NCBI RefSeq assembly: GCF_900113615.1
Contig: NZ_FOPZ01000020.1
Coordinates: forward strand, 1-63,835
Origin: Halorubrum aquaticum
Lineage (GTDB): Archaea; Halobacteriota; Halobacteria; Halobacteriales; Haloferacaceae
DNA: 63,835 bases
Direction of reading: 5' to 3'
The translations under genes were made by a program, and so were the position numbers. This document shows, one piece after another, positions 1 through 63,835 of the stretch (its first letter is position 1; each line of letters begins with the position of its first letter). Under the pieces are notes generated by a model that was given only the letters and a program-made list of their open reading frames with translations, had not been told where the DNA came from and searched no databases.

Positions 1-331
1 CCAGGTCGCAGGCGCAGAGCTCGCCGTCGCGGAGCGCGTGGACGACCGCGAGCCGCTTCTCGTTCGCGAGCGCCTTGAACACAGCCTCCTCGTTCGCGAC
101 CGCCTCCGGGTCGGGTCGGCGATCGTCGATGGCCGACCCCTCACAGCAGGCCCTCTCGCTTCCCTCCTCGAGCCGCCCGAGCGTCGCGGTCGTCGATCCG
201 GTTCCGTCGTCGATTCGGTCGCCGGTTCCGTCGTCGATTCGGTCGCCGGTTCCGTCGTCGATTCGGTCGCCGGTTCCGTCGTCGATTCGGTCGCCGGTTC
301 CGTCGCGTTCGTCGTTGGACTGATTGGACAT
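1..331 (-). CDS. ArsR-family HTH transcriptional regulator (partial, cut by window edge)
   Basis: The first 110 residues of a minus-strand protein are present and the rest lies outside the window. After a low-complexity N-terminus made of four GTGDRIDD units, residues from about 80 read FKALANEKRLAVVHALRDG followed by ELCACDL. This is the start of an ArsR-type winged helix, including the ELCxCDL metal-site motif known from arsenic/soft-metal sensors of the family. A Cys-Cys pair (ACCEG) lies just before it. The ATG at 329-331 is the first start after the upstream stop. It lies 32 bases downstream of a tiny Cys-Cys protein gene on the same strand, so the two probably share a transcript. The role as a metal or thiol sensor is inferred from the motif; the ligand is unknown. 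Confidence 0.8.
   Translation of the reverse strand, partial: MSNQSNDERDGTGDRIDDGTGDRIDDGTGDRIDDGTGDRIDDGTGSTTATLGRLEEGSERACCEGSAIDDRRPDPEAVANEEAVFKALANEKRLAVVHALRDGELCACDL
198..305. repeat. 24-bp in-frame tandem repeat, four full copies plus a half copy
   Basis: The unit on the plus strand begins ccggttccgtcgtcgat and is 24 bases long. Copies start at 198, 222, 246 and 270, with a partial copy at 294. Being a multiple of three, it adds eight residues (GTGDRIDD) per copy to the disordered N-terminus of the ArsR-family protein. Copies are identical, which points to recent slippage or expansion. Confidence 0.95.
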
Positions 332-363
332 ATTCGATGAGTTCTTTCTTTTCGTTCGGTCGT

Positions 364-468
364 TCACGCTTCCCCCTCGTCCGTATCCGGGTCTATCTCC
401 TCGATACGAACGTCACAGCAGTCACTGTCCTTCTCACCGCCGCCGAACAGTCGGTCAAGCATCGACAT
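364..468 (-). CDS. 34-residue Cys-Cys motif protein
   Basis: A complete small frame starts at ATG 466-468 and ends with TGA at 364-366. The product has an N-terminal amphipathic stretch (MSMLDRLFGGG), then DSDCCDVRIEE and an acidic tail. A second ATG (codon 3) is possible. It sits just upstream of, and on the same strand as, the ArsR-type gene. Adjacent cysteines in a tiny acidic protein beside a metal-type regulator suggest a soft-metal or thiol-binding role; this is inference. The frame is supported by acidic haloarchaeal composition and position, not by a family I can name with certainty. Confidence 0.6.
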   Translation of the reverse strand: MSMLDRLFGGGEKDSDCCDVRIEEIDPDTDEGEA

Positions 469-779
469 ACATATTGAGAAAACTCGATTCGACTTTAGTG
501 TTGTGGTCGTTCCGGTTCGAGAGGGTCCACGCTACCCGTCCCGTTCGCGACCGTTCGAAACCGATGATCCCGTTGAGATCCTGTCTTTCAGATGAGGTCT
601 CGTGTGAAACGGGTGCTCGATGAACGGTGCGTATTGTATGCCGAGGATTCCACCAGATCAGAGAGATGTTTCGATAGTCACGCGGGATACATCGCGCGAA
701 TGTAGCATTGAAGTGACCGAAGAATTGGGTACACCGATCAGTCAGCACGAGTACGAGCTGAACACAATTAAAATAATCT
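469..779. other. Intergenic region without a supported gene
   Basis: 311 bases between the stop of the amidohydrolase gene and the start of the Cys-Cys peptide gene. It is relatively AT-rich. It should contain the promoter of the small-peptide/ArsR transcript (a weak TATA-like actaaagtc on the minus strand near 501-512). I see no convincing RNA gene, and the open frames here lack halophilic composition. Confidence 0.5.
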
Positions 780-2231
780 TCACAAGTGTTGGTTGACAAC
801 GCCGCGGCCATACTGTTTTATCGCTCTCAATAGAAGCCGTCCAGACACGCGTCGGAGTATCGATCTGTCCGGCGGTGTACTGCCAGCCAGGGACGTTTCC
901 CAGCCAGTACGCCGCTGAAAACGTTCTCGCTCTCGGATTGCGGCTGCTTGAACGCTCTCGACATCCATGGATTCGATCGACTGGTCCTCCATCAGGATGT
1001 CACCTTCTACGACAACCGTCTCAACATCTCCCGCAGTTACGGTATTCATCAGTACTGAAGGAAGGTTGCTGTACGGCTGATGGCGCGGCGTATTGACGTC
1101 GATGACGACGAGGTCGGCGCGTTTTCCCGGTTCGAGACTCCCGATCTTCCCGTCGAGACCAAGTGCGCGTGCGGCATCGATGGTGAGCATTTTGAGGAGA
1201 TCGTACGAGGACCATTGCTGAGCTCCGTATTCGAAGTTCGCCAATAACCGGGCGTGTTTGGATTCCTGAATGAGGTCCCAGGAATCGAACCAGAACGGAT
1301 CATCTAGGCCGATGACGACGTTCGCGCCGAACTCTTGGAGTGCGGGGAGCGGGAACCAAGTTTGTGTTCCGGCTTGGAAGTAACTGTACACAGTCGGGCA
1401 GTGAAGCACGTGTGCGCCGGCATCGGCGATCCGCTTCGCGTCGTCTCGGCCCGCGTGTAGTAGATGGGTGAGTAACGTTCGCTCATCAAGGAGGTCGTAC
1501 CGGTCGAGTAAGTCGAGTGGATCATCGGTGCCGCTTCCCGCAGCCATCGTGTTGGCCACGGCGGAATCGTACAGATGTGTATGAAGTCGCAAGTCGGGAT
1601 AGTCCGCCCGTAGTTCGGCCACACCCTCCCAGAGCGTCCGTGAACAACCGGCTTCGCCGCCCGGTGCGATACTCGCTGTGACTCGTCCCTCGAAAGTATC
1701 GTGATAGGTTTCGATGAACCGTCGGGCGTCTGCGAGCTGTTCGGCTGCGGACGCGGGGGTGAGGAAGTCCGCGAGTTCCGGTCCGATCACGCCGCGTAAT
1801 CCAGTCTCACCGATCGCTTCCGCCCCGAGTTCCGGCGTGAAATCCATCGCGTTGACGGTTGTGACGCCGTGTGTGAGTTGGCGCAGGCAGGCGAGCCGCC
1901 ACGCGGCGTCGAAAAAATCGTCCCCCAGAGTCGATTCGGCCGTGTGGTACAACGCGAAGGCTTCCTTGAGCAATTCGTCACCGGCGAGTTCACTGAACAG
2001 TCCTTGAACAAGGGTGAAATCGGTGTGACGGTGGGCGTCGATGAGACCAGGGATCACGACCTTGCCGCTCGCATCGATCACGTGTTCCGCGGTCGATCGG
2101 CGATCTGCGGGCTCAGTTGGTTCGACCGACGAGATGGTTCCGTCGCTCACTCGAACAGAGCCATTCTTCAGCAACCGGTTTTCATGATCCACCGTAACCA
2201 CGATCCCGTCGTGAATCAGGAGATCAGTCAT
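780..2231 (-). CDS. Amidohydrolase (chlorohydrolase / SAH-MTA deaminase-like)
   Basis: 483-residue metal-dependent hydrolase of the amidohydrolase superfamily, TrzA/MtaD-type. The N-terminal strand MTDLLIHDGIVVTVD and C-terminal GSLEPGKRADLVVID form the usual beta-sandwich. Metal ligands are visible as DAHRHTD (HxH), LHTHLYDS, LTHLLHAG and GLDDPFWFD, so the active site looks intact. The ATG at 2231 is preferred because MTDLLIHDG is the canonical family start; 21 more in-frame codons upstream look non-conserved. Family members deaminate or dechlorinate purine-like, triazine-like or guanidino compounds; the substrate here cannot be told. It lies about 100 bases after the DUF3784-like gene, as the last gene of the NuoCD-led operon. 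Confidence 0.85.
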   Translation of the reverse strand: MTDLLIHDGIVVTVDHENRLLKNGSVRVSDGTISSVEPTEPADRRSTAEHVIDASGKVVIPGLIDAHRHTDFTLVQGLFSELAGDELLKEAFALYHTAESTLGDDFFDAAWRLACLRQLTHGVTTVNAMDFTPELGAEAIGETGLRGVIGPELADFLTPASAAEQLADARRFIETYHDTFEGRVTASIAPGGEAGCSRTLWEGVAELRADYPDLRLHTHLYDSAVANTMAAGSGTDDPLDLLDRYDLLDERTLLTHLLHAGRDDAKRIADAGAHVLHCPTVYSYFQAGTQTWFPLPALQEFGANVVIGLDDPFWFDSWDLIQESKHARLLANFEYGAQQWSSYDLLKMLTIDAARALGLDGKIGSLEPGKRADLVVIDVNTPRHQPYSNLPSVLMNTVTAGDVETVVVEGDILMEDQSIESMDVESVQAAAIRERERFQRRTGWETSLAGSTPPDRSILRRVSGRLLLRAIKQYGRGVVNQHL

Positions 2232-2335
2232 GATCGACACACGGGAGCTGAACCGCGAAAGTCGTTCGGGAACGGTGACCGCTCGGCAGGGCAAGCTCCC
2301 GGCTGTCCGGTCGTGGTGCGGTCGTCAGCATCCTT

Positions 2336-2653
2336 TCAGATCGTCCGTGGCGACCACGTGTTCAATCGGTAGATCATCCGCAGCACAGCCAGTACGATTC
2401 CAGTACCGACCAGGACACCGAGATATGACGGTGGGTTCGTCACGGAGACGAGAATACCGATGGCGAACACGGCGAGACCGACACGGAGAACGGTGTTCCC
2501 CGCAATGTCCTGTACTACGTCGTCCGGGATCGCCGCAGTCTCGTCGTAGCCAGCGAGGAGAAACGTCCACCCGCGGAACTTGATTAGTGCGCCCGCGATC
2601 GTCAGGAGGAAACCGAGTGTAAGCCATGCTAACGGGCTGGATGACGGCTCCAT
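2336..2653 (-). CDS. Small membrane protein, DUF3784-like
   Basis: About 105 residues with three predicted membrane helices (near residues 8-22, 55-72 and 77-95) and the motif KFRGWTFLLAGYDE after helix 1. That motif is typical of DUF3784 proteins, which have no known function. Start ATG at 2653 overlaps the stop of the methyltransferase gene (TGATG), implying translational coupling; an alternative ATG lies 9 bases upstream. It may help anchor the products of this operon at the membrane, but this is only suggested by position. Confidence 0.65.
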   Translation of the reverse strand: MEPSSSPLAWLTLGFLLTIAGALIKFRGWTFLLAGYDETAAIPDDVVQDIAGNTVLRVGLAVFAIGILVSVTNPPSYLGVLVGTGIVLAVLRMIYRLNTWSPRTI

Positions 2654-3333
2654 CACGGGCAATCACCTCGCCCGGGGGTAATCTCGAAGGTAGTGATCAT
2701 GCCGAACAATCCGGTTTCGATCTCCTCGACTGAGAGATCTGCCTCGTCGACGATTTCGTTCGGTTCTTGGGTCCAGCGACACCCACTCTTCGCATAGTGA
2801 GCATCGGCGCGCCACTCTTGGAACCGAGCAATCGGTCCTACATTACTCCGGCCGTGTTCGATGAGACGAATCGTTCCGTCCGGCTCACAAACCCGGTCCA
2901 TTTCTTGGAGTACAGCGACGGGATCTGGGAACGTACACGTCGATAGCGCTGATATCACCGCATCGAAGCTGTCATCCGGGAACGCGAGATTCTGGGCATC
3001 CATCTCCAAGAGTGTCCCCTCTCTCCCTAGATCAGTGAGTTGCGTCTCAGCGTTCGCCAGCATCTCCGGACTGATGTCTATCCCGACGAGTTCGACCGTC
3101 TCGGGTAGATATCGGAAGTTCGTTCCGGTGCCGCAAGCGATGTCTAACACTTTGCCTTCTACGTCGCCGAATTGGTGGCTACGACGGTGCCCGATGATGA
3201 GCCGATCGAGCCATTCGAGCCGACGCATCCCGTCCGCAAACTCGTCGTATGAGTCTTTGATTTCCGAGACCGACATTGGTCGGTTCGACGACGAGCCCGT
3301 ATCATTCCGATCGTGATTGTGGGTTGTGTTCAT
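2653..3333 (-). CDS. Class I SAM-dependent methyltransferase (UbiE-like)
   Basis: 226 residues. Motif I is VLDIACGTGTNFRYL (about residues 62-76), motif II acidic VGIDIS, then MDAQNLAFPDDSFDAVIS and EMDRVCEPDGTIRLIEHGRS. These match the Rossmann-fold methyltransferases related to UbiE/COQ5. There is no arsenite-methyltransferase-like pattern of extra catalytic cysteines, despite the nearby ArsR gene. Substrate unknown; a quinone or small lipid-soluble acceptor would fit the NuoCD and membrane-protein neighbours, but that is inference. It follows the zinc protein gene by 13 bases and overlaps the DUF3784-like gene. Confidence 0.85.
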   Translation of the reverse strand: MNTTHNHDRNDTGSSSNRPMSVSEIKDSYDEFADGMRRLEWLDRLIIGHRRSHQFGDVEGKVLDIACGTGTNFRYLPETVELVGIDISPEMLANAETQLTDLGREGTLLEMDAQNLAFPDDSFDAVISALSTCTFPDPVAVLQEMDRVCEPDGTIRLIEHGRSNVGPIARFQEWRADAHYAKSGCRWTQEPNEIVDEADLSVEEIETGLFGMITTFEITPGRGDCP

Positions 3334-3346
3334 TCGTTTTGAGTTC

Positions 3347-3640
3347 TCAATTGGGATTACTATTTTCGGCCGTCAGTTCACAGAACCGTCTGAGGAACGT
3401 CTTGCGGTCAGTCCGTCCGGCTTCGGCCGTCACTAACGCCTCTTCGAGTCCGTCGCGGTTCTGGTGACAACACTCACGATCACAGGGCTTACAGAGGTAC
3501 TCGAACTCCTTGCCCTTACGGCTCCAGCGGTCGCCGTGTTTATCATACTCTCGAGCGTCCTCGCGGTTGAGTGTCTCACCGCAGGCGATACAGGTCACTT
3601 CCTGGTTGGAGTCGTCGCCCCACGACCTCAAAGTGGACAT
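3347..3640 (-). CDS. Small zinc-binding protein (four CxxC-type pairs)
   Basis: 97 residues with CIACGETL near the N-terminus and CKPCDRECCHQN near residue 50, separated by a basic linker (KHGDRWSRKGKEFEYL). The cysteine pairs resemble a treble-clef or zinc-ribbon site. No family name can be assigned safely. The ATG at 3640 is chosen; a GTG at 3646 would give a 4-base GTGA overlap with the NuoCD stop. Either way the gene is tightly coupled to the orphan NuoCD gene upstream. Confidence 0.65.
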   Translation of the reverse strand: MSTLRSWGDDSNQEVTCIACGETLNREDAREYDKHGDRWSRKGKEFEYLCKPCDRECCHQNRDGLEEALVTAEAGRTDRKTFLRRFCELTAENSNPN

Positions 3641-3642
3641 CG

Positions 3643-5283
3643 TCACCGATCCACCTCCCCCATGATGGTGTCGAGACTTCCGAGGGTTGCGACGAGATCA
3701 GCGATATACTCTCCCTCTGCCATCGCCGGAAGTGCCGACAGGTTCGAGAACGATGGCCCCCGGATCTTGAACCGTGCGGGGGTCTCAGTGCCGTCTGCGC
3801 GGATGTAAATTCCGAGTTCACCCTTGGCACCCTCGACGGCCCTGTAGCACTCGCCGGACGGTTTCAACGTCCGCGGCACGTTGGACTGACAGGTTCGATC
3901 TGCTTCCGGCCAGTCGGTAAGGAGATCGACGCATTGTTCGACGATGGCTGCCGACTCTTCCATCTCTCGTAGCCGGACAAGCACGCGGGCAAAGTTATCA
4001 CAGCCGTCCTCGGTGACGACGTCCCACCTGAGACGATCATAGTAGCCGTACGGGTCGTCTCGCCGGAGGTCGTAGTCGATACCGGAGCCGCGAGCGACCG
4101 GTCCAGTGACTCCGTATTGCTTTGCCACCTCCGCCGGAAGTTCGCCGGTGTCAACACAACGCAGTTGGAAGACCTCGTTGCTCGTCAACAGGTCATGGTA
4201 CTCTTCGAGCTTCTGTGGCAGATCGTTGGTGAAAGCGCGTACGTTCTCGAAGAACTCATCGCGCGGCTCCGGAACGTCCCAGGCAACGCCGCCGACCCGG
4301 AAGTAGTTGAACATCATCCTCTGGCCAGTCAAATCCTCTAAGAGATCTTGGACGCGGTCCCGGTCTCGAAAACCATACATAAAGGTGGCATTGAACTCGC
4401 CGCTGACGTCCAGTGCGTACATCGCAGTGAACAGCAAATGCGAGAGGATGCGCGACAGTTCGGCGCTCATCGTCCGGACGACCTGCGCGTACTCCGGAAC
4501 TTCAATATCGGCCAGGTCTTCGATGACGCGGGCGTACGCCCACTCGTTGAGTAATCCCGCCCCGCCCCAATCCCATCGGTCGGGGTATGGCATGATCTGA
4601 TGACGATAGGTTCCCTGCTGACACATCTGTTCCTCACACCGGTGGATGTACCCGATATCCGGCTCCACGTCGATTACTTGTTCACCATCCAAGACTGCCT
4701 CCAGATGGAGCACGCCGTGGGTCGAGGGGTGATGTGGTCCAATGTTGAGAAACATCGTATCACCCTGCCGACTGTCCTCTTTGATGGGATTGGCATGCTC
4801 GGACAGCGGCACGATCTGGGACTGGTTCCGATCGTAGTTCTTCGAAAGCGGGTGGCCCTGCCAGGTCTCCGGCAGGAGAATCCGTCGTAGGTTCGGGTGC
4901 CCTTCGTACTTGATACCGACGAGGTCGTAGGCCTCCCGTTCGTGCCACTCAGCTGTCGGATAAACCGGCGCGGCCGATTCGGATACCGGGTCATCCTTTG
5001 TTGTCGGGACGACGAGGGACAGCTCGCACGTCCGGTCGTCGTAGCTGGTGAGGTGATACACCGTCTCGAAGCGGTCTTCGTACTCTTGGGCAGTCACACA
5101 CGAACAGTGGTCGAACCCCACTTCCGAGCGAAGTACTGAAAGAGCTCTACGGATCCGGTCGGCACGGATCACGACCGCGGGGGCGTTCTCGTGTACTTCA
5201 CGGCTGACGACGGCGTCGTCGGGGAGGGCCGTGACCGCCTCATCCACGAGTTGATCAGCGGTCGAGCGTTGTTTCCGTTGCAT
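3643..5283 (-). CDS. nuoCD: NADH dehydrogenase-like subunit CD (NuoCD fusion), orphan copy
   Basis: 546 residues combining a NuoC domain (about 1-165, with EWHEREAYDLVGIKYEGHP) and a NuoD domain from about 176 (FLNIGPHHPSTHGVLHLE). The HHPSTHG quinone-site loop and the C-terminal RFKIRGPSFSNL motif are intact. In haloarchaeal complex I, NuoCD is normally encoded within a nuo cluster; here no other nuo gene is nearby. It heads an operon with a zinc protein, methyltransferase, membrane protein and amidohydrolase. Codon use is less GC-biased than the core genes further right. It is either a second copy recruited to another task or a transferred replacement; the intact quinone-site motifs argue against a decaying pseudogene. 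Confidence 0.9.
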   Translation of the reverse strand: MQRKQRSTADQLVDEAVTALPDDAVVSREVHENAPAVVIRADRIRRALSVLRSEVGFDHCSCVTAQEYEDRFETVYHLTSYDDRTCELSLVVPTTKDDPVSESAAPVYPTAEWHEREAYDLVGIKYEGHPNLRRILLPETWQGHPLSKNYDRNQSQIVPLSEHANPIKEDSRQGDTMFLNIGPHHPSTHGVLHLEAVLDGEQVIDVEPDIGYIHRCEEQMCQQGTYRHQIMPYPDRWDWGGAGLLNEWAYARVIEDLADIEVPEYAQVVRTMSAELSRILSHLLFTAMYALDVSGEFNATFMYGFRDRDRVQDLLEDLTGQRMMFNYFRVGGVAWDVPEPRDEFFENVRAFTNDLPQKLEEYHDLLTSNEVFQLRCVDTGELPAEVAKQYGVTGPVARGSGIDYDLRRDDPYGYYDRLRWDVVTEDGCDNFARVLVRLREMEESAAIVEQCVDLLTDWPEADRTCQSNVPRTLKPSGECYRAVEGAKGELGIYIRADGTETPARFKIRGPSFSNLSALPAMAEGEYIADLVATLGSLDTIMGEVDR

Positions 5284-5331
5284 CGTCTAGCGGGTGTCAG
5301 TTCGCGTCGCAGTCTGGTAGGAACGCTGCCT

Positions 5332-5374
5332 CACCAGTGGTGGTGTATAAATACGAAATCCGTGATAATTTAGT
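5332..5374. promoter_or_regulatory. Divergent promoter region between NuoCD operon and HTH-10 gene
   Basis: An 11-base inverted repeat CACCA-G-TGGTG lies at 5332-5342. The sequence gtgtataaata at 5343-5353 reads as a TATA box for the minus-strand operon, and ataatttag at 5365-5373 is placed about 24-32 bases before the HTH-10 ATG. Both transcription units can therefore be controlled from one 60-base region, a likely site for autoregulation by the HTH-10 protein. Confidence 0.5.
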
Positions 5375-5396
5375 CAAACACACTCCATTTCGGTAC

Positions 5397-6053
5397 ATGC
5401 GCTATCTCACAGTATTAGTCAAACCAAGTGGAGGTGGTACGTTTCATCCGCTTGGAGAGAAGCTGACGGATGACCCTTCTATTAATCGGCGAGCCATTCA
5501 CTACGTTGAGCTTCTCGCTGATGACACCGTACTGTTGTTTGCTGAGGCAAGTGGTAGTCAGGAACGGTACAGACAGATTATGGAGGAGTCATCTCATGTG
5601 ATCAGTTATCTGACTGCCGGAGCGGACCGTTGGATGGCTGTGAGTCAATTCGACCCGACAGAACCGGTACAACGGGCACTGGAACTACAGCGAGAATCGT
5701 TTTTGGTGGTTGATACACCTATCCGCTTTACCGCTGATGATTCGCTCAAGATAACGTATCTGGGGACTGATGAGATCTTCAGAAAACTGTACGAGTACGT
5801 CGAAAGTGTAGAATATATGGCGATTGATGTTCTTGAAACGGGTGATTACGAAGCCAACGGATCATCCTTTAGCAGGATGATTACGTCTCGGCAAGAAGAA
5901 ATTCTGGAGACAGCGGTTGATTTAGGGTATTATAATGAACCTCGGCAAGCATCACTTGAGGACATCAGCGAGGTCGTTGGAATCACTCCTGGAACAGTCG
6001 GTGAACATCTCCGAAAAGTCGAAGAACGTGTATTTAACGAAATCATTCAGTAA
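5397..6053 (+). CDS. HTH-10 (bacterio-opsin activator type) transcriptional regulator
   Basis: 218 residues. The C-terminal third (from about residue 160: SRQEEILETAVDLGYYNEPRQASLED in pattern, then VVGITPGTVGEHLRKVEERV) is the HTH-10 domain found in Bat-like haloarchaeal regulators. The N-terminal part is a ligand- or signal-sensing domain of unknown specificity starting MRYLTVLVKPSGGG. The ATG at 5397 is favoured by the TATA-like box about 27 bases upstream; an upstream in-frame ATG would include the promoter. Divergent from the NuoCD operon, which it probably controls. GC content is low for this genome. Confidence 0.85.
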   Translation: MRYLTVLVKPSGGGTFHPLGEKLTDDPSINRRAIHYVELLADDTVLLFAEASGSQERYRQIMEESSHVISYLTAGADRWMAVSQFDPTEPVQRALELQRESFLVVDTPIRFTADDSLKITYLGTDEIFRKLYEYVESVEYMAIDVLETGDYEANGSSFSRMITSRQEEILETAVDLGYYNEPRQASLEDISEVVGITPGTVGEHLRKVEERVFNEIIQ

Positions 6054-6203
6054 CGTAATTTCAAACATCGTTCAATTCTGGCGTAATGCTACGCAGTGCG
6101 AGTTAGGGCGTCTATGAGGACAATAGGTCGATCCGTCCCCGACCCTGCCGATCAGTCTCTGTATTCAAAAATGACCCCATGGGTGCGGCAATTATCGTAT
6201 TCG

Positions 6204-6258
6204 GTTACGTAACGTATCCTCGCTCACACGAGAGTACAATTCGATGATCGTGGTATAT
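6204..6258 (+). promoter_or_regulatory. Palindrome plus TATA box upstream of the epoxide-hydrolase-like gene
   Basis: A perfect 10-base palindrome GTTACGTAAC spans 6204-6213. A strong TATA-like tatatatt lies at 6251-6258, about 36-43 bases before the ATG at 6294. The palindrome is 38 bases upstream of the TATA box, a plausible regulator site. No protein can be assigned. Confidence 0.4.
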
Positions 6259-6293
6259 ATTCAGAACACGGTTGGCGTTTCAAGCCCCCACTA

Positions 6294-7193
6294 ATGTCAG
6301 TCACAACAACACCCCCGAGTACTGAGGTATCGCTACCAGCCGATCACGATTTGGAATCGACTTATCGCAGCGTTAACGACGTTCAGCTACATGTGGTGGC
6401 GGTCGGCGACCCCGATGCTCCACTCGTCGTCCTTCTACACGGACACCCCGATTTCTGGTACGGCTGGCGTGACCAGATTATTCCGCTGGTCGAAGCAGGT
6501 TTTCGTGTCGTCATTCCTGATCAGCGGGGCTGTAATCTAAGCGAAGCTCCCGATGGGATCGATGCCTACCGACTCTCGAATCTCGCATCTGATGTCTGTG
6601 AACTGATCTACAGCGAAGGTAGGGAGTCAGCCCACGTAGTCGGACACGATTTTGGTGGCTTTGTCGCTTGGAATGTCGCCCTCCGGCACCCCTCGATGGT
6701 CAATCACCTCGGGATCTTGAATGTTCCCCATCCGACAGTGTATCAAGAGACCCTCCGGTCGAGCCCCCAACAGATCCTTCGGAGCTGGTATGTGTGGTTC
6801 TATCAGGTTCCGAAACTCCCCGAATGGCTTCTGGGCCGAAATGACATGGCCAACATGGTTGATTCCCTCAAAATCACGTCAAATGAGGGCACATTCGATA
6901 CTGAAACGATTGAGCACTATAAGGCAACTTGGCAAAACACTGGTATCAAGCCACGGATCAACTGGTACCGGGGATTCCGTCGGTCAGACAGCCCTCCGCG
7001 CGACACAATTACCCACCCAACGCTGATCTGCTGGGGGGAGGATGACATCGCTCTCCGCCCTATAATGGCCGAAAAGAGCCTCAATTACTGCGAGAATGGG
7101 CAACTTCGGATATTCCCCGATGCGTCACACTGGGTCCACCACGAGCGGGAAGAAGTGTCTGAAGAGTTAGTCCAGCATCTCGAATCGAGATGA
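6294..7193 (+). CDS. Alpha/beta hydrolase, epoxide hydrolase-like
   Basis: 299 residues. Oxyanion-hole motif HGHPDFWYGW near residue 50, nucleophile elbow VGHDFGGF with Asp as the nucleophile near residue 120, cap-domain aromatics (WYVWFYQ, INWYRGFRR), acid region WGEDDIAL and catalytic His in DASHWVHHE. The aspartate nucleophile with HGxP matches epoxide hydrolases and haloalkane dehalogenases rather than esterases; the two cap tyrosines favour an epoxide hydrolase. Cytosolic, no signal peptide. It follows the HTH-10 gene in the low-GC island but has its own promoter. Substrate unknown. Confidence 0.88.
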   Translation: MSVTTTPPSTEVSLPADHDLESTYRSVNDVQLHVVAVGDPDAPLVVLLHGHPDFWYGWRDQIIPLVEAGFRVVIPDQRGCNLSEAPDGIDAYRLSNLASDVCELIYSEGRESAHVVGHDFGGFVAWNVALRHPSMVNHLGILNVPHPTVYQETLRSSPQQILRSWYVWFYQVPKLPEWLLGRNDMANMVDSLKITSNEGTFDTETIEHYKATWQNTGIKPRINWYRGFRRSDSPPRDTITHPTLICWGEDDIALRPIMAEKSLNYCENGQLRIFPDASHWVHHEREEVSEELVQHLESR

Positions 7194-7535
7194 ACACACA
7201 ACCGTGCCCTCCACTCAGTCACGCCGGATGCTACTACTGTCCGCCGGAATCGTGCTCTCGATTCTGCTTTCTGGGTGGTCGTCTGTCTCGGAGTTCACCC
7301 GGGAATCGACCCCTGTCTCCATTGCGGAGGTGTGGATAAGAACCTCGGCGATAACTACGTTGTATTCGATGTCGTAATAGATCGCCGGTCTCCATCGATA
7401 CGTGCGTGGCCTGTATCGATCACGAATGGATCGATATCTGTCTGTTGATGGAAATTCTATGGAGCCAGACCGATCTCAAGGACATCGACTATCCTCGATG
7501 AACTCCTCCAGTCGCTTCCTCCCCCTCGTCGACGA
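7194..7535. other. Intergenic region at the probable island boundary
   Basis: 342 bases between the hydrolase stop and the thioesterase stop. Short frames exist: one overlaps the hydrolase stop as AGATGA and another encodes a signal-like MLLLSAGIVLSILLSG at about 7229. Neither has the acidic composition or length that would make it convincing. Base composition changes from the AT-richer left part to the GC-rich chromosome close to 7,480-7,500. I see no tRNA or clear direct repeat here. Confidence 0.5.
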
Positions 7536-7982
7536 CTACTCCTCGTCGGGCTCCGCCGCGAGCGCGTCGTCGCGCAGTTCCCGACAGCGCTCGCCCTCGA
7601 CGGTGAGTTCCGGAACGGGCGTCGGCGACCCGTCCGCGTCGACGGCGACGAAGACGAAGTACGAGTCCGTCGTCAGCTCCCGCTCGCCGGTCCGGGGCGA
7701 CTCGCGGAACGCCCGGAGCCGGACGCGCACGCTCGTCCGGCCGGCGGCGTAGACGTACGACTCGATCACGCAGGTGTCCCCCTGCGGGATCGGCCGCTTG
7801 AAGTCGAGCTCGTTGATCTTCGCGGTGACGCACGTCTCGCCGGCGTGGCGCATCGCCGACATCGCGCCCACCTCGTCCATCCACTTGACGACGTTGCCCC
7901 CGTGGGCCGACGCGTAGTTGTTGGTGTGGGTCGGCTGGACGCGCTGACGGTTCTCGATGTAGGTGTCGCTGACGCTCGGCAT
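7536..7982 (-). CDS. Acyl-CoA thioesterase (hotdog fold)
   Basis: 148 residues with the hotdog-fold hallmarks of the YciA/BFIT group: THTNNYASAHGGNVVKWMDEVGA near residues 18-42 in pattern (NxxxxxHGGxxxxxxDE), then AKINELDFKRPIPQGD. Hydrolyses acyl-CoA thioesters in the cytosol; chain preference cannot be predicted. The ATG at 7982 gives the standard family start; the longer open frame upstream is out of register with any homology. It is immediately downstream of the large FAD/Fe-S dehydrogenase on the same strand (50-base gap). High GC, in contrast with the preceding island. Confidence 0.85.
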   Translation of the reverse strand: MPSVSDTYIENRQRVQPTHTNNYASAHGGNVVKWMDEVGAMSAMRHAGETCVTAKINELDFKRPIPQGDTCVIESYVYAAGRTSVRVRLRAFRESPRTGERELTTDSYFVFVAVDADGSPTPVPELTVEGERCRELRDDALAAEPDEE

Positions 7983-8032
7983 ACCGCGAGGAGGGTCGGC
8001 GGATGGAAAGCGTCGTCGGCGGGCCGGACGCG

Positions 8033-11000
8033 TCAGTCGTCGGCGGGCGCGGCCGGTTCCGTCGCGTCCGCTGCGCCCGTCGTGTCCGCCGCGTCCGCGC
8101 TCCCGGCCAGCGCCTCCGCGACCTTCTCGATCGGGTGCGGCGGGGCGCTCGCGCCCTCGCGGTCGCCGAGTTGCGAGCGACAGGACGCCCCCGGCGCCGT
8201 CACCGTCTCGCCCGGGCTCTCCTCGACCTGGTCGAAGAGGATCCGACCGATCGCCCGCGAGAGGTCGTAGTGTTCCGACTCGTAGCCGAACGACCCCGCC
8301 ATGCCGCAACACGAGGAGTCGAGGGGATCCACCTCGTAGCCGGCGCGCCGCAACACGCCCACCGCGTGGTGGTCCTTGTCCGTCGCCTTCTGGTTACAGT
8401 GGCCGTGATAGGTGAGGGACTCCTCGGGCGCGTCGAACGCCAGTCGCTCGTCGATCCGGCCGGCGTCGAGGTACTCTAGGACGCCGTAGGCCGCCGCCGA
8501 GGCCGCCCGAACCTCCTCGCCGTCGAGGAGGTCCATGTACTCGTCCTGGAACATCACCGCGTCGGAGGGCTCGACGAAGAGGACGGACCGGCCCTCCCGG
8601 ACGCGCGGCGCGAGCGCCTCGACGTTCGCCTCGGCGCGCTCGCGGGCGACGTCGAGGAAGCCCGTCGAGAAGGCCGCCCGACCCGAGGGCGCGAGGTCGT
8701 CCGGCACCTCCACGCGGACCCCGGCGGCCTCCAACACCGCGACGGCGGCCTTCCCCGCGGCCGGGTAGCTGTAGTTCGTGTAGGTGTCCGGAAAGAGCAC
8801 GACGGTGTCCTCGGCGTCCGCGGGGGAGACCGTCGACCCGCCCCGCGCCACGAACCACTCCTCGAAGCTCGTCGACCGGAACGTCGGCAGCTCGCGCTCG
8901 GGCGCGATACCGGCGACCGCGTCCATGACTCGTCGAGCGCCGGGGAGCTTCGCCGCCGCGTTCGACACCGGCGCGAGCTTGCTCCCGAGCGCCGAGAAGC
9001 GGTCGATGTCCCGGAAGATCCGCTCGCGGAGCCCCGACCCCTCCTCCTCGTGGTGTTCGTGTTTCACCTCCGCTTTGAGCTTCGCGAGGTCGACGCCGGT
9101 CGGACAGTCGCTCTTACACCCCTTGCACCCGACACAGAGGTCGAGCACCTCCTCCTGGAAGCGGTCGGAGTGGATCTCCCCCTCGTCGAGGTCGCCGCTG
9201 ATGGCGGCTCGGAGCATGTTGGCGCGTCCCCGCGTCGTCTGGATCTCCTCGCCGGAGGCCCGGTAGGTCGGACACATCACGCCCGAGTCGGTCTCCCGAC
9301 AGGTGCCACAGCCGTTACACAGCTCGACGAGGTGTGAGAAGCCGCCCTCGTCGTCGAAGTCGAGCGCCGTCCGCGGCTCGATCGACTGATACGTCGCCCC
9401 GTACCGGAGGTGCTCGCGCATGTCGGTGTCGGCGGCCGTCTCGGGATAGCCCCGGTCGCTCGCGGTGTCGCCGTCGACGTAGACGACCTTACCGGGGTTC
9501 AGCCGCCACTCGGGGTCGAACGTCGACTTGAGTTCCTGGAACGCGCTCCAGAGCGTCTCGCCGTACATCTTCGGGTTGAACTCGGTGCGCGCGAGGCCGT
9601 CGCCGTGCTCGCCCGAGAACGCGCCGTGGTGCTCCAACACGAGGTCGGTGACGTCCTCCGAGATGGAATGCATCCGCTCTATTCCCTCCTCCTCCTTCAG
9701 GGAGAGGATGGGCCGGATGTGGAGGGTGCCGCTCCCGGCGTGGGCGAAGTACGCCGCCGACGTGTCATGGGCGTCGAGCACCGCCTCGAACTCCCCGACG
9801 TACTCGGCCAGCTCCTCGGGCGGCACCGACGCGTCCTCGATGAACGGGTACGGCTTCGGGTCGCCCTCCATGCCCATCAACAGCGGAATGGCCGCCTTCC
9901 GGAGGCTCCAGAGGTCCGCCTGCTCCTCCTCCGTGTACGCCTCCAGGACGTCGAAGGCGTCGCCCGCCTCGACGAAGTGGTCGTTCGCGTCGGCGACCGC
10001 CGCCTCGAAGTCGTCGACCAGCTCGTCGTCCCACTCCAGCATCAGCGCCGCCGCGGCGCGGTCGGGGATCGGCTCGGCGTACTCCGCGAACTGCGGAGAG
10101 CCCGCCGCGAGCCCGAACACCTCGTCGTCCATCAGTTCGACCGCGCTCACCGGGAACTCCAGGGCCTCGGGGACCGCCCGCATCGCCGCCGGGAGCGAGT
10201 CGAAACAGTACAGCGCCAGCGCGGTCTCCTCGGGGCGGGTGACGAGCGACACCTCCGCCTCGACGACGACGCCGAGCGTTCCCTCCGCGCCGACGAACAG
10301 CTTCGAGAGGTTGATGACCTCCTCGCCGTCGTCGTTCTCGTAGACGACCTTGTGGAGGTTGTACCCCGAGACCGACCGCTTGAGTGTCGGGTACCGCTCC
10401 TCGATCTCCGCCTCGTTCTCCTCGACGAGCTCGCGGACCGTCTCGTACAGCGCCGCCTCCCGCTCGCCGCCCTCCTCGCCCGCGACGATCGCCTCATACT
10501 CGGGCGAGTCGAGGACGACCTCGCGGGTCTCGATGAGCGTCCCGTCCGCGAGCACGACCGTCAACTCCTCGGTGTAGGCGTCGGTGATCCCGTACCGGAC
10601 CGAGTGCGCGCCGGTGGAGTTGTTGCCGATCCCGCCGCCGACCGTCGCCCGCGCCGAGGAGGCCGGGTCGGGCGCGAACTTCAGCCCGTCCTCGGCGAGG
10701 CGGTCGTCGAGGTCGTCCTGGACGACCCCCGGCTCGACCACCGCCCGGCGTTCCTCCGGGCGGACGTCCAGTATCCCGTCCATGTGCCGCGAGAAGTCCA
10801 ACACGACACAGCCCGGTCCGACGGTCTGGCCCGCGAGCGAGGAGCCCGCCCCGCGCGGGAGGACGGGCACGCCGTGGTCGGCGGCGACCCGCATCGTCTC
10901 CCGGACGTCCGCGACCGACCGCGGCGACACGACCCCTGCGGGCCGCGCCGAATAGATGCTGCCGTCCGTCGCGTACAACACCTGCGCGTACTCGTCGAAC

Positions 11001-11200
11001 TCGACCTCGCCCTCGACGCGCTCGCGGAGGGCCGACGCGAGCGCCCGGTAGGCGGGCACGTCCGGCCTGTCGTGGCCGAGCGCGGCCGCAGACGTGTCGA
11101 GCTCGGACGCCTCGATCCCGGACACGCCGACTCCTGACGCGTCGAGCCCGGAGGGATCGGACTCCGACGCCCCGCTCCCCGTCGTGGGGTCTGTTGCCAT
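8033..11200 (-). CDS. FAD-binding/Fe-S fusion oxidoreductase, D-lactate dehydrogenase type
   Basis: 1,055 residues. After a Ser/Asp-rich N-terminus comes a PCMH-type FAD domain (LPRGAGSSLAGQTVG near 115, GGGIGNNSTGAHS near 188-200), the FAD-linked oxidase C-terminal domain, then two 4Fe-4S-type cysteine clusters (CNGCGTCRETDSGVMCPTYR and CVGCKGCKSDCPTG) and a CCG domain (CNQK at 935, SSCCGMAGSFGYE around 963-973). This is a GlcD-GlpC fusion of the kind that oxidises D-lactate or D-2-hydroxy acids and passes electrons to the quinone pool. Cytosolic, probably membrane-associated. The start at 11200 is the first ATG; the poorly conserved first 40 residues leave some doubt. Next gene downstream is an acyl-CoA thioesterase. 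Confidence 0.88.
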   Translation of the reverse strand: MATDPTTGSGASESDPSGLDASGVGVSGIEASELDTSAAALGHDRPDVPAYRALASALRERVEGEVEFDEYAQVLYATDGSIYSARPAGVVSPRSVADVRETMRVAADHGVPVLPRGAGSSLAGQTVGPGCVVLDFSRHMDGILDVRPEERRAVVEPGVVQDDLDDRLAEDGLKFAPDPASSARATVGGGIGNNSTGAHSVRYGITDAYTEELTVVLADGTLIETREVVLDSPEYEAIVAGEEGGEREAALYETVRELVEENEAEIEERYPTLKRSVSGYNLHKVVYENDDGEEVINLSKLFVGAEGTLGVVVEAEVSLVTRPEETALALYCFDSLPAAMRAVPEALEFPVSAVELMDDEVFGLAAGSPQFAEYAEPIPDRAAAALMLEWDDELVDDFEAAVADANDHFVEAGDAFDVLEAYTEEEQADLWSLRKAAIPLLMGMEGDPKPYPFIEDASVPPEELAEYVGEFEAVLDAHDTSAAYFAHAGSGTLHIRPILSLKEEEGIERMHSISEDVTDLVLEHHGAFSGEHGDGLARTEFNPKMYGETLWSAFQELKSTFDPEWRLNPGKVVYVDGDTASDRGYPETAADTDMREHLRYGATYQSIEPRTALDFDDEGGFSHLVELCNGCGTCRETDSGVMCPTYRASGEEIQTTRGRANMLRAAISGDLDEGEIHSDRFQEEVLDLCVGCKGCKSDCPTGVDLAKLKAEVKHEHHEEEGSGLRERIFRDIDRFSALGSKLAPVSNAAAKLPGARRVMDAVAGIAPERELPTFRSTSFEEWFVARGGSTVSPADAEDTVVLFPDTYTNYSYPAAGKAAVAVLEAAGVRVEVPDDLAPSGRAAFSTGFLDVARERAEANVEALAPRVREGRSVLFVEPSDAVMFQDEYMDLLDGEEVRAASAAAYGVLEYLDAGRIDERLAFDAPEESLTYHGHCNQKATDKDHHAVGVLRRAGYEVDPLDSSCCGMAGSFGYESEHYDLSRAIGRILFDQVEESPGETVTAPGASCRSQLGDREGASAPPHPIEKVAEALAGSADAADTTGAADATEPAAPADD

Positions 11201-11263
11201 ACCGTAACAGGGCGTCGACCGCCGAATAAATCCATCGTTAACGATGATGACGTACGTTCGTCG

Positions 11264-12199
11264 TCAGTCGCGGTCGACCGGGATCCCGGAGTAGCCGCAG
11301 CCGTCACACGAGAGCGTCTCGCGCGCGCCGAACGCGTACGTCGACAGCGGGGCACCACAGCGCGGGCAGGGGTCGCCGCCGTCCGGGGGCGGGGCGTACT
11401 CCACGTCCGCGACGACGACCCGGACGGCGATCTCGTCCGCGGCCGAGTCATCGACCGCGCCGCCCCAGATCACGTTCGCGTCCGCCCCGACTCGCTCGCG
11501 GACCGCCGCGATCGCGTCGGTCGCGGCGGCGATGCTGGTCTCCGGGTCGACGACCACGTCGACGAGGACGGCGCTCGCGCCCGCGGGATCGACGCCCTCC
11601 GGTAGCCGTGCGAACGCCGCGTCGACCGCGGTCGCGGGCGCGGGATCGAGCGCGGCCGCGGACGAGGACGGGTCCGCGAGCGCGACCTCGGGAGCGTCGC
11701 GGTCGGCGGTCGGGCCGCTCCCCGTTTCGGCGGCTCCGGTCCCCAGCGCGGCGACGCCGGTCGAGAGGGCGGTCCGGGCGTCGGCCAGGTCCAGGTTGAC
11801 GAAGCCGGGCCGTTGAACCGCTTCGAGGAACGTCCGGATCGCCTCCTCCGCCCCGCCGTCGCCGGCGAGAAGCGTCGCGTCGACCCGCCGACGCACCGCC
11901 GCCAGCGACTCGGCGTCGACGCCCGCCGGAACGACCGCGACCGTGAACGCGTCGACTGCGTCGAGCGTGTCGAGGGCGTCCGGAGTCCGATCCGAGTCGA
12001 GAGTCGGGTCCACGACGACCAGGACGGCGGCGACGTCGTCGGGGTCGCCGCCGCCCCCGGCGACGAGTTCCGCGGTCGTCGCGACGCGAGCGCCGGGGAA
12101 CGCCCCGTCCGAGGGGGTGGCATCGCCGTCGATCCCGCAGACGACCACGGAGCCGTCGAGCGCATCGGCCCGCCGCCTGAGGTCCTCGCTCGAGACCAT
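11264..12199 (-). CDS. Degenerate FtsZ-fold protein with C-terminal zinc ribbon
   Basis: 311 residues. Residues 130-155 (RPGFVNLDLADARTAL then GVAALGTG) and 240-268 (ADANVIWGGAVDDS then VRVVVADVEY) clearly resemble the C-terminal domain of FtsZ/CetZ. Upstream, TVAVVPAGVDAESL (86-99) aligns in spirit with the FtsZ region after the GTPase loop, but the tubulin signature GGGTGTG is missing, replaced by VVDPTLDSDRTP. The C-terminus has a zinc ribbon (CPRC at 278-281, CDGC at 298-301). So it probably cannot bind or hydrolyse GTP. It is divergent from a type IV pilus ATPase gene, with less than 100 bases between the starts. Function unknown; a scaffold or partner of FtsZ-like proteins is possible. 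Confidence 0.7.
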   Translation of the reverse strand: MVSSEDLRRRADALDGSVVVCGIDGDATPSDGAFPGARVATTAELVAGGGGDPDDVAAVLVVVDPTLDSDRTPDALDTLDAVDAFTVAVVPAGVDAESLAAVRRRVDATLLAGDGGAEEAIRTFLEAVQRPGFVNLDLADARTALSTGVAALGTGAAETGSGPTADRDAPEVALADPSSSAAALDPAPATAVDAAFARLPEGVDPAGASAVLVDVVVDPETSIAAATDAIAAVRERVGADANVIWGGAVDDSAADEIAVRVVVADVEYAPPPDGGDPCPRCGAPLSTYAFGARETLSCDGCGYSGIPVDRD

Positions 12200-12293
12200 C
12201 TACCGCGTCGGTTCCGCCCCCGACGACAAACCTCTTGGCACTGGGGACGTCACCGACCCGCTCGTCGTCCGCGTTTCAGCACCCTGAAACGAC

Positions 12294-14789
12294 ATGTCAG
12301 GAAAAGAGAATCGTTATATCGGATCGCCGGACACCGGTCGATCAGACGAGCGCAGAGACGTGACGAGTCCCACCCTGCGGATCGGCGGCGGCTCCGAGGA
12401 CCCCGACGCCTCGGTTCCGGCACCGGTCTCGCCCGACGACCCCGAAGCCTGGTACGCCCCGGACGTCCGCGCGCAGTACGAGTCCGCGCCCGGCGTCGTC
12501 GCGACGATCCGCGAACGCGACGGCGGCCGGTTCGGCTATGACGTCCGCGAACCGCCCCTCTCGACGGCCGACGAGCGCGCGCTCGAACGGGTCAGAGAGC
12601 ACTTCTCGGCGGTTCGTGGCCGCCGCCCGCTCACCCGCGCCGGCGCGGTCGAGCGCGCGGAGGCGGGGTTCGAGCCGAAGTACGAGCGGGTGCTCGACCG
12701 CCTGCTCTCGACGACCGCGGCCGCCCGCCGCCGGATCGGTCACCACGCGCTGTGTGAACTCCGCCTGTTCGGCGACCTCACGCCCGTCGCGCTCGACGGC
12801 CGGATCGAGGTCGCGGACGTCGGCGACGACCGCGAGCTCGTCGTCCACACCGACGCGTTCGCGCCGCTCGAGACGGGCGTGGACGCCGACGCCGAGTACG
12901 TCGAGCGCGTCGCCGGCGAGCGGCTCGCGCGGTACGCGGTCGAGTTCGCCGGGTTCGCCGTCGACGTGGTGATCTACCGGGAGCGGCTGCTCGGCTCGGA
13001 CGCCTTCGAGACGAAGTACGCCGCGCTCGAGCCCGACCTCCTCCCCGGCGACGAGGCGCTGATCCGCGACTGCGAGCGCCGGATCTGGGAGACGCCCGTC
13101 GACCGACTGATCGACGACCGGACCGCGTTCGTCGCCGAGCACGCCCGTCGATACCTCTCGCGGCGGCTCGCCGGCGGCTCCTCTCCACGGGGGTGGGTCG
13201 CGACCGTCCGCGAGCGCGTGCGGAACGCGCTCGTCGATCGGGACCTCCTCGCTCCGAGCGTCGATCCGACGTACGCCGACGACCGTCTCGAGGACCTCGT
13301 GTACTACGTGCTCAGGGACTTCGTCGGCGAGGGCGTCCTCACCGTTCCGATCCGCGACCCGCACCTGGAGGACGTCGAGGCCAACCGCGTCGGCGAGCGC
13401 GTGAAGGTCGTTCCCCGCCCCGCGGTGTTGTCGAGCGCCGCCGCCGGGGCTACCGACGATCCGGCGGCCGACGCCGTCGAGGGGGACTCGCCGAGCGGCC
13501 GGGCCGGCATCGACCCGCTCGCGGGCGGCGGCCGGATCCCGACGAACCTCGCCTTTACCGACGAGTCGCGGTTCGTCGACGTCGTGACGCGGCTCTCGGC
13601 CCGCGACGGCGTGGAGCTGAACGCCTCGACCCCGTCCGCGAAGGTCAACCTCGACGTCGACGGCGTCTCGGAGACGGTCCGGTGTGCGGTCGCGCTGCCG
13701 GTCATCTCCGCGGACGGCCCGCACGTCTCGATCCGGAAACAGGCGCCCGACCCGCTCACCCCGGTCGATCTGATCGCCCGGAACGCGCTCTCGACGGAGC
13801 TCGTCACCCTGTTGTGGCTGTTGTACGAACACCGCGGCGTCGTCCTCTTCGCGGGGCCGACGGGGGCGGGCAAGACGACGTTGATGAACGCCCACATGCC
13901 CTTCATCCCCTTCGACGACCGACCGATCTCCATCGACGAGGGGTCCCGCGAGGTGCGGCTCCCCCACGAGACCGGCGTGGCGCTGACGACCCGCGACCAC
14001 GAGAACGACTACAAGGCGGTGAGCATGGCGACGCTGATGACGGAGGCCAACTACCTGAACCCCGACGTCGAGGTGATAGCCGAGATCAACACGCCCGCCA
14101 GCTTCGAGACGTTCGCCGAGACGGTGAACACGGGCCACGGCGTCGTCGGCACCACCCACGCGGCGGACGTGGAGACGCTCGTCAACCGCGCCATCGAGCG
14201 CGGGCTCCCGCCGTACCTGCTCCGGGAGATCGACCTCGTGGTCTTCCCGCGGCAGGTCGGCGGGGATCGGTACGTCGCGCAGGCGGTCGAGCCGCTCTCG
14301 CCCGCCGAGTACGACGCGCTCGACCCGGCCGCGACGGAGAGCCGGACGGGCGACCCGAAACACGGCGGGGCCGGCGTCGTCGAGCGCGACGACACGACCG
14401 TCCACTACAACACGGTCGCGTGGCGTGACCCCGCGGGGGGCTTCCGGATGGACGGTGCGCCGACGGCGGACGCCGCGACGTCGTACGCCGACGGCCGCCG
14501 GCGGCTCCACGCCCTCGCGCGGCTCGCCGAGCGGACCGACCGCGACCTCGAGGCGGTCGAGTCCGAGTTCGCCGCCAAACACCGCTACGTGGAGTACCTC
14601 GTCCGCGACGGCCTCGACGACTTCGACGAGCTGTTCGAGTTCCTCGCCGACCTCCGGGCGGACGAGGCCGCGACCGTCGAGCGCGCCGCGCGCTCGCTGC
14701 GGCGCGAAACGGACGGCGACGGACGTTCCGGAGACGAGCGTACCGGAGACGAACGATCCGGAAACGGACCGTCCGGGGGCGTGCCGTGA
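12294..14789 (+). CDS. Type IV pilus/secretion ATPase (GspE/PilB/TadA family)
   Basis: 831 residues. Walker A is GPTGAGKTTLMNA near residue 521-533, Walker B region VEVIAEINTP near 587, and the His box GTTHAADVETLVNRA near 615. The N-terminal half carries the archaeal-specific domain seen in haloarchaeal PilB proteins (WYAPDVRAQYESAPGVVATI). It powers pilus assembly at the cytoplasmic membrane. The next gene, for the membrane platform, overlaps by 4 bases (GTGA), so the two are co-translated. The extreme C-terminus is a variable Gly/Asp/Ser tail. No pilin gene is visible nearby, so the pilins must lie elsewhere or be undetected. Start ATG at 12294 lies 94 bases from the divergent FtsZ-like gene. 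Confidence 0.9.
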   Translation: MSGKENRYIGSPDTGRSDERRDVTSPTLRIGGGSEDPDASVPAPVSPDDPEAWYAPDVRAQYESAPGVVATIRERDGGRFGYDVREPPLSTADERALERVREHFSAVRGRRPLTRAGAVERAEAGFEPKYERVLDRLLSTTAAARRRIGHHALCELRLFGDLTPVALDGRIEVADVGDDRELVVHTDAFAPLETGVDADAEYVERVAGERLARYAVEFAGFAVDVVIYRERLLGSDAFETKYAALEPDLLPGDEALIRDCERRIWETPVDRLIDDRTAFVAEHARRYLSRRLAGGSSPRGWVATVRERVRNALVDRDLLAPSVDPTYADDRLEDLVYYVLRDFVGEGVLTVPIRDPHLEDVEANRVGERVKVVPRPAVLSSAAAGATDDPAADAVEGDSPSGRAGIDPLAGGGRIPTNLAFTDESRFVDVVTRLSARDGVELNASTPSAKVNLDVDGVSETVRCAVALPVISADGPHVSIRKQAPDPLTPVDLIARNALSTELVTLLWLLYEHRGVVLFAGPTGAGKTTLMNAHMPFIPFDDRPISIDEGSREVRLPHETGVALTTRDHENDYKAVSMATLMTEANYLNPDVEVIAEINTPASFETFAETVNTGHGVVGTTHAADVETLVNRAIERGLPPYLLREIDLVVFPRQVGGDRYVAQAVEPLSPAEYDALDPAATESRTGDPKHGGAGVVERDDTTVHYNTVAWRDPAGGFRMDGAPTADAATSYADGRRRLHALARLAERTDRDLEAVESEFAAKHRYVEYLVRDGLDDFDELFEFLADLRADEAATVERAARSLRRETDGDGRSGDERTGDERSGNGPSGGVP

Positions 14790-16798
14790 GCGGCGGCACG
14801 GGGGCGCCCGCCCGCGGCGAACGCGGGGCCGAATCCGCCCTCGGCGAACGCGGGGCCGAACCCGCCCCCGGCGACGCCCGATCCGCCGGCGTCGACCGGC
14901 TCGTTCACGCGCTGTTCGCCCGCCACGCCGACGACCGCCGCCACGACGTCGACAGGCAGCGCTACCGCGGGGCGGACCCGTCGACGGGCTTCGAGACGTA
15001 CCTCGCGCGGACGTACGCGCTCTCCTGGCTCGCGTGTCTCGCGGCGGCCCTTCCGGCGTTCCTCGTCGCGAGCGCGGTCGCCCCCGGAACCTCGACCGCG
15101 CTCGCGGACGGCCTCGACGCGCGCCTGCCGTTCGCCGTTCCCGCGGTTCCGCCGACCGCGGTCGCGGCCTGTCTGTCGGCGATCGTGGCGGTCCTCGTCA
15201 AGCGAGCGACGGTCCGTGCCGGCGGGCTCTACCTCCGGTGGCTGGTCTCGGCGCGCCGGACGCGGATCGAGCGGACGCTCCCCGGCGCGGTCAGGTACCT
15301 CGACGCGCTCTCCTCGGGCAGCGACGACGCCCGGACGCTGGTGGCGAAGGTCGCCCGGAACGACGCCTACGGCGGCGCGGCCGTCTCCTTCCGGAAGGCG
15401 CTCAACGCGGCGCGGCTCACGGGGAGCCTCGACGCCGGACTCCGCCGCGTCGCTCGCGACACGCCCTCGCGGGACCTCCTCGCCCCGTTCCTGCTCAAGT
15501 TCCGTCAGCACGTCGCGGCCGGCGACGAGGCGCTCGCGGAGTTCCTCCGGACCGAGAGCCGCCTCCTGGCGCATCGACAGGAACACGCCCGGACGCGGGC
15601 CCGCCGGTACCTGAAACCGATCGCGGAGCTGTTCGTGCTCGTGCTCGTGTTGCCCGCGCTGATCGTCGTCGCCGTCACGGTGACGAGCGTGTTCGCGCCC
15701 GGGTCCTCCCGGCTCGTCGACACGCCGGTCGGGACCGTCTCGCCGCGCGGGGTCGCCGTCTACGCCTCCGTCGGGTTCCTGCTCGCGGTCGGGCTCGTCG
15801 GGATCGCCGCCACCGGCGCGCTCCGTCCCGTCGACTCCCGCACGAGCTATCGGCGTCCGGACGGGTTCCGCGACGTGCTCGCGTCCGCGCCGTCGAACCC
15901 GGCCAGCGCGTCGATCGTCGCGGCCGTTCCCGCGGCGGCCGTGGCCGCGTGGCTCGCGTACGCCGGGTATCCGCTCGTGAACGTCTCGCTTCTGGCGTAC
16001 GTGGCGTTCGCGCTCCCCGTCGGCCTGGTCGCCGCGCGGCGCGGGCGGATCGACGACGCGAAGGACCGCCGGGTCGCCGACTTCGTCCACGCGGTCTCCG
16101 CGCACGCCTCCGTCGGCCGCCCGTTCCCCGAGGCGGTCGCGACGGCCGCGAGCGAGACCGACCTCGGCGTGTTGCGCGACGACGTCGCGGACCTCGCGTT
16201 CAACCTCTCGTTGACGACCACCGGAAGCGGCGGGGCCGCCGACGCCGTCGACGTCGACGCCTCCGCGATCGACGCTTCCGCGGTCGCCGCCCCCGCCGCC
16301 GGCAGCGACGTGCGCGCCGCGGCGCTCGATCGGTTCGTCCAGCGCGTCGGAACGCCGCTGGCCGCCCGGACGGTCGGGCTGGTCGCCGGGGCGTTGAACG
16401 CCGGGAGCACGGTCGACGAGGTGTTCGAGACCCTTCAGGTCGAGGTCGACCGGCTGACCCACGAGAAGCGCGCGCTCCGCGGGGCGATGCGCCGGTACGT
16501 CGTGGTCGGCTGGGTCGCGGCGCTGTCGGTCGCCGCCGCGGTCGCCGCGATCAACGCGGGAGTGATGGAGACGGACCGCCTGCTCGCGCTCGCGGCCGCG
16601 CTCGACGCGCCCTTCGATCCCGAACTCGTCCATCCCGAACTGGAGCGGTTCCGCCTCTACGTGGTCGCACAGGCGACGATGCTCGCGTCGGGATGGTTCG
16701 CGGGGGCCGCCGCGCGCGGCAGGTACGGGGCGCTCCTCCACTCCGGCGTGCTCGTGGCGGCCTGTTACGTCGGCTTCGTCGCGATCGGACAGGTCTGA
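14786..16798 (+). CDS. Type IV pilus membrane platform protein (GspF/TadC family)
   Basis: 670 residues, starting with GTG at 14786 inside the stop codon of the ATPase gene. It has a hydrophilic N-terminus with two ESALGERGAE-like repeats and then two T2SSF modules (RTLPGAVRYLDALSSGSDDA and VADFVHAVSAHASVGRPFPEA). Hydrophobic segments cluster near 80-140, 280-350, 370-420 and 570-670, as in archaeal PilC. It anchors the ATPase and is the assembly platform for pilins. High GC like its partner. Confidence 0.88.
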   Translation: MSGGTGAPARGERGAESALGERGAEPAPGDARSAGVDRLVHALFARHADDRRHDVDRQRYRGADPSTGFETYLARTYALSWLACLAAALPAFLVASAVAPGTSTALADGLDARLPFAVPAVPPTAVAACLSAIVAVLVKRATVRAGGLYLRWLVSARRTRIERTLPGAVRYLDALSSGSDDARTLVAKVARNDAYGGAAVSFRKALNAARLTGSLDAGLRRVARDTPSRDLLAPFLLKFRQHVAAGDEALAEFLRTESRLLAHRQEHARTRARRYLKPIAELFVLVLVLPALIVVAVTVTSVFAPGSSRLVDTPVGTVSPRGVAVYASVGFLLAVGLVGIAATGALRPVDSRTSYRRPDGFRDVLASAPSNPASASIVAAVPAAAVAAWLAYAGYPLVNVSLLAYVAFALPVGLVAARRGRIDDAKDRRVADFVHAVSAHASVGRPFPEAVATAASETDLGVLRDDVADLAFNLSLTTTGSGGAADAVDVDASAIDASAVAAPAAGSDVRAAALDRFVQRVGTPLAARTVGLVAGALNAGSTVDEVFETLQVEVDRLTHEKRALRGAMRRYVVVGWVAALSVAAAVAAINAGVMETDRLLALAAALDAPFDPELVHPELERFRLYVVAQATMLASGWFAGAAARGRYGALLHSGVLVAACYVGFVAIGQV

Positions 16799-16841
16799 AC
16801 GGCCCGATGACTCCCGGCGGGAGGCGCCGACGGGTCCGCGT

Positions 16842-17294
16842 TCAGAGCTCCATCGACCGTTCGATCCGCGTCGTGAACCGCTCGGGATCGAGCCGGTAGA
16901 ACGCGAAGCTCACCTCGCTCGTGGGCTCGCCGAAGACGTCGACGATCGGGATCCTACCGGTCCGCTCGAGCCCCTCGATGGTCTCCTCGGCCACGGACTC
17001 GTCCGTCGTCGACACCAGCCGGCCGCTCGCCGCGACGCTCCGCCACCGTCCCTCGTGTTCCCCGTAGGTCACGAACGTCGCCTCGCGACCGTCGAGTTCG
17101 CCCTTCGTCCGGCCCGGGCCGACGGAGAGCCGGAAGTAGAGGACGGACTCGACCGGGTCGTATCCGTAGGAGATCGGGACGCTGTGGGGCGGTTCGCCCT
17201 CGGCGGTCGCGAGCGAGATGACGCCGGTCCCCGATCGTCCGAGGAACTCGTCGCGCTGGCCGTCGTCCATGCGGACCGCGTCGATGTCGCCCAT
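16842..17294 (-). CDS. Pyridoxamine 5'-phosphate oxidase-like flavoprotein
   Basis: 150 residues with the split-barrel FMN-binding pattern GVISLATAEGEPPHSVPISYGYD, VLYFRLSVGPGRTKGELDGREATF and WRSVAASGRLVST. Such haloarchaeal PPOX proteins bind FMN or F420/haem-like cofactors; true pyridoxal synthesis is not implied. Start is uncertain: ATG 17294 (chosen, MGDIDAVRM) or ATG 17321 (MVTHAIDRGM), the latter being only a few bases after the predicted transcription start. Divergent from a thioredoxin gene, with a shared inverted-repeat operator. Confidence 0.8.
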   Translation of the reverse strand: MGDIDAVRMDDGQRDEFLGRSGTGVISLATAEGEPPHSVPISYGYDPVESVLYFRLSVGPGRTKGELDGREATFVTYGEHEGRWRSVAASGRLVSTTDESVAEETIEGLERTGRIPIVDVFGEPTSEVSFAFYRLDPERFTTRIERSMEL

Positions 17295-17353
17295 ACCTCG
17301 ATCGATGGCGTGCGTTACCATATACTCTGCCACGCGGTTCCGCCGACCGCAAT

Positions 17354-17378
17354 CTATATTGTCCATAATACACAATAT
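17354..17378. promoter_or_regulatory. Bidirectional promoter with perfect inverted repeat (ATATTGT-N9-ACAATAT)
   Basis: Arms at 17356-17362 and 17372-17378 are perfect 7-base complements with a 9-base spacer. The left arm overlaps ctatatt (17354-17360), which sits at the right distance to be the TATA box of the thioredoxin gene (ATG 17385). Its complement can serve the PPOX gene. A protein bound here would block both transcripts. The right half contains ACACAATA, which recurs before sulfur genes at 55,831 and 58,862. Confidence 0.65.
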
Positions 17379-17384
17379 CAATCC

Positions 17385-17900
17385 ATGAGCGAGACCGAGC
17401 GAAACGGCGTCGATTCGGGAGGAGCCCGGCAGGAGGGATCCGAACTGAGCGAACGCGAGCGGATCCGCGAGCGAAAACGCGAGAAGTTGCGTGAGCGCCT
17501 CGAAGGCGCGTCGAACGACGGATCCGACGCCGACGGTGGTGGCGGGTCCGATGCCGACGGCGGAGCCGACGCCGGAACGCCGGCCGAGCCGGTCGAGGTC
17601 GAGACTCCCGAGGAGTTCCGGCGGCTCGTCGACGCACACGACGTCGTGCTCGTGGACTGTTATGCCGACTGGTGTGGGCCGTGTCAGATGATGGAGCCGA
17701 CCGTCGAGTCGCTTGCGGCCGAGACGGACGCGGTCGTCGCGACGGTCGACGTCGACGGATTGCCCGGGCTGGCCCAGCAGCTCGGCGCTCGAGGCGTGCC
17801 GACGTTCCTCGTGTACGCGAACGGCGAGCCGGTCGACCGGTTCGTCGGCGCGCAGGACCGCACCACGCTCGAAACGGCGATCGCGAGCGACGCGGCCTGA
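17385..17900 (+). CDS. Thioredoxin with charged N-terminal extension
   Basis: 171 residues. The C-terminal 100 residues are a thioredoxin fold with the classical active site YADWCGPCQMM and the cis-Pro loop GVPTFLVYANGEPV. The first 70 residues are hydrophilic: a basic/acidic helix (SERERIRERKREKLRERL) and a Gly/Asp-rich linker. Cytosolic disulfide reductase; the helical extension may mediate binding to a partner. ATG 17385 is supported by the TATA element about 25-31 bases upstream. Expression is probably co-controlled with the divergent PPOX gene. Confidence 0.9.
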   Translation: MSETERNGVDSGGARQEGSELSERERIRERKREKLRERLEGASNDGSDADGGGGSDADGGADAGTPAEPVEVETPEEFRRLVDAHDVVLVDCYADWCGPCQMMEPTVESLAAETDAVVATVDVDGLPGLAQQLGARGVPTFLVYANGEPVDRFVGAQDRTTLETAIASDAA

Positions 17901-18020
17901 CCGTTCGCGGTCCCCCGCTAGCCGCTCACGACGCCCCGCCCAACGGCTCGTAGTCCTCCGATTATCCCTTCTGGGATCTCGCCGCGATCGTTTATGTACG
18001 GCCGCGGCCGGAGCCGATCC

Positions 18021-19673
18021 ATGACCGCTTCCGGCGAGTACGGACGAGGGGACTTCGGGCAGGGCGGACTGAACGACCGGTTGGACGTCGAGGAACTGGT
18101 CGAGGAGATCGGCCTCGACGACGAGGAGATCGCGTGGCGAAAGGAGTTCGTCGGCTTCGACGAGGAGGACGTGCGTCGCCTCGAGCGGTACGAGGAGGCG
18201 TTCGCGGCCAACGCCGACCGGGTCGCCGCGGACTTCTACGACAACCTCACCGACCACCAACAGACCGTCGACGTCATCGGTCGCTCCGAGAAGGGGATCG
18301 ACCAGCTCAAACGGACCCAGTCGGCGTACCTCGTGACGCTGGCCGGCGGCGAGTACGGCTCGGACTACTTCACGGACCGCGCCCGGATCGGTAAGATCCA
18401 CGACCTGCTGGAGATGCCGATGAAACACTACCTCGGCCAGTACGGGGTCTACTACGACCTGATCCTGCCCCTCGTCGGCGACCGGCTCGTCGAGTCGATC
18501 ACGGAACGGCTGACCGGCGCGGCCACGGACGGCGGGCCGGCGGTCGCCGAGGGCGGACCGGGCGACTCGACCTCGATCCCGACGGGCGACGCCGGGACCG
18601 ACCGCGACGCCGTGGGGGAGGACGACCTCGAGAACGCCGTTCGGGCGGAGGTCGACGACGCCATCGAGGACGTCCTCTCCGTCCTGCGGATCGTCAACCT
18701 CGACATGCAGGTCGTCACGGACACGTACATCCACTCGTACAGCCGGGAGATCGAGGCGGAGGCACGACGCAACGAGCGGCTGATGACGGAGGTCCGCGAG
18801 GGGCTTCGTGACCCCGTTCGCGACCTCCGGACGTCCGCCGCCGACGTCGCCGAGAGCGCGGCGACCATCCGCGACGACTCCGGGCGGCAGTCCGATCGGA
18901 TCCGCGAGATCGCCGCCGAGGTGGGGAACCTCTCCGCGACCGTCGAGGAGGTCGCCTCGACGGCCGACCAGGTCGAGGGCGCGAGCGACCGCGCGGAGAC
19001 CCTCGCGGAGAACGGTCGCGACGCCGCGGACGACGCCGCGGAGGTCATGGACGACATCGGGGCGGCGGTCGACGGGGCCGCGGCCGACGTGGCGACGCTC
19101 GAGGAGCGCGTCGGCGAGATCGACGAGTTCGTCGACGCGATAGACGGGATCGCGGAGCAGACGAACCTGCTCGCGCTCAACGCCTCCATCGAGGCCGCGC
19201 GCGCCGGCGAGGCCGGGGCAGGGTTCGGCGTCGTCGCCGACGAGATCAAATCGCTCGCCGAGGAGTCCAAGCGTCACGCCGGCGACATCGAGGAGATGGT
19301 CTCGGGGATCCGAACGGACACGGAGGAGACCGTCGAGAGCCTGACGGAGGCGAACGAGCGGGTCTCCCGCGGGGTCGAGCGCGTCGAGGACGCGATGCGG
19401 AACCTCACCGACATCGCCGAGGCGGTCTCGGAGGCCGCGGCGGGGATACGCGAGGTGTCCGACGTCACCGACGACCAGGCGGCGGCCGCGGAGGAGATCG
19501 CGGCCACGGTCGACGAGGTCGCCGAGCGGTCGGCTCGCGTCACCGACGAGATCGGTGACCTGGCGGCCGCCAACGAGCGACAGGCGGAGATGGTCGAGGA
19601 GGTCGAGTCCGCCGTGACTCGGCTCTCGGCCGAACGGCCCGCGGCGGACGCCGACCCGACGGACCCGGTCTGA
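18021..19673 (+). CDS. hemAT: Globin-coupled aerotaxis transducer HemAT
   Basis: 550 residues. Residues 1-180 form a globin-coupled sensor (EEIAWRKEFVGFDEEDVRRL at the start; RARIGKIHDLLEMPMKHYLGQYG carries the likely proximal His). A linker rich in Gly/Asp follows, then a methyl-accepting signalling domain with the hairpin tip IAEQTNLLALNASIEAARAGE. No membrane segment is present, as in soluble HemAT. It senses oxygen through haem and signals to CheA/CheW. ATG 18021 is preferred over an ATG 27 bases upstream because a TATA-like tttatg lies about 27-33 bases before it. Confidence 0.92.
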   Translation: MTASGEYGRGDFGQGGLNDRLDVEELVEEIGLDDEEIAWRKEFVGFDEEDVRRLERYEEAFAANADRVAADFYDNLTDHQQTVDVIGRSEKGIDQLKRTQSAYLVTLAGGEYGSDYFTDRARIGKIHDLLEMPMKHYLGQYGVYYDLILPLVGDRLVESITERLTGAATDGGPAVAEGGPGDSTSIPTGDAGTDRDAVGEDDLENAVRAEVDDAIEDVLSVLRIVNLDMQVVTDTYIHSYSREIEAEARRNERLMTEVREGLRDPVRDLRTSAADVAESAATIRDDSGRQSDRIREIAAEVGNLSATVEEVASTADQVEGASDRAETLAENGRDAADDAAEVMDDIGAAVDGAAADVATLEERVGEIDEFVDAIDGIAEQTNLLALNASIEAARAGEAGAGFGVVADEIKSLAEESKRHAGDIEEMVSGIRTDTEETVESLTEANERVSRGVERVEDAMRNLTDIAEAVSEAAAGIREVSDVTDDQAAAAEEIAATVDEVAERSARVTDEIGDLAAANERQAEMVEEVESAVTRLSAERPAADADPTDPV

Positions 19674-19700
19674 GAACGCGTCTCCGACGCGCCTCCGGCC

Positions 19701-20954
19701 TCACTCGACGTGATCGAACGCGACGGCGAGGTCGTCGGCCCCGAAGAAGACGAACCGGTACCGTCCGGGCCGGAGGTCCGGACATACCCGGAGGTCGTCG
19801 TTCGGATGTTCGGCCACGAGTCCCGCCTCGTCCATCGTGAACGACCACTCGACCGTCTCCCCGGGTCGCGTCGAGAGCAGCTCGTCGGTGTACTCGAAGC
19901 GACCGTCCTCGGTCCCGCGCACGTCCGTCCACCCCTCATCGGTCTCGACCTCGAGGGTGTACTTCGAGTGGTTCCCGACGCCGATCGGCCGAGCCGAGAC
20001 GTTCGTCATCTCGACCCGGAACGCGTCGCCCCGCTCGAACCGGAGTGCGCCGTCCGGGTCGTCCGCGCCGTCCGGATCGTTCGAGTCGTCCGTGTCGCCC
20101 GTGTCGCCCGAGCCGTCGGAGCCGCCGCCGTCGTGTTCGGGGTTCACGACGCGGAGCTCGAGGCCCGACTCGCCGTCGACGCCGCCGCCCGATCCCCAGT
20201 TCACCGACCCGTCGTGGACGATCGGGTGTCGCTCGAACCGCTCGTCCGGACACGCCAGCGCGGACGGGACGTTCGGGGGATCGCCGGCGGGCCGCACGAA
20301 GCCGTCGAGCGCCGACGGGTCGCGGACCCCGTCCGCTCCGGTCAGCTCGGCACGGTTCCCCCAGCCGTCGGTTATCCCGACCCGGATCAACTCCGGAAGG
20401 GGATCGGCCGTGACACGGAGGAACGCGCCGGAGTACGTGATCGCTTGCCCGCACGCCACGTCCTCGCCGTCGGCGTCGACCACGGTCGCCTCCGCGGTCA
20501 GCGTCCCGCCGTCGTCGACGGCGACCTCCGCGAACTCGACGACGCGATCGCACGTGTTCCGGCCGACGGACTCGACGTAGGCGAGGACCGACCCGTCGAA
20601 GTCGGTCTCCTCCGCGAAGCCGACCGTCTCCGGGCGGGCCTCCCCGAGGAGCCACTCCACGTCGGCGCGGTCGTCGAACAGCGTACAGAATCCCGGCCGC
20701 TCCGCCCGCCGCCACGCCGGCCCGGAGAGCGCGCCCGCGACCCGGTGGACCGTCGTCTCGATCTCCCCGTCGCCAGCGTCCGAATCGCCGTCGTCATCGC
20801 CTCCCGAACCGGCGTCGTCATCGCCTCCCGAACCGGCGTCGTCGTCGCCACCGACCGGCCCACCGCCCGCACAGCCCGCCATCGAGACGGCTCCGCCGGT
20901 GCCGCCGACCGCCGCGACGGCGCGGAGCGTCGACCGTCGTGTGATTCGGTTCAT
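19701..20954 (-). CDS. Secreted lipoprotein, Tat-type signal, function unknown
   Basis: 417 residues. N-terminus has a twin-arginine signal (NRITRRSTLRAV) followed by a hydrophobic stretch and lipobox SMAGC, so it is exported folded and lipid-anchored. After the Cys there is a GDDDAGSG repeat linker. The body contains paired cysteines (GFCTLFDD, NTCDRVVEF, VACGQA, ALACPDE, LRVCPDL) and a C-terminal beta-sandwich-like domain (GETVEWSFTMDE, RPGRYRFVFFGADD). No catalytic motif is recognised. Transcribed convergently with hemAT. Confidence 0.8.
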   Translation of the reverse strand: MNRITRRSTLRAVAAVGGTGGAVSMAGCAGGGPVGGDDDAGSGGDDDAGSGGDDDGDSDAGDGEIETTVHRVAGALSGPAWRRAERPGFCTLFDDRADVEWLLGEARPETVGFAEETDFDGSVLAYVESVGRNTCDRVVEFAEVAVDDGGTLTAEATVVDADGEDVACGQAITYSGAFLRVTADPLPELIRVGITDGWGNRAELTGADGVRDPSALDGFVRPAGDPPNVPSALACPDERFERHPIVHDGSVNWGSGGGVDGESGLELRVVNPEHDGGGSDGSGDTGDTDDSNDPDGADDPDGALRFERGDAFRVEMTNVSARPIGVGNHSKYTLEVETDEGWTDVRGTEDGRFEYTDELLSTRPGETVEWSFTMDEAGLVAEHPNDDLRVCPDLRPGRYRFVFFGADDLAVAFDHVE

Positions 20955-21032
20955 GTCCGGCCGTACGTCGGTCCCGGATAAGGGCTTCGTGGAGGCACAA
21001 ACGGCTCTCTGTGCTATCTCGTCGTCACCCGT

Positions 21033-22097
21033 CTAGGGTCGTCCGAACACCCCATCCAGTTCCGTCCGGTCGACCCCGGCGGCCAGCCCGAGCGCCAGCC
21101 CGACGCGGGCCTTCGCGGCCGGGAGGTCGTCGGCGAAGACGATGCCGTGGTCCGCGAGCGTGACCGCGCCGCCCGGCGTGCCGTACACCGGTTCGGTCGG
21201 ACCCGCCGGCCGTCCGGCGACGACGACGGGCACCTCCCCGACCGCGTCCGCGACGGCGTCGCCGATCGCGGCCGTGGCGTTCCCGAGGCCGGTGCCCTCG
21301 ATCACGATCCCGCCCACGTCGGCCGCGAGGGCGCGCTCGATCCCCGCCGCGGTGGCTCCCGTCCCCGAGTGGATCACGGGGACCTCGGGAACGCGGTCGG
21401 CCGCCGCGACCGGATCCGACGGGTCGATCGGCCCCTCCGGCCCGCAGAGCGGGTCGATCGCGACGTGCCGGCGCGGCTCCCGGACGAGGTCGGACGCCGC
21501 GCGGGTGAACGTCGCGACCGGCGCGGTCGCCGGCGAGGTCATCGTCGAGAGCGCGTTGCTGTGGCCCTTCACGGCGTCGCGGCCGGCGTGGAGCTCGTCG
21601 TCGAACGCGACGTGGACCCCGTCCGCGAACCGGTCGTCGGCCGCCGCGCGGACCGCGAGCGTCAGGTTCGCCGGCACGTCGCTCGAGGGCTCGTCGAGGC
21701 GACGCTGTGCGCCCGTCACCACGACCGGCGCGGGCAGGTCCGTGAGCACGTCGAGCGCGTACGCGGTGTCGGTCAGCGTGTCGGTCCCGTGCGTGACGAC
21801 GACCCCGTCCGCGCCCTCCTCGACCGCCTCCCGGGCCGCGGCCGCGGTCGCGAACACGTCGCGCCAGCGCACGTCGAACCCCGGCTGTGCGCACACCTCG
21901 CGGGCCGACACCGTCGCGTACGCCTCGACGCCCGGAACCGCCTCCACGAGGTCCGACCCCGTCTTGGCCGGCGCGGCACCGTCGTCGCCCGGCTCCGACG
22001 CGATCGTCCCGCCGCAGGCGACCACGCACACGCGGGGTCGCTCCCCGTCTCCGTGCTCTCCGCTCCCCTCGGTCTCCTCGACCCCGTCGTTTCCCAT
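21033..22097 (-). CDS. L-asparaginase (type I/II family)
   Basis: 354 residues from ATG 22097. Active-site motifs are VVACGGTIASE (first catalytic Thr) and VVTHGTDTLTDTAYAL (second Thr plus Asp), followed by VTGAQRRLDEPSSD. Hydrolyses asparagine to aspartate and ammonia. No signal peptide, so cytosolic; too short at the N-terminus for the GatD type. The reading frame stays open to an ATG at 22283, which coincides with the predicted transcription start, but the extra 62 residues are Arg/Pro/Gly-rich and unlike the family. The shorter start with a leader of about 186 bases is favoured. Confidence 0.85.
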   Translation of the reverse strand: MGNDGVEETEGSGEHGDGERPRVCVVACGGTIASEPGDDGAAPAKTGSDLVEAVPGVEAYATVSAREVCAQPGFDVRWRDVFATAAAAREAVEEGADGVVVTHGTDTLTDTAYALDVLTDLPAPVVVTGAQRRLDEPSSDVPANLTLAVRAAADDRFADGVHVAFDDELHAGRDAVKGHSNALSTMTSPATAPVATFTRAASDLVREPRRHVAIDPLCGPEGPIDPSDPVAAADRVPEVPVIHSGTGATAAGIERALAADVGGIVIEGTGLGNATAAIGDAVADAVGEVPVVVAGRPAGPTEPVYGTPGGAVTLADHGIVFADDLPAAKARVGLALGLAAGVDRTELDGVFGRP

Positions 22098-22282
22098 GCC
22101 CGACGGTGGCCCCGGGAGGGGTAAATCGCTTCGCCCCTCGGCAGTCGACCGCCGGTTCGGTCCGGGTCGTCGGCCGCCGGTTCGGGTCGCCGGCCTCCGA
22201 TTCGTTCCGGGGGTCCGTCGTTTTCCGGTCTCGAGGCCCCCGATCGCCTCCGATCGGCCGACTTTCGGAATCGCAGCCAGCA

Positions 22283-22314
22283 TCCATGAAAGAATCTCCT
22301 AAGGGCCTATTAAA
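22283..22314 (-). promoter_or_regulatory. Promoter of the asparaginase gene with a long leader
   Basis: The minus-strand sequence tttaatag (22307-22314) in an AT-rich patch is a good TATA box, which places transcription start near 22284. That is about 186 bases upstream of the preferred asparaginase start. The rest of 22098-22430 holds no other gene until the plus-strand membrane protein, whose own TATA-like ctatatg is near 22395-22401. Confidence 0.55.
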
Positions 22315-22430
22315 CTTTTTAGACTGTTTTGAGAAGGTTTTGAAACGTCGCGAAACACGGTACAAGGTGTGAATTACGCCGAACCCTCGGCGGGCTATAT
22401 GTGGGTACCACCCCTTGCCCAAGTCGTCAG

Positions 22431-22763
22431 ATGTCCACTCGCGTCCCCCTCAACCGACTCGCCTTCGACCTCCCGCTCGCGGGGCGGATGGTTCACGTCG
22501 TCCGCGCCGCCGCGTTCTGGGCGGCGATAGTCCTCCCGATCGGCTACCCGTTCCTGCTGTCCGCGGGGCTCGACGGGACGAACGGCCTGTACTTCGTCGG
22601 GCTGCTGGCCGCGAACGCGGTCGCGCTCGCGGTCGGTCACGACTACGACCCCGGCTCGCCCGACGGTCACGACGCGGCGGACCGCCACGGCGTGGCGGAC
22701 CGCCCCGACCACTCGCGCGCTCGCGACCCGTCGAACGCCCGAAGGCGGGGCGACGACGCCTGA
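22431..22763 (+). CDS. Small membrane protein, function unknown
   Basis: 110 residues with a hydrophobic hairpin: helix 1 around residues 22-45 (VVRAAAFWAAIVLPIGYPFLL) and helix 2 around 52-68 (GLYFVGLLAANAVALAVG). The C-terminal 40 residues are charged and disordered (His/Asp/Arg). A TATA-like ctatatg lies about 30-36 bases before ATG 22431. No family recognised. Confidence 0.65.
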   Translation: MSTRVPLNRLAFDLPLAGRMVHVVRAAAFWAAIVLPIGYPFLLSAGLDGTNGLYFVGLLAANAVALAVGHDYDPGSPDGHDAADRHGVADRPDHSRARDPSNARRRGDDA

Positions 22764-22790
22764 CATCGACCCTCCGGAACCGTTGCCCTC

Positions 22791-22870
22791 CGCTCTCCTC
22801 CCTCCGCTTCCGCTCTCCTCCCTCCGCTTCCGCTCTCCTCCCTCCGCTTCCGCTCTCCTCCTTCCGCCTC
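22791..22870. repeat. 20-bp intergenic tandem repeat, four copies
   Basis: The unit cgctctcctccctccgcttc starts at 22791, 22811 and 22831 with perfect identity, and at 22851 with three mismatches. It is pure pyrimidine apart from the G in each cg, so the strands are strongly pyrimidine/purine asymmetric. It lies between two plus-strand genes. No CRISPR-like spacers. Confidence 0.95.
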
Positions 22871-22934
22871 CCGTCCGTCGGACTCCCCACCGGCGTCTCG
22901 AAGCGCTTACCCACGCGCCGATCCGAGCGTGAGC

Positions 22935-24608
22935 ATGACCGACGCGACGCGGGTCGAGTGGCGCGAATGGGGTCGCGAGGCGTTCGCCGAGGCCGACGAG
23001 CGGGACCGGCCGGTCCTCCTCTCGCTTTCGGCCACCTGGTGTGAGGGATGTCACGAGATGGACGCGACCACCTACGCCGAGCCGCGGGTCGCCGCCAACG
23101 TGGACGAGTGGTTCGTCCCGATCCGGGTCGACGTCGACCGCCGCCCCCGAGTACGCGAGCGATACAACATGGGCGGGTTCCCGACGACCGCCTTCCTCAC
23201 GCCCGACGGCGAGCTGCTCACCGGCGCGGGCTACCTCGGCGTCGACGGGATGCGACAGGTGCTCGAGTCCGTCCACCGGATGTGGGACGAGGAGGGCCGC
23301 GAGGCGGGCCGGATCCCCCGCGCGCTGAACGGCGACCGGCCGCCGGCCGGCGAGCTCTCCGAGGCGATCGAGAGCCATCTCGCCGGACAGCTCGAGAACA
23401 AGTACGACGAGGAGTACGCCGGTTGGGGAACCGACGCGAAGTTCCCGCTCCCCCGCACCGTCGAGTTCGCGCTGAAACGCGACCGCGACCGCGCCCTGCG
23501 CACGCTCGACGCCGTCCGCGACCACCTCGCCGACGAGGTCGACGGCGGCTTCTTCCGGTTCGCCGGCACGCGGGACTGGAGCGACGTGGCCTACGAGAAG
23601 CCGGCGGACACGAACGCGGCGGTGACGCGGGCGTTCGCCAACGCCTACCTCTACACCGGCGAGGAGGCGTACCGCGAGCCCGCCGCGGCGGCCGTCGAGT
23701 TCCTCACCGACGACCTCTGGACCGGCTACGGCGTCGGCGGGAGCCTCGGGCCGGGGCTGGGTCGGGCCTACTACGCCGCGCCTGCCGAGGAGCGGGCGGA
23801 GCTCGACTCGCCCCGACGCGACCTCACCGTCCTCGCCGGCGCGAACGCGCTCGCGGCCGACGCGCTCCTGGCGTTCGCGGCGTACACCGACGACGGCCGC
23901 GCCCGCGAGTACGCCGAGCGCGTCCTCGACGGCCTCGAACGCGACCTGATCGATCCCGACTCCGGCGTCGTGACCCACTACCGGTCGACGGACGACGACG
24001 GGACCGGCGATATCGCCCCGAGCGACCTCCTCGAGGACGTCTCGCGGGTCGTGAGCGCGTACGTCCGTGCCGCGGGCGTGCTCGGCGAGGGGACCGACGT
24101 CGCCCGCGCGGTCGCCGATCGCGCGATCGAGGAGCTCCACGTCGACGGCTCGTTCGTCGACGGGCCGCGTTCGGGTGCCGGGCTGCTCGACCGCCCCTTC
24201 AGGCCGCTCGACGGCAACGTGGAACTGGCGTCCGCGCTCGTCGATCTCGCGGCGCTCACCGGCGAGGACCGCTACCGGGCGGTCGCCCGCGAGACCGCCG
24301 AGTCGTTCGCGGGCGCGACCGACCGACTCGGGGTACAGGTCGCCGGCTACGGCAGCCTCGTGGGACGACTGCTCCGCGGAACGACCGTCATCGTCGTCGG
24401 CACCGAGCCCGGAAGCGACCTCCACCGGGCGGCCTGGCGGGTCGCCGACCACGAGAAGGTCGTCGTCCCGAACGCCCACCGCGAGGACGCGCCCGCGCCG
24501 CGGACCGTTCCCGAGGGTTCGGCCGTCGTGCTCGCCGGCGACGCCGTCTCCGAGCCCGCGACAACGCCGGACGAGTTGATGACTCGCGTCGCCGAGACGG
24601 TCGACTGA
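22935..24608 (+). CDS. DUF255 thioredoxin-domain protein (YyaL/Spata20-like)
   Basis: 557 residues. N-terminal thioredoxin-like domain with SATWCEGCHEMDATTY in place of the usual CHWCH signature and a NMGGFPTTAFL cis-Pro loop. This is followed by an alpha/alpha-barrel-like region (KYDEEYAGWGTDAKFPLPRTVEF, DGGFFRFAGTRDWS, EKPADTNAA) typical of the DUF255 family. It is shorter than the roughly 700-residue bacterial members. The family's enzymatic role is not established. ATG 22935 is chosen; a GTG lies two codons earlier. Confidence 0.85.
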   Translation: MTDATRVEWREWGREAFAEADERDRPVLLSLSATWCEGCHEMDATTYAEPRVAANVDEWFVPIRVDVDRRPRVRERYNMGGFPTTAFLTPDGELLTGAGYLGVDGMRQVLESVHRMWDEEGREAGRIPRALNGDRPPAGELSEAIESHLAGQLENKYDEEYAGWGTDAKFPLPRTVEFALKRDRDRALRTLDAVRDHLADEVDGGFFRFAGTRDWSDVAYEKPADTNAAVTRAFANAYLYTGEEAYREPAAAAVEFLTDDLWTGYGVGGSLGPGLGRAYYAAPAEERAELDSPRRDLTVLAGANALAADALLAFAAYTDDGRAREYAERVLDGLERDLIDPDSGVVTHYRSTDDDGTGDIAPSDLLEDVSRVVSAYVRAAGVLGEGTDVARAVADRAIEELHVDGSFVDGPRSGAGLLDRPFRPLDGNVELASALVDLAALTGEDRYRAVARETAESFAGATDRLGVQVAGYGSLVGRLLRGTTVIVVGTEPGSDLHRAAWRVADHEKVVVPNAHREDAPAPRTVPEGSAVVLAGDAVSEPATTPDELMTRVAETVD

Positions 24609-24774
24609 CGCCGACCGACGCCTGCCGTCGAACGGCGATCTCCGGGAACGGCTAATCCGGTGACGACTTCCGACGACGAACGGGCCGCCCTCGCCGGACG
24701 GTCGGGAACGTCTCCCGCCCGAAACGCTCGTAAACGTCCGACGCGTTTATATCGATACCGCGACACCGTGGGGT

Positions 24775-25581
24775 ATGGCATCCCTCCGTGACCTCGGTCT
24801 GTCGGAGTACGAGGCCCGCGCGTACCGTGCCCTGTTGCGGACCGGACCGACGACGGCGAAGGACCTCTCACGGGCCAGCGAGGTCCCGATGGGCCGGATC
24901 TACGACGTACTCAACAGCCTCGAGAGCCACGACCTCGTCCGGAGTCAGGCGGCCAGCCGCCCGAAGAAGTACGTCGGGGTCGAGCCGGACGCCGCCCTCG
25001 ATCGGTTGCTCGAGGAGAAGCAGCGCGAACTCGAGGCGAAGGCCGAACAGTACGCGTCGGTCGTCGAGGAGCTCTCGACCGAGCTCGACGCGACCGACCC
25101 CGTCGACGGGGAGTTCTGGACGGCCGCCGTCGGCGCGGAGGACGCCACGGACCTCCTGTTGGAGCGGATCGCGGCCGCGGAGCGCCGGATGGTCGTCGTC
25201 GCGGGCGCGCCCGCGACCGGGTTCGACCTCGGCACCGTCGGCGATCGGGTGACCGCCGAGTTGGAGGCGGCGCTCGACCGCGGCGTCGAGGTCCGGGTGT
25301 TGTTGTCGCCGGAGACGGTCGACGCGCTCCCGCGCAGCGTCGGCCGCCGGTACACCGCCGAACTCGCGGACAACGAGGGGTTCTCGGTCCGGACGACGCC
25401 GGGCGTCGACGGGACGTTCAACGTCTTCGACGGGCTTGAGGTGTGTATCGAGGTGCCGCACCCGCTCTCGGGCGAGGAGCCCTTCGCGATGATCGACATC
25501 AAGGACGCCGAGTTCGCCGCCAGCGTGAGCGAGGAGTTCGAGCCGCGGTGGGCGGAGGCGGAGTCGCTCTCGATCGGTTGA
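24775..25581 (+). CDS. TrmB-family transcriptional regulator
   Basis: 268 residues. An N-terminal winged helix (LRDLGLSEYEARAYRALLRTGP then ASEVPMGRIYDVLNSLES) is followed by a coiled segment (LLEEKQRELEAKAEQY) and a phospholipase-D-like/sugar-binding TrmB C-terminal domain (RRMVVVAGAP, RGVEVRVLLS). Family members sense sugars and control sugar and central carbon genes; the ligand here is unknown. TATA-like tttatatc at 24746-24753 lies 22-29 bases before ATG 24775, supporting a leaderless start. Confidence 0.88.
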   Translation: MASLRDLGLSEYEARAYRALLRTGPTTAKDLSRASEVPMGRIYDVLNSLESHDLVRSQAASRPKKYVGVEPDAALDRLLEEKQRELEAKAEQYASVVEELSTELDATDPVDGEFWTAAVGAEDATDLLLERIAAAERRMVVVAGAPATGFDLGTVGDRVTAELEAALDRGVEVRVLLSPETVDALPRSVGRRYTAELADNEGFSVRTTPGVDGTFNVFDGLEVCIEVPHPLSGEEPFAMIDIKDAEFAASVSEEFEPRWAEAESLSIG

Positions 25582-25596
25582 CCTCCTGAGCCGGTC

Positions 25597-25842
25597 TCAG
25601 CGGTCGGGTACGTCCGGATCGACGAGCGGGGAGTCGGCGTTGACACACCCGGGACGGCCGCACACGCCGGCGTCCTCGCCCGCGCGCTCGACGCCCGGCG
25701 AGAGCGACTCGATCCGCCAGTCGACGGCGTGACCGGTGTCGGCCTCGTGGTCCGCGAGGTCCTCTCGAGCCGTCCGGAGCCGCTCGTGTGTCGCCTCGAA
25801 CCGACAGTCCGCACAGCGGACGACGACGCGCGTTCGGTCCAT
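25597..25842 (-). CDS. Small zinc-finger-like protein
   Basis: 81 residues starting MDRTRVVVRCADC. CADCRFEA with a later HEADTGH gives a C2H2-like arrangement (residues about 10-35), and CGRPGC lies near residue 63. Similar small CxxC/HxxxxxH proteins are frequent in haloarchaea and mostly uncharacterised. It is convergent with the TrmB gene and downstream of the oxidase gene cluster on the same strand. Confidence 0.65.
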   Translation of the reverse strand: MDRTRVVVRCADCRFEATHERLRTAREDLADHEADTGHAVDWRIESLSPGVERAGEDAGVCGRPGCVNADSPLVDPDVPDR

Positions 25843-25925
25843 ACCGGAACGAGGAGCGAGACCGGCAAAACCGCTCCGATCGCGGGGTCGACGCGGCTCC
25901 GAGCCGACCCGTCGGGTCGTCTCCG

Positions 25926-26141
25926 TCACCCCGTCTCGTCGGGTTCGGGATCGGTCCGCCAGCCGCCGGTGAGTATCACGGCCCAGACCGCCGCGCCGGC
26001 GAGAACGAACACGGCGGCCAGGTACGGGACGATCGGGAGGCTGAGCCCGAGGGCGTCGAGCACGGTCCGGAGCTCGTAGACGATGACGCCGACGATCGCG
26101 AGCCCGACGAGCAGCCCGCCGCGGGTGACGTCGAGGCTCAC
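25926..26141 (-). CDS. Small membrane protein of the ba3 oxidase operon
   Basis: 71 residues from GTG 26141, which overlaps the stop of the subunit I gene by 4 bases (GTGA). An alternative ATG at 26156 would overlap more. Two membrane helices (GGLLVGLAIVGVIVYELR and PYLAAVFVLAGAAVWAVIL) and a short acidic tail. Translational coupling to subunit I points to an accessory or structural subunit of the terminal oxidase. Confidence 0.7.
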   Translation of the reverse strand: MSLDVTRGGLLVGLAIVGVIVYELRTVLDALGLSLPIVPYLAAVFVLAGAAVWAVILTGGWRTDPEPDETG

Positions 26142-27958
26142 GCGATCACCCCCCATGTGGCGGCGTCGAGGACGCGCGCGCCCAGGAGCGCGAGCGCGTC
26201 GACGAGCGACCACGCCGCCGGGACGGCGACCTCGGCGACCGCGCCGACCGCGGCGTCGATCCACACCGGATACGTCCCGACGCCGGGACCGAGCAGTCCC
26301 CCGTCGCCGATGATCGCCGCGAGCGGGAGCGCGTACGCGAGCACGACGAGGGTGACGGCGATCCCCGCCCAGATCCGGAGGTCGTCGAGCACCTCGGGGG
26401 CGTCGTCGGGACCGGACAGCGCGGGGCGAAGCGTCTCCGCGATCCCGGAGACGCGCGGGTTCCCCATCGTGAGCACGAGGTTCCCGATGAACAGGACGGT
26501 CGAGAGGAACAACAGCGTCCCGCCGATCGCGATCTGGACGTTCAGCTCCTCGAAACCGCCGAACGCGACCGGGTAGTCGAAGCCGGAGTACTCCGGCTCG
26601 GCGGTCCGCCGGGGGACGCCGAGGAGTCCTTGGGCGTGCATCGCGTTCGACATGAGCGCCATTCCGATGAACCAGAGGACGACCTGGAACAGCCCGATCT
26701 GTCGGCTGTAGACCGGCTTGTTGGTGATCTGCGGCCAGAGCCAGTAGGTCGCCGCCATGAACGTGAGCGCGACCGCGGTCCCCACGGTGAGATGGAAGTG
26801 GCCGGGAACCCAGATCGTGTTGTGGATCATGTAGTTGATGTTCATCCCGGCGTTGACCATCCCGGAGAACCCGCCGGCCGCGAACATCAGCCCCGCCAGC
26901 ATCATCCCGGTGAACGCGGGGTCACGCCAGGGGAGCGACCGGAGCCAGCCGAAGATCCCGGTTCCGCCCCGCTGTCGGGCCCCGTACTCGACGCTCGCGA
27001 CGACGGTGAACGCCGTGAGCAGGCTCGGCAACAGCAGGAACATCGTGTTCGTCATCGAGATGAACTTGAAGCCCTCGGCGATGCCAGGGTCGAGGTACTG
27101 GTGGTGGATGCCGACCGGCGTCGACAACAGCAGGAACAACACGAAGACGACCCGCGCGAGGGGGTCGCTGAACAGCCGCCCGCCGGCGATCGACGGGAGC
27201 ACCGTGTACCACAGCAGGTACGCGGGCATCAACCAGAAGTACACCACCGGGTGGCCGAAGAACCAGAACAGCGTCCGGGTGAGCGTCGGGTTCACCGACT
27301 CGATCAGCCCGAGCGACCAGGGGAGGAGGAAGATCAGCACCGACGCGGCGACCGCCGAGGAGGCGATGTACCACATGATCATCGTGGTCAACACCATGAA
27401 CGTCTGGAGCGGGATCCGCTCTCCCGGGTTCTCCTCGCGCCACGCGAGCCAGGTGCGGAACCAGTCCGCGCCGGCCAGCCAGCTCCCGACGATGAACACG
27501 GCGAGTCCAGTGTAAAAGAGCGGGTGCGCCTGAAGCGGCGCGTAGAAGGTGAAGAGCACGTCCGCGCTCATGTCGATCGAGTCGACGAAGCCGGCGAGAA
27601 CGGAGATCCCGGTCATCGTCATCCCGCCGGCCATGAGCGCGTACCACGTCCAGGTGATCCTGATGTCCACGAGGGGTCGGTCGAGGCTACGGACGACCGC
27701 CCACGTGAACAGCCCCACGAGGAAGAACGTCGTGAAACTGAGCGCTAAGAACACGCCGTGAGCGGTGAGGGAGGTGTAGTAGTCCGTCGAGGAGATGAGT
27801 CCGCGGAAGATCCCCGTCCGATGGAGCGTCTGGATGATCCCGAAGACCGCCCCCAACGTGAGCGCGAGGAAGGCCCCGAGAAGCGACGATCGAACGACCT
27901 TCGCCTCCGCCGGGAACTCGTCGTAGAACGTCTTTTCGGCCTCGAGCGCGTCGCTCAT
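26138..27958 (-). CDS. cbaA: Cytochrome ba3-type terminal oxidase subunit I
   Basis: 606 residues and about 13 membrane helices. Conserved histidines of haem-copper oxidases are visible in SLTAHGVFLALSF (low-spin haem ligand), FFGHPVVYFWLMPAYL (CuB site; the HPVVYF helix), STPVGIHHQYLDPG (CuB histidine pair) and WVPGHFHLTVG (haem ligands). It lacks the D-channel signature of A-type enzymes, matching the B-type ba3 oxidases of haloarchaea such as Natronomonas. Reduces oxygen to water and pumps protons. In an operon with subunit II (4-base overlap) and small subunits; copper ATPase and haem A synthesis genes are near. Confidence 0.92.
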   Translation of the reverse strand: MSDALEAEKTFYDEFPAEAKVVRSSLLGAFLALTLGAVFGIIQTLHRTGIFRGLISSTDYYTSLTAHGVFLALSFTTFFLVGLFTWAVVRSLDRPLVDIRITWTWYALMAGGMTMTGISVLAGFVDSIDMSADVLFTFYAPLQAHPLFYTGLAVFIVGSWLAGADWFRTWLAWREENPGERIPLQTFMVLTTMIMWYIASSAVAASVLIFLLPWSLGLIESVNPTLTRTLFWFFGHPVVYFWLMPAYLLWYTVLPSIAGGRLFSDPLARVVFVLFLLLSTPVGIHHQYLDPGIAEGFKFISMTNTMFLLLPSLLTAFTVVASVEYGARQRGGTGIFGWLRSLPWRDPAFTGMMLAGLMFAAGGFSGMVNAGMNINYMIHNTIWVPGHFHLTVGTAVALTFMAATYWLWPQITNKPVYSRQIGLFQVVLWFIGMALMSNAMHAQGLLGVPRRTAEPEYSGFDYPVAFGGFEELNVQIAIGGTLLFLSTVLFIGNLVLTMGNPRVSGIAETLRPALSGPDDAPEVLDDLRIWAGIAVTLVVLAYALPLAAIIGDGGLLGPGVGTYPVWIDAAVGAVAEVAVPAAWSLVDALALLGARVLDAATWGVIA

Positions 27959-28470
27959 GCGCTCTCACCTCCCTCGTTCGTCTCCTCGAACTCCTCCTCG
28001 GGGACGACGTGGAGTTTGCCCTCCATGACGTGGTGGCCGGCCCCGCAGTACTCGTTACAGAGGATCCCGTACTCCTGGGGCTCGCCCACCTCGACGGTGA
28101 GCTCCGAGACCTCGCCGGGCACGACCATCGTGTTCGCGTTCGTCCCGACCACCTCGAAGCCGTGGATCACGTCTCGGGAGGTGACCTGGAACGTCACCGT
28201 GCTGTTCTCCGGAACCACGATCGGGTCGGGTTGGAACCCGAACTGGAACGCGACGACGTACGCCTCGTAGTGGTTCTCGCCGACCCGCTCGACGCGTGGC
28301 TCGGCGAAGCGGTCGTCCTCGTCGAGGGCGTTCGCGTTGATCTGGTCCTCGCTGTCGGCGACCATCGCGACCCCGGGACCGACCGCCCCGTAGGTGACGG
28401 ACCCGAGAAGCAACAGGATCAGGAGGATGGCGAACACGAGCCAGATCTTCTCGTAGGCGTGAACGTGCAT
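27955..28470 (-). CDS. cbaB: Cytochrome ba3-type terminal oxidase subunit II
   Basis: 171 residues with one N-terminal membrane helix (IWLVFAILLILLLLGSVTYG) and an external cupredoxin domain. CuA ligands are complete: SRDVIHGFEV (His) and LCNEYCGAGHHVMEG (Cys, Cys, His, Met). It accepts electrons from a halocyanin or similar copper protein. The stop overlaps the start of subunit I (ATGA). The start MHVHAYEKIW lies six bases after the stop of the small upstream subunit. Confidence 0.92.
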   Translation of the reverse strand: MHVHAYEKIWLVFAILLILLLLGSVTYGAVGPGVAMVADSEDQINANALDEDDRFAEPRVERVGENHYEAYVVAFQFGFQPDPIVVPENSTVTFQVTSRDVIHGFEVVGTNANTMVVPGEVSELTVEVGEPQEYGILCNEYCGAGHHVMEGKLHVVPEEEFEETNEGGESA

Positions 28471-28476
28471 CCGTGA

Positions 28477-28650
28477 TCACCCCACCACGACCAGGTCACG
28501 GCCGAGGAACTCGACGTAGTAGATGAACACCCATGCGATCACGAGGATCACGAAGTACACCGCGATGAGCGCGAGCGTGCCGACGGGATCGAACTCCTCC
28601 TCGCCCCCCGCGTCGTCCGCCGGCGCGCCTGCCGTCTCGGTTCGGCTCAT
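28477..28650 (-). CDS. Small subunit of the ba3 oxidase
   Basis: 57 residues: an acidic N-terminus (MSRTETAGAPADDAGGEEEFD) and one membrane helix (LALIAVYFVILVIAWVFIYYVEFLG). First gene of the oxidase operon. A strong TATA region at 28674-28684 on the minus strand is 24-34 bases before ATG 28650, so the transcript is probably leaderless. Resembles the single-helix CbaD-type subunit of haloarchaeal ba3 oxidases; the exact subunit name is not certain. Confidence 0.72.
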   Translation of the reverse strand: MSRTETAGAPADDAGGEEEFDPVGTLALIAVYFVILVIAWVFIYYVEFLGRDLVVVG

Positions 28651-28673
28651 GGGTGCGATTACGGGTAGCCAAA

Positions 28674-28725
28674 CATATAATATCCACCCGTTCCCGGGGT
28701 ATGAAAATCCGCTTGGACTATATGG
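28674..28725. promoter_or_regulatory. Divergent oxidase promoters
   Basis: acatataatat (28674-28684) serves the minus-strand oxidase operon. ctatatgg (28718-28725) lies 23-30 bases before the plus-strand ATG at 28748. The two TATA boxes are about 40 bases apart, back to back, so the oxidase operon and the small plus-strand membrane gene are probably co-regulated. Confidence 0.65.
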
Positions 28726-28747
28726 TGACGGCCGCACACGTGTCCGT

Positions 28748-28960
28748 ATGGACTTCTCGCTCCAGCACGCCGTGTTCCTGGTGCTCGGTGGGCTGCTCCC
28801 GGCCGCGGCCTACATCGCCTCGCGCGCGGAGTACGTCGTCGCCGTCACGTTCGTCAACGTGGTGCTCATCTGGGCGAGCCTCCGGGTCGCCACCGGCGGG
28901 GGCCTCCGGCCCGGCGGCGACGACGACAGGCTCGAGCCGAGCGACATCGAGGAGGCGTAA
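28748..28960 (+). CDS. Small two-helix membrane protein, oxidase-associated
   Basis: 70 residues. Helices at about 6-24 (QHAVFLVLGGLLPAAAYIA) and 29-46 (VVAVTFVNVVLIWASLRV), then an acidic tail. It is divergent from the ba3 operon and just upstream of the copper ATPase. Small proteins in this position are linked to ba3 oxidase in haloarchaea by neighbourhood only. Confidence 0.68.
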   Translation: MDFSLQHAVFLVLGGLLPAAAYIASRAEYVVAVTFVNVVLIWASLRVATGGGLRPGGDDDRLEPSDIEEA

Positions 28961-29014
28961 GCGGCCACACCGCGCGGGCGGTCGCGCGAAGCGCGCGGAC
29001 GAAGCCAGACACCC

Positions 29015-31528
29015 ATGCCGAACTGTACCCTCTGTGACCTGCCGACCGGATCCGACCCCCACACCGATCCGGCCGTCGAGGGCGAGTACTGTTGTCGTGG
29101 GTGTCTCGAGGTGGCGCGCTCGCTCGAGGACGTGGACGACGCCGAGGACCTCGATGAGCGGGCTCCGGACGCGGAGCCGCCGGACTCCTTCGACGGCGAG
29201 ACGGCCTTTCTCCACGTCGACGGCATGCACTGTGCGACCTGCGAGTCGTTCCTCGAGTTGACCGCCGCCGAGCGCGAGGGCGTCGCCGCCGCCGAGGCGA
29301 GCTACGCCACCGACACGATCCGCGTCGAGTACGACCCCGACCGTGTGACCGCCGACGACCTGCCCGAAGCGCTCTCGGTCGCCGGCTACACCGCGAGCGA
29401 CCGTGCCGACCCCGAACCCGAGGGCGACGACGTCGACGTGGTCCGCTTCCTGATCGGCGGCGGGTTCTTCGGGATGATGGCGATGCTGTGGTACGTCCTC
29501 TTCTTGTATCCGACCTACTTCGGCTACGAGCCGCTCCTCGATCTGGGCGGCGTGAGCGGGCTCTACCTGTTCACGCAGATCTGGCTTTTCACCTCCATCG
29601 TGTTGTTCTACACCGGCTACCCGATCCTCCGCGGGGCGTACGTGAGCCTGCGAGCGGGCCGACCCAACATGGACCTGTTGGTGTCGCTGGCGGCGGTCAG
29701 CTCCTACGCCTACAGCACGCTCGCGATGCTGCTCGGCCGGACCGACCTCTACTTCGACGTGACGATCGCCGTGATCCTCGTCGTCACCGCGGGTAACCAG
29801 TACGAGGCGCGGATCAAATCGCGCGCGACGGGGATGCTCTCGGAGCTGACGACCGCGGCCGAGCGCGAGGCGCGCCGGGAGTCGGGCGAGACCGTGCCGA
29901 CGGCGGCGGTCGAGCCGGGCGACCGGCTGCTCGTGCGTCCCGGTGAGCGCGTCCCGTTCGACGGGAGCGTCGCCGAGGGGACCGCCGCCGTCGACGAGGC
30001 GCTCGTGACCGGCGAGTCGCTCCCGGCGACGAAACGCCCCGGCGACGCGGTCCGTGGGGGGACCGTGGTCACGGACTCCCCGCTCGTCGTGGAGGTGGGC
30101 GAGGACGCGACGAGCACGCTCGACACCCTCGTGCGCCTGCTGTGGGACATCCAGAGCTCGCGCTCGGGGATCCAGCGGCTCGTCGACCGGCTGGCGACCG
30201 TGTTCGTCCCGCTCGTGGTCGCGGTCGCGGTCGTCGCCGGCGTCGGAACGTTGGCGTTCGGCGGCTCCCCGACGGACGCGGCGCTCGTCGCGCTCACCGT
30301 GCTCATCGTCTCGTGTCCGTGCGCGCTCGGGCTCGCGACCCCGCTCGCGATCGCGGCGGGGGTCCGCGACGCCGCCCGCCGGGGGATCGTGATCGTTTCC
30401 GACGCCGTCTTCGAGGCCGGCGCCGAGGTCGACGCGGTCGTGCTCGACAAGACCGGCACGCTCACCGACGGCGAGATGCGGCTGCTCGGGACGGTTCTCG
30501 ACGATGGTCCGGAATCGGCCGAGGCCGACGCCGATCCGAACTCCGATCCCGTCACCGACGCCGACCGACTCCTCCGGCGGGCGGCCGCGCTCGAACGCGC
30601 CTCCGCGCACCCGGTGGCCGAGGCGATCGTCGACGCGGCCGCGACGGAGCGAGGTGAGGCGGGTCCGCCCGCCTCCGCGGCCGTCGCCGACGGCGGCACC
30701 GAACCCGCGGGCGGGGCGGGCCACGCGGGTGGGACTGAGCCCGATCCACCCGGCGAGTCGAGCGAACTCGCCGGTCCCGTCGCCGTCGACGCCGCCGACG
30801 TTACCGTTACCGACCGCGGCGTCGAGGGGCGGATCGACGGCGACCGCGTCGTCGTCGGACACCGGTCCCTCTTCGAGGACCGTTCGTGGGAACTCTCCGA
30901 CCGGCTCCGCGAGGCGGGCGAGCGCGCGACGGCGGACGGGAACGTTCCCGTCCTCGTCGGGTGGGACGGGCGCGTTCGGGGCGTTCTCGTCGTCGGCGAC
31001 GGGGTCCGCGAGGGGTGGGAGGCGGTCGTAACCGACCTCGCCGACCGCGGGAAACGCGTCGTCGTGCTCACCGGCGACTCGGCCGACGCGTCGCGCCGCT
31101 TCGCAGAGCACCCGGCGATCGACGAGGTGTTCTCGGAGGTCCCGCCGGAGGCGAAAGCCGAGACGATCCGTCGGATCGGCGCCGGAGAGCGAGTCGCGAT
31201 GGTCGGCGACGGCAGCAACGACGCGCCGGCGCTCGCGGCCGCCGACCTCGGCGTCTCCGTCGCGAGCGGCACCGACCTCGCGGCCGACGCCGCCGACGCC
31301 GTCCTCCTGGAGGACCGGCTCGCCGCGATCCCGGAGCTGTTCGACGTCACCCGCGGGACGAACCGACGGATCAGGGAGAACCTCGGCTGGGCGTTCGCCT
31401 ACAACGCGATCGCGATCCCGCTCGCCGTCTCCGGGGCGCTCAACCCGCTTCTGGCCGCGCTCGCGATGGGGACGAGCAGCCTGCTCGTCGTGAGCAACTC
31501 CGCTCGTTCGGTCGTCGCCGACGAGTGA
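29015..31528 (+). CDS. CcoI/FixI-type copper-translocating P1B ATPase
   Basis: 837 residues. The N-terminus has the Cys-rich ATPase metal-binding domain (CTLCDLPTG, EYCCRGCLEVA) and then an HMA domain (VDGMHCATCESF). This combination is typical of CcoI/FixI, which load copper into terminal oxidases, rather than of plain CopA efflux pumps. Core motifs are complete: TGES actuator loop, SCPCALGLATP metal site, DKTGTLTDGE phosphorylation site, ASAHPVAEAI, and MVGDGSNDAPAL. An extra Gly/Glu/Pro-rich insertion follows the SAHP motif. Its position beside the ba3 operon supports copper delivery to CuA/CuB. Confidence 0.9.
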   Translation: MPNCTLCDLPTGSDPHTDPAVEGEYCCRGCLEVARSLEDVDDAEDLDERAPDAEPPDSFDGETAFLHVDGMHCATCESFLELTAAEREGVAAAEASYATDTIRVEYDPDRVTADDLPEALSVAGYTASDRADPEPEGDDVDVVRFLIGGGFFGMMAMLWYVLFLYPTYFGYEPLLDLGGVSGLYLFTQIWLFTSIVLFYTGYPILRGAYVSLRAGRPNMDLLVSLAAVSSYAYSTLAMLLGRTDLYFDVTIAVILVVTAGNQYEARIKSRATGMLSELTTAAEREARRESGETVPTAAVEPGDRLLVRPGERVPFDGSVAEGTAAVDEALVTGESLPATKRPGDAVRGGTVVTDSPLVVEVGEDATSTLDTLVRLLWDIQSSRSGIQRLVDRLATVFVPLVVAVAVVAGVGTLAFGGSPTDAALVALTVLIVSCPCALGLATPLAIAAGVRDAARRGIVIVSDAVFEAGAEVDAVVLDKTGTLTDGEMRLLGTVLDDGPESAEADADPNSDPVTDADRLLRRAAALERASAHPVAEAIVDAAATERGEAGPPASAAVADGGTEPAGGAGHAGGTEPDPPGESSELAGPVAVDAADVTVTDRGVEGRIDGDRVVVGHRSLFEDRSWELSDRLREAGERATADGNVPVLVGWDGRVRGVLVVGDGVREGWEAVVTDLADRGKRVVVLTGDSADASRRFAEHPAIDEVFSEVPPEAKAETIRRIGAGERVAMVGDGSNDAPALAAADLGVSVASGTDLAADAADAVLLEDRLAAIPELFDVTRGTNRRIRENLGWAFAYNAIAIPLAVSGALNPLLAALAMGTSSLLVVSNSARSVVADE

Positions 31529-31549
31529 TCCCGTGGCCCGTCACGGCCG

Positions 31550-32194
31550 TCATCCCGGGGACTGCCCCTCGCTCGACGAGGAGGACCGCCCGTCGTCCTC
31601 GCTCGATGAGGACCGGTCGCTCCGTTCCCCCGGAAGGAGCCGCCTCGCCAGCGCGCCGAGCCGCTTGTACGCGAGGTTGACGTACAGCCCCGCGAGGAAC
31701 ACCGTTCCGGCGACGAGGGCGTCGTTGCTCGCCGCCTCTGCCAGAACGACGTCCGAGAGCAGGAAGACCCCGATGCCGAGCGGCAGCGCGGCGAGGAGGC
31801 GGAAGTTGTACCGGAGCAGCCTGCCGGTCGAGCCGTCGAACCGCTCGATCAACGTCGTGAAGACGAACCCCAACGCGCCGAGCAGGCTGAACACGGGAAC
31901 GTACGGCGGAACGATGCCGGTCGAGAGGCCCGCCACTCCGAGGAGGGGGCCGTCGTACGCGAGGGTCGCCGCCGCCACGAGAACGGCGGTCAAAAGGAGA
32001 TCGCCCGCGATGACCGCGATCCCGACGCGCGAGCGGTACCAGGTCCGATCGAGCCACCCGGGCCCGGTCGCGCTGCCTTCCGGATCCGATCTGCCGTCCG
32101 GACGCGGCCCGTCATCCGGGCCCGGCCCGTCGCGACCCCCGTCCGAGCCGGTCCTCTCGAGTTCGGCCGGCTCCCGTCCCGTTTGACTCGCCAT
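31550..32194 (-). CDS. Membrane protein of unknown function
   Basis: 214 residues. A disordered Gly/Asp/Pro-rich N-terminus is followed by four hydrophobic segments (about 62-80, 85-112, 130-150 and 157-175) and a Ser/Asp/Glu-rich C-terminal tail with SSSSEDDGRSSSSSEG. No recognised family or catalytic motif. Convergent with the copper ATPase gene, only 21 bases apart. Confidence 0.6.
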   Translation of the reverse strand: MASQTGREPAELERTGSDGGRDGPGPDDGPRPDGRSDPEGSATGPGWLDRTWYRSRVGIAVIAGDLLLTAVLVAAATLAYDGPLLGVAGLSTGIVPPYVPVFSLLGALGFVFTTLIERFDGSTGRLLRYNFRLLAALPLGIGVFLLSDVVLAEAASNDALVAGTVFLAGLYVNLAYKRLGALARRLLPGERSDRSSSSEDDGRSSSSSEGQSPG

Positions 32195-32290
32195 CGACTC
32201 GGGGGGTTGTCAGCGAGAAATAATTAATCTTCCCCGGGAGATGACCTCCGTTTCCGACCCGGCGAGCGGCCCGAGCGGACGGATCTCGGC

Positions 32291-32533
32291 TTACGCGGCC
32301 GCGCCGACGTGTGGTTTCACCGCGCGAACGATCTCGTCGACGTCGTAGCCGTCCTCGTCCTTGTCGAAGACGACCTCCCCGTCGACGCGGACGATGAACA
32401 CGCCGTGGTCGCCCGTCACGAGCGCGACCTCGTCGAGTTCCTCCCCGAACTGCTCGAGGACCGCCCGCGAGACGTCCTGTGCCCGGTCCAGCATGCCGCA
32501 CGGTACGCAGTACTCGACCTCGACTCGTGTCAT
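32291..32533 (-). CDS. Rdx/SelW-like thiol-redox protein
   Basis: 80 residues. Thioredoxin-like Rdx fold with the CxxC at the end of strand 1 (EVEYCVPCGML) and the strand motif GVFIVRVDGEVVFDKDE. The family covers SelW/SelT/SelH relatives; here both positions are cysteine. Small cytosolic redox protein; its partner is unknown. TATA-like tttaacc on the minus strand about 29 bases before ATG 32533. Confidence 0.85.
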   Translation of the reverse strand: MTRVEVEYCVPCGMLDRAQDVSRAVLEQFGEELDEVALVTGDHGVFIVRVDGEVVFDKDEDGYDVDEIVRAVKPHVGAAA

Positions 32534-32642
32534 ACGCGTGGTCCTTGGAGCCGAAACGGGTTAAATGGGAACCCTGGAAAGCGATTTCCCGTCCGGATCG
32601 AGGGAGGAAGGTCCGGAAACGGTCGATCCGCGCGTCGGTCGT

Positions 32643-33773
32643 TCAGGGATTCAAAACGGTGACGCCGTTGATCTCGAAGCGTGCGCCGCCGTCCTCGGAC
32701 TCGGTGACGTGGAGGTTCCACCCGTGAGCCTCGACGATCCGTTCGACGATGGCGAGTCCGAATCCGCTCCCGTCCTCCGAGGACGTGTATCCGGTCTCCA
32801 GCACGCGGTCGCGTTCGTCTGGGTCGACCCCGGGCCCGTCGTCCTCGACGTAGAACCCGTCCTCGCCGTCGAGGCTTCCGAGGCGAACCGTGACGGTCGG
32901 CCCGCCGTGTTCGACGCTGTCGCCGGGCGAAGCCCGGCTGCTAGTCGAACCGTGTTCGACGCTGTTCCGGAACAGGTTCTCGAGGACGTGGAGGAGGCGG
33001 TCACGGTCCGCCCGGATCGTCGCCGTCGTTTCCGGAACCAGCTCCGCGTCGCCGGTGTCCACCCTCGCCCAACACTCGCGGGCACACGCCGCGAGGTCGA
33101 CTTCGGTGGTCTCGTCGACGGTCTTCCCCTCGCGAGCGAGCGTGAGCGTCTCCTCGATGATCCCCTCCATCCGATCGAGGGCGGGAGCGACCGATTCCAG
33201 GTGTTCGTCGTCGGGGTGTCGTTCCCGGGCGAGATCGACGCGTCCCTTGACGACGGTAAGCGGGTTCCGGAGGTCGTGTGAGACGACGCTCGAGAACTCC
33301 TCGAGCCGATCCCGCTCCCGTTGGAGTTCGTGCTCCCGTATCCGGCTCCGCTCGGCCGCGATCTCGCGTTCGATCGCCCTCGCCTCGAAGAGCCCGATCA
33401 CCAGCCCGATCCCCGCACCGAGGCTGACGGCCCACCGCACCCAGCCGACCACTTGGAACCACGTCTCCAGCGGCATGGTCGCCATGAACCCGACGTTGAC
33501 GGCCAGCAACGCGAACGAACCCGCGAGACACCAATATCCCAGACGCGTGTACCGTGCCGCCGGCAACTCGGAGGCCCCGATCCAGCGAGCGGCGTAGCTG
33601 AAGCCGAGAACGAGGAGTGCGGAGGTGACGAACCCTATCCAGTACCCGTCCGGAGGTGGAGCCACACCGAAGGAGACGAGAACGATCTCGAACACGAGCG
33701 AGCAGGCGACTACGGCGGCGAGAAGGAGGAGCGGCCACAGCGAGCGGAGTCCCGTCGTCGTATCAGGACCCAT
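32643..33773 (-). CDS. Membrane histidine kinase
   Basis: 376 residues. Four N-terminal membrane helices (about 12-135) replace a defined sensor domain, then a coiled linker, a HisKA dimerisation helix with the phospho-acceptor motif SSVVSHDLRNPLTVVKG near residue 165, and a HATPase domain (N box ENLFRNSVEHG, DDGPGVDP, GSGFGLAIVERI). No response regulator gene is next to it, so it is an orphan kinase. TATA-like ttaaatac about 30 bases upstream. It lies between the Rdx protein and the haem A/O synthase fusion; a role in respiratory sensing would be a guess. Confidence 0.88.
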   Translation of the reverse strand: MGPDTTTGLRSLWPLLLLAAVVACSLVFEIVLVSFGVAPPPDGYWIGFVTSALLVLGFSYAARWIGASELPAARYTRLGYWCLAGSFALLAVNVGFMATMPLETWFQVVGWVRWAVSLGAGIGLVIGLFEARAIEREIAAERSRIREHELQRERDRLEEFSSVVSHDLRNPLTVVKGRVDLARERHPDDEHLESVAPALDRMEGIIEETLTLAREGKTVDETTEVDLAACARECWARVDTGDAELVPETTATIRADRDRLLHVLENLFRNSVEHGSTSSRASPGDSVEHGGPTVTVRLGSLDGEDGFYVEDDGPGVDPDERDRVLETGYTSSEDGSGFGLAIVERIVEAHGWNLHVTESEDGGARFEINGVTVLNP

Positions 33774-33837
33774 ACCATGGCGTCCGCCGGAAGGGTATTT
33801 AATCCAAACGTCACGTGTGGACGCCGATCCTCCGGAT

Positions 33838-35262
33838 TCAGACCACGAGCGCGTCGAGGACGACCGCGAACAACAGGAGCCCGAGGTACGCGTTCGACGC
33901 GTGGAACGCCCGGAACGCCGCGGACTCGCTCCGCTCGTAGTGGAGCCGGACGACGGCCCACAGGAAGACCGCGCCGAGCGCCACGCCGACGAGCGCGTAC
34001 AGGCCGCCGAGCGGCTCGGCGACGAGTGCGAGCACCGCGGCGGCGACGAGCGTCGCCCCGAGGTACCAGATGACGTGCCGCCGGGTGGCGGTCTCGCCGC
34101 GAACGACGGGCATCATCGGGAAGCCGCCGCGCTCGTAGTCCTCCTTGTACGCCAGCGCGAGGTTGTAGAAGTGCGCGGGCGTCCACAGGAAGATCACGGC
34201 GGCGAGGAGCAGCCCGCCGCCCCCGACCTCGCCGGTGACCGCCGCCCAGCCGATGAGCGCCGGGAGCGCCCCCGCCGCCCCGCCGATGACGGTGTTCTGG
34301 ACCGTGTTCGGCTTCAAAACGAGCGTGTACACGACGCTGTAGAACAGGATCGCGACCAGCCCGAGCGCGGCGGTAAGCGGGTTCACGCTCCAGAACAGCC
34401 CGAGCGAGACCGCCGTCAACAGCCCGCCGAACGCGAGGGCGTGCGGGACCGGGACCAGATCGGTCGCCAGCGGGCGGTCGTTGGTCCGTTGCATCCGCCT
34501 GTCGACGTCGCGTTCGAACACGTGGTTGAACGTCCCGGACGCGCCGATCGAGAGCGCGCCGCCGACGAGCGTCGCCGCGACCGCGTACGGGGTGAACCCC
34601 GGACCGCCGGCCAGCGCCATCGCGGCGGCGGCGACGAGACAGAGCAGCCACATCAGCCGCGGCTTCATCAGTCGGAAGTACGCGGCCGCGGTGGCGCGCA
34701 GCCGGGGCACCGTCGCCGTCGGCACCGACGGCTCGGGAGCGTCCTCGACCGGGGGGAGGTGGTCCGTCCCCGGCTCGAAGTCGGTCGGCGCGTCGTCGGC
34801 GTCGCCGGTCGCGGCCTCGAGCCACCACGCCAGCGCCGCGAGGACGCTCGCGAAGATCGTCACGCCGAGGACGAGGTGGACCAGTCCGAGCGGGACCGCC
34901 CCGCCCGGCACCGTGAGCGAGGTCTCGCCGAGGGCGACGACCGCCCCGATCCCGGCCTGTGCCGGGAACAGCGCGAGCGCGAGGAGGAGCGCGGCGCGGA
35001 CGCGGCGGCTCGCACCGTCCCGGAACGCCAAGGCCGCGGAGGCGACGACGGAGACGCCGACGGCGGCCGCCAGCGCGCGGTGGCCGAGCGCGACCCAGGC
35101 CGCCGGCTCCGCGGGGAGCGCGAAGCCGCCGCCGCAGGCGGGCCAGCCGCCGCAGGCCGCCGCGGCGTCGGTCAGGGAGGTCGTCGCCCCGACGACGACG
35201 AGGAGGTACACGCCCATCGCCGCCGCGGCGAGGACCGCGGGGAACCGGTCGGGTATCGTCAC
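33838..35262 (-). CDS. ctaB: Fused haem A synthase-like / protohaem IX farnesyltransferase (CtaA-CtaB)
   Basis: 474 residues from GTG 35262. Residues 1-150 form a four-helix half-size CtaA/Cox15-like domain (CGGWPACGGG cysteine pair, ALGHRALAAAVG and GLVHLVLGVT with candidate haem-ligand histidines). After an acidic linker, residues from about 190 form the UbiA-type haem O synthase, with FNHVFERDVDRRMQRTNDRPLA (prenyl-diphosphate site) and YKEDYERGGFPMMP. The fusion would convert haem B to haem O and on to haem A for the oxidase encoded upstream. TATA box tatatatgg near 35288-35296. Confidence 0.88.
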   Translation of the reverse strand: MTIPDRFPAVLAAAAMGVYLLVVVGATTSLTDAAAACGGWPACGGGFALPAEPAAWVALGHRALAAAVGVSVVASAALAFRDGASRRVRAALLLALALFPAQAGIGAVVALGETSLTVPGGAVPLGLVHLVLGVTIFASVLAALAWWLEAATGDADDAPTDFEPGTDHLPPVEDAPEPSVPTATVPRLRATAAAYFRLMKPRLMWLLCLVAAAAMALAGGPGFTPYAVAATLVGGALSIGASGTFNHVFERDVDRRMQRTNDRPLATDLVPVPHALAFGGLLTAVSLGLFWSVNPLTAALGLVAILFYSVVYTLVLKPNTVQNTVIGGAAGALPALIGWAAVTGEVGGGGLLLAAVIFLWTPAHFYNLALAYKEDYERGGFPMMPVVRGETATRRHVIWYLGATLVAAAVLALVAEPLGGLYALVGVALGAVFLWAVVRLHYERSESAAFRAFHASNAYLGLLLFAVVLDALVV

Positions 35263-35362
35263 GTGGATCGGCTTGGGCGTCGGTCCATATATGTCCCGCG
35301 CTTCCGTCGGTCGTCGGTCGGCCGCGACGCCGCCCCGAACGGACCTCGGTTCGGGTGCGGCC

Positions 35363-35791
35363 TCACCCGCGACGCTCGAGGACCCGGTCGATGATGTCGC
35401 CCGTCGAGAGCAGCTCGTCGTCGTGTCCGGGTTCCCGGCCGGACGCCCGCTCGACGCGGCAGTCGATGCCCCGGTCCTCGAGCGCGGCCGCGATCGCGGC
35501 CGCGTCGTGGTGCTGGTCGAAGCCGAGCACGATGACGTCCGGGTCGATCGCCTCTATCGGCACGAAGATGTCCTCGTCGTGTCCGAGGTGGGCCTCGTCG
35601 ACGGCGGCGAGCGCGGCGACCATGTCGCGCCGCTGTCGGTCCGAGAGGATCGGCTCCGCCTTGTGGGTGACGTTCGATCCCCGTGCGACGATCGCGTGGA
35701 GCTCGTCGCCGTACGTCGCGGCGTCCTCGAGGTAGTGGACGTGGCCGGGGTGAAGCAGGTCGAAGGTTCCCTGCGCGACGACCCGCGTCAT
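35363..35791 (-). CDS. ribL: FAD synthetase RibL (archaeal cytidylyltransferase family)
   Basis: 142 residues. Nucleotidyltransferase motifs [18 protein letters not shown] (HxGH type) and [15 protein letters not shown]. Matches archaeal RibL, which adenylates FMN to FAD. Start ATG 35791 overlaps the stop of the JAMM gene (TGATG), so the two are translationally coupled. Confidence 0.88.
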
Positions 35792-36309
35792 CGCAGCCAC
35801 GAGAGGAACCCGCCCCGGTCGTCGTTCGCGTCTCCCAGCTCGCGGTCGATGTCCTCCTGGGTGAAATCGAAGAAGTGCTCGTCGGGCATCTCGACGTCGA
35901 GCACCTCGAGGGTGCGCTGGTTCCCCTCGTTGTCGAACGCCTTCCAGTCGCCCCACCCGTAGGGCGCGCCGACGATGACGTGGACCTCGCCCTGTCCGAA
36001 CGTCGCGAGGTCGGCGTCGCTCGGCCGGAGCACGCCGTTCGGGTGCGAGTGGACCGACCCGACCGAGCGCATGTCGTTCGGCTTCATGTGGGACCTGACC
36101 GACGCGCTCATCGGCGAGGACTCCGTTCCGGGGATGACGAGGACGTCCGTGATGACCTGGCCGTCCCGGTCGATGTCGAGGGCGCTCGCGTCGTCCGCGC
36201 GGAGGAACCCCATGTACTCGTTGGGGTGGGTCGCCTCGCTGGCCTCGAGGACGAACTCCATCGTCTCCCGGGCGATCCCGAGGAGGTCGTCCGACCGGAA
36301 CAGTCGCAT
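35788..36309 (-). CDS. JAMM/MPN+ metalloprotease (desampylase-like)
   Basis: 173 residues with a full JAMM zinc site: Glu in [10 protein letters not shown] near residue 31 and the [16 protein letters not shown] motif (HxHxxxxxxSxxD). Archaeal JAMM proteins remove ubiquitin-like SAMP tags from proteins; that activity is likely but not shown. The C-terminal extension ([12 protein letters not shown]) is acidic. ATG 36309 is chosen; an upstream ATG nine codons earlier adds only basic residues. Coupled to ribL. Confidence 0.85.
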
Positions 36310-36447
36310 GCCTCGAGACACTCGCCGTCGACTCATATGGGTTCCGGACCGCCGGGCCGCGACCCGGCCGCGACCGCCGCCTCGACGGCCTCCGTCCGGC
36401 GAGCACGATATAACAAGCTTAACACCGTCCGATCCCGAACGACGTGT

Positions 36448-38397
36448 ATGAGCGAGCACACCGCCGGGGATTCCGGCATGCGGGACGATTCGAGTCCCGA
36501 ACCCGACGCCGTGAGGGCGGAGGGGAAACCCGAGGACCGGGACGTCGTCTACGACCTCGCGCCCGACTGTACCCTCGAGGACGTCGAGACCGACGCGCTG
36601 TATCACGCCGCCGTCAACGGCGTCGTCGAGTACGGCGTCTTCGTCGACGTCTCCGACGCCGTGAGCGGGCTCGTCCACGAGTCGAACCTCGAGGGCGAGT
36701 ACGCGGTCGGTGACCGGCTGATCGTCCGGCTGACCGAGGTCAAGGAGAACGGCGACGTCGCCTTCGACGAGGCGTCGCCGGGCGGCTACACGACCGAGAC
36801 GGTCGAACACGAGCCGACGATCTCGCGCGTTCGCGGGCTCGTTCCCGGCGACGAGGTGACCGTCGAGGGCGAGGTCGTCCAGACGAAACAGACGGGCGGG
36901 CCGACCATCTTCGGCGTCGCCGACGCCTCCGGCGTCGTCTCGTGTGCCGCCTTCGAGGAGGCGGGCGTGCGGGCGTACCCCGGGATCGAGGTGGGCGACA
37001 TGGTCCACGTCTCCGGGACCGTCGAGACGCGTGAGGGCGGACTCCAGCTCGAGGTCGATTCGCTGAAGGGGCTCTCCGGAGAGCGGGAGACGGAGGCGAG
37101 AGACCGGTTCGAGGCGGTACTCGAGGAGCGCGCGGAACCGGCCGACGTGGACCCACTCGTCGAGTGGGAGGCGTTCGAGTCGATCCACGACGACCTCCGC
37201 GAGTTGGCCCGGCTGCTCCGGCGAACCGTGCTCTCCGGACGGCCGATCCGGGTCCGCCACCACGCCGACGGCGACGGCATGTGCGCGGCGATCCCGGTCC
37301 AGTTGGCGCTCGAACGGCTCGTCCGCGAGGTCCACGAGGACCCGGACGCCTCCCAGCACCTCTTCAAGCGGCTCCCGAGCAAGGCCCCCTACTACGAGAT
37401 GGAGGACGTCACCCGCGACCTCAACTTCGCGCTCGAGGGGCGCGCCCGCCACGGCCGGAAGCTCCCGCTCCTGCTCATGCTCGACAACGGGTCGACGGAG
37501 GAGGACGTCCCCGCCTACGAGAACCTCACGCACTACGACATCCCGATCGCGGTCGTCGACCACCACCATCCCGACCCGGAGGCGGTCGCCCCGCTGCTCG
37601 ACGCCCACGTCAACCCGTACCTCCACGGCGAGGACTACCGGGTCACCACCGGCATGATGTGCGTCGAGCTCGCCCGGCTGATCGACCCGTCGCTCACCGA
37701 GGAGCTCGAACACGTCCCGGCCGTCGCCGGGCTCTCCGACCGGTCGAAGGCCGAGGCGATGGACGAGTACGTGGACCTGGCCGCCGAGGCCGGCTACGGG
37801 AAGGACGACCTCCTCGACATCGGCGAGGCGCTCGATTACGCCGCCCACTGGCTGCGCTACTCCGAGGGGAAGACGCTCGTCAACGACGCCTTGAACGTCG
37901 GCTGTGACGACCCCGAGCGCCACGAGGAGCTCGTCGAGTTCCTCTCCGAGCGCGCCGAACGCGACGTGGACCGCCAGCTCGAGGCCGTCGACGAGCACGT
38001 CGAACACGAGCGGCTCGCCTCCGGCGCGCACCTCTACCGGATCGACGTCGACGAGTACGCCCACCGGTTCACGTACCCCGCGCCGGGGAAGACGACCGGC
38101 GAGTTACACGACACGAGAGTTCAGGAGACGGGCGACCCCGTCATCACGATCGGGTACGGCCCGGACTTCGCCGTCCTCCGCTCGGACGGCGTCCGGCTCG
38201 ACATCCCGACGATGGTCACCGAGCTGAACGAGGAGCTCCCCGAGGCGGGCGTCTCCGGCGGCGGCCACCTCGTCGTCGGCTCGATCAAGTTCGTGAAGGG
38301 TCGGCGCGAGGCCGTCATCGACGCGCTCGTCGAGAAGATGGCCGACGCGGAGATCGACGAGGCCCTCTCGTCGACGGCCGTCATCGACGACGACTGA
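36448..38397 (+). CDS. DHH/DHHA1 phosphoesterase with S1 and OB domains (RecJ-like)
   Basis: 649 residues. Order: S1-type RNA-binding domain (about 45-115, VEYGVFVDVSDAVSGLVHESNL), an OB-fold nucleic-acid-binding domain (about 130-200), then a DHH core with RVRHHADGDGMCAAI, MLDNGSTEEDV, VVDHHHPDP and the C-terminal DHHA1 domain ending GVSGGGHLVVGSIKFV. This is the archaeal RecJ-related family that includes GAN and RecJ-type exonucleases; here the S1 domain points to RNA or RNA-DNA substrates. TATA-like gcttaaca at 36417-36424, 24-31 bases before ATG 36448. Confidence 0.9.
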   Translation: MSEHTAGDSGMRDDSSPEPDAVRAEGKPEDRDVVYDLAPDCTLEDVETDALYHAAVNGVVEYGVFVDVSDAVSGLVHESNLEGEYAVGDRLIVRLTEVKENGDVAFDEASPGGYTTETVEHEPTISRVRGLVPGDEVTVEGEVVQTKQTGGPTIFGVADASGVVSCAAFEEAGVRAYPGIEVGDMVHVSGTVETREGGLQLEVDSLKGLSGERETEARDRFEAVLEERAEPADVDPLVEWEAFESIHDDLRELARLLRRTVLSGRPIRVRHHADGDGMCAAIPVQLALERLVREVHEDPDASQHLFKRLPSKAPYYEMEDVTRDLNFALEGRARHGRKLPLLLMLDNGSTEEDVPAYENLTHYDIPIAVVDHHHPDPEAVAPLLDAHVNPYLHGEDYRVTTGMMCVELARLIDPSLTEELEHVPAVAGLSDRSKAEAMDEYVDLAAEAGYGKDDLLDIGEALDYAAHWLRYSEGKTLVNDALNVGCDDPERHEELVEFLSERAERDVDRQLEAVDEHVEHERLASGAHLYRIDVDEYAHRFTYPAPGKTTGELHDTRVQETGDPVITIGYGPDFAVLRSDGVRLDIPTMVTELNEELPEAGVSGGGHLVVGSIKFVKGRREAVIDALVEKMADAEIDEALSSTAVIDDD

Positions 38398-38424
38398 GCC
38401 GGCGAGCCTTTCGCTCGATCCCGT

Positions 38425-40191
38425 TCACGCGAACGCCACCTCGCGACGAGCGACCGCTCCGGCGACGACCACCGTCCCGAGCAGTCCGCCGACGGTTCCG
38501 ACCGGCAGGTGGACGCCGCCGCCGCGCCAGTCGGCCGCGTACGTCCGGGCGTAGAAGTCGGCGACGCCCGCGTTCTCGACGGCGAGGAGCACCTCGCGGT
38601 TCTCCGTCGTCGCTCCCTCGTTCCAGTTGAGACTCCCCACGACGGCGGTGTCGTCGACCACGAGCCCCTTGGCGTGGACCTTCTCGTACCGGCCGCGCGG
38701 CTCCGCGACGGCGACCTCGATCGGTTCATCGGACAGCGCCTCCGCCAGCTCGCGGTTCTCCTCGCGGTCGTACCACGCGTTCGACAACAGGAGGTGGACG
38801 TCGACGCCGCGGTCGGCCGCGCGGCGAAGCGCCCGGACGATCCGGCCGTCCGGCCCGCCCGTCCGCGGGACGATCGCGAGGACGCGGTCGTCGGCGGCGT
38901 CGATCCGCTCGACGAGTCGGTCGCCCGCGTTGCCGGGCGCGGTGAGCAGTTCCACGTCCGCGGGCGCTGGCGTCGGCGGATCGAACCGTGTGGGATACAG
39001 TCGGTCCTCGTCTCCCGAGCCTTCGCCGTCGCCGTCGTCGTCCCCGTACCTCGGCGGGCCGTGAAACGTCGTCTCCTCGCGAAACGCGCGCCAGGACCGG
39101 GTGTCGGGACCGGTCGCGTCGTTCTCGAAGAGCGCCGCGAGGTCCTCGGCGACCGCCGGGTCGTCCGCGATCACGCCCCAGCCGCGGTTCGACTCCCCGC
39201 CGGTCCCCGACCGCTTCCAGTTCTCCGTGAGCACGACCGCCCGGTCGTCGGCGACCGCGTACTTGGCGTGGTGAAACCGGAACCGGTCCGGGTCGCCGTC
39301 GAGGACGCGCACCTCGACGCCGGCGTCGACGAGCCGGTCGGCGACGCGCGCGCCTCGCCGGGGGAAGCCGCCGACCGGGGTTCCCTCCAGCAGGACCCGC
39401 ACGTCCGCCCCGCGAGCGGCCGCGTCGACGAGTCGGTCCGCAACGCGCTCGGACTCGATCGTGTAGCCGGCGAGGTAGATCCGATCGTCCGCGGTCGCGA
39501 GCGGCTCGACGGGCGTCGCCGGGGTGTCCGGGAGGACGAACGGCGTCACCGACGCGCCGGAGACGCGCTCCGGCTCGCGCGGCTCGTACCCGATCGGTCG
39601 CCACTCGCCCCACGTCGCTCGCCAGCGGTACCCCTCCCGAACGCGGCCGTACTCGACGACGTCGACGGCGTCGCCGTCGCGGCGCAGTTCGATCCGGTCG
39701 CCGCTCGCCGAGAGCGGGAAGTACGCGTCGAGTTGTCGGGCCCCCGGCGGCGTCTCCTCGCCTCTCCCCGCGGCGAGGTGGTCACGCGCGAGCTTCGGCT
39801 CCATCGAGAGCGCGACCGTTCCGTTCGCGTCGGGCGGGAGCATCGCGTCGTGGTAGCCGTCCGAGAGCGACCAATTTCCCGGTTCCGGGAGCCGAACGAC
39901 GAGGTACTCGCCGCGATTGCCCTCGGTGGTCGGGTTGGGATACAGCTCGAGGATCCGCGGATCGGAGGGATCGGCCGTGCGGTTCGCCGCGCCGGACGAC
40001 GCCGTCGTCTCGTCGGTCGGCGGCTCGGATTCGATCGCTCCGGGCGACCCCGTCGGCGCGGCCGCTCCCGCCACGCCGGCGACGCCCGCGGCCGACGCGA
40101 CGGTCGCGAGCAGGACCGCGACCGCGACGGCGACCCGGACGGCGCGACCGGACCGAACTGACCGACGGGATCGGTCGATCGAGGGAGGCAT
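38425..40191 (-). CDS. Secreted/anchored phospholipase D-like protein
   Basis: 588 residues. N-terminal signal/membrane segment (VRVAVAVAVLLATVASAAG), a lamin-tail-like region (LELYPNPTTEGNRGEYLVVRLPEPG), and two PLD modules with HxK motifs: FHHAKYAVADDRAVVLTENW and YEKVHAKGLVVDDTAVVGSLNW. A C-terminal hydrophobic helix (LPVGTVGGLLGTVVVAGAVA) ends in RREVAFA, which suggests membrane retention. Likely an extracytoplasmic phosphodiesterase or nuclease. Leaderless promoter: gcttatacc on the minus strand at 40214-40222. Confidence 0.87.
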   Translation of the reverse strand: MPPSIDRSRRSVRSGRAVRVAVAVAVLLATVASAAGVAGVAGAAAPTGSPGAIESEPPTDETTASSGAANRTADPSDPRILELYPNPTTEGNRGEYLVVRLPEPGNWSLSDGYHDAMLPPDANGTVALSMEPKLARDHLAAGRGEETPPGARQLDAYFPLSASGDRIELRRDGDAVDVVEYGRVREGYRWRATWGEWRPIGYEPREPERVSGASVTPFVLPDTPATPVEPLATADDRIYLAGYTIESERVADRLVDAAARGADVRVLLEGTPVGGFPRRGARVADRLVDAGVEVRVLDGDPDRFRFHHAKYAVADDRAVVLTENWKRSGTGGESNRGWGVIADDPAVAEDLAALFENDATGPDTRSWRAFREETTFHGPPRYGDDDGDGEGSGDEDRLYPTRFDPPTPAPADVELLTAPGNAGDRLVERIDAADDRVLAIVPRTGGPDGRIVRALRRAADRGVDVHLLLSNAWYDREENRELAEALSDEPIEVAVAEPRGRYEKVHAKGLVVDDTAVVGSLNWNEGATTENREVLLAVENAGVADFYARTYAADWRGGGVHLPVGTVGGLLGTVVVAGAVARREVAFA

Positions 40192-40213
40192 ACGGGCTCT
40201 GGTTGCGGTATCC

Positions 40214-40268
40214 GGTATAAGCGGTCGGGTGCCCCCTCGTGGTACCACGACCCTCGCAAGGGTTATCC
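40214..40268. promoter_or_regulatory. Divergent promoters of PLD gene and cspA
   Basis: ggtataagc (40214-40222) reads on the minus strand as the TATA box of the PLD-like gene, 23-31 bases from its ATG. ggttatcc (40261-40268) is the TATA-like box of cspA, 27-34 bases before ATG 40295. Confidence 0.55.
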
Positions 40269-40294
40269 CCGAATCGGTCGTACGTTTGTTTGCA

Positions 40295-40489
40295 ATGGCA
40301 AACGGAAAGGTTGATTTCTTCAACGACACTGGCGGCTACGGTTTCATTTCGGCTGAGGACGAGGACGATGACGTGTTCTTCCACATGGAAGACGTTGGCG
40401 GCCCGGACCTCGAAGAGGGACAGGAGCTCGAGTTCGACATCGAGTCGTCGCCGAAAGGCCCCCGCGCGACGAACGTCGTCCGCAACTAA
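40295..40489 (+). CDS. cspA: Cold shock domain protein CspA
   Basis: 64 residues, a complete cold-shock OB fold: GKVDFFNDTGGYGFISAED (RNP1 KGYGFI variant), DVFFHMEDVGG (RNP2) and FDIESSPKGPRATNV. Binds single-stranded RNA/DNA as an RNA chaperone. Codon use is more AT-rich than the neighbours, which is common for highly expressed small haloarchaeal genes. Putative leaderless start. Confidence 0.95.
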   Translation: MANGKVDFFNDTGGYGFISAEDEDDDVFFHMEDVGGPDLEEGQELEFDIESSPKGPRATNVVRN

Positions 40490-40730
40490 GCTCCGTCGGG
40501 CGACCGTCGCCCCGAGACCTCACACGACGACCATCGAGCCCGTTTCGTCCTCATCGGAGGGCGCCCGGACGCGACCCAGTTTCTCACGCATATCACGCAC
40601 GGAGCAGCGTCCGCGTCGGACGCCGAGCCGTCGCTGACGTCGATGTCGACGCATCCTCGAGCCGACGGCTACGAGCGGTTCGAAGGCGATTCGCGGTTCG
40701 AAACGAGGGAAACGAGACCCGATCGACCGA
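40490..40730. other. Intergenic region downstream of cspA
   Basis: 241 bases between the convergent cspA and HEAT-repeat genes. A minus-strand 23-codon frame (40520-40591, ending GSMVVV) is present but lacks a clear promoter or family support. No RNA gene seen. Confidence 0.4.
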
Positions 40731-42227
40731 CTACGCCGGCGTCGCCGCGGCGTCGAGGGTCGCCTGCGCCTTCTCGGCTTCCGTCTGGACGATGAACGAG
40801 CGTTCGTCGGCGTACTCGGCGACCGCCTCGAGCGCTTCACGGGTGCCGATCTGTCGGAGCGCCCAGCCGGCCGCCGCGCGGACGTCGTCCGAGTCGTCCT
40901 CGGCGAGCGCGTCGGCGAGCGGGTCGATCGCTCGGGTGTCGCCGATGAGTCCGAGCGCGCGCGCGGCGAGCGGCCGGACGTGGTCGTTCTCCATCGTCAG
41001 CTTCTCGGCGAGCGGACCGACCGCGTCGGTCGCGCCGATCTCGCCGAGCGCCTTGAACGTCGCCTTCTGGAGCTGCGGGTTCGAGTCCTCGTCGACGTAC
41101 TCGAGGAGCGTCTCGACCGCATCCGCCGCCGCCATCTTCCCGAGGATCCGGATCGCGAACTGGTCGCGCTTGCCCGCACGCCCGAGCAGTTCCTCGAGCG
41201 ACGCCTCGGTCTTCCCGCGCTTGCCCATGCGCTCGAGCGCCTCGAGACAGTGCCGTTCCATGAACTCCGACTGGAGCGCGTCGAGCGCGAGCAGGATCAT
41301 GTCGACGTTGCCCCGCGCCTCGTGTTCCTTCAGCGCGGCCCACTCGACCGGGTAGTCCTTGTAGTGGCCGAGCACGTCGTAGTAGCCCTGCGCGCGGAGT
41401 TGCTCGTGGGTCTCGAGGTCGTCCCACTCCTCGGCGTCCTCCAGCCCGTTCTCGAGGGCGTCCGTCGCCTCCAGCAGCGCCGCGATCGTCTCCGCGTCGT
41501 CGTCGGGGTCGAGACCCGCGCCGTCGATCCCCGCCTCGACGGCGTCGAGGGCGTCGACGAGGACGGCGATCCGGTCGTCGTCGGTCCCGTCGCCGTCGTT
41601 TCCGTCGTCACCGTTCTCGTCGTTGCCGGCCTCAGTCTCGCCGTCCGCGTCGGTGTCGTCGTCAGCGTCGTCGGCGTCGACCTCGTCCGTCTCGTCCGCG
41701 TCCGCCGCGTCCGGATCCGTCTCGATCGCGTCCGCATCGATGGCGTCGTCGACCGCCTCCGCGGCCGCGTCGACGAACGTCTCGACCGCGTCGGCCGCGT
41801 CTCCGCGGCCCTCGGCGGTCCACTCGGTGTCCTCGAGCGTCGAGGCCGCCGTCCCGATCGCCTCGACGACGTCCTCGGCGTAGGGGCCGCGGGCGTCCTC
41901 GACTCCCTCGCGGAGCTCCGCGATCCGGTCCTCGAGGTCGCCGCGCGGGTCGTCGGCGTCCTCGTCGTCCTCGTCGGGTTCGGGGAGGTCGGCGTCCGCC
42001 AGGGCGTCCTCGGCGTCGTCGAGCAGCGCCTCGACGTCGTCGAGGTCCGCCTCGGTCTCGGCGTCCTCGAGCAGCGCCTCGATCTCCTCGAGGTACTCGG
42101 TCAGGGACTCCTCGGTCGCCTCGTCGGGGAGCGTCGGGGCGGTCGCCTCGGGCTCGTCGGCCTCCGCCGTGTCGGCGGCGTCGGCCTCCTCGGAGGCGTC
42201 GGCCGGCTCGTCGTCGCCGTTGCTCAT
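40731..42227 (-). CDS. HEAT-repeat protein with long acidic N-terminal region
   Basis: 498 residues. The first 270 are extremely Asp/Glu/Ala-rich with heptad-like helices (EIEALLEDAETEADLDDVEA). A run of Asp, Glu, Gly and Asn follows. The C-terminal 220 residues form about five HEAT/PBS-lyase-type repeats (LKEHEARGNVDMILLALDAL, ATFKALGEIGATDAVGPLAE, AARALGLIGDTRAIDPLADAL, AAGWALRQIGTREALEAV). A protein-interaction scaffold. ATG 42227 fits a leaderless transcript from the TATA-like cttaatgg near 42250. Confidence 0.82.
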   Translation of the reverse strand: MSNGDDEPADASEEADAADTAEADEPEATAPTLPDEATEESLTEYLEEIEALLEDAETEADLDDVEALLDDAEDALADADLPEPDEDDEDADDPRGDLEDRIAELREGVEDARGPYAEDVVEAIGTAASTLEDTEWTAEGRGDAADAVETFVDAAAEAVDDAIDADAIETDPDAADADETDEVDADDADDDTDADGETEAGNDENGDDGNDGDGTDDDRIAVLVDALDAVEAGIDGAGLDPDDDAETIAALLEATDALENGLEDAEEWDDLETHEQLRAQGYYDVLGHYKDYPVEWAALKEHEARGNVDMILLALDALQSEFMERHCLEALERMGKRGKTEASLEELLGRAGKRDQFAIRILGKMAAADAVETLLEYVDEDSNPQLQKATFKALGEIGATDAVGPLAEKLTMENDHVRPLAARALGLIGDTRAIDPLADALAEDDSDDVRAAAGWALRQIGTREALEAVAEYADERSFIVQTEAEKAQATLDAAATPA

Positions 42228-42459
42228 ATACCGGAGAATGCGCGCGTCGTCCATTAAGACGTTTCCCTTCGCGGCGGTCCGCTCGCCGAGCGCGTCCCCA
42301 CCGCGCCGGGGCCGCAGTCCGGACGACGTGCCGGGGCCGCAGCCCGGACCGAACGCGCCGCGGTCCGGACCGGACACGCCGCGTAGCCGACCACGGCGGC
42401 GACGCTCGAACGATCACCGACGGGGTACACGGAGGGCGGGACCCCGAGCGGGAGGACGG

Positions 42460-42621
42460 CTACCGTTCGATCTCGACCGTCAGATCGGTCGCGATCCAGG
42501 CGTCGGTGTTGCCTTCCTCGATGAAGACGGTCCGGTCGGGCGTGGTGTGGTTCATCGCCACGGCCGGCGGTTCGTCGTCCGGAGCGTTGCGGTCGCGTTC
42601 GACGCGTTCTCCGCTACTCAT
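42460..42621 (-). CDS. Short haloarchaeal protein (DUF7331-like), unknown function
   Basis: 53 residues from ATG 42621. Acidic/basic N-terminus, then TVFIEEGNTDAWIATDLTVEIER. The end pattern (a short beta hairpin with NxxAWI) resembles a family of tiny conserved haloarchaeal proteins. A good leaderless promoter (cctataacc on the minus strand, 42646-42654) lies 25-33 bases upstream, which supports expression. Confidence 0.6.
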   Translation of the reverse strand: MSSGERVERDRNAPDDEPPAVAMNHTTPDRTVFIEEGNTDAWIATDLTVEIER

Positions 42622-42789
42622 TATCGGCCGCTCGGGGACGGGAGGGGTTATAGGTTTCGGTCGGCCTAAACCATGTGGCCGACGCGGGAAGCGCTCGGCG
42701 TGCGGATCGGTCGGATCCCGGGCCGGTGATGGCGGCGATCCGGGCGGGATATCGGAGGGCATTACCCCGACGGCGGCGTGGATCCGACG

Positions 42790-43875
42790 ATGACGGACTC
42801 GCTTTTCACGCCGTTCTCGCTGCGCGACACGGAGATCCCGAACCGGGTCATGCTCTCGCCGATGTGTCAGTACTCCGCCGAGGAGGGACTGGCGAACGAG
42901 TGGCATCGGGTCCACCTCGGCACCCGCGCGGTCGGCGGCGCGGGCGTCGTGATGGCGGAGGCGACCGGGGTCGAGCGGCGCGGCCGCATCACGCCCGGCT
43001 GTCTGGGTATCTGGTCGGACGAGCAGGCCGAGGCGCTCGAACCGGTCACGTCGTTCGTCCGGTCGCAGGGCGCGGTCCCCGGGATCCAACTGGCTCACGC
43101 CGGGCGGAAGGCCTCCCACGCCCCGCCGAGCGAGGGCGGCCACGCCCTTCCGGAGGACCACGCGGACGGGTGGGAGACGATCTCGGCGACCGACGAACCC
43201 TACCCCGACGAGGAGCCGGCGGCGACCCGCCGGATGGACGCCGGCGACGTCGAGGACGTGATCGACGCGTTCGCCGCCGCCGCGGAGCGCTCGCTGTCGG
43301 CCGGCTTCGAGATCGCCGAGGTCCACGCCGCCCACGGCTACCTCCTCCACCAGTTCCTCTCGCCGGTCACTAACGACCGCGACGACGAGTACGGCGGGAG
43401 CTTCGAGAACCGGACGCGGCTGGTCCGCGAGGTCGTCGAGGCGGTCCGCGGCGTCTGGCCCGACGACAAGCCCGTCTTCGTCCGGATCTCCGCGACGGAC
43501 TGGCTCCCCGACCGCGATTCGTGGGACGTGGACGACTCGGTTCGACTGGCCCCCCTGCTCGCCGAGGCCGGCGCGGACCTGATCGACGTCTCCGGCGGCG
43601 GGATCCACCCGGACCAGCAGTTACCGAACGCGGGACCGGGCTATCAGGTGCCGTACGCGGAGGCGATCCGCGAGGAGACGGACGTGCCGGTCGCCGCGGT
43701 CGGCGGGATCACGGAGCCGACCCACGCCGACGCGCTCGTGCGCAACGGCCGGGCCGACCTCGTCGCGCTCGGCCGCGAGATGCTCCGACACCCCTACTGG
43801 CCGCTCGAGGCCGCCCACGAGCTCGACGTGGAGGTCGAGTGGCCCGTCCAGTACCGCCGCGGCCGGTTCGAGTAG
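42790..43875 (+). CDS. NADH:flavin oxidoreductase, old yellow enzyme (YqjM-type)
   Basis: 361 residues, FMN TIM barrel. Motifs: TEIPNRVMLSPMCQYSAE, the substrate-binding HAGRKAS, AAHGYLLHQFLSP with SFENRTRL, and the C-terminal phosphate-binding VGGITEPTHADAL, ADLVALGREMLRHPYWP. The Cys in the MCQYS motif is the flavin-tuning residue of YqjM-class ene-reductases. Cytosolic NAD(P)H-dependent reduction of activated alkenes. ATG 42790 chosen; an ATG four codons earlier is weaker. Confidence 0.9.
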   Translation: MTDSLFTPFSLRDTEIPNRVMLSPMCQYSAEEGLANEWHRVHLGTRAVGGAGVVMAEATGVERRGRITPGCLGIWSDEQAEALEPVTSFVRSQGAVPGIQLAHAGRKASHAPPSEGGHALPEDHADGWETISATDEPYPDEEPAATRRMDAGDVEDVIDAFAAAAERSLSAGFEIAEVHAAHGYLLHQFLSPVTNDRDDEYGGSFENRTRLVREVVEAVRGVWPDDKPVFVRISATDWLPDRDSWDVDDSVRLAPLLAEAGADLIDVSGGGIHPDQQLPNAGPGYQVPYAEAIREETDVPVAAVGGITEPTHADALVRNGRADLVALGREMLRHPYWPLEAAHELDVEVEWPVQYRRGRFE

Positions 43876-43900
43876 CGGCGGGTCGGCCGTTCCGTTCGTC

Positions 43901-43951
43901 CTCCCCGGCCGGGTGCCCTCCCCGGCCGGGCGCCTTCCCTGACCGGGTACC
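43901..43951. repeat. 17-bp intergenic tandem repeat, three copies
   Basis: ctccccggccgggtgcc starts at 43901, with one change at 43918 and a diverged copy at 43935. The first two contain the perfect palindrome CCCGGCCGGG. The repeat lies between two plus-strand genes and could fold into adjacent hairpins. Confidence 0.8.
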
Positions 43952-43996
43952 TTCCTCCGGACGGGCTTTTTATCTCCCGGCCGCGTACGGGAGCAC

Positions 43997-44860
43997 ATGA
44001 GTTCCCGTGGTTCCCGCGACGGCCCGCGTGACGACGACCTCGAGGAGCGGCTCGACGAGCTCGAGGACGTCCTCTCCGAGCTCCGGGCGGACCTGCGATC
44101 GAGCGATCGGGAGGGCCGCGACCGATCCGGTCCCGTCCGCTCGCCCCGCCCGTCCGGCCCGCCGCGACCCCCGCGGCTCTCCGAGCTGGTCCGGTTCACC
44201 GAGGAGTACACCATCCCGACGGTGATCGCCCTCCTCGAGACCACGATCACGTCGCTGGAGCTGTTGCGCGGGACCCTCCGGCTGCTCGATCCCGGGCGCG
44301 ACCTGCGCGAGGACGCGGACGCGACCGCGGGTCGGCTCGCGGGCGCTCGCGACGGGGCGGCGGCCGGGCTCGCGCGCTCGCTCTCGGAACTCCGGACCGC
44401 GCTCGCGGAGGCCGACCTCCCCGAGGAGGCCGCCTCGCGGTCGATCATCGAGGACGCCCGCGACCTCTCCGCGGAGATCGAAGCGCGGATCGAGGAGGGG
44501 CGCCGGGAGGTGGACGCAACGAGGCGGTCGGATCGGAGAGCGGACGACCGAACGCGGAGCGACGATCGAACGCGAGGGGACGACCGAACACGACGGGGCG
44601 ATCGAGGCGACGACGGCGCGGTCCACATCGACGTGACCGACCCGGACGACGAGCGGGGGGGCCGTTCGGCGGACGAGGGCGGCGGAGACGAGCCCGACGT
44701 CGGGAAGCGACCCGAGGTCGACGTCGAGTCGGAGCTCGAGTCGATCAAGAGCCAACTCGACGACGAGAACGACGGGGAGAGCGAGGCGGACGACGGTTCC
44801 GAGAGCGACGAGGCGGATGCCGGCGGCGAGGAGGGAGATTCCGACGGCGACGACCGCTGA
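43997..44860 (+). CDS. Coiled-coil acidic protein of unknown function
   Basis: 287 residues. An N-terminal coiled coil (LEERLDELEDVLSELRADL), a central more hydrophobic core (ELVRFTEEYTIPTVIALLETTI then LELLRGTLRLLDPG) and a disordered, highly charged tail with repeated DDRTRxDD units. The core resembles a conserved haloarchaeal domain of unknown function. TATA-like tttttatc about 28-34 bases before ATG 43997. Confidence 0.7.
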   Translation: MSSRGSRDGPRDDDLEERLDELEDVLSELRADLRSSDREGRDRSGPVRSPRPSGPPRPPRLSELVRFTEEYTIPTVIALLETTITSLELLRGTLRLLDPGRDLREDADATAGRLAGARDGAAAGLARSLSELRTALAEADLPEEAASRSIIEDARDLSAEIEARIEEGRREVDATRRSDRRADDRTRSDDRTRGDDRTRRGDRGDDGAVHIDVTDPDDERGGRSADEGGGDEPDVGKRPEVDVESELESIKSQLDDENDGESEADDGSESDEADAGGEEGDSDGDDR

Positions 44861-44869
44861 CGGGCCCGG

Positions 44870-45619
44870 TCACCACTCCGCGCCGAGGTGGTCGGCGACG
44901 CGCTCGGCGGAGTCGCAAAGTAACGCGCCGTCGTCGGTGAACACCTCCAGCGCGACGGTGCCCTCGAACTCCCCGAGCGCGTCGCTCGCGCCCCCGTAGT
45001 CGACCTCGCCAGCGCCGACCGGCATGTGGGTGTCGCCGCGCCGGCGCACGTCGTGACAGTGGAGGTGCGAGATACGGTCGGCGTGGCTCCGGAGGAACCG
45101 CCGTATCGCCCCGTTCCCGCCCTCCATGTAGGCGTGGCCGACGTCGAAACAGACCGCGGTGTCGGTCTCGCGGGCGATGTCGCCGAGCACCGAGAGCTGG
45201 ATCCCGCGGTGCTGGTGGCCCACGTTCTCGACGACGACCTCAACGCCCGCGTCGCGGCCGGCGTCCGCCACGCGGCGGAGCTGGTCGGCGGCGACCTCGC
45301 GGAACTCCACGTCGTCGCGGTCGGCGGAGGTGGCGTGGAGGACGGCCTTCTCCGCGCCGAGATCGCCGACCGCCTCGAGGAGCCGCCGCTGGTAGGCGAC
45401 GATGGCGTCGTTGACCTCGGGGGCGTAGCTCGTGAGGGGTTGGCTGTACGGCAGGTGAACCACCAGATCGCGACCCGCCAACGCCCGGTCGAGCCGATCC
45501 GGGTCGATCGACTCGGGCGGGAGGCTGCCCGCGCCGACGCCGAGCTCGACGAAGTCGAACGCCGCCGGCGACGCCGCCAGCCGGTCGAGGTCGTCGCCGA
45601 CGGTCACGCCGATGTCCAT
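44870..45619 (-). CDS. Sugar phosphate isomerase/epimerase-like (AP endonuclease 2 TIM barrel)
   Basis: 249 residues. TIM barrel of the xylose-isomerase-like group: GVTVGDDLDRL, DLVVHLPYSQPL, KAVLHATSADR, VVVENVGHQH, CFDVGHAYMEG, SHLHCHDVRRRGDTHMPVGAGEVDY. The Glu/His/Asp metal ligands typical of the family are visible. Exact substrate unknown. Leaderless promoter: gtttaagtc on the minus strand at 45642-45650. Confidence 0.82.
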   Translation of the reverse strand: MDIGVTVGDDLDRLAASPAAFDFVELGVGAGSLPPESIDPDRLDRALAGRDLVVHLPYSQPLTSYAPEVNDAIVAYQRRLLEAVGDLGAEKAVLHATSADRDDVEFREVAADQLRRVADAGRDAGVEVVVENVGHQHRGIQLSVLGDIARETDTAVCFDVGHAYMEGGNGAIRRFLRSHADRISHLHCHDVRRRGDTHMPVGAGEVDYGGASDALGEFEGTVALEVFTDDGALLCDSAERVADHLGAEW

Positions 45620-45788
45620 ACCGGCGGACTGGGTCGGGATCGACTTAAACACGGGCGGATTCCTGTCGGGTACTCGTCCGGTCGTGGTGCGGTGGCGCGA
45701 CCCCGCGAGTGCCCGGGAGGGCACGAGCGGGGCGCGAGGTCCGGTGCGGTCCGTACCGTTCAAACGGCGTGGTTCGCGAGATGCGCCG

Positions 45789-46106
45789 TCAGGACTCGCG
45801 CCACTTGTGGCCGCACTCGACGCAGGTGAACAGCCGAACCTCGTAGGAGCCGCCCGGCTTCGGCATCATCTCGTAGTGGGCGCGGTCGCCGTCGCAGTCG
45901 TCCGCCGGACAGGGCTCCCGCATCGTCTCGCCGGATCCCTGGGTCGCGTCGGCCACGTCGGGTGCCCCGTCGTCCCGCTGTCCGTCCCGGGTCGTCATCG
46001 ACGACTCCGCTCGCGAGTCCCGCGGCTCCTCGTTCTCACAGGAGCGACACACCCACGTGTCGCCCTCCGTGCGCATCATCGAACCGCACTCGTCACAGAA
46101 TCGCAT
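45789..46106 (-). CDS. Transcription factor S paralogue (RPA12/RPB9/RPC11 family) lacking the DE motif
   Basis: 105 residues. N-terminal zinc ribbon (CDEC then CRSC) and C-terminal zinc ribbon (CPADDCDGD, CVECGHKWRES) joined by a disordered Asp/Gly linker. Cleavage-competent TFS has an acidic pair in the tip of the C-terminal hairpin (ADE in most haloarchaeal TFS); here that hairpin reads MPKPGGSYEVRLFTC, with no acidic pair at the expected place. So it should bind RNA polymerase but probably not stimulate transcript cleavage. TATA-like acatatatcc (minus strand, 46131-46140) supports ATG 46106. Confidence 0.85.
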   Translation of the reverse strand: MRFCDECGSMMRTEGDTWVCRSCENEEPRDSRAESSMTTRDGQRDDGAPDVADATQGSGETMREPCPADDCDGDRAHYEMMPKPGGSYEVRLFTCVECGHKWRES

Positions 46107-46192
46107 ACGACGCGGAGACACACGGCTGTCGGATATATGTGTTAACTTCCGATCCGTCGTGGACGTCGGGCGACCGCTTCGCGCGTCCGAAC

Positions 46193-46780
46193 TCACTCCT
46201 CGTCGACGAGCGAGCCGAGCACGCGCTCGGCGTCGGCGGGCACGTCGAAGTCGTGGTAGTGCTCGCCCTTCTCCTTCGAGAGGACGTTGAGCGCGGCCGC
46301 CGCACCGTCGCCGGCGGAGATGACCGCCTGCCACTCCTCGGCGCGGACCATCGCGCCCGTCGCGTAGGCGTTCTCCACGGAGGTCTCCATGTCCACGCCG
46401 ACGTCGACCGTGTCGTCCTCGGCGAAGTCACAGCCGAGCTCCTCGGCGAGGTCCCGGCTCGCGCCCGTCGCGAGCACGACGTAGTCGGCGGCGTACTCTT
46501 CCTCGGCGGTCGAGACGACGAAGCCGTCGTCGGCCGCCTCGACGCCGGTCACCTCCACGCCCTGGTGACGCTCGACGCCGAAGTCGTCGACCTGGTCGCG
46601 CATGGTGTCGACGAGGAGGGTGCCGTCGACCGACCCGATGCCGGGGTAGTTGAACAGGTGTGCCTTGTGCATCCACGTGCCGTCGGTGTCGAAGACCGCC
46701 GTCTCGAGACCGTTCTTTGCGGTGAAGAGGGCTGCGCTCAGACCCGCGGGGCCGCCGCCGATGACGATGACGTTTGCCAT
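46193..46780 (-). CDS. Single-domain FAD oxidoreductase, thioredoxin reductase-like
   Basis: 195 residues. N-terminal FAD Rossmann motif VIVIGGGPAGLSAALFTAKNG, then FNYPGIGSVDG, VVLATGAS and YATGAMVRAEEWQAVISAGDGAAAAL. It resembles thioredoxin reductase with the NAD(P)-binding domain and the CxxC active site removed. It could be a flavin carrier or a ferredoxin/partner-dependent reductase; it cannot act as a classical thioredoxin reductase. TATA-like gtttatg about 25 bases upstream. Confidence 0.82.
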   Translation of the reverse strand: MANVIVIGGGPAGLSAALFTAKNGLETAVFDTDGTWMHKAHLFNYPGIGSVDGTLLVDTMRDQVDDFGVERHQGVEVTGVEAADDGFVVSTAEEEYAADYVVLATGASRDLAEELGCDFAEDDTVDVGVDMETSVENAYATGAMVRAEEWQAVISAGDGAAAALNVLSKEKGEHYHDFDVPADAERVLGSLVDEE

Positions 46781-46897
46781 GTCGGAGACACGGGCTCGAC
46801 CCGCATAAACGCGCGGTAACGGGAGTGTGATCGGGTGGCTGGAGGGGAATCGGCGTGGATTCGACGGGGGTTCGGAAGGTGATCGAACGGCGGCCGA

Positions 46898-47971
46898 TCA
46901 GTCGTCCGCGAGCGGCGCGTCGACGTCGATCTCGCCGGCGTCGATCTCGGCTTCCACCTGTCGGGCGGCCTCGACCATGTTCTCGGTCTTGCCGTAGGCG
47001 ATCTCGCGGGGGAGCAGCTTCAGCCCGCAGTCCGGCGATATCGTCAGCTTCTCCGGTGGGACGACGCGGAGGCCCTGCCGGATGTTCTCCTTGATCTCCT
47101 CGACCGGCTCGACCTCGGCGGTGTGGGCGTCGACGACGCCGAGCGCGAGGTCCGGCTCGAACTCGGGGTCCTCGAACGTCGGGATCTGCTCGTAGTCGCC
47201 GTTACACAGTTCCACGTCGAACTCGTCGATCGGGAAGTCGTTGATCTCGGGGTAGATCCGCGAGTAGTCGCCGTAACAGACGTGTAAGCCGATCCGCACG
47301 TCCTCGTCGATCCCCGAGACGATCCGGTCGAGCGCCTCGCCGACGATGGCGTGGTCCTCCGGCGTCGTCGCCAGCGCGGGCTCGTCGATCTGGACGTAGC
47401 GCGCGCCGGCCTCGACCAGCTTCTCGACCTCCTCGTTGACGAGGTCAGCGAGGTCGTAGACGAGCTCCTCGGTGGAGGAGTACGCCTCGTTGAACGCCCA
47501 GAACCCGAGCGTGTACGGTCCCGTGATCGGTACCTTGACCGGCCGTTCGGCGACGTTCGTGGTGAACTCGAACTCGTCGACGAGCCACGGCTCGTCGTAG
47601 GAGACCTCCTCGACGACGCTCGGCTTGTCGAAGTAGTTGTGGCCCCACACCTTCACCGGGCCGTTGAACTCGTAGCCGTCGATGCGCTCGGCGAAGAACT
47701 CCACCATCTCGTTGCGGCGCATCTCGCCGTCCACGACCGTGTCGAGCCCGGCGCGCTCGTGTTCGTGGGTGATCAGCCGGCAGGCGTCGTCGTGGGCCTC
47801 CGCGAGGTCCGACTCGTCGAACTTCGAGTCGGGATCCTCGACCAGTTCGTCGGCGCGGTTCAGCCACTTCGGCTTCGGATAGGAGCCGACGACGGTCGTG
47901 AGCAGGAACGAGTCGTTCGGGTGGTCTATCGGACGGAACTGTTCGCGGTTGGCGGACGGGTTACGGACCAT
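46898..47971 (-). CDS. Methionine synthase, catalytic (C-terminal MetE) part
   Basis: 357 residues. MetE C-terminal-type barrel: TTVVGSYPKPKW, DGEMRRNEMVEFF, PVKVPITGPYTLGFW, ARYVQIDEPALATTPED, IGLHVCYGDY (zinc Cys) and ISPDCGLKLLP (zinc Cys). Cobalamin-independent methyl transfer to homocysteine; the methyl donor in archaea is probably a methyl-corrinoid or other pterin rather than triglutamyl folate. ATG 47971 overlaps the stop of the upstream MetE-like gene (TAATG), showing translational coupling. Confidence 0.88.
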   Translation of the reverse strand: MVRNPSANREQFRPIDHPNDSFLLTTVVGSYPKPKWLNRADELVEDPDSKFDESDLAEAHDDACRLITHEHERAGLDTVVDGEMRRNEMVEFFAERIDGYEFNGPVKVWGHNYFDKPSVVEEVSYDEPWLVDEFEFTTNVAERPVKVPITGPYTLGFWAFNEAYSSTEELVYDLADLVNEEVEKLVEAGARYVQIDEPALATTPEDHAIVGEALDRIVSGIDEDVRIGLHVCYGDYSRIYPEINDFPIDEFDVELCNGDYEQIPTFEDPEFEPDLALGVVDAHTAEVEPVEEIKENIRQGLRVVPPEKLTISPDCGLKLLPREIAYGKTENMVEAARQVEAEIDAGEIDVDAPLADD

Positions 47972-48987
47972 TATTCGAGCACCTCCGTGGCGGCGGCGAG
48001 CGCGGAAAGCTTCGCGCGGTACTTGTTCTCGGGCAGGTAGAACAGCTCGGTGTTCGGCGTCAGGTAGGTCGTCTCGAAGTCGGCGGCGGGGGCCTGTCCC
48101 TCGAACCACTCGACGCGTTCGGCGACCGTCTCCGGCTCCTCGACGAGCGTGTTCTGTCCGTCGACGAGCCCGAGCGCGATCGATTCGGTCGCGCCGTACT
48201 CCTGGACGTTGTACACCGTGTCCTCGCGGTCGCCGGCGACGAGGTCGAGCCCGAGCGCGTCCGCGTCCGCCTCGTCGACGAGGTGGGCGTAGAGCTTCTC
48301 GTCGAGCGCGCCGTAGAACGTCTGGACGACCACGTCGGCGTCGGTCGCCGCGGCGACCGTCGCGATCGCGTCGGTCGCGCGCTCCTCGGTCCCGTCCGCC
48401 GGCGGGTTCGTCACCAGCGACGGCTCGAGGAGGAACAGCGTCTCGTGGGCGGGGAACGCCTCGACCTCGCCGGCGAGGAAGTCGGCTATCGCCGCCTGGA
48501 ACTCGGCGTCGTCGCCGTAGTGCTCGTCGGTCGCCAGGTCGGCGAGCGAGTACGGTCCCGGCAGCGTCGCCGCGAGCGGGGCGTCGCCGGCGTTCGTCCC
48601 GTCGATCAGGTCCGCGGCCGCCTCCAACTCGCCGGCGACGTCGCCGGAGAAGTCCAGGTCGTCGACGACCCGCGGGTCGCGGTAGAAGTTGTTGTTGTCG
48701 TAGTACCGCACGATCCCGCCGGTCTCGACGCTCTCGTGGACCGTGAGCGGGTGCGCGATCATGTCGTCCCAGCGGGCCTGTCCCTCGGCGACGCGGTCGA
48801 GACCGGCCTCGAGCTGGTCGTCGACGAGCTCCGCGCGGACCTCGCCGTACGTCTCCGCGATCTCGCCCCCCTCGTCGCCGCTCAGGAGGTCGCCCTTCTG
48901 GTGACCCTTCAGGTCCGAAAGCGTCCCTTTCGCCCAGTCCGGGAGCGGATAGATCCCCGGCGTGGCCGCGACTCGTTCAGTCATCAC
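47971..48987 (-). CDS. MetE-like protein (second UROD/MetE barrel)
   Basis: 338 residues. UROD/MetE-like barrel without the full zinc signature: GIYPLPDWAKGTLSDLKGHQ at the start, MIAHPLTVHESVETGG, ATLPGPYSLADLATDEHYG, LFLLEPSLVTNPP and YLTPNTELFYLPENKYRAKLSAL at the end. Forms a pair with the following MetE, equivalent to a split methionine synthase. Start ATG 48987 or 48984. AT-rich TATA at 49005-49020. Confidence 0.85.
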   Translation of the reverse strand: MMTERVAATPGIYPLPDWAKGTLSDLKGHQKGDLLSGDEGGEIAETYGEVRAELVDDQLEAGLDRVAEGQARWDDMIAHPLTVHESVETGGIVRYYDNNNFYRDPRVVDDLDFSGDVAGELEAAADLIDGTNAGDAPLAATLPGPYSLADLATDEHYGDDAEFQAAIADFLAGEVEAFPAHETLFLLEPSLVTNPPADGTEERATDAIATVAAATDADVVVQTFYGALDEKLYAHLVDEADADALGLDLVAGDREDTVYNVQEYGATESIALGLVDGQNTLVEEPETVAERVEWFEGQAPAADFETTYLTPNTELFYLPENKYRAKLSALAAATEVLE

Positions 48988-49004
48988 CGTGGGTTGGATA
49001 TGCC

Positions 49005-49020
49005 GTTGTATAATATTTGC
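49005..49020 (-). promoter_or_regulatory. Promoter of the split metE operon
   Basis: On the minus strand gcaaatattatacaac forms a strong TATA region, about 20-35 bases upstream of the ATG pair at 48984/48987. It fits a leaderless or nearly leaderless transcript for the two MetE-type genes. Confidence 0.6.
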
Positions 49021-49107
49021 GAACCTGTTTCATGCGTCTTGGTTATTCCTATTGCTCACCGAGAGGCGAGCCGAACCCTTAGTACGGGTCGCGTCGAACC
49101 CCGACCC

Positions 49108-50043
49108 ATGTCCGTCGTCTCGCTTTTCCCCTCGGCGACGGAGGTCGCGGCGGCGCTCGGCGCCACGCCCGTCGCGGTCTCCCACCAGTGTGATCACCCG
49201 CCGACGGCGGCCGCCCGCCCGACGATCACCGGACTCGTTCGCGACCTCGAGGACGACCCCGAAACGCTCGACCGGGTCGTCGCCCACGACGACACCTACT
49301 ACCTCGACGGCGACGCGCTCGCGGCGGCCGACCCGGACGCGATACTCACTCAGGGCGTCTGTGCCGTCTGCGCGCTCGACGCCGGGCTCGCCCGCCGGGC
49401 GGTCGAACGGCTCGACCTCGACGCCGACGTGCTCGACGTCCACGCCGACGACCTCGCGGACGTGCTCGCGAACGTCGAGCGGATCGGCGACGCGGTGGGC
49501 CGCCGGGACGCGGCGGCCGAGTTACGCGCGGACCTCGACGCCCGCATCGACGCCGTCGCCGACGCGGTCCCGGGCGGGGACGAAGGGGAGGGCGAAGCCG
49601 GAAACCGCCCCCGCGTCGCCGTCCTCGACTGGACCGACCCGCTCCGCCACGGCGGGCTCTGGATCCCGGACCTGATCCGGATCGCCGGCGGGGAACCCGG
49701 ACTCGTCGCGGCCGGCGAGCGCTCGCGGGCGGTCGACCCGGCGGAACTACGCGAGTTCGACCCTGAGGTGGTCGTCGTCGGTCCCTGTAGCGCCGACGTC
49801 GACGAGGCCGAACGCGCGGCACGCGACCTGCTGGAACGCGAGTCGTTCGACGGGACCGCCGCGGTGCGGGAGGGTCGCGTGTTCGCGATGGACGGCACCG
49901 CCTACCTGAACCGCCACAGCCATCGGGTCGTCGACACGCTCGAGGCGCTCGCGGCGGTGATCCACCCGGACCGATTCGAGGCGGACGGGAGCGGCAGCGA
50001 GGACGCGAAGGTCAGACGCGTCGGTCGAGCCGCAACACGGTGA
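49108..50043 (+). CDS. BtuF-like cobalamin-binding protein, no export signal
   Basis: 311 residues of the helical-backbone metal-receptor fold: VVSLFPSATEVAAALG at the start, ILTQGVCAVCALDAG (CxxC), LDWTDPLRHGGLWIPDLI and DRFEADGSG at the end. It belongs to the cobalamin/iron-chelate binding family but has neither a signal peptide nor a lipobox, so it seems cytosolic. No BtuC or BtuD gene lies nearby. Head-to-head with the metE pair, suggesting a corrinoid link, which is inference. Overlaps the convergent HemK2 gene by 32 bases at its 3' end. Confidence 0.82.
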   Translation: MSVVSLFPSATEVAAALGATPVAVSHQCDHPPTAAARPTITGLVRDLEDDPETLDRVVAHDDTYYLDGDALAAADPDAILTQGVCAVCALDAGLARRAVERLDLDADVLDVHADDLADVLANVERIGDAVGRRDAAAELRADLDARIDAVADAVPGGDEGEGEAGNRPRVAVLDWTDPLRHGGLWIPDLIRIAGGEPGLVAAGERSRAVDPAELREFDPEVVVVGPCSADVDEAERAARDLLERESFDGTAAVREGRVFAMDGTAYLNRHSHRVVDTLEALAAVIHPDRFEADGSGSEDAKVRRVGRAATR

Positions 50044-50578
50044 GCGTCTCGAACGGGAACGACTCCTCGCGGGCGACCGCGTGGGCGAAGCCCGCCTCCT
50101 CGACCAGCGCCAGCACCTCCTCGTAGCCCGTGAGCGAGGAGACGAGCAGGAAGACGACCCCGTCCGGGGCGAGCACCCGTCCCACGTCGGCGAGGAACGG
50201 CTCGATGAGCTCCCGGCCCGACTCGCCGCCGGAGAGCGCGTGCTCCATCCAGTCGTCCCACTCGTTTTCCGGGTCGGTCGGGAGGTACGGCGGGTTGAAA
50301 CACACCGTGTCGAACGCGTCGTCGCGGAACGGGTCGAGCAGGTCGGCGACGACCGCCTCGACGCCGCGGTCGCGGGCCTCCCGCGCCGCGTGCGGGTTGC
50401 GGTCGCTGCCCACGACGCGGAGCCCCCGCTCCGCCGCGATCCGTTCGGCGACCCAGCCGGAGCCGGTGCCGACCTCCAGCACGCGGCCGCGCGCACCCTC
50501 GATGGCCGCCTCAGCCAACAGCCCGGAGTCCTCGGCGGGCTGGTACACCGTCGGCCCGTCGCGGTCGAGGCGGTTCAC
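50012..50578 (-). CDS. HemK2/MTQ2-type protein glutamine methyltransferase
   Basis: 188 residues. VYQPAEDSGLLAEAA at the start (typical of HemK2), motif I LEVGTGSGWVAE, acidic VVGSDRNP, and the catalytic CFNPPYLPTD (NPPY). Methylates the GGQ glutamine of release factor aRF1 in related systems. Start ATG 50578 overlaps the MscS stop by 4 bases. Belongs to the conserved L21e-RpoF-DUF655-KsgA-HemK2 gene order. Confidence 0.9.
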   Translation of the reverse strand: MNRLDRDGPTVYQPAEDSGLLAEAAIEGARGRVLEVGTGSGWVAERIAAERGLRVVGSDRNPHAAREARDRGVEAVVADLLDPFRDDAFDTVCFNPPYLPTDPENEWDDWMEHALSGGESGRELIEPFLADVGRVLAPDGVVFLLVSSLTGYEEVLALVEEAGFAHAVAREESFPFETLTVLRLDRRV

Positions 50579-51732
50579 GACCCCTCCGAGCCGTCCGTCT
50601 CACCCGACGGCGTCGGTTCGCCCTCGACGCCGCCGCCGATCCGGGCGTTCAACTCGGCGTCGGCCCCCTCGGTGCGGCTGGAGAGCGTCTGCTGCGGGAA
50701 GGGGATCGTGATCCCCTCCGCCTCGAGTTCGGTCTTGATCGCGGCCATGACCGCGGTCTGGGTCCGCCAGCGCTTACGCATGCTCGGGTTCGTGATCCAG
50801 TAGCGGACCCCGAAGACGACCGCCGAGTCGGCGAACCGCTTCGTCACGACGTCGGGCTGGGGCATCCGAGCCACCCCGTCGAGCCCGGAGACCGCCTCCT
50901 CGATGACGCCCGCCGCCCGGTCGAGTTCGGTGGTGTAGTCGACGCCGACCTCGATCTCGATCCGGAGCCGGTTCCGCCGCGACCGGTCGACGACCGCGCC
51001 GGCGCGGACCTCGTCGTTCGGGAGCGTCACCACCTCCCCGTCGAACGAGCGGAGCCGCGTGTTGATGATCGAGATCTCCGTGACGGTCCCCTCGAACTCG
51101 CCGATCGACACCCAATCGCCCACCTCGAACGGCCGCGAGAACATCAGGACGAACCCGGCGAGGACGGCCCCGAGCGTCTGTCTGGCGGCCATCCCCACCA
51201 CGATCCCGAGGAACCCCGCTCCGACGAGGAGGCTGCCGACGTTGTCGGTGAACAGCCCGATGGTCACGAGCACGACGAGGGTGTACACGCTCAACTGGAC
51301 GATCCGGCGGAGCATCTCCTCCTGGTGTTCGGAGATCGCCGTGCTCTCGACGGAGAGCTCGCGGATCACGCCCCCGAGGAAGTCGGTGATCGCGTACGCG
51401 CTCGCGAGCAGGATCACCGCCAACACGACGTTCGACAGCTGGTCCGCGATCGCGGCCGACTGAAACGCGTCGACGAGCGCCCCGCTGCGCTCCCAGACGA
51501 CGAGAAGCGAGAGCACCCCAACGGCGGTCGTCCCCGCGACCGTCGTCGAGAGCGCCAGCCGCCGCTTCGAGGAGAGCTCCTCGTCCCGCCGTTTCAGCCG
51601 CCCGACGACCAGCCGGACGCCGACGACGGCCGCGAGGATCGCCGCCGTGAGGAGGATCCGCCGGACGTTCCCGCTCACGAGCCGGTCGAGGTCGGCGAGC
51701 ACGCCGACGAGGGTTCCGACCCCGCCGGTCAT
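50575..51732 (-). CDS. Small-conductance mechanosensitive channel MscS
   Basis: 385 residues. Membrane helices near 20-40, 66-84, 95-115 and 145-200. The pore-lining segment VGMAARQTLGAVLAGFVLMFSRPFEVGDWV and beta domain (VVTLPNDEVRAGAVVDRSRRN in pattern) are typical of MscS. The acidic C-terminal tail extends past the vestibule. It releases solutes on hypo-osmotic shock, important for a halophile. It is inserted between ksgA and hemK2, genes that are normally adjacent. Confidence 0.9.
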   Translation of the reverse strand: MTGGVGTLVGVLADLDRLVSGNVRRILLTAAILAAVVGVRLVVGRLKRRDEELSSKRRLALSTTVAGTTAVGVLSLLVVWERSGALVDAFQSAAIADQLSNVVLAVILLASAYAITDFLGGVIRELSVESTAISEHQEEMLRRIVQLSVYTLVVLVTIGLFTDNVGSLLVGAGFLGIVVGMAARQTLGAVLAGFVLMFSRPFEVGDWVSIGEFEGTVTEISIINTRLRSFDGEVVTLPNDEVRAGAVVDRSRRNRLRIEIEVGVDYTTELDRAAGVIEEAVSGLDGVARMPQPDVVTKRFADSAVVFGVRYWITNPSMRKRWRTQTAVMAAIKTELEAEGITIPFPQQTLSSRTEGADAELNARIGGGVEGEPTPSGETDGSEGS

Positions 51733-51792
51733 CGTCTCACGCCTCCGGTTCGAGTCCGGCCGATCACGGTTTCACGGCTCCACGGCATCGTC

Positions 51793-52692
51793 TCACGCCT
51801 CCGCCGGCGACCCGTGCTCGCGGGCGAGCTCCGCCAACGCCGCGAACGCCGAGGGATCGAGCGTCCCCGGCCGTCGTGAGAGGACGTCCTCCCCGGCCGC
51901 ATCGACGACCGCGTCGGGCCGACCGAGTCCGGAGATGTGCGCAGTGTTGCGGATCGCGTTCCGGACGGTCTTGCGCCGCTGGGTGAAAAGCGCCTTCACG
52001 AACCGGAGGAAGAACGCCTCGTCGCCGACCTCGTAGTCGGGGTTCCGCGGCGTACAGCGGACGACCGCGCTCTCGACCGCGGGCTGGGGGTCGAACGCCT
52101 CCTTGGGGATCCGCTCGACTATCTCGACGTCCGCGTAGTGCTGTGCGGAGACCGAGAGCCGCCCGTACGCGGACTCGCCGGCCGACGCGACCATCCGGTC
52201 GGCGAACTCCGCCTGGAAGGTCAACACGAGCGGCTTCCTCTCGGGGAGCAGCCGGAAGGCGATCTCCGAGGAGATCCCGTACGGCAGGTTCGCGACGCAG
52301 GCGGTGAACGGCGGGAGATCGACCGCGAGGGCGTCCCCCTCGATCACCTCGAGGGTCCCCGCGTCGACGGCGTCGGCGAACTCCTCGCGGAGGAACGCGG
52401 CGAACGGGGGGTCGCGCTCGATCACGGTCACCCGGCCGGCGGGATCCGGGTCGTTCGCGCCAACCGTCGCGAGCAGCCGGTCCGTGAGCGCGCCCGCCCC
52501 GCCGCCGACCTCGAGGACGTGGCTCACGTCCGCGTCCTCGGGGAGGTACGCGGACAGCCGGTCGAGGACTCGGTCGTCGACGAGGAAGTGTTGATCGTTG
52601 TCGGGGTTCGCGCGGGTGCCGGCCCGCCGCGCGAGCGAGTCGGGGTCGCGGGTTCCGTACGCGTCCGCGGTCCCCGCCGATCGATCGGTCAT
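51793..52692 (-). CDS. ksgA: 16S rRNA dimethyladenosine transferase KsgA
   Basis: 299 residues. NPDNDQHFLVDDRVL start, motif I VLEVGGGAGALTDRL, IEGDALAVDLP and the catalytic ANLPYGISSEI (NLPY). Dimethylates two adjacent adenosines near the 3' end of 16S rRNA during ribosome assembly. Part of the archaeal block with L21e, RpoF and DUF655; gap of 79 bases from the DUF655 gene. Confidence 0.95.
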   Translation of the reverse strand: MTDRSAGTADAYGTRDPDSLARRAGTRANPDNDQHFLVDDRVLDRLSAYLPEDADVSHVLEVGGGAGALTDRLLATVGANDPDPAGRVTVIERDPPFAAFLREEFADAVDAGTLEVIEGDALAVDLPPFTACVANLPYGISSEIAFRLLPERKPLVLTFQAEFADRMVASAGESAYGRLSVSAQHYADVEIVERIPKEAFDPQPAVESAVVRCTPRNPDYEVGDEAFFLRFVKALFTQRRKTVRNAIRNTAHISGLGRPDAVVDAAGEDVLSRRPGTLDPSAFAALAELAREHGSPAEA

Positions 52693-52771
52693 GGCCGCGC
52701 TACACGGCGGTTCGGGGTAAAAGTCCCGTTTCCGAGTCGATCGCGCCCCGCCGGTTTCGGGTCGACCGGCG

Positions 52772-53377
52772 TCACTCCTCGTTCCCGACGAACGTCCGGT
52801 ACTTCAGGTCGTCCTCGCGGACCTCCTCGACGATCCGCTCGAGTATCACCTCGCGGGGGCGGTGGAGTCCCGAGATCCGCTCCGAGACCTCCTCGAAGCT
52901 CTCGAACGGGCCGCGTTTCCGCTCGTCGAGCACCCTGTTCCGGAGCTTCTTGCCGATCCCGGGCAGGAGGTTGAGTTGGTGGAGCCGGAGCGTGATCGGC
53001 CCCGCCTCGTTGTAGAAGTCGACGAACCGGCGCTCGTCGCCGTCGACGATCGCCTCGACGGCGTACTCGATCTCGGCGGCCGCGTTTCGGGTGAGGTCCT
53101 CGAAGTCGACCTCGCGGTACCGCGAGACGGCCGGTCCGTCGAGGTCGACCCGGTCGCTCACGGAGACGTCCGCGTCCTCCTCGAGCGACAGCTCGTACAG
53201 CCCGAACGACGCCGTGCCGAGCGCGTACGCCACCGGTGACTTCTGGTAGCCCGGTCGGCCGTCGTCGGGTCGGCCGTTCGGGAGGACGTCGAGGAGGACG
53301 GCGACGGAGCGCTCCTCCGTCCCGTCCTCGGAGGCCGAGTCGCGCTCGTCGGCGGCGTCTGTCGCGTGGTCGCTCAT
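52772..53377 (-). CDS. DUF655 protein with helix-hairpin-helix (OB-HhH)
   Basis: 201 residues. N-terminal beta-rich domain (VLLDVLPNGRPDDGRPGYQKSP) and C-terminal HhH segment (LHQLNLLPGIGKKLRNRVLDER, PFESFEEVSERISGL). Archaeal-specific, probably RNA- or DNA-binding, always near L21e, rpoF and ksgA in many archaea. An N-terminal acidic extension of about 25 residues is variable. Confidence 0.88.
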   Translation of the reverse strand: MSDHATDAADERDSASEDGTEERSVAVLLDVLPNGRPDDGRPGYQKSPVAYALGTASFGLYELSLEEDADVSVSDRVDLDGPAVSRYREVDFEDLTRNAAAEIEYAVEAIVDGDERRFVDFYNEAGPITLRLHQLNLLPGIGKKLRNRVLDERKRGPFESFEEVSERISGLHRPREVILERIVEEVREDDLKYRTFVGNEE

Positions 53378-53495
53378 GCGAAGGGGTAGCGCGTCCGAAC
53401 GGTAAAAAACCGCTGCCGTCGGGGAAACCCGGGACCGTTCGGCGATGGCGACCGGGACGACCCCGTTCGGGCCGAAGCGAGACGCTCCGCCGTCT

Positions 53496-53852
53496 TCAGG
53501 CGTACTTCGCGACGACGTCGAGGACTTCGTCGAGCTCCTCGCCGTCGAGCGAGTACCGCTCCTGGGCGAAGACGGAGCGGAGCTCCGTGCGGTCCTCGGG
53601 AAGGAGGTCGGTGATCTTGACCGCCGTCGGAACGTCGATCCGCTCGAGTTCGGCGAGCTCCTCGACGAGTTCGCGGGACTCGTCGGCGTCGAGGTGGCCG
53701 AACCGGTTCACGTGTTCGATCGCGCGGGCCAGCTCGTATCGAAGCTCGCGCTCCTCGTCCTCCGCGCGGTCGGCCTCGATCTCGCCGAGGATGTCCTTCG
53801 CCTCCGCGGTGGTGAGGTACTCCTCGTCCAGCTTCTCCTTGAAGATCGTCAT
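53496..53852 (-). CDS. rpoF: DNA-directed RNA polymerase subunit F (Rpo4/RpoF)
   Basis: 118 residues. YLTTAEAKDILGEIEADR and the HRDC-like helical C-terminus (VEELAELERIDVPTAVKITDLLP, SLDGEELDEVLDVV) identify Rpo4. It forms the stalk with subunit E/Rpo7. One base separates it from the L21e stop, so both are co-translated. Confidence 0.95.
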   Translation of the reverse strand: MTIFKEKLDEEYLTTAEAKDILGEIEADRAEDEERELRYELARAIEHVNRFGHLDADESRELVEELAELERIDVPTAVKITDLLPEDRTELRSVFAQERYSLDGEELDEVLDVVAKYA

Positions 53853-53853
53853 C

Positions 53854-54144
53854 TTACTGCTGACGGCTCATGTGGGCGGCACGGACGATGAGCGTCTTGG
53901 TCTTGCCGCCGTCCGTGATCTCGACTTTGAACGCCGCGCCCTGTTTGCCGGTCACGGTGCCGGTCCGGCCGTCGAAGCGGGGGTGGAAACGACCCTCCTG
54001 GACGCTCGGGTCGATCTTGAGGTGGACCCGGCTGCCCTCCTCGAACTCCTGGATCGCGCGCTGGGGCGGCGAGGTTCCGCGGTTTCTCGGCTTGTTCGAC
54101 AGCTTGTCTCGAGTGGCCTTCTGGGGTCCATTGGAACTCGGCAT
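53854..54144 (-). CDS. rpl21e: Ribosomal protein L21e
   Basis: 96 residues. [19 protein letters not shown] at the start, [20 protein letters not shown], and [17 protein letters not shown] then TLIVRAAHM. Large-subunit protein of archaea and eukaryotes. First gene of the L21e-RpoF block; TATA box gttataaa (as tttataac on the minus strand, 54174-54181) lies 30-37 bases upstream. Confidence 0.95.
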
Positions 54145-54245
54145 GGTCGTTGGGGTACGGTTCCGCTGCCGCAGTTATAAATGGTGCGTTACGCGCCGGA
54201 GCGCCGAGCGACGCGGCTTTGAGCGTTCGACCCGAAGGCGACGTC

Positions 54246-54689
54246 ATGGACAGGGCCGTTCCGTTCGCCACGGCGTTTCTCGTCGGGGTCTGCGTGTTCG
54301 CCTGGCTGGCGGGCCCGGTGCTCGAGGCCCGGTTCGGCACCGAGGCGCTCGTCCTCGCCTACGCCGGCGTCGCCGTCGGTGCTGCGGGAACCACGTACGT
54401 GCTGGTCCGGCGACTCGACGCCCGTCTCGGCGGCGGGACGAGCGTGGCACGGGGCGGAGGCGGCGCGAACGACGTCGACGCCGAGGGGGACTCCGCCGCC
54501 GCCGCCGAAAACACGAGGGACGGGGGCGAAAACGCCGGCCGAGCCGCCGGGGGTTCCGGCGGTAACGGAGGCGACCGCGCCGGCGACACGGTGACCGTGA
54601 GCCTCGACGAGCTGGAGGCACTCGACGTGGAGCGGGAGGTGCGCGAGCTCAAAGCCGAACGGGAGTCGGGAGGTGACGAGTCGGATTGA
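54246..54689 (+). CDS. Two-helix membrane protein with disordered tail
   Basis: 147 residues. Helices at about 5-22 (VPFATAFLVGVCVFAWLAG) and 33-52 (ALVLAYAGVAVGAAGTTYVL), a long Gly/Asp/Ala-rich linker and a C-terminal charged helix (VSLDELEALDVEREVRELKAE). Unknown function. Divergent from L21e. Confidence 0.7.
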   Translation: MDRAVPFATAFLVGVCVFAWLAGPVLEARFGTEALVLAYAGVAVGAAGTTYVLVRRLDARLGGGTSVARGGGGANDVDAEGDSAAAAENTRDGGENAGRAAGGSGGNGGDRAGDTVTVSLDELEALDVEREVRELKAERESGGDESD

Positions 54690-54802
54690 GTCGGGACGAG
54701 CGGGGACTGTGCCGGACGGAACGGCCCTCGGCCCCGTGGAAAGCCCGACGCGAGCCCCTCCATCGAAAGCCCTAATCGCTCGTCTCCCCTGATACGTTCG
54801 TA

Positions 54803-55729
54803 ATGAGTCATCAGCTGCCGGACGTACAGGCGTCGGCCCCGGACGTCACCGTCGGGCTCTCGCAGGTCGGCGTCACCGGCGTGGAGAAACTCGTCAAGCT
54901 CGCCCGCGGCGACCGGCGACCGATCGTCCTCATGGCCGAGTTCGAGGTGTTCGTCGACCTCCCGAGCGGGCGGAAGGGGATCGACATGTCGCGGAACCTC
55001 GCGACGATAGACGAGATACTCGAGGAGATCACTCGCGAAGAGGCCTACCGCGTCGAGGACGTCTGCGGCGACGCCGCCGAGCGACTCCTGGAGAAACACG
55101 ACTACACCACCACCGCCGAGGTGTCGATGACGGCGGAGCTCGTCACCCGCGAGGACACTCCGGCCTCCGGGCTCGAGACCCAGAGCACGGCGACCATCCT
55201 CGCCAGCGCGACCGCGACCGACGAGGGGACCCGCGCGGAGATCGGCGCGGAGGTCACGGGGATGACGGTGTGTCCCTGCTCGCAGGGGATGTCCGAGTCC
55301 CGCGCCCGCGAGAAGCTCGCCGAACTCGGCGTCGACGAGGAGACCACCGAGGCGTTCCTCGAGGCGGTCCCGCAGCCGGGCCACTCCCAGCGCGGCCACG
55401 CCACCCTGACCATCACCACGGACGGGAGCCCGGAGGTCGACCTCCGCGACGTGATCGACGTCGCCCGCGACTCGATGAGCGCACGGATCTACAACATGGC
55501 GAAACGCCCCGACGAGGACCACATGACCTACCACGCTCACGCGAACGCGAAGTTCGTCGAGGACTGCGTGCGCGCGCTCGCCGAGGGGACGCTCTCGGAG
55601 TTCGATCACCTCTCCGACGACGCCGTGATCCGCATGAAACAGTCGAACGACGAGTCGATCCACCAGCACAACGCCCACGCCGAACGCGAGGTCACGATGG
55701 GCGACCTCCGCGACGAGCTCGGCGAGTAG
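54803..55729 (+). CDS. mptA: GTP cyclohydrolase MptA (GCYH-IB)
   Basis: 308 residues. The FolE2/MptA signature [13 protein letters not shown] carries the metal-binding Cys; [15 protein letters not shown] and [20 protein letters not shown] provide the His and Glu ligands. It opens GTP to 7,8-dihydroneopterin 2',3'-cyclic phosphate for tetrahydromethanopterin-type or folate pterins. Start ATG 54803; cctaatc TATA-like element about 30 bases upstream. Confidence 0.93.
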
Positions 55730-55830
55730 TCGGCGTCGTCCCTCGGAAGGCGCGTTTCGATCCGATCCGTGGCGAGTTCATCGATCGCCGGTATATATCT
55801 TCGACCGGTATCTCACGCCTTTGGAATCTC

Positions 55831-55845
55831 TACACAATACTATCT
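55831..55845 (-). promoter_or_regulatory. TATTGTGT-type element before the tusA-sqr operon
   Basis: tacacaatactatct overlaps the expected TATA/BRE region, about 30-44 bases before ATG 55875. On the minus strand it reads agatagtattgtgta, which shares TATTGTGT with the element upstream of the tusA-dsrE2A genes. Confidence 0.45.
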
Positions 55846-55874
55846 GAACGGCGACCGAACCGTCGACCGTACCC

Positions 55875-56117
55875 ATGACCGACATCGACATCGAACCCAC
55901 CGACACGGTCGACGCGCGCGGAGCCGCCTGTCCCGGGCCGCTCATGGACCTCATCGGACGGGTCCGCTCTGCGAGTCCGGGCGACGTCGTGTTGCTGTTG
56001 AGCGATAACGACCAGTCGCTCACGGACGTCTCGGAGTGGGTCGACGAGACCGACAACGACCTGCTCGCCGTCGACGAAACGGGCGACGAGTACGGCTTCT
56101 ACGTGGAGGTCGCGTAG
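55875..56117 (+). CDS. TusA-family sulfur carrier protein
   Basis: 80 residues. The motif RGAACPGPLMDLIGRV holds the single persulfide-carrying Cys in a CPxP-like context (CPGP). Transfers sulfane sulfur between proteins. It is separated by zero bases from the sulfide:quinone-reductase-like gene, so it is probably the sulfur acceptor of that enzyme. Confidence 0.85.
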   Translation: MTDIDIEPTDTVDARGAACPGPLMDLIGRVRSASPGDVVLLLSDNDQSLTDVSEWVDETDNDLLAVDETGDEYGFYVEVA

Positions 56118-57263
56118 ATGGTCCGGCGCGTCGCGATCCTCGGCGGCGGCACCGGCGGGACCGTGCTCGCGAACGACCTCGCCGACCGGCTCGCCGCGGA
56201 GATCGACGCCGGCGACGTCGAGGTGACCCTGATCAACGACGACCCCGACCACGTGTACAAGCCGGTGTGGCTGTACGTCCCGTTCGGGCAGCGCGAGCCC
56301 GCGGACGGCCGGCGACCGCTCCGGGAGCTCGTCGACTCCCGTGTCGATCTCGTCGTCGACCGGGTGACCGCGATCGACACGGACGGCAAGGAGCTGTCGC
56401 TCCGTGACGGCCCCGGACCTCTCGCGTACGACCGCCTCGTCGTCGCGACCGGCTCGACGCTCGCGCCGGCCGAGGTCCCGGGGCTCGCCGAGGGCGGCCA
56501 CGACTACTACTCGGAGTCCGGCGCGCTCGCGCTCCGGGAGGAGCTGCTCTCGATGACCGAGGGTCACCTCGTCCTGAGCGTCGTCGGCACGCCGCACATG
56601 TGCCCGGCGGCGCCCCTGGAGTTCGCGTTCATGGCCGACGACTGGTTCCGCGAACGCGGGCTGCGCGAGGACGTCGAGATCACCTACACGTACCCGATCA
56701 ACCGCGTCCACGGCAACCCACACGTCTCCGAGTGGGCCGAACCGATCATGGCGGAGCGCGGCGTCGGCGTGGAGACGTTCTTCAACGCCGAGTCGGTCGA
56801 TCCCGAGGCGGGAACGATCGCGTCGATGGAGGGAACCGAACTCGACTACGACCTCCTCGTCGGGATCCCGCCGCACCGCGGCGTCGACGTCGTCGAGGAG
56901 GCCGGACTGGGCGACCGCGGCTGGGTCGACGTGGACAAGCGAACGCTCGAGGCCGACCGGGCCGACGGCGTGTACGCGATCGGTGACGCCGCAACGACCG
57001 GCGTTCCCAAGGCGGGAAGCGTCGCCCACTACCAGGCGGGCGTCGTGGCCCGGCGGATCGCGAGCGAGGTCCGCGATCGTCCCGCGACGGCGACGTACGA
57101 CGGCAAGACGCTGTGTTTCATCGAGACGGGAATGGACTCGGCCTCGTTCGTCGAGTTCGACTACGAGAACCCGCCGTCGCCGGCACCCGCCTCGGAGAAG
57201 CTCCACTGGTCGAAGCTGGCGTACAACGAGTCCTACTGGCTCACCGCACGGGGGTTGCTCTGA
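56118..57263 (+). CDS. Sulfide:quinone oxidoreductase-like flavoprotein
   Basis: 381 residues. N-terminal FAD motif VAILGGGTGGTVLANDLA, HVYKPVWLYVPFG, second nucleotide loop LVVATGSTLAPAEVPGL, then SVVGTPHMCPAAPLEFAF with one conserved SQR Cys, GDAATTGVPKAGSVAHYQAG, and TLCFIETGMDSA with the second Cys. C-terminal amphipathic end (WSKLAYNESYWLTARGLL) would attach it to the membrane. Oxidises sulfide (or a persulfide) and reduces the quinone. Cotranscribed with TusA and DUF1641. Confidence 0.85.
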   Translation: MVRRVAILGGGTGGTVLANDLADRLAAEIDAGDVEVTLINDDPDHVYKPVWLYVPFGQREPADGRRPLRELVDSRVDLVVDRVTAIDTDGKELSLRDGPGPLAYDRLVVATGSTLAPAEVPGLAEGGHDYYSESGALALREELLSMTEGHLVLSVVGTPHMCPAAPLEFAFMADDWFRERGLREDVEITYTYPINRVHGNPHVSEWAEPIMAERGVGVETFFNAESVDPEAGTIASMEGTELDYDLLVGIPPHRGVDVVEEAGLGDRGWVDVDKRTLEADRADGVYAIGDAATTGVPKAGSVAHYQAGVVARRIASEVRDRPATATYDGKTLCFIETGMDSASFVEFDYENPPSPAPASEKLHWSKLAYNESYWLTARGLL

Positions 57264-57264
57264 G

Positions 57265-57927
57265 ATGTCCGGGGATAACTCCGAGGACTCTGAGGCGTCC
57301 GGGGAGAATCCCGAGATGATCGACCGCGACGACCTCGAGGCGATCGTTTCCGAGAACCCCGAGGCGGTCGCGGCGTTCGTCGACCGGCTCGACGCGGTCA
57401 ACGAACTGCTCGACGTGGTCGCACTCGGCGAGGCCGCCCTCACCGACGAGATGGCGGTCGAACTCGCCGGGACGGCCTCGACGCTCGCGGAGTCGGCCGA
57501 CGGCCTGGCGACTGCGGAGACCGTCGGGCTCGCGGAGACGGTCGGGGACGACGCCGACGAGCTCCGCGAGGCGATGGAGACCCTGATCGAGCTCCAGCGG
57601 AGCGGCACCCTGGACGAGCTCGCGGAGCTGGGACAGGTCGGCTCGCTCGCGACCGCCGCGCTCGACGACGGGATGGTCCGGTCGCTCGCGGGCACCGGTG
57701 CCGCCCTCGGCGAGGTCGCGGACGCGGCCGCGGACGACGAGGTCCGCGAGGGGACGAAGACGCTCCTGGAGGGGCTCGGTGCGGCCCAGCGGAGCGAGCC
57801 GTCGAGGGTGGGTGCCGTCGGGCTCGCGCGCGGGCTCCGCGACCCCGAGATCCAGTACGGACTGGGGTACGTGCTCGCGCTGTCGAAGGCCATCGGGCGG
57901 TCGCGGTCGCCGGAAAACGAGTCCTAA
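57265..57927 (+). CDS. DUF1641 protein
   Basis: 220 residues. All-helical; acidic N-terminus, then EAVAAFVDRLDAVNELLDVVALG and the C-terminal GAVGLARGLRDPEIQYGLGYVLALSKAIG, which is the DUF1641 signature found next to formate- and sulfide-linked flavoproteins. Possibly a membrane-peripheral partner of the SQR-like protein encoded one base upstream. Function not established. Confidence 0.8.
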   Translation: MSGDNSEDSEASGENPEMIDRDDLEAIVSENPEAVAAFVDRLDAVNELLDVVALGEAALTDEMAVELAGTASTLAESADGLATAETVGLAETVGDDADELREAMETLIELQRSGTLDELAELGQVGSLATAALDDGMVRSLAGTGAALGEVADAAADDEVREGTKTLLEGLGAAQRSEPSRVGAVGLARGLRDPEIQYGLGYVLALSKAIGRSRSPENES

Positions 57928-57991
57928 CGGTTCCGAACACGCGTTCTTCGTTCGAGTCGAAACGGGTCGGTTCGTACGCCGCCGAGCCGGC

Positions 57992-58579
57992 TCAAACGAG
58001 CAGTTGGATGTCGGCGTCGGCCATGTCCTGGAAGGCGGAGGCCGCGCCCACGCCGGTCGTCACGCCGTCGTAGAAGTCGTCCTCGTCGTAGCCGAGCAGG
58101 TCGATGGTCATCTGACACGCCTGGAGGTCGACGCCGCTCGCGAGGGAGGTCTCGATCAGCTCCTCGACGGAGGCCACGTCGTTGTCCTCGATCCGGTTGC
58201 GCATCATCCGGGCGGTCATCCGGTCCATTCCCGGAAGCGCGGCGATGGCGTTCGGAACGGGCATGTTGGGGTTGCCGACGGAGCTCAACCCGAGGTCCTT
58301 CGAGTTCTCCTCGTGGAGGATCTCGAGGCCCCAGAAGGTGTGGAAGACCGTGACGTCGTAGCCGAAGGCGGCGGCGGTGCTCGCGAGGATCAGCGGCGGA
58401 TACGCCATGTCGAGCGTTCCCTTCGTCGCGATGATCACCATCTTGTCGGCGCCGCCCTCGTCGACCTCGCTCCGGAGATCGGAGACCTCGGTCTCAAGTG
58501 CCTCGATCTGCGCGCGCAGGTCGGCGACGTCGTCCGGTGAGAACTCGCCGTCCGACGACGGCGGTGTGTCCGCGCTCAT
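57992..58579 (-). CDS. DsrE2A-family sulfurtransferase (DsrE/DsrF/DrsH-like)
   Basis: 195 residues. Coiled N-terminus (RAQIEALETEVSDLRSEVDEGG), then KMVIIATKGTLDMAYPPLILAS, VTVFHTFWGLEIL, and the Cys motif VDLQACQMTIDLLGY (CxM). Close to DsrE2A proteins, which receive sulfur from TusA and rhodanese. One base after the TusA stop on the same strand. Confidence 0.85.
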   Translation of the reverse strand: MSADTPPSSDGEFSPDDVADLRAQIEALETEVSDLRSEVDEGGADKMVIIATKGTLDMAYPPLILASTAAAFGYDVTVFHTFWGLEILHEENSKDLGLSSVGNPNMPVPNAIAALPGMDRMTARMMRNRIEDNDVASVEELIETSLASGVDLQACQMTIDLLGYDEDDFYDGVTTGVGAASAFQDMADADIQLLV

Positions 58580-58580
58580 C

Positions 58581-58835
58581 TCACTCCGCCTTCCGGACGT
58601 AGTGTTTGTACACCGCCGTCCCGTCCTCGGTGGCCTCCTCCTGGTCGACCAGCTCCGCGCCCTCGGTCGACTCGGCCCAGCCTTTGATGTCGCTCATGCT
58701 CCCCGAGTCCGTCGAGACGACCTCGAGGACGTCGCCGGCGGCGAGGCCGTCGAACGCCCCCTTCGTCTTGATGACCGGCATCGGGCAGTTCTGTCCTTTC
58801 ACGTCGAGCGTCTCGGTCGCGGTTTCCGTGCTCAT
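58581..58835 (-). CDS. TusA-family sulfur carrier protein (second copy)
   Basis: 84 residues from ATG 58835. Contains KGQNCPMPVIKTKGAFDGL, with the CPMP motif canonical for TusA, and AGDVLEVVSTDSGSMSDIKGW. This copy is closer to classical TusA than the one at 55875. Partner of DsrE2A encoded directly downstream. A nested inverted repeat covers its promoter. Confidence 0.88.
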   Translation of the reverse strand: MSTETATETLDVKGQNCPMPVIKTKGAFDGLAAGDVLEVVSTDSGSMSDIKGWAESTEGAELVDQEEATEDGTAVYKHYVRKAE

Positions 58836-58857
58836 GGTTGGGATCCCCGTGTTGGGG

Positions 58858-58909
58858 CTATCACACAATATTGGATGTCCGATGATAAGTGTGTCGATTC
58901 TTGTGATAG
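58858..58909. promoter_or_regulatory. Inverted-repeat region upstream of tusA-dsrE2A
   Basis: CTATCACA at 58858-58865 is a perfect complement of TGTGATAG at 58902-58909 (36-base gap). Between them lie cacacaatattgg (58862-58874) and gtgtgt. On the minus strand ccaatattgtgtgatag covers the TATA region, about 23-39 bases before ATG 58835. The element is a plausible repressor site and shares its core with other sulfur genes. Confidence 0.55.
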
Positions 58910-59036
58910 ACTTGAATGACTGAACGACTCTCTACCACCTGCGCCGTACTTCTCCTGTTTCCACGCACGTATACGGGCGTTATCAGCGCTTTGAGCGCCT
59001 TGAAATCCGAACTGGCAGTCTCGCTCCGCGTCAAGT

Positions 59037-59077
59037 ATATTGTATATCTTGTACATTATTATGAGAACGCTTAAGTC
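59037..59077 (+). promoter_or_regulatory. Promoter of the rhodanese-MBL gene
   Basis: TATA-like cttaagtc (59070-59077) lies 27-34 bases before ATG 59104. Upstream, atattgtatat (59037-59047) resembles the TATTGTGT core and overlaps a TGTA-N7-TACA inverted repeat at 59041-59055. Confidence 0.45.
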
Positions 59078-59103
59078 GATACGTCCGATAGTGGAGGGCG
59101 TAC

Positions 59104-60306
59104 ATGGACGCAGACGAGATGGACTTTCCGACGCCGGACTCGGACGTCGACTCGATCGCACCCGAAACGCTCAAAGACCGCATCGACGACGGGGAGTCGG
59201 TGACGTTGCTCGACGCGCGGATGTCGAGCGACTACGAGGAGTGGCGCATCGACGGCGAGAACGTCGAATCGATCAACGCGCCCTACTTCCACTTCCTCGA
59301 CGAGGAGATCGACGACGCCGTCCTCGATTCGATCCCCGACGACGAGCACGTCACCGTGCTCTGTGCGAAGGGCGGCGCGAGCGAGTACGTCGCGGGCGCG
59401 CTCGCCGACCGCGGCTACGACGTCGACCACCTCGAGGACGGGATGAACGGCTGGGCGTCGATCTACGAGGCCCACGAGGTGACCGGCTACGACGGCCCGG
59501 GAACGCTCCTCCAGTACCAGCGCCCCTCGAGCGGCTGTCTCGGCTACCTGCTGTACGACGACGACGAGGCCGCGGTCGTCGACCCGCTCCGCGCGTTCAC
59601 CGACCGCTACCTCGCGGACGCCGCGGAACTCGGCGTCGAGCTGACGTACGCGTTCGACACCCACGTGCACGCGGACCACGTCTCGGGGCTCCGCGAGCTG
59701 GCCGACGAGGGCGTCGAGGCGGTCCTGCCGTCCGCCGCCGCCGACCGCGGCGTCACCTACGCCGACGAGGTCACGCTGACGACCGACGGCGACGAGTTCA
59801 CGGTCGGGGACGCGGCGGTCGAGACGACCTTCACGCCCGGTCACACCACCGGGATGACCTCCTATCTGCTCGGCGGAAGCCTGCTCGCGACCGGTGACGG
59901 CCTCTTCATCGAGAGCGTCGCCCGCCCGGACCTCGAGGAGGGCGACGAGGGCGCCCCCGAGGCCGCCCGGATGCTGTACGACTCGCTACAGAACCGCGTT
60001 CTGTCGTTCGATGACGACGTCCTCGTCGGCGGTGCGCACTTCAGCGACGCGGCCGAATCCGCCGCTGACGGCACGTACACCGCGCCGATCGGCGAACTCC
60101 GCGAGCGTATGGACGCGCTCTCGGCCGACGAGGATACCTTCGTCGAGACCGTCCTCGCGGACATGCCGCCCAGACCGGCCAACTACGAGGAGGTCATCGC
60201 CACCAACCTCGGGCAGAACGCCGTCGACGACGACGAGGCGTTCGCGCTCGAACTCGGCCCGAACAACTGCGCCGCGAGCCAGGACGCGCTCACGAGCGAC
60301 GACTGA
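59104..60306 (+). CDS. Rhodanese / metallo-beta-lactamase fusion (persulfide dioxygenase-like)
   Basis: 400 residues. Rhodanese domain first (LLDARMSSDYEEWRIDGE, active-site Cys in VTVLCAKGGASEYV near residue 84), then an ETHE1-like MBL domain (DTHVHADHVSG, TFTPGHTTGMTSYLLG, ATGDGLFIES, GGAHFSDA). The MBL metal ligands are in place. Such fusions oxidise glutathione- or other thiol-persulfides and handle sulfane sulfur. The last 60 residues (ADMPPRPANYEEVIATNLG) are typical of the family. Own promoter; divergent from tusA-dsrE2A. Confidence 0.87.
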   Translation: MDADEMDFPTPDSDVDSIAPETLKDRIDDGESVTLLDARMSSDYEEWRIDGENVESINAPYFHFLDEEIDDAVLDSIPDDEHVTVLCAKGGASEYVAGALADRGYDVDHLEDGMNGWASIYEAHEVTGYDGPGTLLQYQRPSSGCLGYLLYDDDEAAVVDPLRAFTDRYLADAAELGVELTYAFDTHVHADHVSGLRELADEGVEAVLPSAAADRGVTYADEVTLTTDGDEFTVGDAAVETTFTPGHTTGMTSYLLGGSLLATGDGLFIESVARPDLEEGDEGAPEAARMLYDSLQNRVLSFDDDVLVGGAHFSDAAESAADGTYTAPIGELRERMDALSADEDTFVETVLADMPPRPANYEEVIATNLGQNAVDDDEAFALELGPNNCAASQDALTSDD

Positions 60307-60378
60307 TCCGATCGTGACTCTCGATCAGACCGCGATCCGACACGCGACGGATCCGGCCACGACCGGCGGTGACCGCCG

Positions 60379-60903
60379 ATGATCGCCGGCGTTCTCGCCG
60401 ACCTGCTCGGAGCCGGCACCGTCGACGCGCTGTTTCCGAACGGGATCTCGCGGTACGCGATCGGCGGGCTGCTCGTCGGGCTCGGGACCGTCCTGATCTA
60501 CCTCGGTACGGGGATCACGGCGGGCGCGAGCACGTTCCTCGAGTCGACGCTCTCGTACGTCTCGGGGCGGTCCCGGTTCACGCAGTACCGCCCGTCGCGC
60601 GACTGGCGCGTCGTGTTCACCCTCGGGATAATCGGCGGCGCGGCCGTCTACGCGCTGATCTATCAGGGTGACCCCTGGTCGATCGCGGGCAGTGCTTGGA
60701 CGACCGAGGTCTCGCCGTGGCGGCTGTTCCTCGGCGGGATCCTCGTCGGGATCGGCACCCGCGTCGGGAAGGGGTGTACCTCCGGCCACGGCATCTGCGG
60801 CGTGGGGTCGGTCTCCCGCACGTCGCTCGTCGGCGTGGCGACGTTCCTCGTCGTCGCGATCGTGACCGCGAACGCGGTCTCGGCGCTGGGGGTGGGGCTT
60901 TGA
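60379..60903 (+). CDS. YeeE/YedE-family transporter half (first)
   Basis: 174 residues with five or so membrane segments and the signature GTRVGKGCTSGHGICGVG (conserved Cys pair) plus GTGITAGASTFLES. YeeE-type proteins import thiosulfate or related sulfur compounds. Stop overlaps the start of the second half (TTGA). Confidence 0.87.
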   Translation: MIAGVLADLLGAGTVDALFPNGISRYAIGGLLVGLGTVLIYLGTGITAGASTFLESTLSYVSGRSRFTQYRPSRDWRVVFTLGIIGGAAVYALIYQGDPWSIAGSAWTTEVSPWRLFLGGILVGIGTRVGKGCTSGHGICGVGSVSRTSLVGVATFLVVAIVTANAVSALGVGL

Positions 60904-61358
60904 GCCGACATCCCCTCTTCATGCCGCTGATACTCGTCGGCGGGCTCGTCTTCGGTTTCGGGCTCGGGTTCAGCCACATGGCCCGTCCGGAGGTCGTCCT
61001 GGATTTCCTGACGTTCGACGACTTCGGGCTGCTGTTCGTGATGTTCGGCGGCTCGATCGTCGCCGGCATCGCGTTCTGGACGCTGCCGAAGCTGCGCGAT
61101 TCGGCCCCGTTGACGGGGCGGCCGTACGGTCGTCGGCTGAAGTCGTTCGACCGGAACGTCCTCGTCGGCGGCTCGATCTTCGGCGTCGGCTGGGGGCTCT
61201 CGGGGATCTGCCCCGGCGCGGCCTACGCCAGCCTCGGCGTCGGCAACTGGCCGATCCTCTACGCGATCGGCGGGATGTTCATCGGCGCGTACGCACAGGG
61301 CGTCTGGCGCAGCCGGGACGCCGCCGACGCGAGCGCGGCCGCGCCGAGCGACGACTGA
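60900..61358 (+). CDS. YeeE/YedE-family transporter half (second)
   Basis: 152 residues from TTG 60900, within the previous stop; ATG 60921 is an alternative giving 145 residues. Membrane helices near 8-24, 46-66, 97-116 and 123-138. Motifs GFGLGFSHMARPEVVLDFL and GWGLSGICPGAAYAS, with the conserved Cys. Together with the first half it matches one full YeeE transporter split in two. Ends the sulfur cluster. Confidence 0.85.
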   Translation: MSRHPLFMPLILVGGLVFGFGLGFSHMARPEVVLDFLTFDDFGLLFVMFGGSIVAGIAFWTLPKLRDSAPLTGRPYGRRLKSFDRNVLVGGSIFGVGWGLSGICPGAAYASLGVGNWPILYAIGGMFIGAYAQGVWRSRDAADASAAAPSDD

Positions 61359-61448
61359 CCCGCGCGCTCTCGCTCCCGTATCCCGGCCGTCATCCCGCCG
61401 CGTCTCCCTCTCGCACCGTTCGCCGCGGTCACGCCACGATACGACACC

Positions 61449-62714
61449 ATGACGAACGAACACTCAGATTCGACCGCCTCGCCCGTCCCGACCGACCGGG
61501 TCGTCGAGATCGCGACCGACCTGCTCGGGTTCGACACGCGGAACCCGCCCGGTGACGTCCGCGAGATCGTCGACCACGTCGACGACCTGCTGTCGGCCGC
61601 CGGCTTCGAGACCGAGCGCGTCGCCACCGATCCGGCGAAGCCGAACCTGCTCGCGACCCTGCCCGGTCGGACGGACCGAACCCTGTTGTACAACGGCCAC
61701 GTCGACACCGTCCCGTTCGACGCCGACGCGTGGACGCGCGATCCGCTGGGAGAGCGGGAGGGAGACCGGATCTACGGCCGCGGGGCGACCGACATGAAGG
61801 GGCCGCTCGCGGCGATGCTGGCCGCCGGGGAGACGCTCGCCGCGGGCGACGCCGCTCTCCCGGTCACCCTCGCTTTCGCGGTCGTGAGCGACGAGGAGAC
61901 CGGCGGGGACGCCGGCGTCGACACGCTCGTCGCGAGCGACGCGTTCGACCGGCTCGCTCCCGACGCCTGCGTCATCGGCGAGACGACCTGTTCGCGGGGC
62001 CGCCACTCGGTCACCGTCGCCGACCGCGGGAGCATCTGGCTGACGCTGCGCGCCGAGGGGACCGCCGCACACGGCTCGCGTCCCTCGCTCGGCGACAACG
62101 CGATCGATCGGCTCTGGGCGGCCGTCTCGCTGCTCCGTTCGCGGCTCACGGCCCGGGAGTTCGACCTCGACGCGACGCTCCGGCCGATCGTCGAGGAGTC
62201 CGTCGAGTACTACGAACCGACGCTCGGTGTGGACGCAGCGCGCGACCTGTTCGAGCACCCGACGGTGAACCTCGGGACGATCGAGGGCGGCGAGGCGGTG
62301 AACACCGTCCCGGACGCGGCCACCGCCCGGCTGGACGTGCGGCTGACCGCGGGCGTCGAGACCGCGGACGTGCTCGCCGACGTCCGTGACTGCCTCGACG
62401 ACTTCCCTGCGGTCTCGATCGCCGACGTGAGCTGGTCGGTGGGGAGCCACGAGTCCGTCGACGGACCGCTCGTCGACGCCGTGACGACCGTGGCGACCGC
62501 CGTCTCGGGCGAGCGCGTCTTCCGCCGGAGCGCCACCGGCGGCGGTGACGCGAAGACCTTCCGGCACGCCGGCGTCCCGACCGTGGAGTTCGCGTTCGGC
62601 ACCGACACGGTCCACGCGGTCGACGAGTACACCACGCTCGAGGCGCTGGCGGGCAACGCCGCGGCGTACGCCCGGCTGCCGGCGATGTGGGCCGAGCGAG
62701 TCGACGGACGGTAG
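61449..62714 (+). CDS. M20-family metallopeptidase (ArgE/DapE-like)
   Basis: 421 residues. Zinc ligands NGHVDTVP, RGATDMKGPLAAML, SDEETGGDAGVD, VIGETTCSRGRH; dimerisation domain from about 190 (ADRGSIWLTLRAEGTAAHGSRP); C-terminal His in GTDTVHAVDEYTT. Deacylates N-acyl amino acids or dipeptides; ArgE, DapE and peptidase T-like activities cannot be told apart. Start ATG 61449. Confidence 0.87.
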   Translation: MTNEHSDSTASPVPTDRVVEIATDLLGFDTRNPPGDVREIVDHVDDLLSAAGFETERVATDPAKPNLLATLPGRTDRTLLYNGHVDTVPFDADAWTRDPLGEREGDRIYGRGATDMKGPLAAMLAAGETLAAGDAALPVTLAFAVVSDEETGGDAGVDTLVASDAFDRLAPDACVIGETTCSRGRHSVTVADRGSIWLTLRAEGTAAHGSRPSLGDNAIDRLWAAVSLLRSRLTAREFDLDATLRPIVEESVEYYEPTLGVDAARDLFEHPTVNLGTIEGGEAVNTVPDAATARLDVRLTAGVETADVLADVRDCLDDFPAVSIADVSWSVGSHESVDGPLVDAVTTVATAVSGERVFRRSATGGGDAKTFRHAGVPTVEFAFGTDTVHAVDEYTTLEALAGNAAAYARLPAMWAERVDGR

Positions 62715-62742
62715 GGCGGGCCCCGTCCCTCCGGAAGCGAGC

Positions 62743-62784
62743 CTTTAAGCCGCTCCGAAACCAATAGTGTGTATGAATTCCAAT
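62743..62784 (+). promoter_or_regulatory. Promoter and start-site element of the thioredoxin-like gene
   Basis: TATA box ctttaagc (62743-62750) is 23-30 bases before ATG 62773. Two direct repeats follow: ccaatagtgtgt (62761-62772) at the transcription start and ccaatactgtgt (62780-62791) just inside the coding region. They match the ccaatattgtgt element of the tusA-dsrE2A genes except at one position. Confidence 0.55.
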
Positions 62785-63150
62785 ACTGTGTCGTCGGATG
62801 GCGACGATCTCGCTGGAGGTGCTTCCCGCGGCCGTCCGACCTCGCTCGCCGACGAGGCCGCCCTCGAGGAGTTCCTCGCCGGCACGGACGCGGCGCTCGT
62901 CGAGTTCTACACCGACGGCTGCGGGATCTGCGCCAGCATGGAACCCGTCCTCGGCAACGTCGCCCGCGAGCTCGACGTCGACGTGGCGCTCGTGAACCCG
63001 CGCGACGACCCGCCGCTCGTCGAGCGCTTCGACGTTCGCAGCGTCCCGCTCTTCGTCCTCTTCGTCGACGGCGAGCCGGTCGCGCGTCGCGCTGAGGGGT
63101 TCATCCCGGGCGACGATCTGGCCGCGTGGGTAGCGGAACACGTCGAGTAA
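62773..63150 (+). CDS. Thioredoxin-like protein
   Basis: 125 residues. The active site is TDGCGICASMEPVLG (CGIC, a variant of WCGPC without the Trp), followed by DVRSVPLFVLFVDGEPV (cis-Pro). A GTG two codons upstream is also possible. CGIC-type thioredoxins often serve as reductases or sensors. TATA box and a TATTGTGT-type pair of repeats suggest it belongs to the sulfur/thiol regulon. Confidence 0.85.
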   Translation: MNSNTVSSDGDDLAGGASRGRPTSLADEAALEEFLAGTDAALVEFYTDGCGICASMEPVLGNVARELDVDVALVNPRDDPPLVERFDVRSVPLFVLFVDGEPVARRAEGFIPGDDLAAWVAEHVE

Positions 63151-63236
63151 CGGGTCGAGATCCGGTCCTCGAACTCCTGTTCGTCGGAGCCGTTCTCGTT
63201 CGAGACGACTGGTCGCTGAATAGTGCTACTAGTACG

Positions 63237-63690
63237 GTTGTTTCAGTAATGATCGAGGTGAGGAGAAGGGAGTAGTTGCCGGCGCGGTGAACGCGACTGG
63301 GAAGAATACGTCCAAAGCCCCAGCCGCGAGGACTCGCGCGGCTCGCTGTGCTCCTCGTCACTCACTGCGTTCGCTTCTGCGGTGCTTACTTCACCGGGCT
63401 TCGTCCTTCCGAGAGACTTCGTCTCTCGACTTCCCGCTCGCTGTGCTCGCGGGAATCGCGACTGCCCCTTTGAGTCCCACCCTACACAGCACCGCACCCG
63501 CACCTCATGCCTCCCCAGCCTCGTCGCCGGCGGCAGAGCCGCCGGCTGCCAGAGGCGCGGAGCGCCTCGCTGCCGCTCGCTCCGCTCGCGGCGTCCCTCG
63601 CGGGCGGTTCGCGGTCGCCTACGGCGACCACTCACCGGCGCAGGGCGAGAGCGAAGCTCTCGCTTGAAGCCGGCGGCTCCGCCGCCGGCG
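63237..63690. repeat. Hairpin-rich intergenic region with six perfect triloop hairpins
   Basis: Perfect stems with 3-base loops lie at 63410-63428 (8 bp), 63526-63546 (9 bp), 63552-63568 (7 bp), 63613-63629 (7 bp), 63645-63663 (8 bp) and 63669-63689 (9 bp). GCTCGCTGTGCTC occurs twice (63341-63353 and 63436-63448). The region (63151-63717) lies between two convergent genes. It resembles interspersed non-coding repeats common in some haloarchaeal genomes. The open frames through it lack protein-like composition. Confidence 0.75.
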
Positions 63691-63717
63691 ACGCCACCGC
63701 AATCGATCGCTCACTCC

Positions 63718-63835
63718 TTAGACTGTACTGAACAGCGTGGATCGATCGAGTCCCCGACGGAGCCGTCGAAGACGATTGATTTGACCGTTCTCCAGCAGTT
63801 TTTCGAGGAGTGGTCCCGAAGAAACGGACGACGCG
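63718..63835 (-). CDS. C-terminus of a minus-strand protein (partial, unrecognised)
   Basis: 38 residues from the window end to a TAA at 63718-63720, reading LLEKLLENGQINRLRRLRRG and then LDRSTLFSTV. Basic, amphipathic, no family recognised. The frame is open to the window edge; the rest would lie outside. It would make the hairpin region a convergent intergenic spacer. Confidence 0.35.
   Translation of the reverse strand, partial: ASSVSSGPLLEKLLENGQINRLRRLRRGLDRSTLFSTV

Follow-up and report, generated by a model that had tools for sequence, protein, structure and literature searches.

An FtsZ-derived pseudo-GTPase of haloarchaea that keeps the T7 loop and may act on FtsZ filaments

The window analyzed here is a stretch of 63,835 nucleotides of Halorubrum aquaticum DNA (contig NZ_FOPZ01000020.1). 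On its minus strand, positions 11264-12199 hold a frame that stays open for 311 codons, a real gene that encodes a 311-aa FtsZ-like protein. A first-pass annotation, made from the letters alone, had placed the ORF at this position and on this strand, and the peptides it named (RPGFVNLDLADA, ANVIWGGAVDD, and VRVVVADVEY) are all present in the protein. The gene is located between a type IV pilus ATPase gene (pilB, 12294-14789), which is divergent from it as had been described, and a FAD/Fe-S oxidoreductase gene (8033-11200) on the same strand, 63 bp downstream; the same arrangement is found in its closest relatives. Elsewhere in the window, a protoglobin domain is fused to an MCP signalling domain (17994-19673, plus strand), forming a globin-coupled sensory transducer, and a single ORF (3643-5283, minus strand) contains the 30-kDa and 49-kDa subunits of complex I in a NuoCD-like fusion.

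Sequence profiles and structural modelling indicate that the 311-aa protein is a true FtsZ descendant. It scores 37.7 bits against Pfam FtsZ_C (curated cut-off 27; E 2.5e-9), a cut-off also passed by 7 of 8 orthologues checked, and it matches the NCBIfam ftsZ model TIGR00065 in part (residues 119-267; 2.1e-12, far under the equivalog cut-off), while matches to the sequences of solved FtsZ chains reach 5.8e-8. Structure prediction had been suggested in the first-pass annotation as a check, and the AlphaFold2 model, built with the 29-sequence family alignment (pLDDT 86.4, pTM 0.83), has only FtsZ among the best 50 matches listed by Foldseek and by VIA-align. The best VIA-align match is the FtsZ of M. 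jannaschii (1w5a; Z 20.7, with 241 residues aligned at 3.5 A), and it covers residues 1-273, indicating that the entire body of the protein has the two-domain FtsZ fold. Thus, the earlier statement that the C-terminal half matches FtsZ caught a real similarity but drew it too narrowly. A distant member (L085, 34% identical) shows the same topology and order of elements (pLDDT 86.9), and less eroded orthologues retain an FtsZ-like first strand and loop, for example SVLVLGCGDAGEAAA in L077. The profiles, solved-chain matches, and structure match together rule out a low-complexity or chance similarity. A fragment consisting of the C-terminal domain only is also ruled out, as the N-terminal ~110 residues are a shrunken FtsZ nucleotide domain.

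The nucleotide-binding (Rossmann) domain occupies residues 1-113 (11861-12199, minus strand, as for all parts of the gene) and is shortened, as judged from the alignment against haloarchaeal FtsZ1 and FtsZ2 and from the VIA alignment of the model, which begins at residue 1. It is followed by a predicted helix that aligns with the core helix H7 of FtsZ (residues 116-129, 11813-11854), by the T7 loop PGFVNLDLAD (residues 131-140, 11780-11809), and by the FtsZ C-terminal domain (residues 141-268, 11396-11779), which is recognized by both the profile and the model. Within the latter, residues 160-187 (11639-11722) form a low-complexity segment, part of which is an insertion unique to the window copy, with low pLDDT at 163-166. 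To locate what the family has lost, we aligned it with FtsZ1 and FtsZ2 from the same and related genomes, using the positions fixed in haloarchaeal FtsZ1 and FtsZ2 as a reference and weighting mean retention over seven clades. Loops T1, T2, T3, T4, and T6 are lost or eroded, and the 34 fixed positions of the T1-T6 loops have a mean retention of 0.16. The tubulin signature GGGTGTG in T4 is absent from 29 of 29 members, the T6 asparagine is retained at 0.07, and the S2-S3 region and T4-H4 are cut down relative to FtsZ1 and FtsZ2. The family therefore lacks the GGGTGTG and T1-T6 GTP contacts of canonical FtsZ, in agreement with the earlier remark that the GTPase signature is lost, and, given the missing GTP site, GTP-dependent polymerization of the protein is expected to be absent.

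The T7 loop has a different fate. The alignment of the 29 sequences, which represent three families of the class, has just 17 invariant columns, among them N135, D137, and D140 of T7, W245-G246 of the S9 strand A-N-V-I-W-G (residues 241-246, 11462-11479), and the zinc ribbon. The canonical N-x-D-x-x-D of FtsZ T7 is thus present in 29/29 members, and the same residues are also invariant in two other alignments (A3 and A4). Mean retention is 0.72 for T7 positions (1.00 for each of N, D, and D) and 0.96 for S9, compared with 0.27 for the remaining positions; because the T7 and S9 groups were picked with the alignment known, the random-draw figure of 0.0014 is descriptive. In helix H10, which lies on the same C-terminal face, the acidic residues are gone (the positions of FtsZ1 E316, E318, and G319 are retained at 0.00-0.02), so this face is kept only in part, and the H10 loss is the chief argument from sequence against complete preservation of the interface. 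In pairwise comparisons within two Halorubrum clades, dN/dS is 0.16-0.17 for H7-T7-H8, 0.15-0.16 for the zinc ribbon, and 0.49-0.59 for the N domain, with a fairly relaxed whole-gene value of 0.41-0.48. The strongest constraint within the gene thus lies in the zinc ribbon and in the T7 region. FtsZ structures with T7 substitutions or D210N (3wgk, 3wgl, and 7oja) keep the FtsZ fold and the T7 of CetZ differs, indicating that the T7 residues are dispensable for folding, and they have no evident use in cis in a protein without a GTP pocket.

The zinc ribbon (residues 275-304, 11288-11377) has the pattern CPRC-x16-CxxCGY, with a two-strand hairpin at 284-298 in the model and a Pfam zinc-finger match just above its cut-off. 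Its four cysteines (C278, C281, C298, and C301) and the pattern CPRC-x16-CxxCG are invariant in the 29 sequences, which bears out the earlier proposal that a zinc ribbon has been added. It occupies the place of the FtsZ C-terminal tail, so that the protein ends in a zinc ribbon and not in a tail peptide like that of the host's own FtsZ2 (...NNGLDVIR). A role in localization or recruitment is the natural guess. The nearest relative of the ribbon in the same genome (49% over 35 residues) belongs to a separate protein with a 129-codon frame (L019, C13:357-461), which is small and combines its zinc ribbon with an acidic repeat tail. A stretch similar to this second ribbon is found in many Halorubrum genomes, often in a frame of ~60 codons.

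Intact members of the family are patchily distributed, occurring in 29 of the 391 Halobacteria genomes sampled: 14 in Halorubrum, 6 in genus g42, 5 in g34, 2 in g3, and 1 each in g66 and g43, with identities to the window's protein as low as 29%. Both FtsZ1 and FtsZ2 are present in 8/8 member-carrying hosts checked. A search of 393 genomes of the phylum with a strict cut-off (E 1e-45) revealed no members beyond the host order. We also searched a plasmid collection by tblastn and a collection of viral contigs by profile scan; neither contained a member, and a virus or plasmid origin is rejected as far as these collections reach. In a tree with FtsZ1 and FtsZ2 but without CetZ, a branch with 100/98 support separates the family from the other sequences. 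Including CetZ leaves the g34 members weakly placed, a weak hint of an independent origin that is rejected by the single branch recovered without CetZ; the deep branching order is unsure because the branches are long. In one genome (G014; L096, 775-1629), the FtsZ-like gene is a C-terminal remnant with two stop codons, alongside which pilB and the oxidoreductase gene persist, a lineage-specific loss. This pseudogene, the eroded N domain, and the relaxed overall dN/dS would fit a functionless, decaying FtsZ paralogue. However, the frame, start, T7, and zinc ribbon are conserved across three families, dN/dS falls to 0.15-0.17 in the constrained regions, and the family is monophyletic with respect to FtsZ1 and FtsZ2, so we disfavour decay and consider it very improbable. 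Taken together, these are members of a genuine haloarchaeal family of FtsZ-derived pseudo-GTPases.

We examined whether the neighbourhood points to a partner. Since a divergent pilB adjoins the gene at 12294 in the window and in close relatives, the protein could be a localization or assembly factor for the pilus machinery encoded by pilB-pilC, as the first-pass annotation had entertained. This adjacency is confined to one Halorubrum subclade (L007-L010, L026, and L122-L125, plus G014 with its pseudogene). pilB is present in 46 of 52 Halorubrum genomes but the FtsZ-like gene in only about 15, and of 30 Halorubrum pilB loci read, 25 lack the gene within 1.5 kb; the co-occurrence with pilB-pilC that had been proposed as a check is therefore not seen. 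Members from other clades sit at other loci, next to fumarase and succinyl-CoA synthetase, a MATE-like transporter, or Nuo genes, as read from the translations. The conserved linkage that would mark a type IV pilus accessory protein is missing, the pilus adjacency is incidental, and a pilus function is largely refuted. Across the loci of the several clades compared, no neighbour gene is conserved, as would be expected if the target lies in trans. A homologue of the oxidoreductase encoded at 8033-11200 in the window also lies ~7 kb from the FtsZ-like gene in two loci from another family of the class (L087 and L089, near position 1-1226), reflecting either chance or old linkage.

What might the kept T7 face be for? 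When FtsZ subunits assemble into a filament, each inserts its T7 loop into the GTP pocket of its neighbour (PMC8456036), and hydrolysis is triggered there. The plus end of the filament corresponds to the C-terminal face and the minus end to the GTP face (PMC11938149). In Haloferax volcanii, FtsZ1 serves as a scaffold and FtsZ2 as its constricting partner (PMC7617429). We propose, with a probability of roughly 0.4, that the pseudo-GTPase acts in trans on the real FtsZ of the cell, inserting its intact T7 face at the minus end, where FtsZ1 or FtsZ2 presents the GTP face, to cap, seed, or trigger hydrolysis. Its own GTP pocket being lost, no subunit could add on that side, while on the opposite, C-terminal face T7 and the neighbouring S9 strand are kept; a protein of this kind would be expected to dock where an FtsZ subunit leaves its GTP face exposed. 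The docked protein would complete the active site of that subunit and terminate the filament, acting either as a minus-end cap that seeds or stabilizes filaments or by firing hydrolysis at the end, and the zinc ribbon, standing in for the FtsZ tail, might localize the protein or bring in another factor. Binders of the N-terminal, minus-end face are predicted to nucleate or stabilize filaments, or to sequester subunits (PMC11938149). FtsZ1 is the likelier partner, as suggested by the wording of T7 and by its closer position to the family in the tree. The first-pass annotation had imagined capping or scaffolding of FtsZ or CetZ filaments. The FtsZ part of this idea is plausible given the invariant T7, and it is sharper now because the catalytic loop belongs to the small invariant part of the protein, whereas CetZ is a poor candidate because its T7 segment differs. 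We infer the binding to FtsZ, its polarity, its effect on filaments, and the role of the zinc ribbon; binding itself is plausible. The H10 acidic loss, the patchy gene, the G014 pseudogene, and the relaxed overall dN/dS all speak against this proposal, and the T7 motif could have been retained to make a different contact or to let its Asn bind a metal.

The same T7 and fold evidence, and the same docking, would also serve a sequestering inhibitor that occupies the GTP face of unassembled FtsZ subunits and blocks their entry into filaments, a brake on division resembling SulA in effect but acting on the opposite face. A patchy, dispensable gene suits a conditional inhibitor, and sequestration by N-terminal-face binders that change subunit conformation is permitted by one analysis, which nevertheless argues that GTP-face binding favours nucleation or stabilization (PMC11938149). 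We found no regulatory or stress setting for the gene, and we regard this reading as unlikely. Alternatively, the FtsZ scaffold may have been exapted as a protein-protein or zinc-dependent adaptor that makes no contact with FtsZ, the T7 Asn and Asp residues serving another ligand such as a metal ion. The lost H10 acidic residues and eroded N domain are consistent with this, as is a zinc ribbon that is invariant and constrained as strongly as T7; in FtsZ, too, the T7 Asn coordinates a metal ion (PMC10333351). Yet an adaptor has no obvious need to keep each of the three catalytic T7 residues across 29 sequences whose identity to the window's protein falls to 29%, and a partner gene conserved across clades is missing; we find it doubtful, though less so than sequestration. 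The specific form of the docking proposal, a one-sided FtsZ that works as an endogenous mimic of the C-terminal face, capping or seeding FtsZ1/FtsZ2 minus ends and completing the last GTPase site, is tentative and possible rather than probable. If true, it would provide an archaeal, FtsZ-derived counterpart of the gamma-tubulin role and a native archaeal Z-ring regulator. A dedicated protein that derives from FtsZ and retains chiefly its catalytic contact face would offer a native handle of a rare kind. It would also put the two-sided model of the active site to a clean natural test, since evolution would have parted T7 from the GTP pocket on which it acts.

The family resembles FtsZ1 and FtsZ2 in its fold over residues 1-273, in T7 (N-x-D-x-[AT]-D), in S9 (A-x-x-IWG), and in the N-terminal lead-in DEELxxxxxxL, and differs in its lost or eroded T1-T6 and in the zinc ribbon that replaces the variable linker and tail peptide. 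CetZ, of the same superfamily and present in the same genomes, retains GGGTGSG with a T7 of V-x-D-[ST]-S-E, a combination that the family does not have. Surveys of archaeal tubulin-superfamily proteins mention divergent members (PMC9856176, PMC9871819, and PMC2875224), and in the passages searched no description was found of an FtsZ relative that keeps T7, lacks the GTP site, and carries a zinc ribbon. Makarova and Koonin 2010 (PMC2875224) describe FtsZl1 and FtsZl2 as divergent accessory relatives beside normal FtsZ, as is the case for this family; there, FtsZl2 retains all loops, and FtsZl1 keeps the GTP domain without a recognizable T6-H7 or C-terminal domain, the reverse of the arrangement found here. 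The host genome also contains a 1062-codon open frame (L006, C9:36988-37236) that matches the Tubulin domain weakly and carries a GGGSGSG motif; it resembles the large FtsZ-like proteins described by those authors. The thaumarchaeal FtsZ Nmar_1262 is likewise an archaeal homologue that has lost the GTP motif, but its T7 NVDFAD is also lost and a zinc ribbon is not reported (PMC3684127), so the selective retention of T7 in the family stands out. MciZ, SulA, MinC, and MipZ regulate filaments by binding a polymerization face, namely the C-terminal, plus-end face, and are not FtsZ homologues (PMC11938149). The family would bind the opposite face, via FtsZ's own surface. Gamma-tubulin is a superfamily member specialized in ending or seeding the filaments of its relatives, and it still binds nucleotide and acts as part of a large complex; the comparison extends only to how the two would work.
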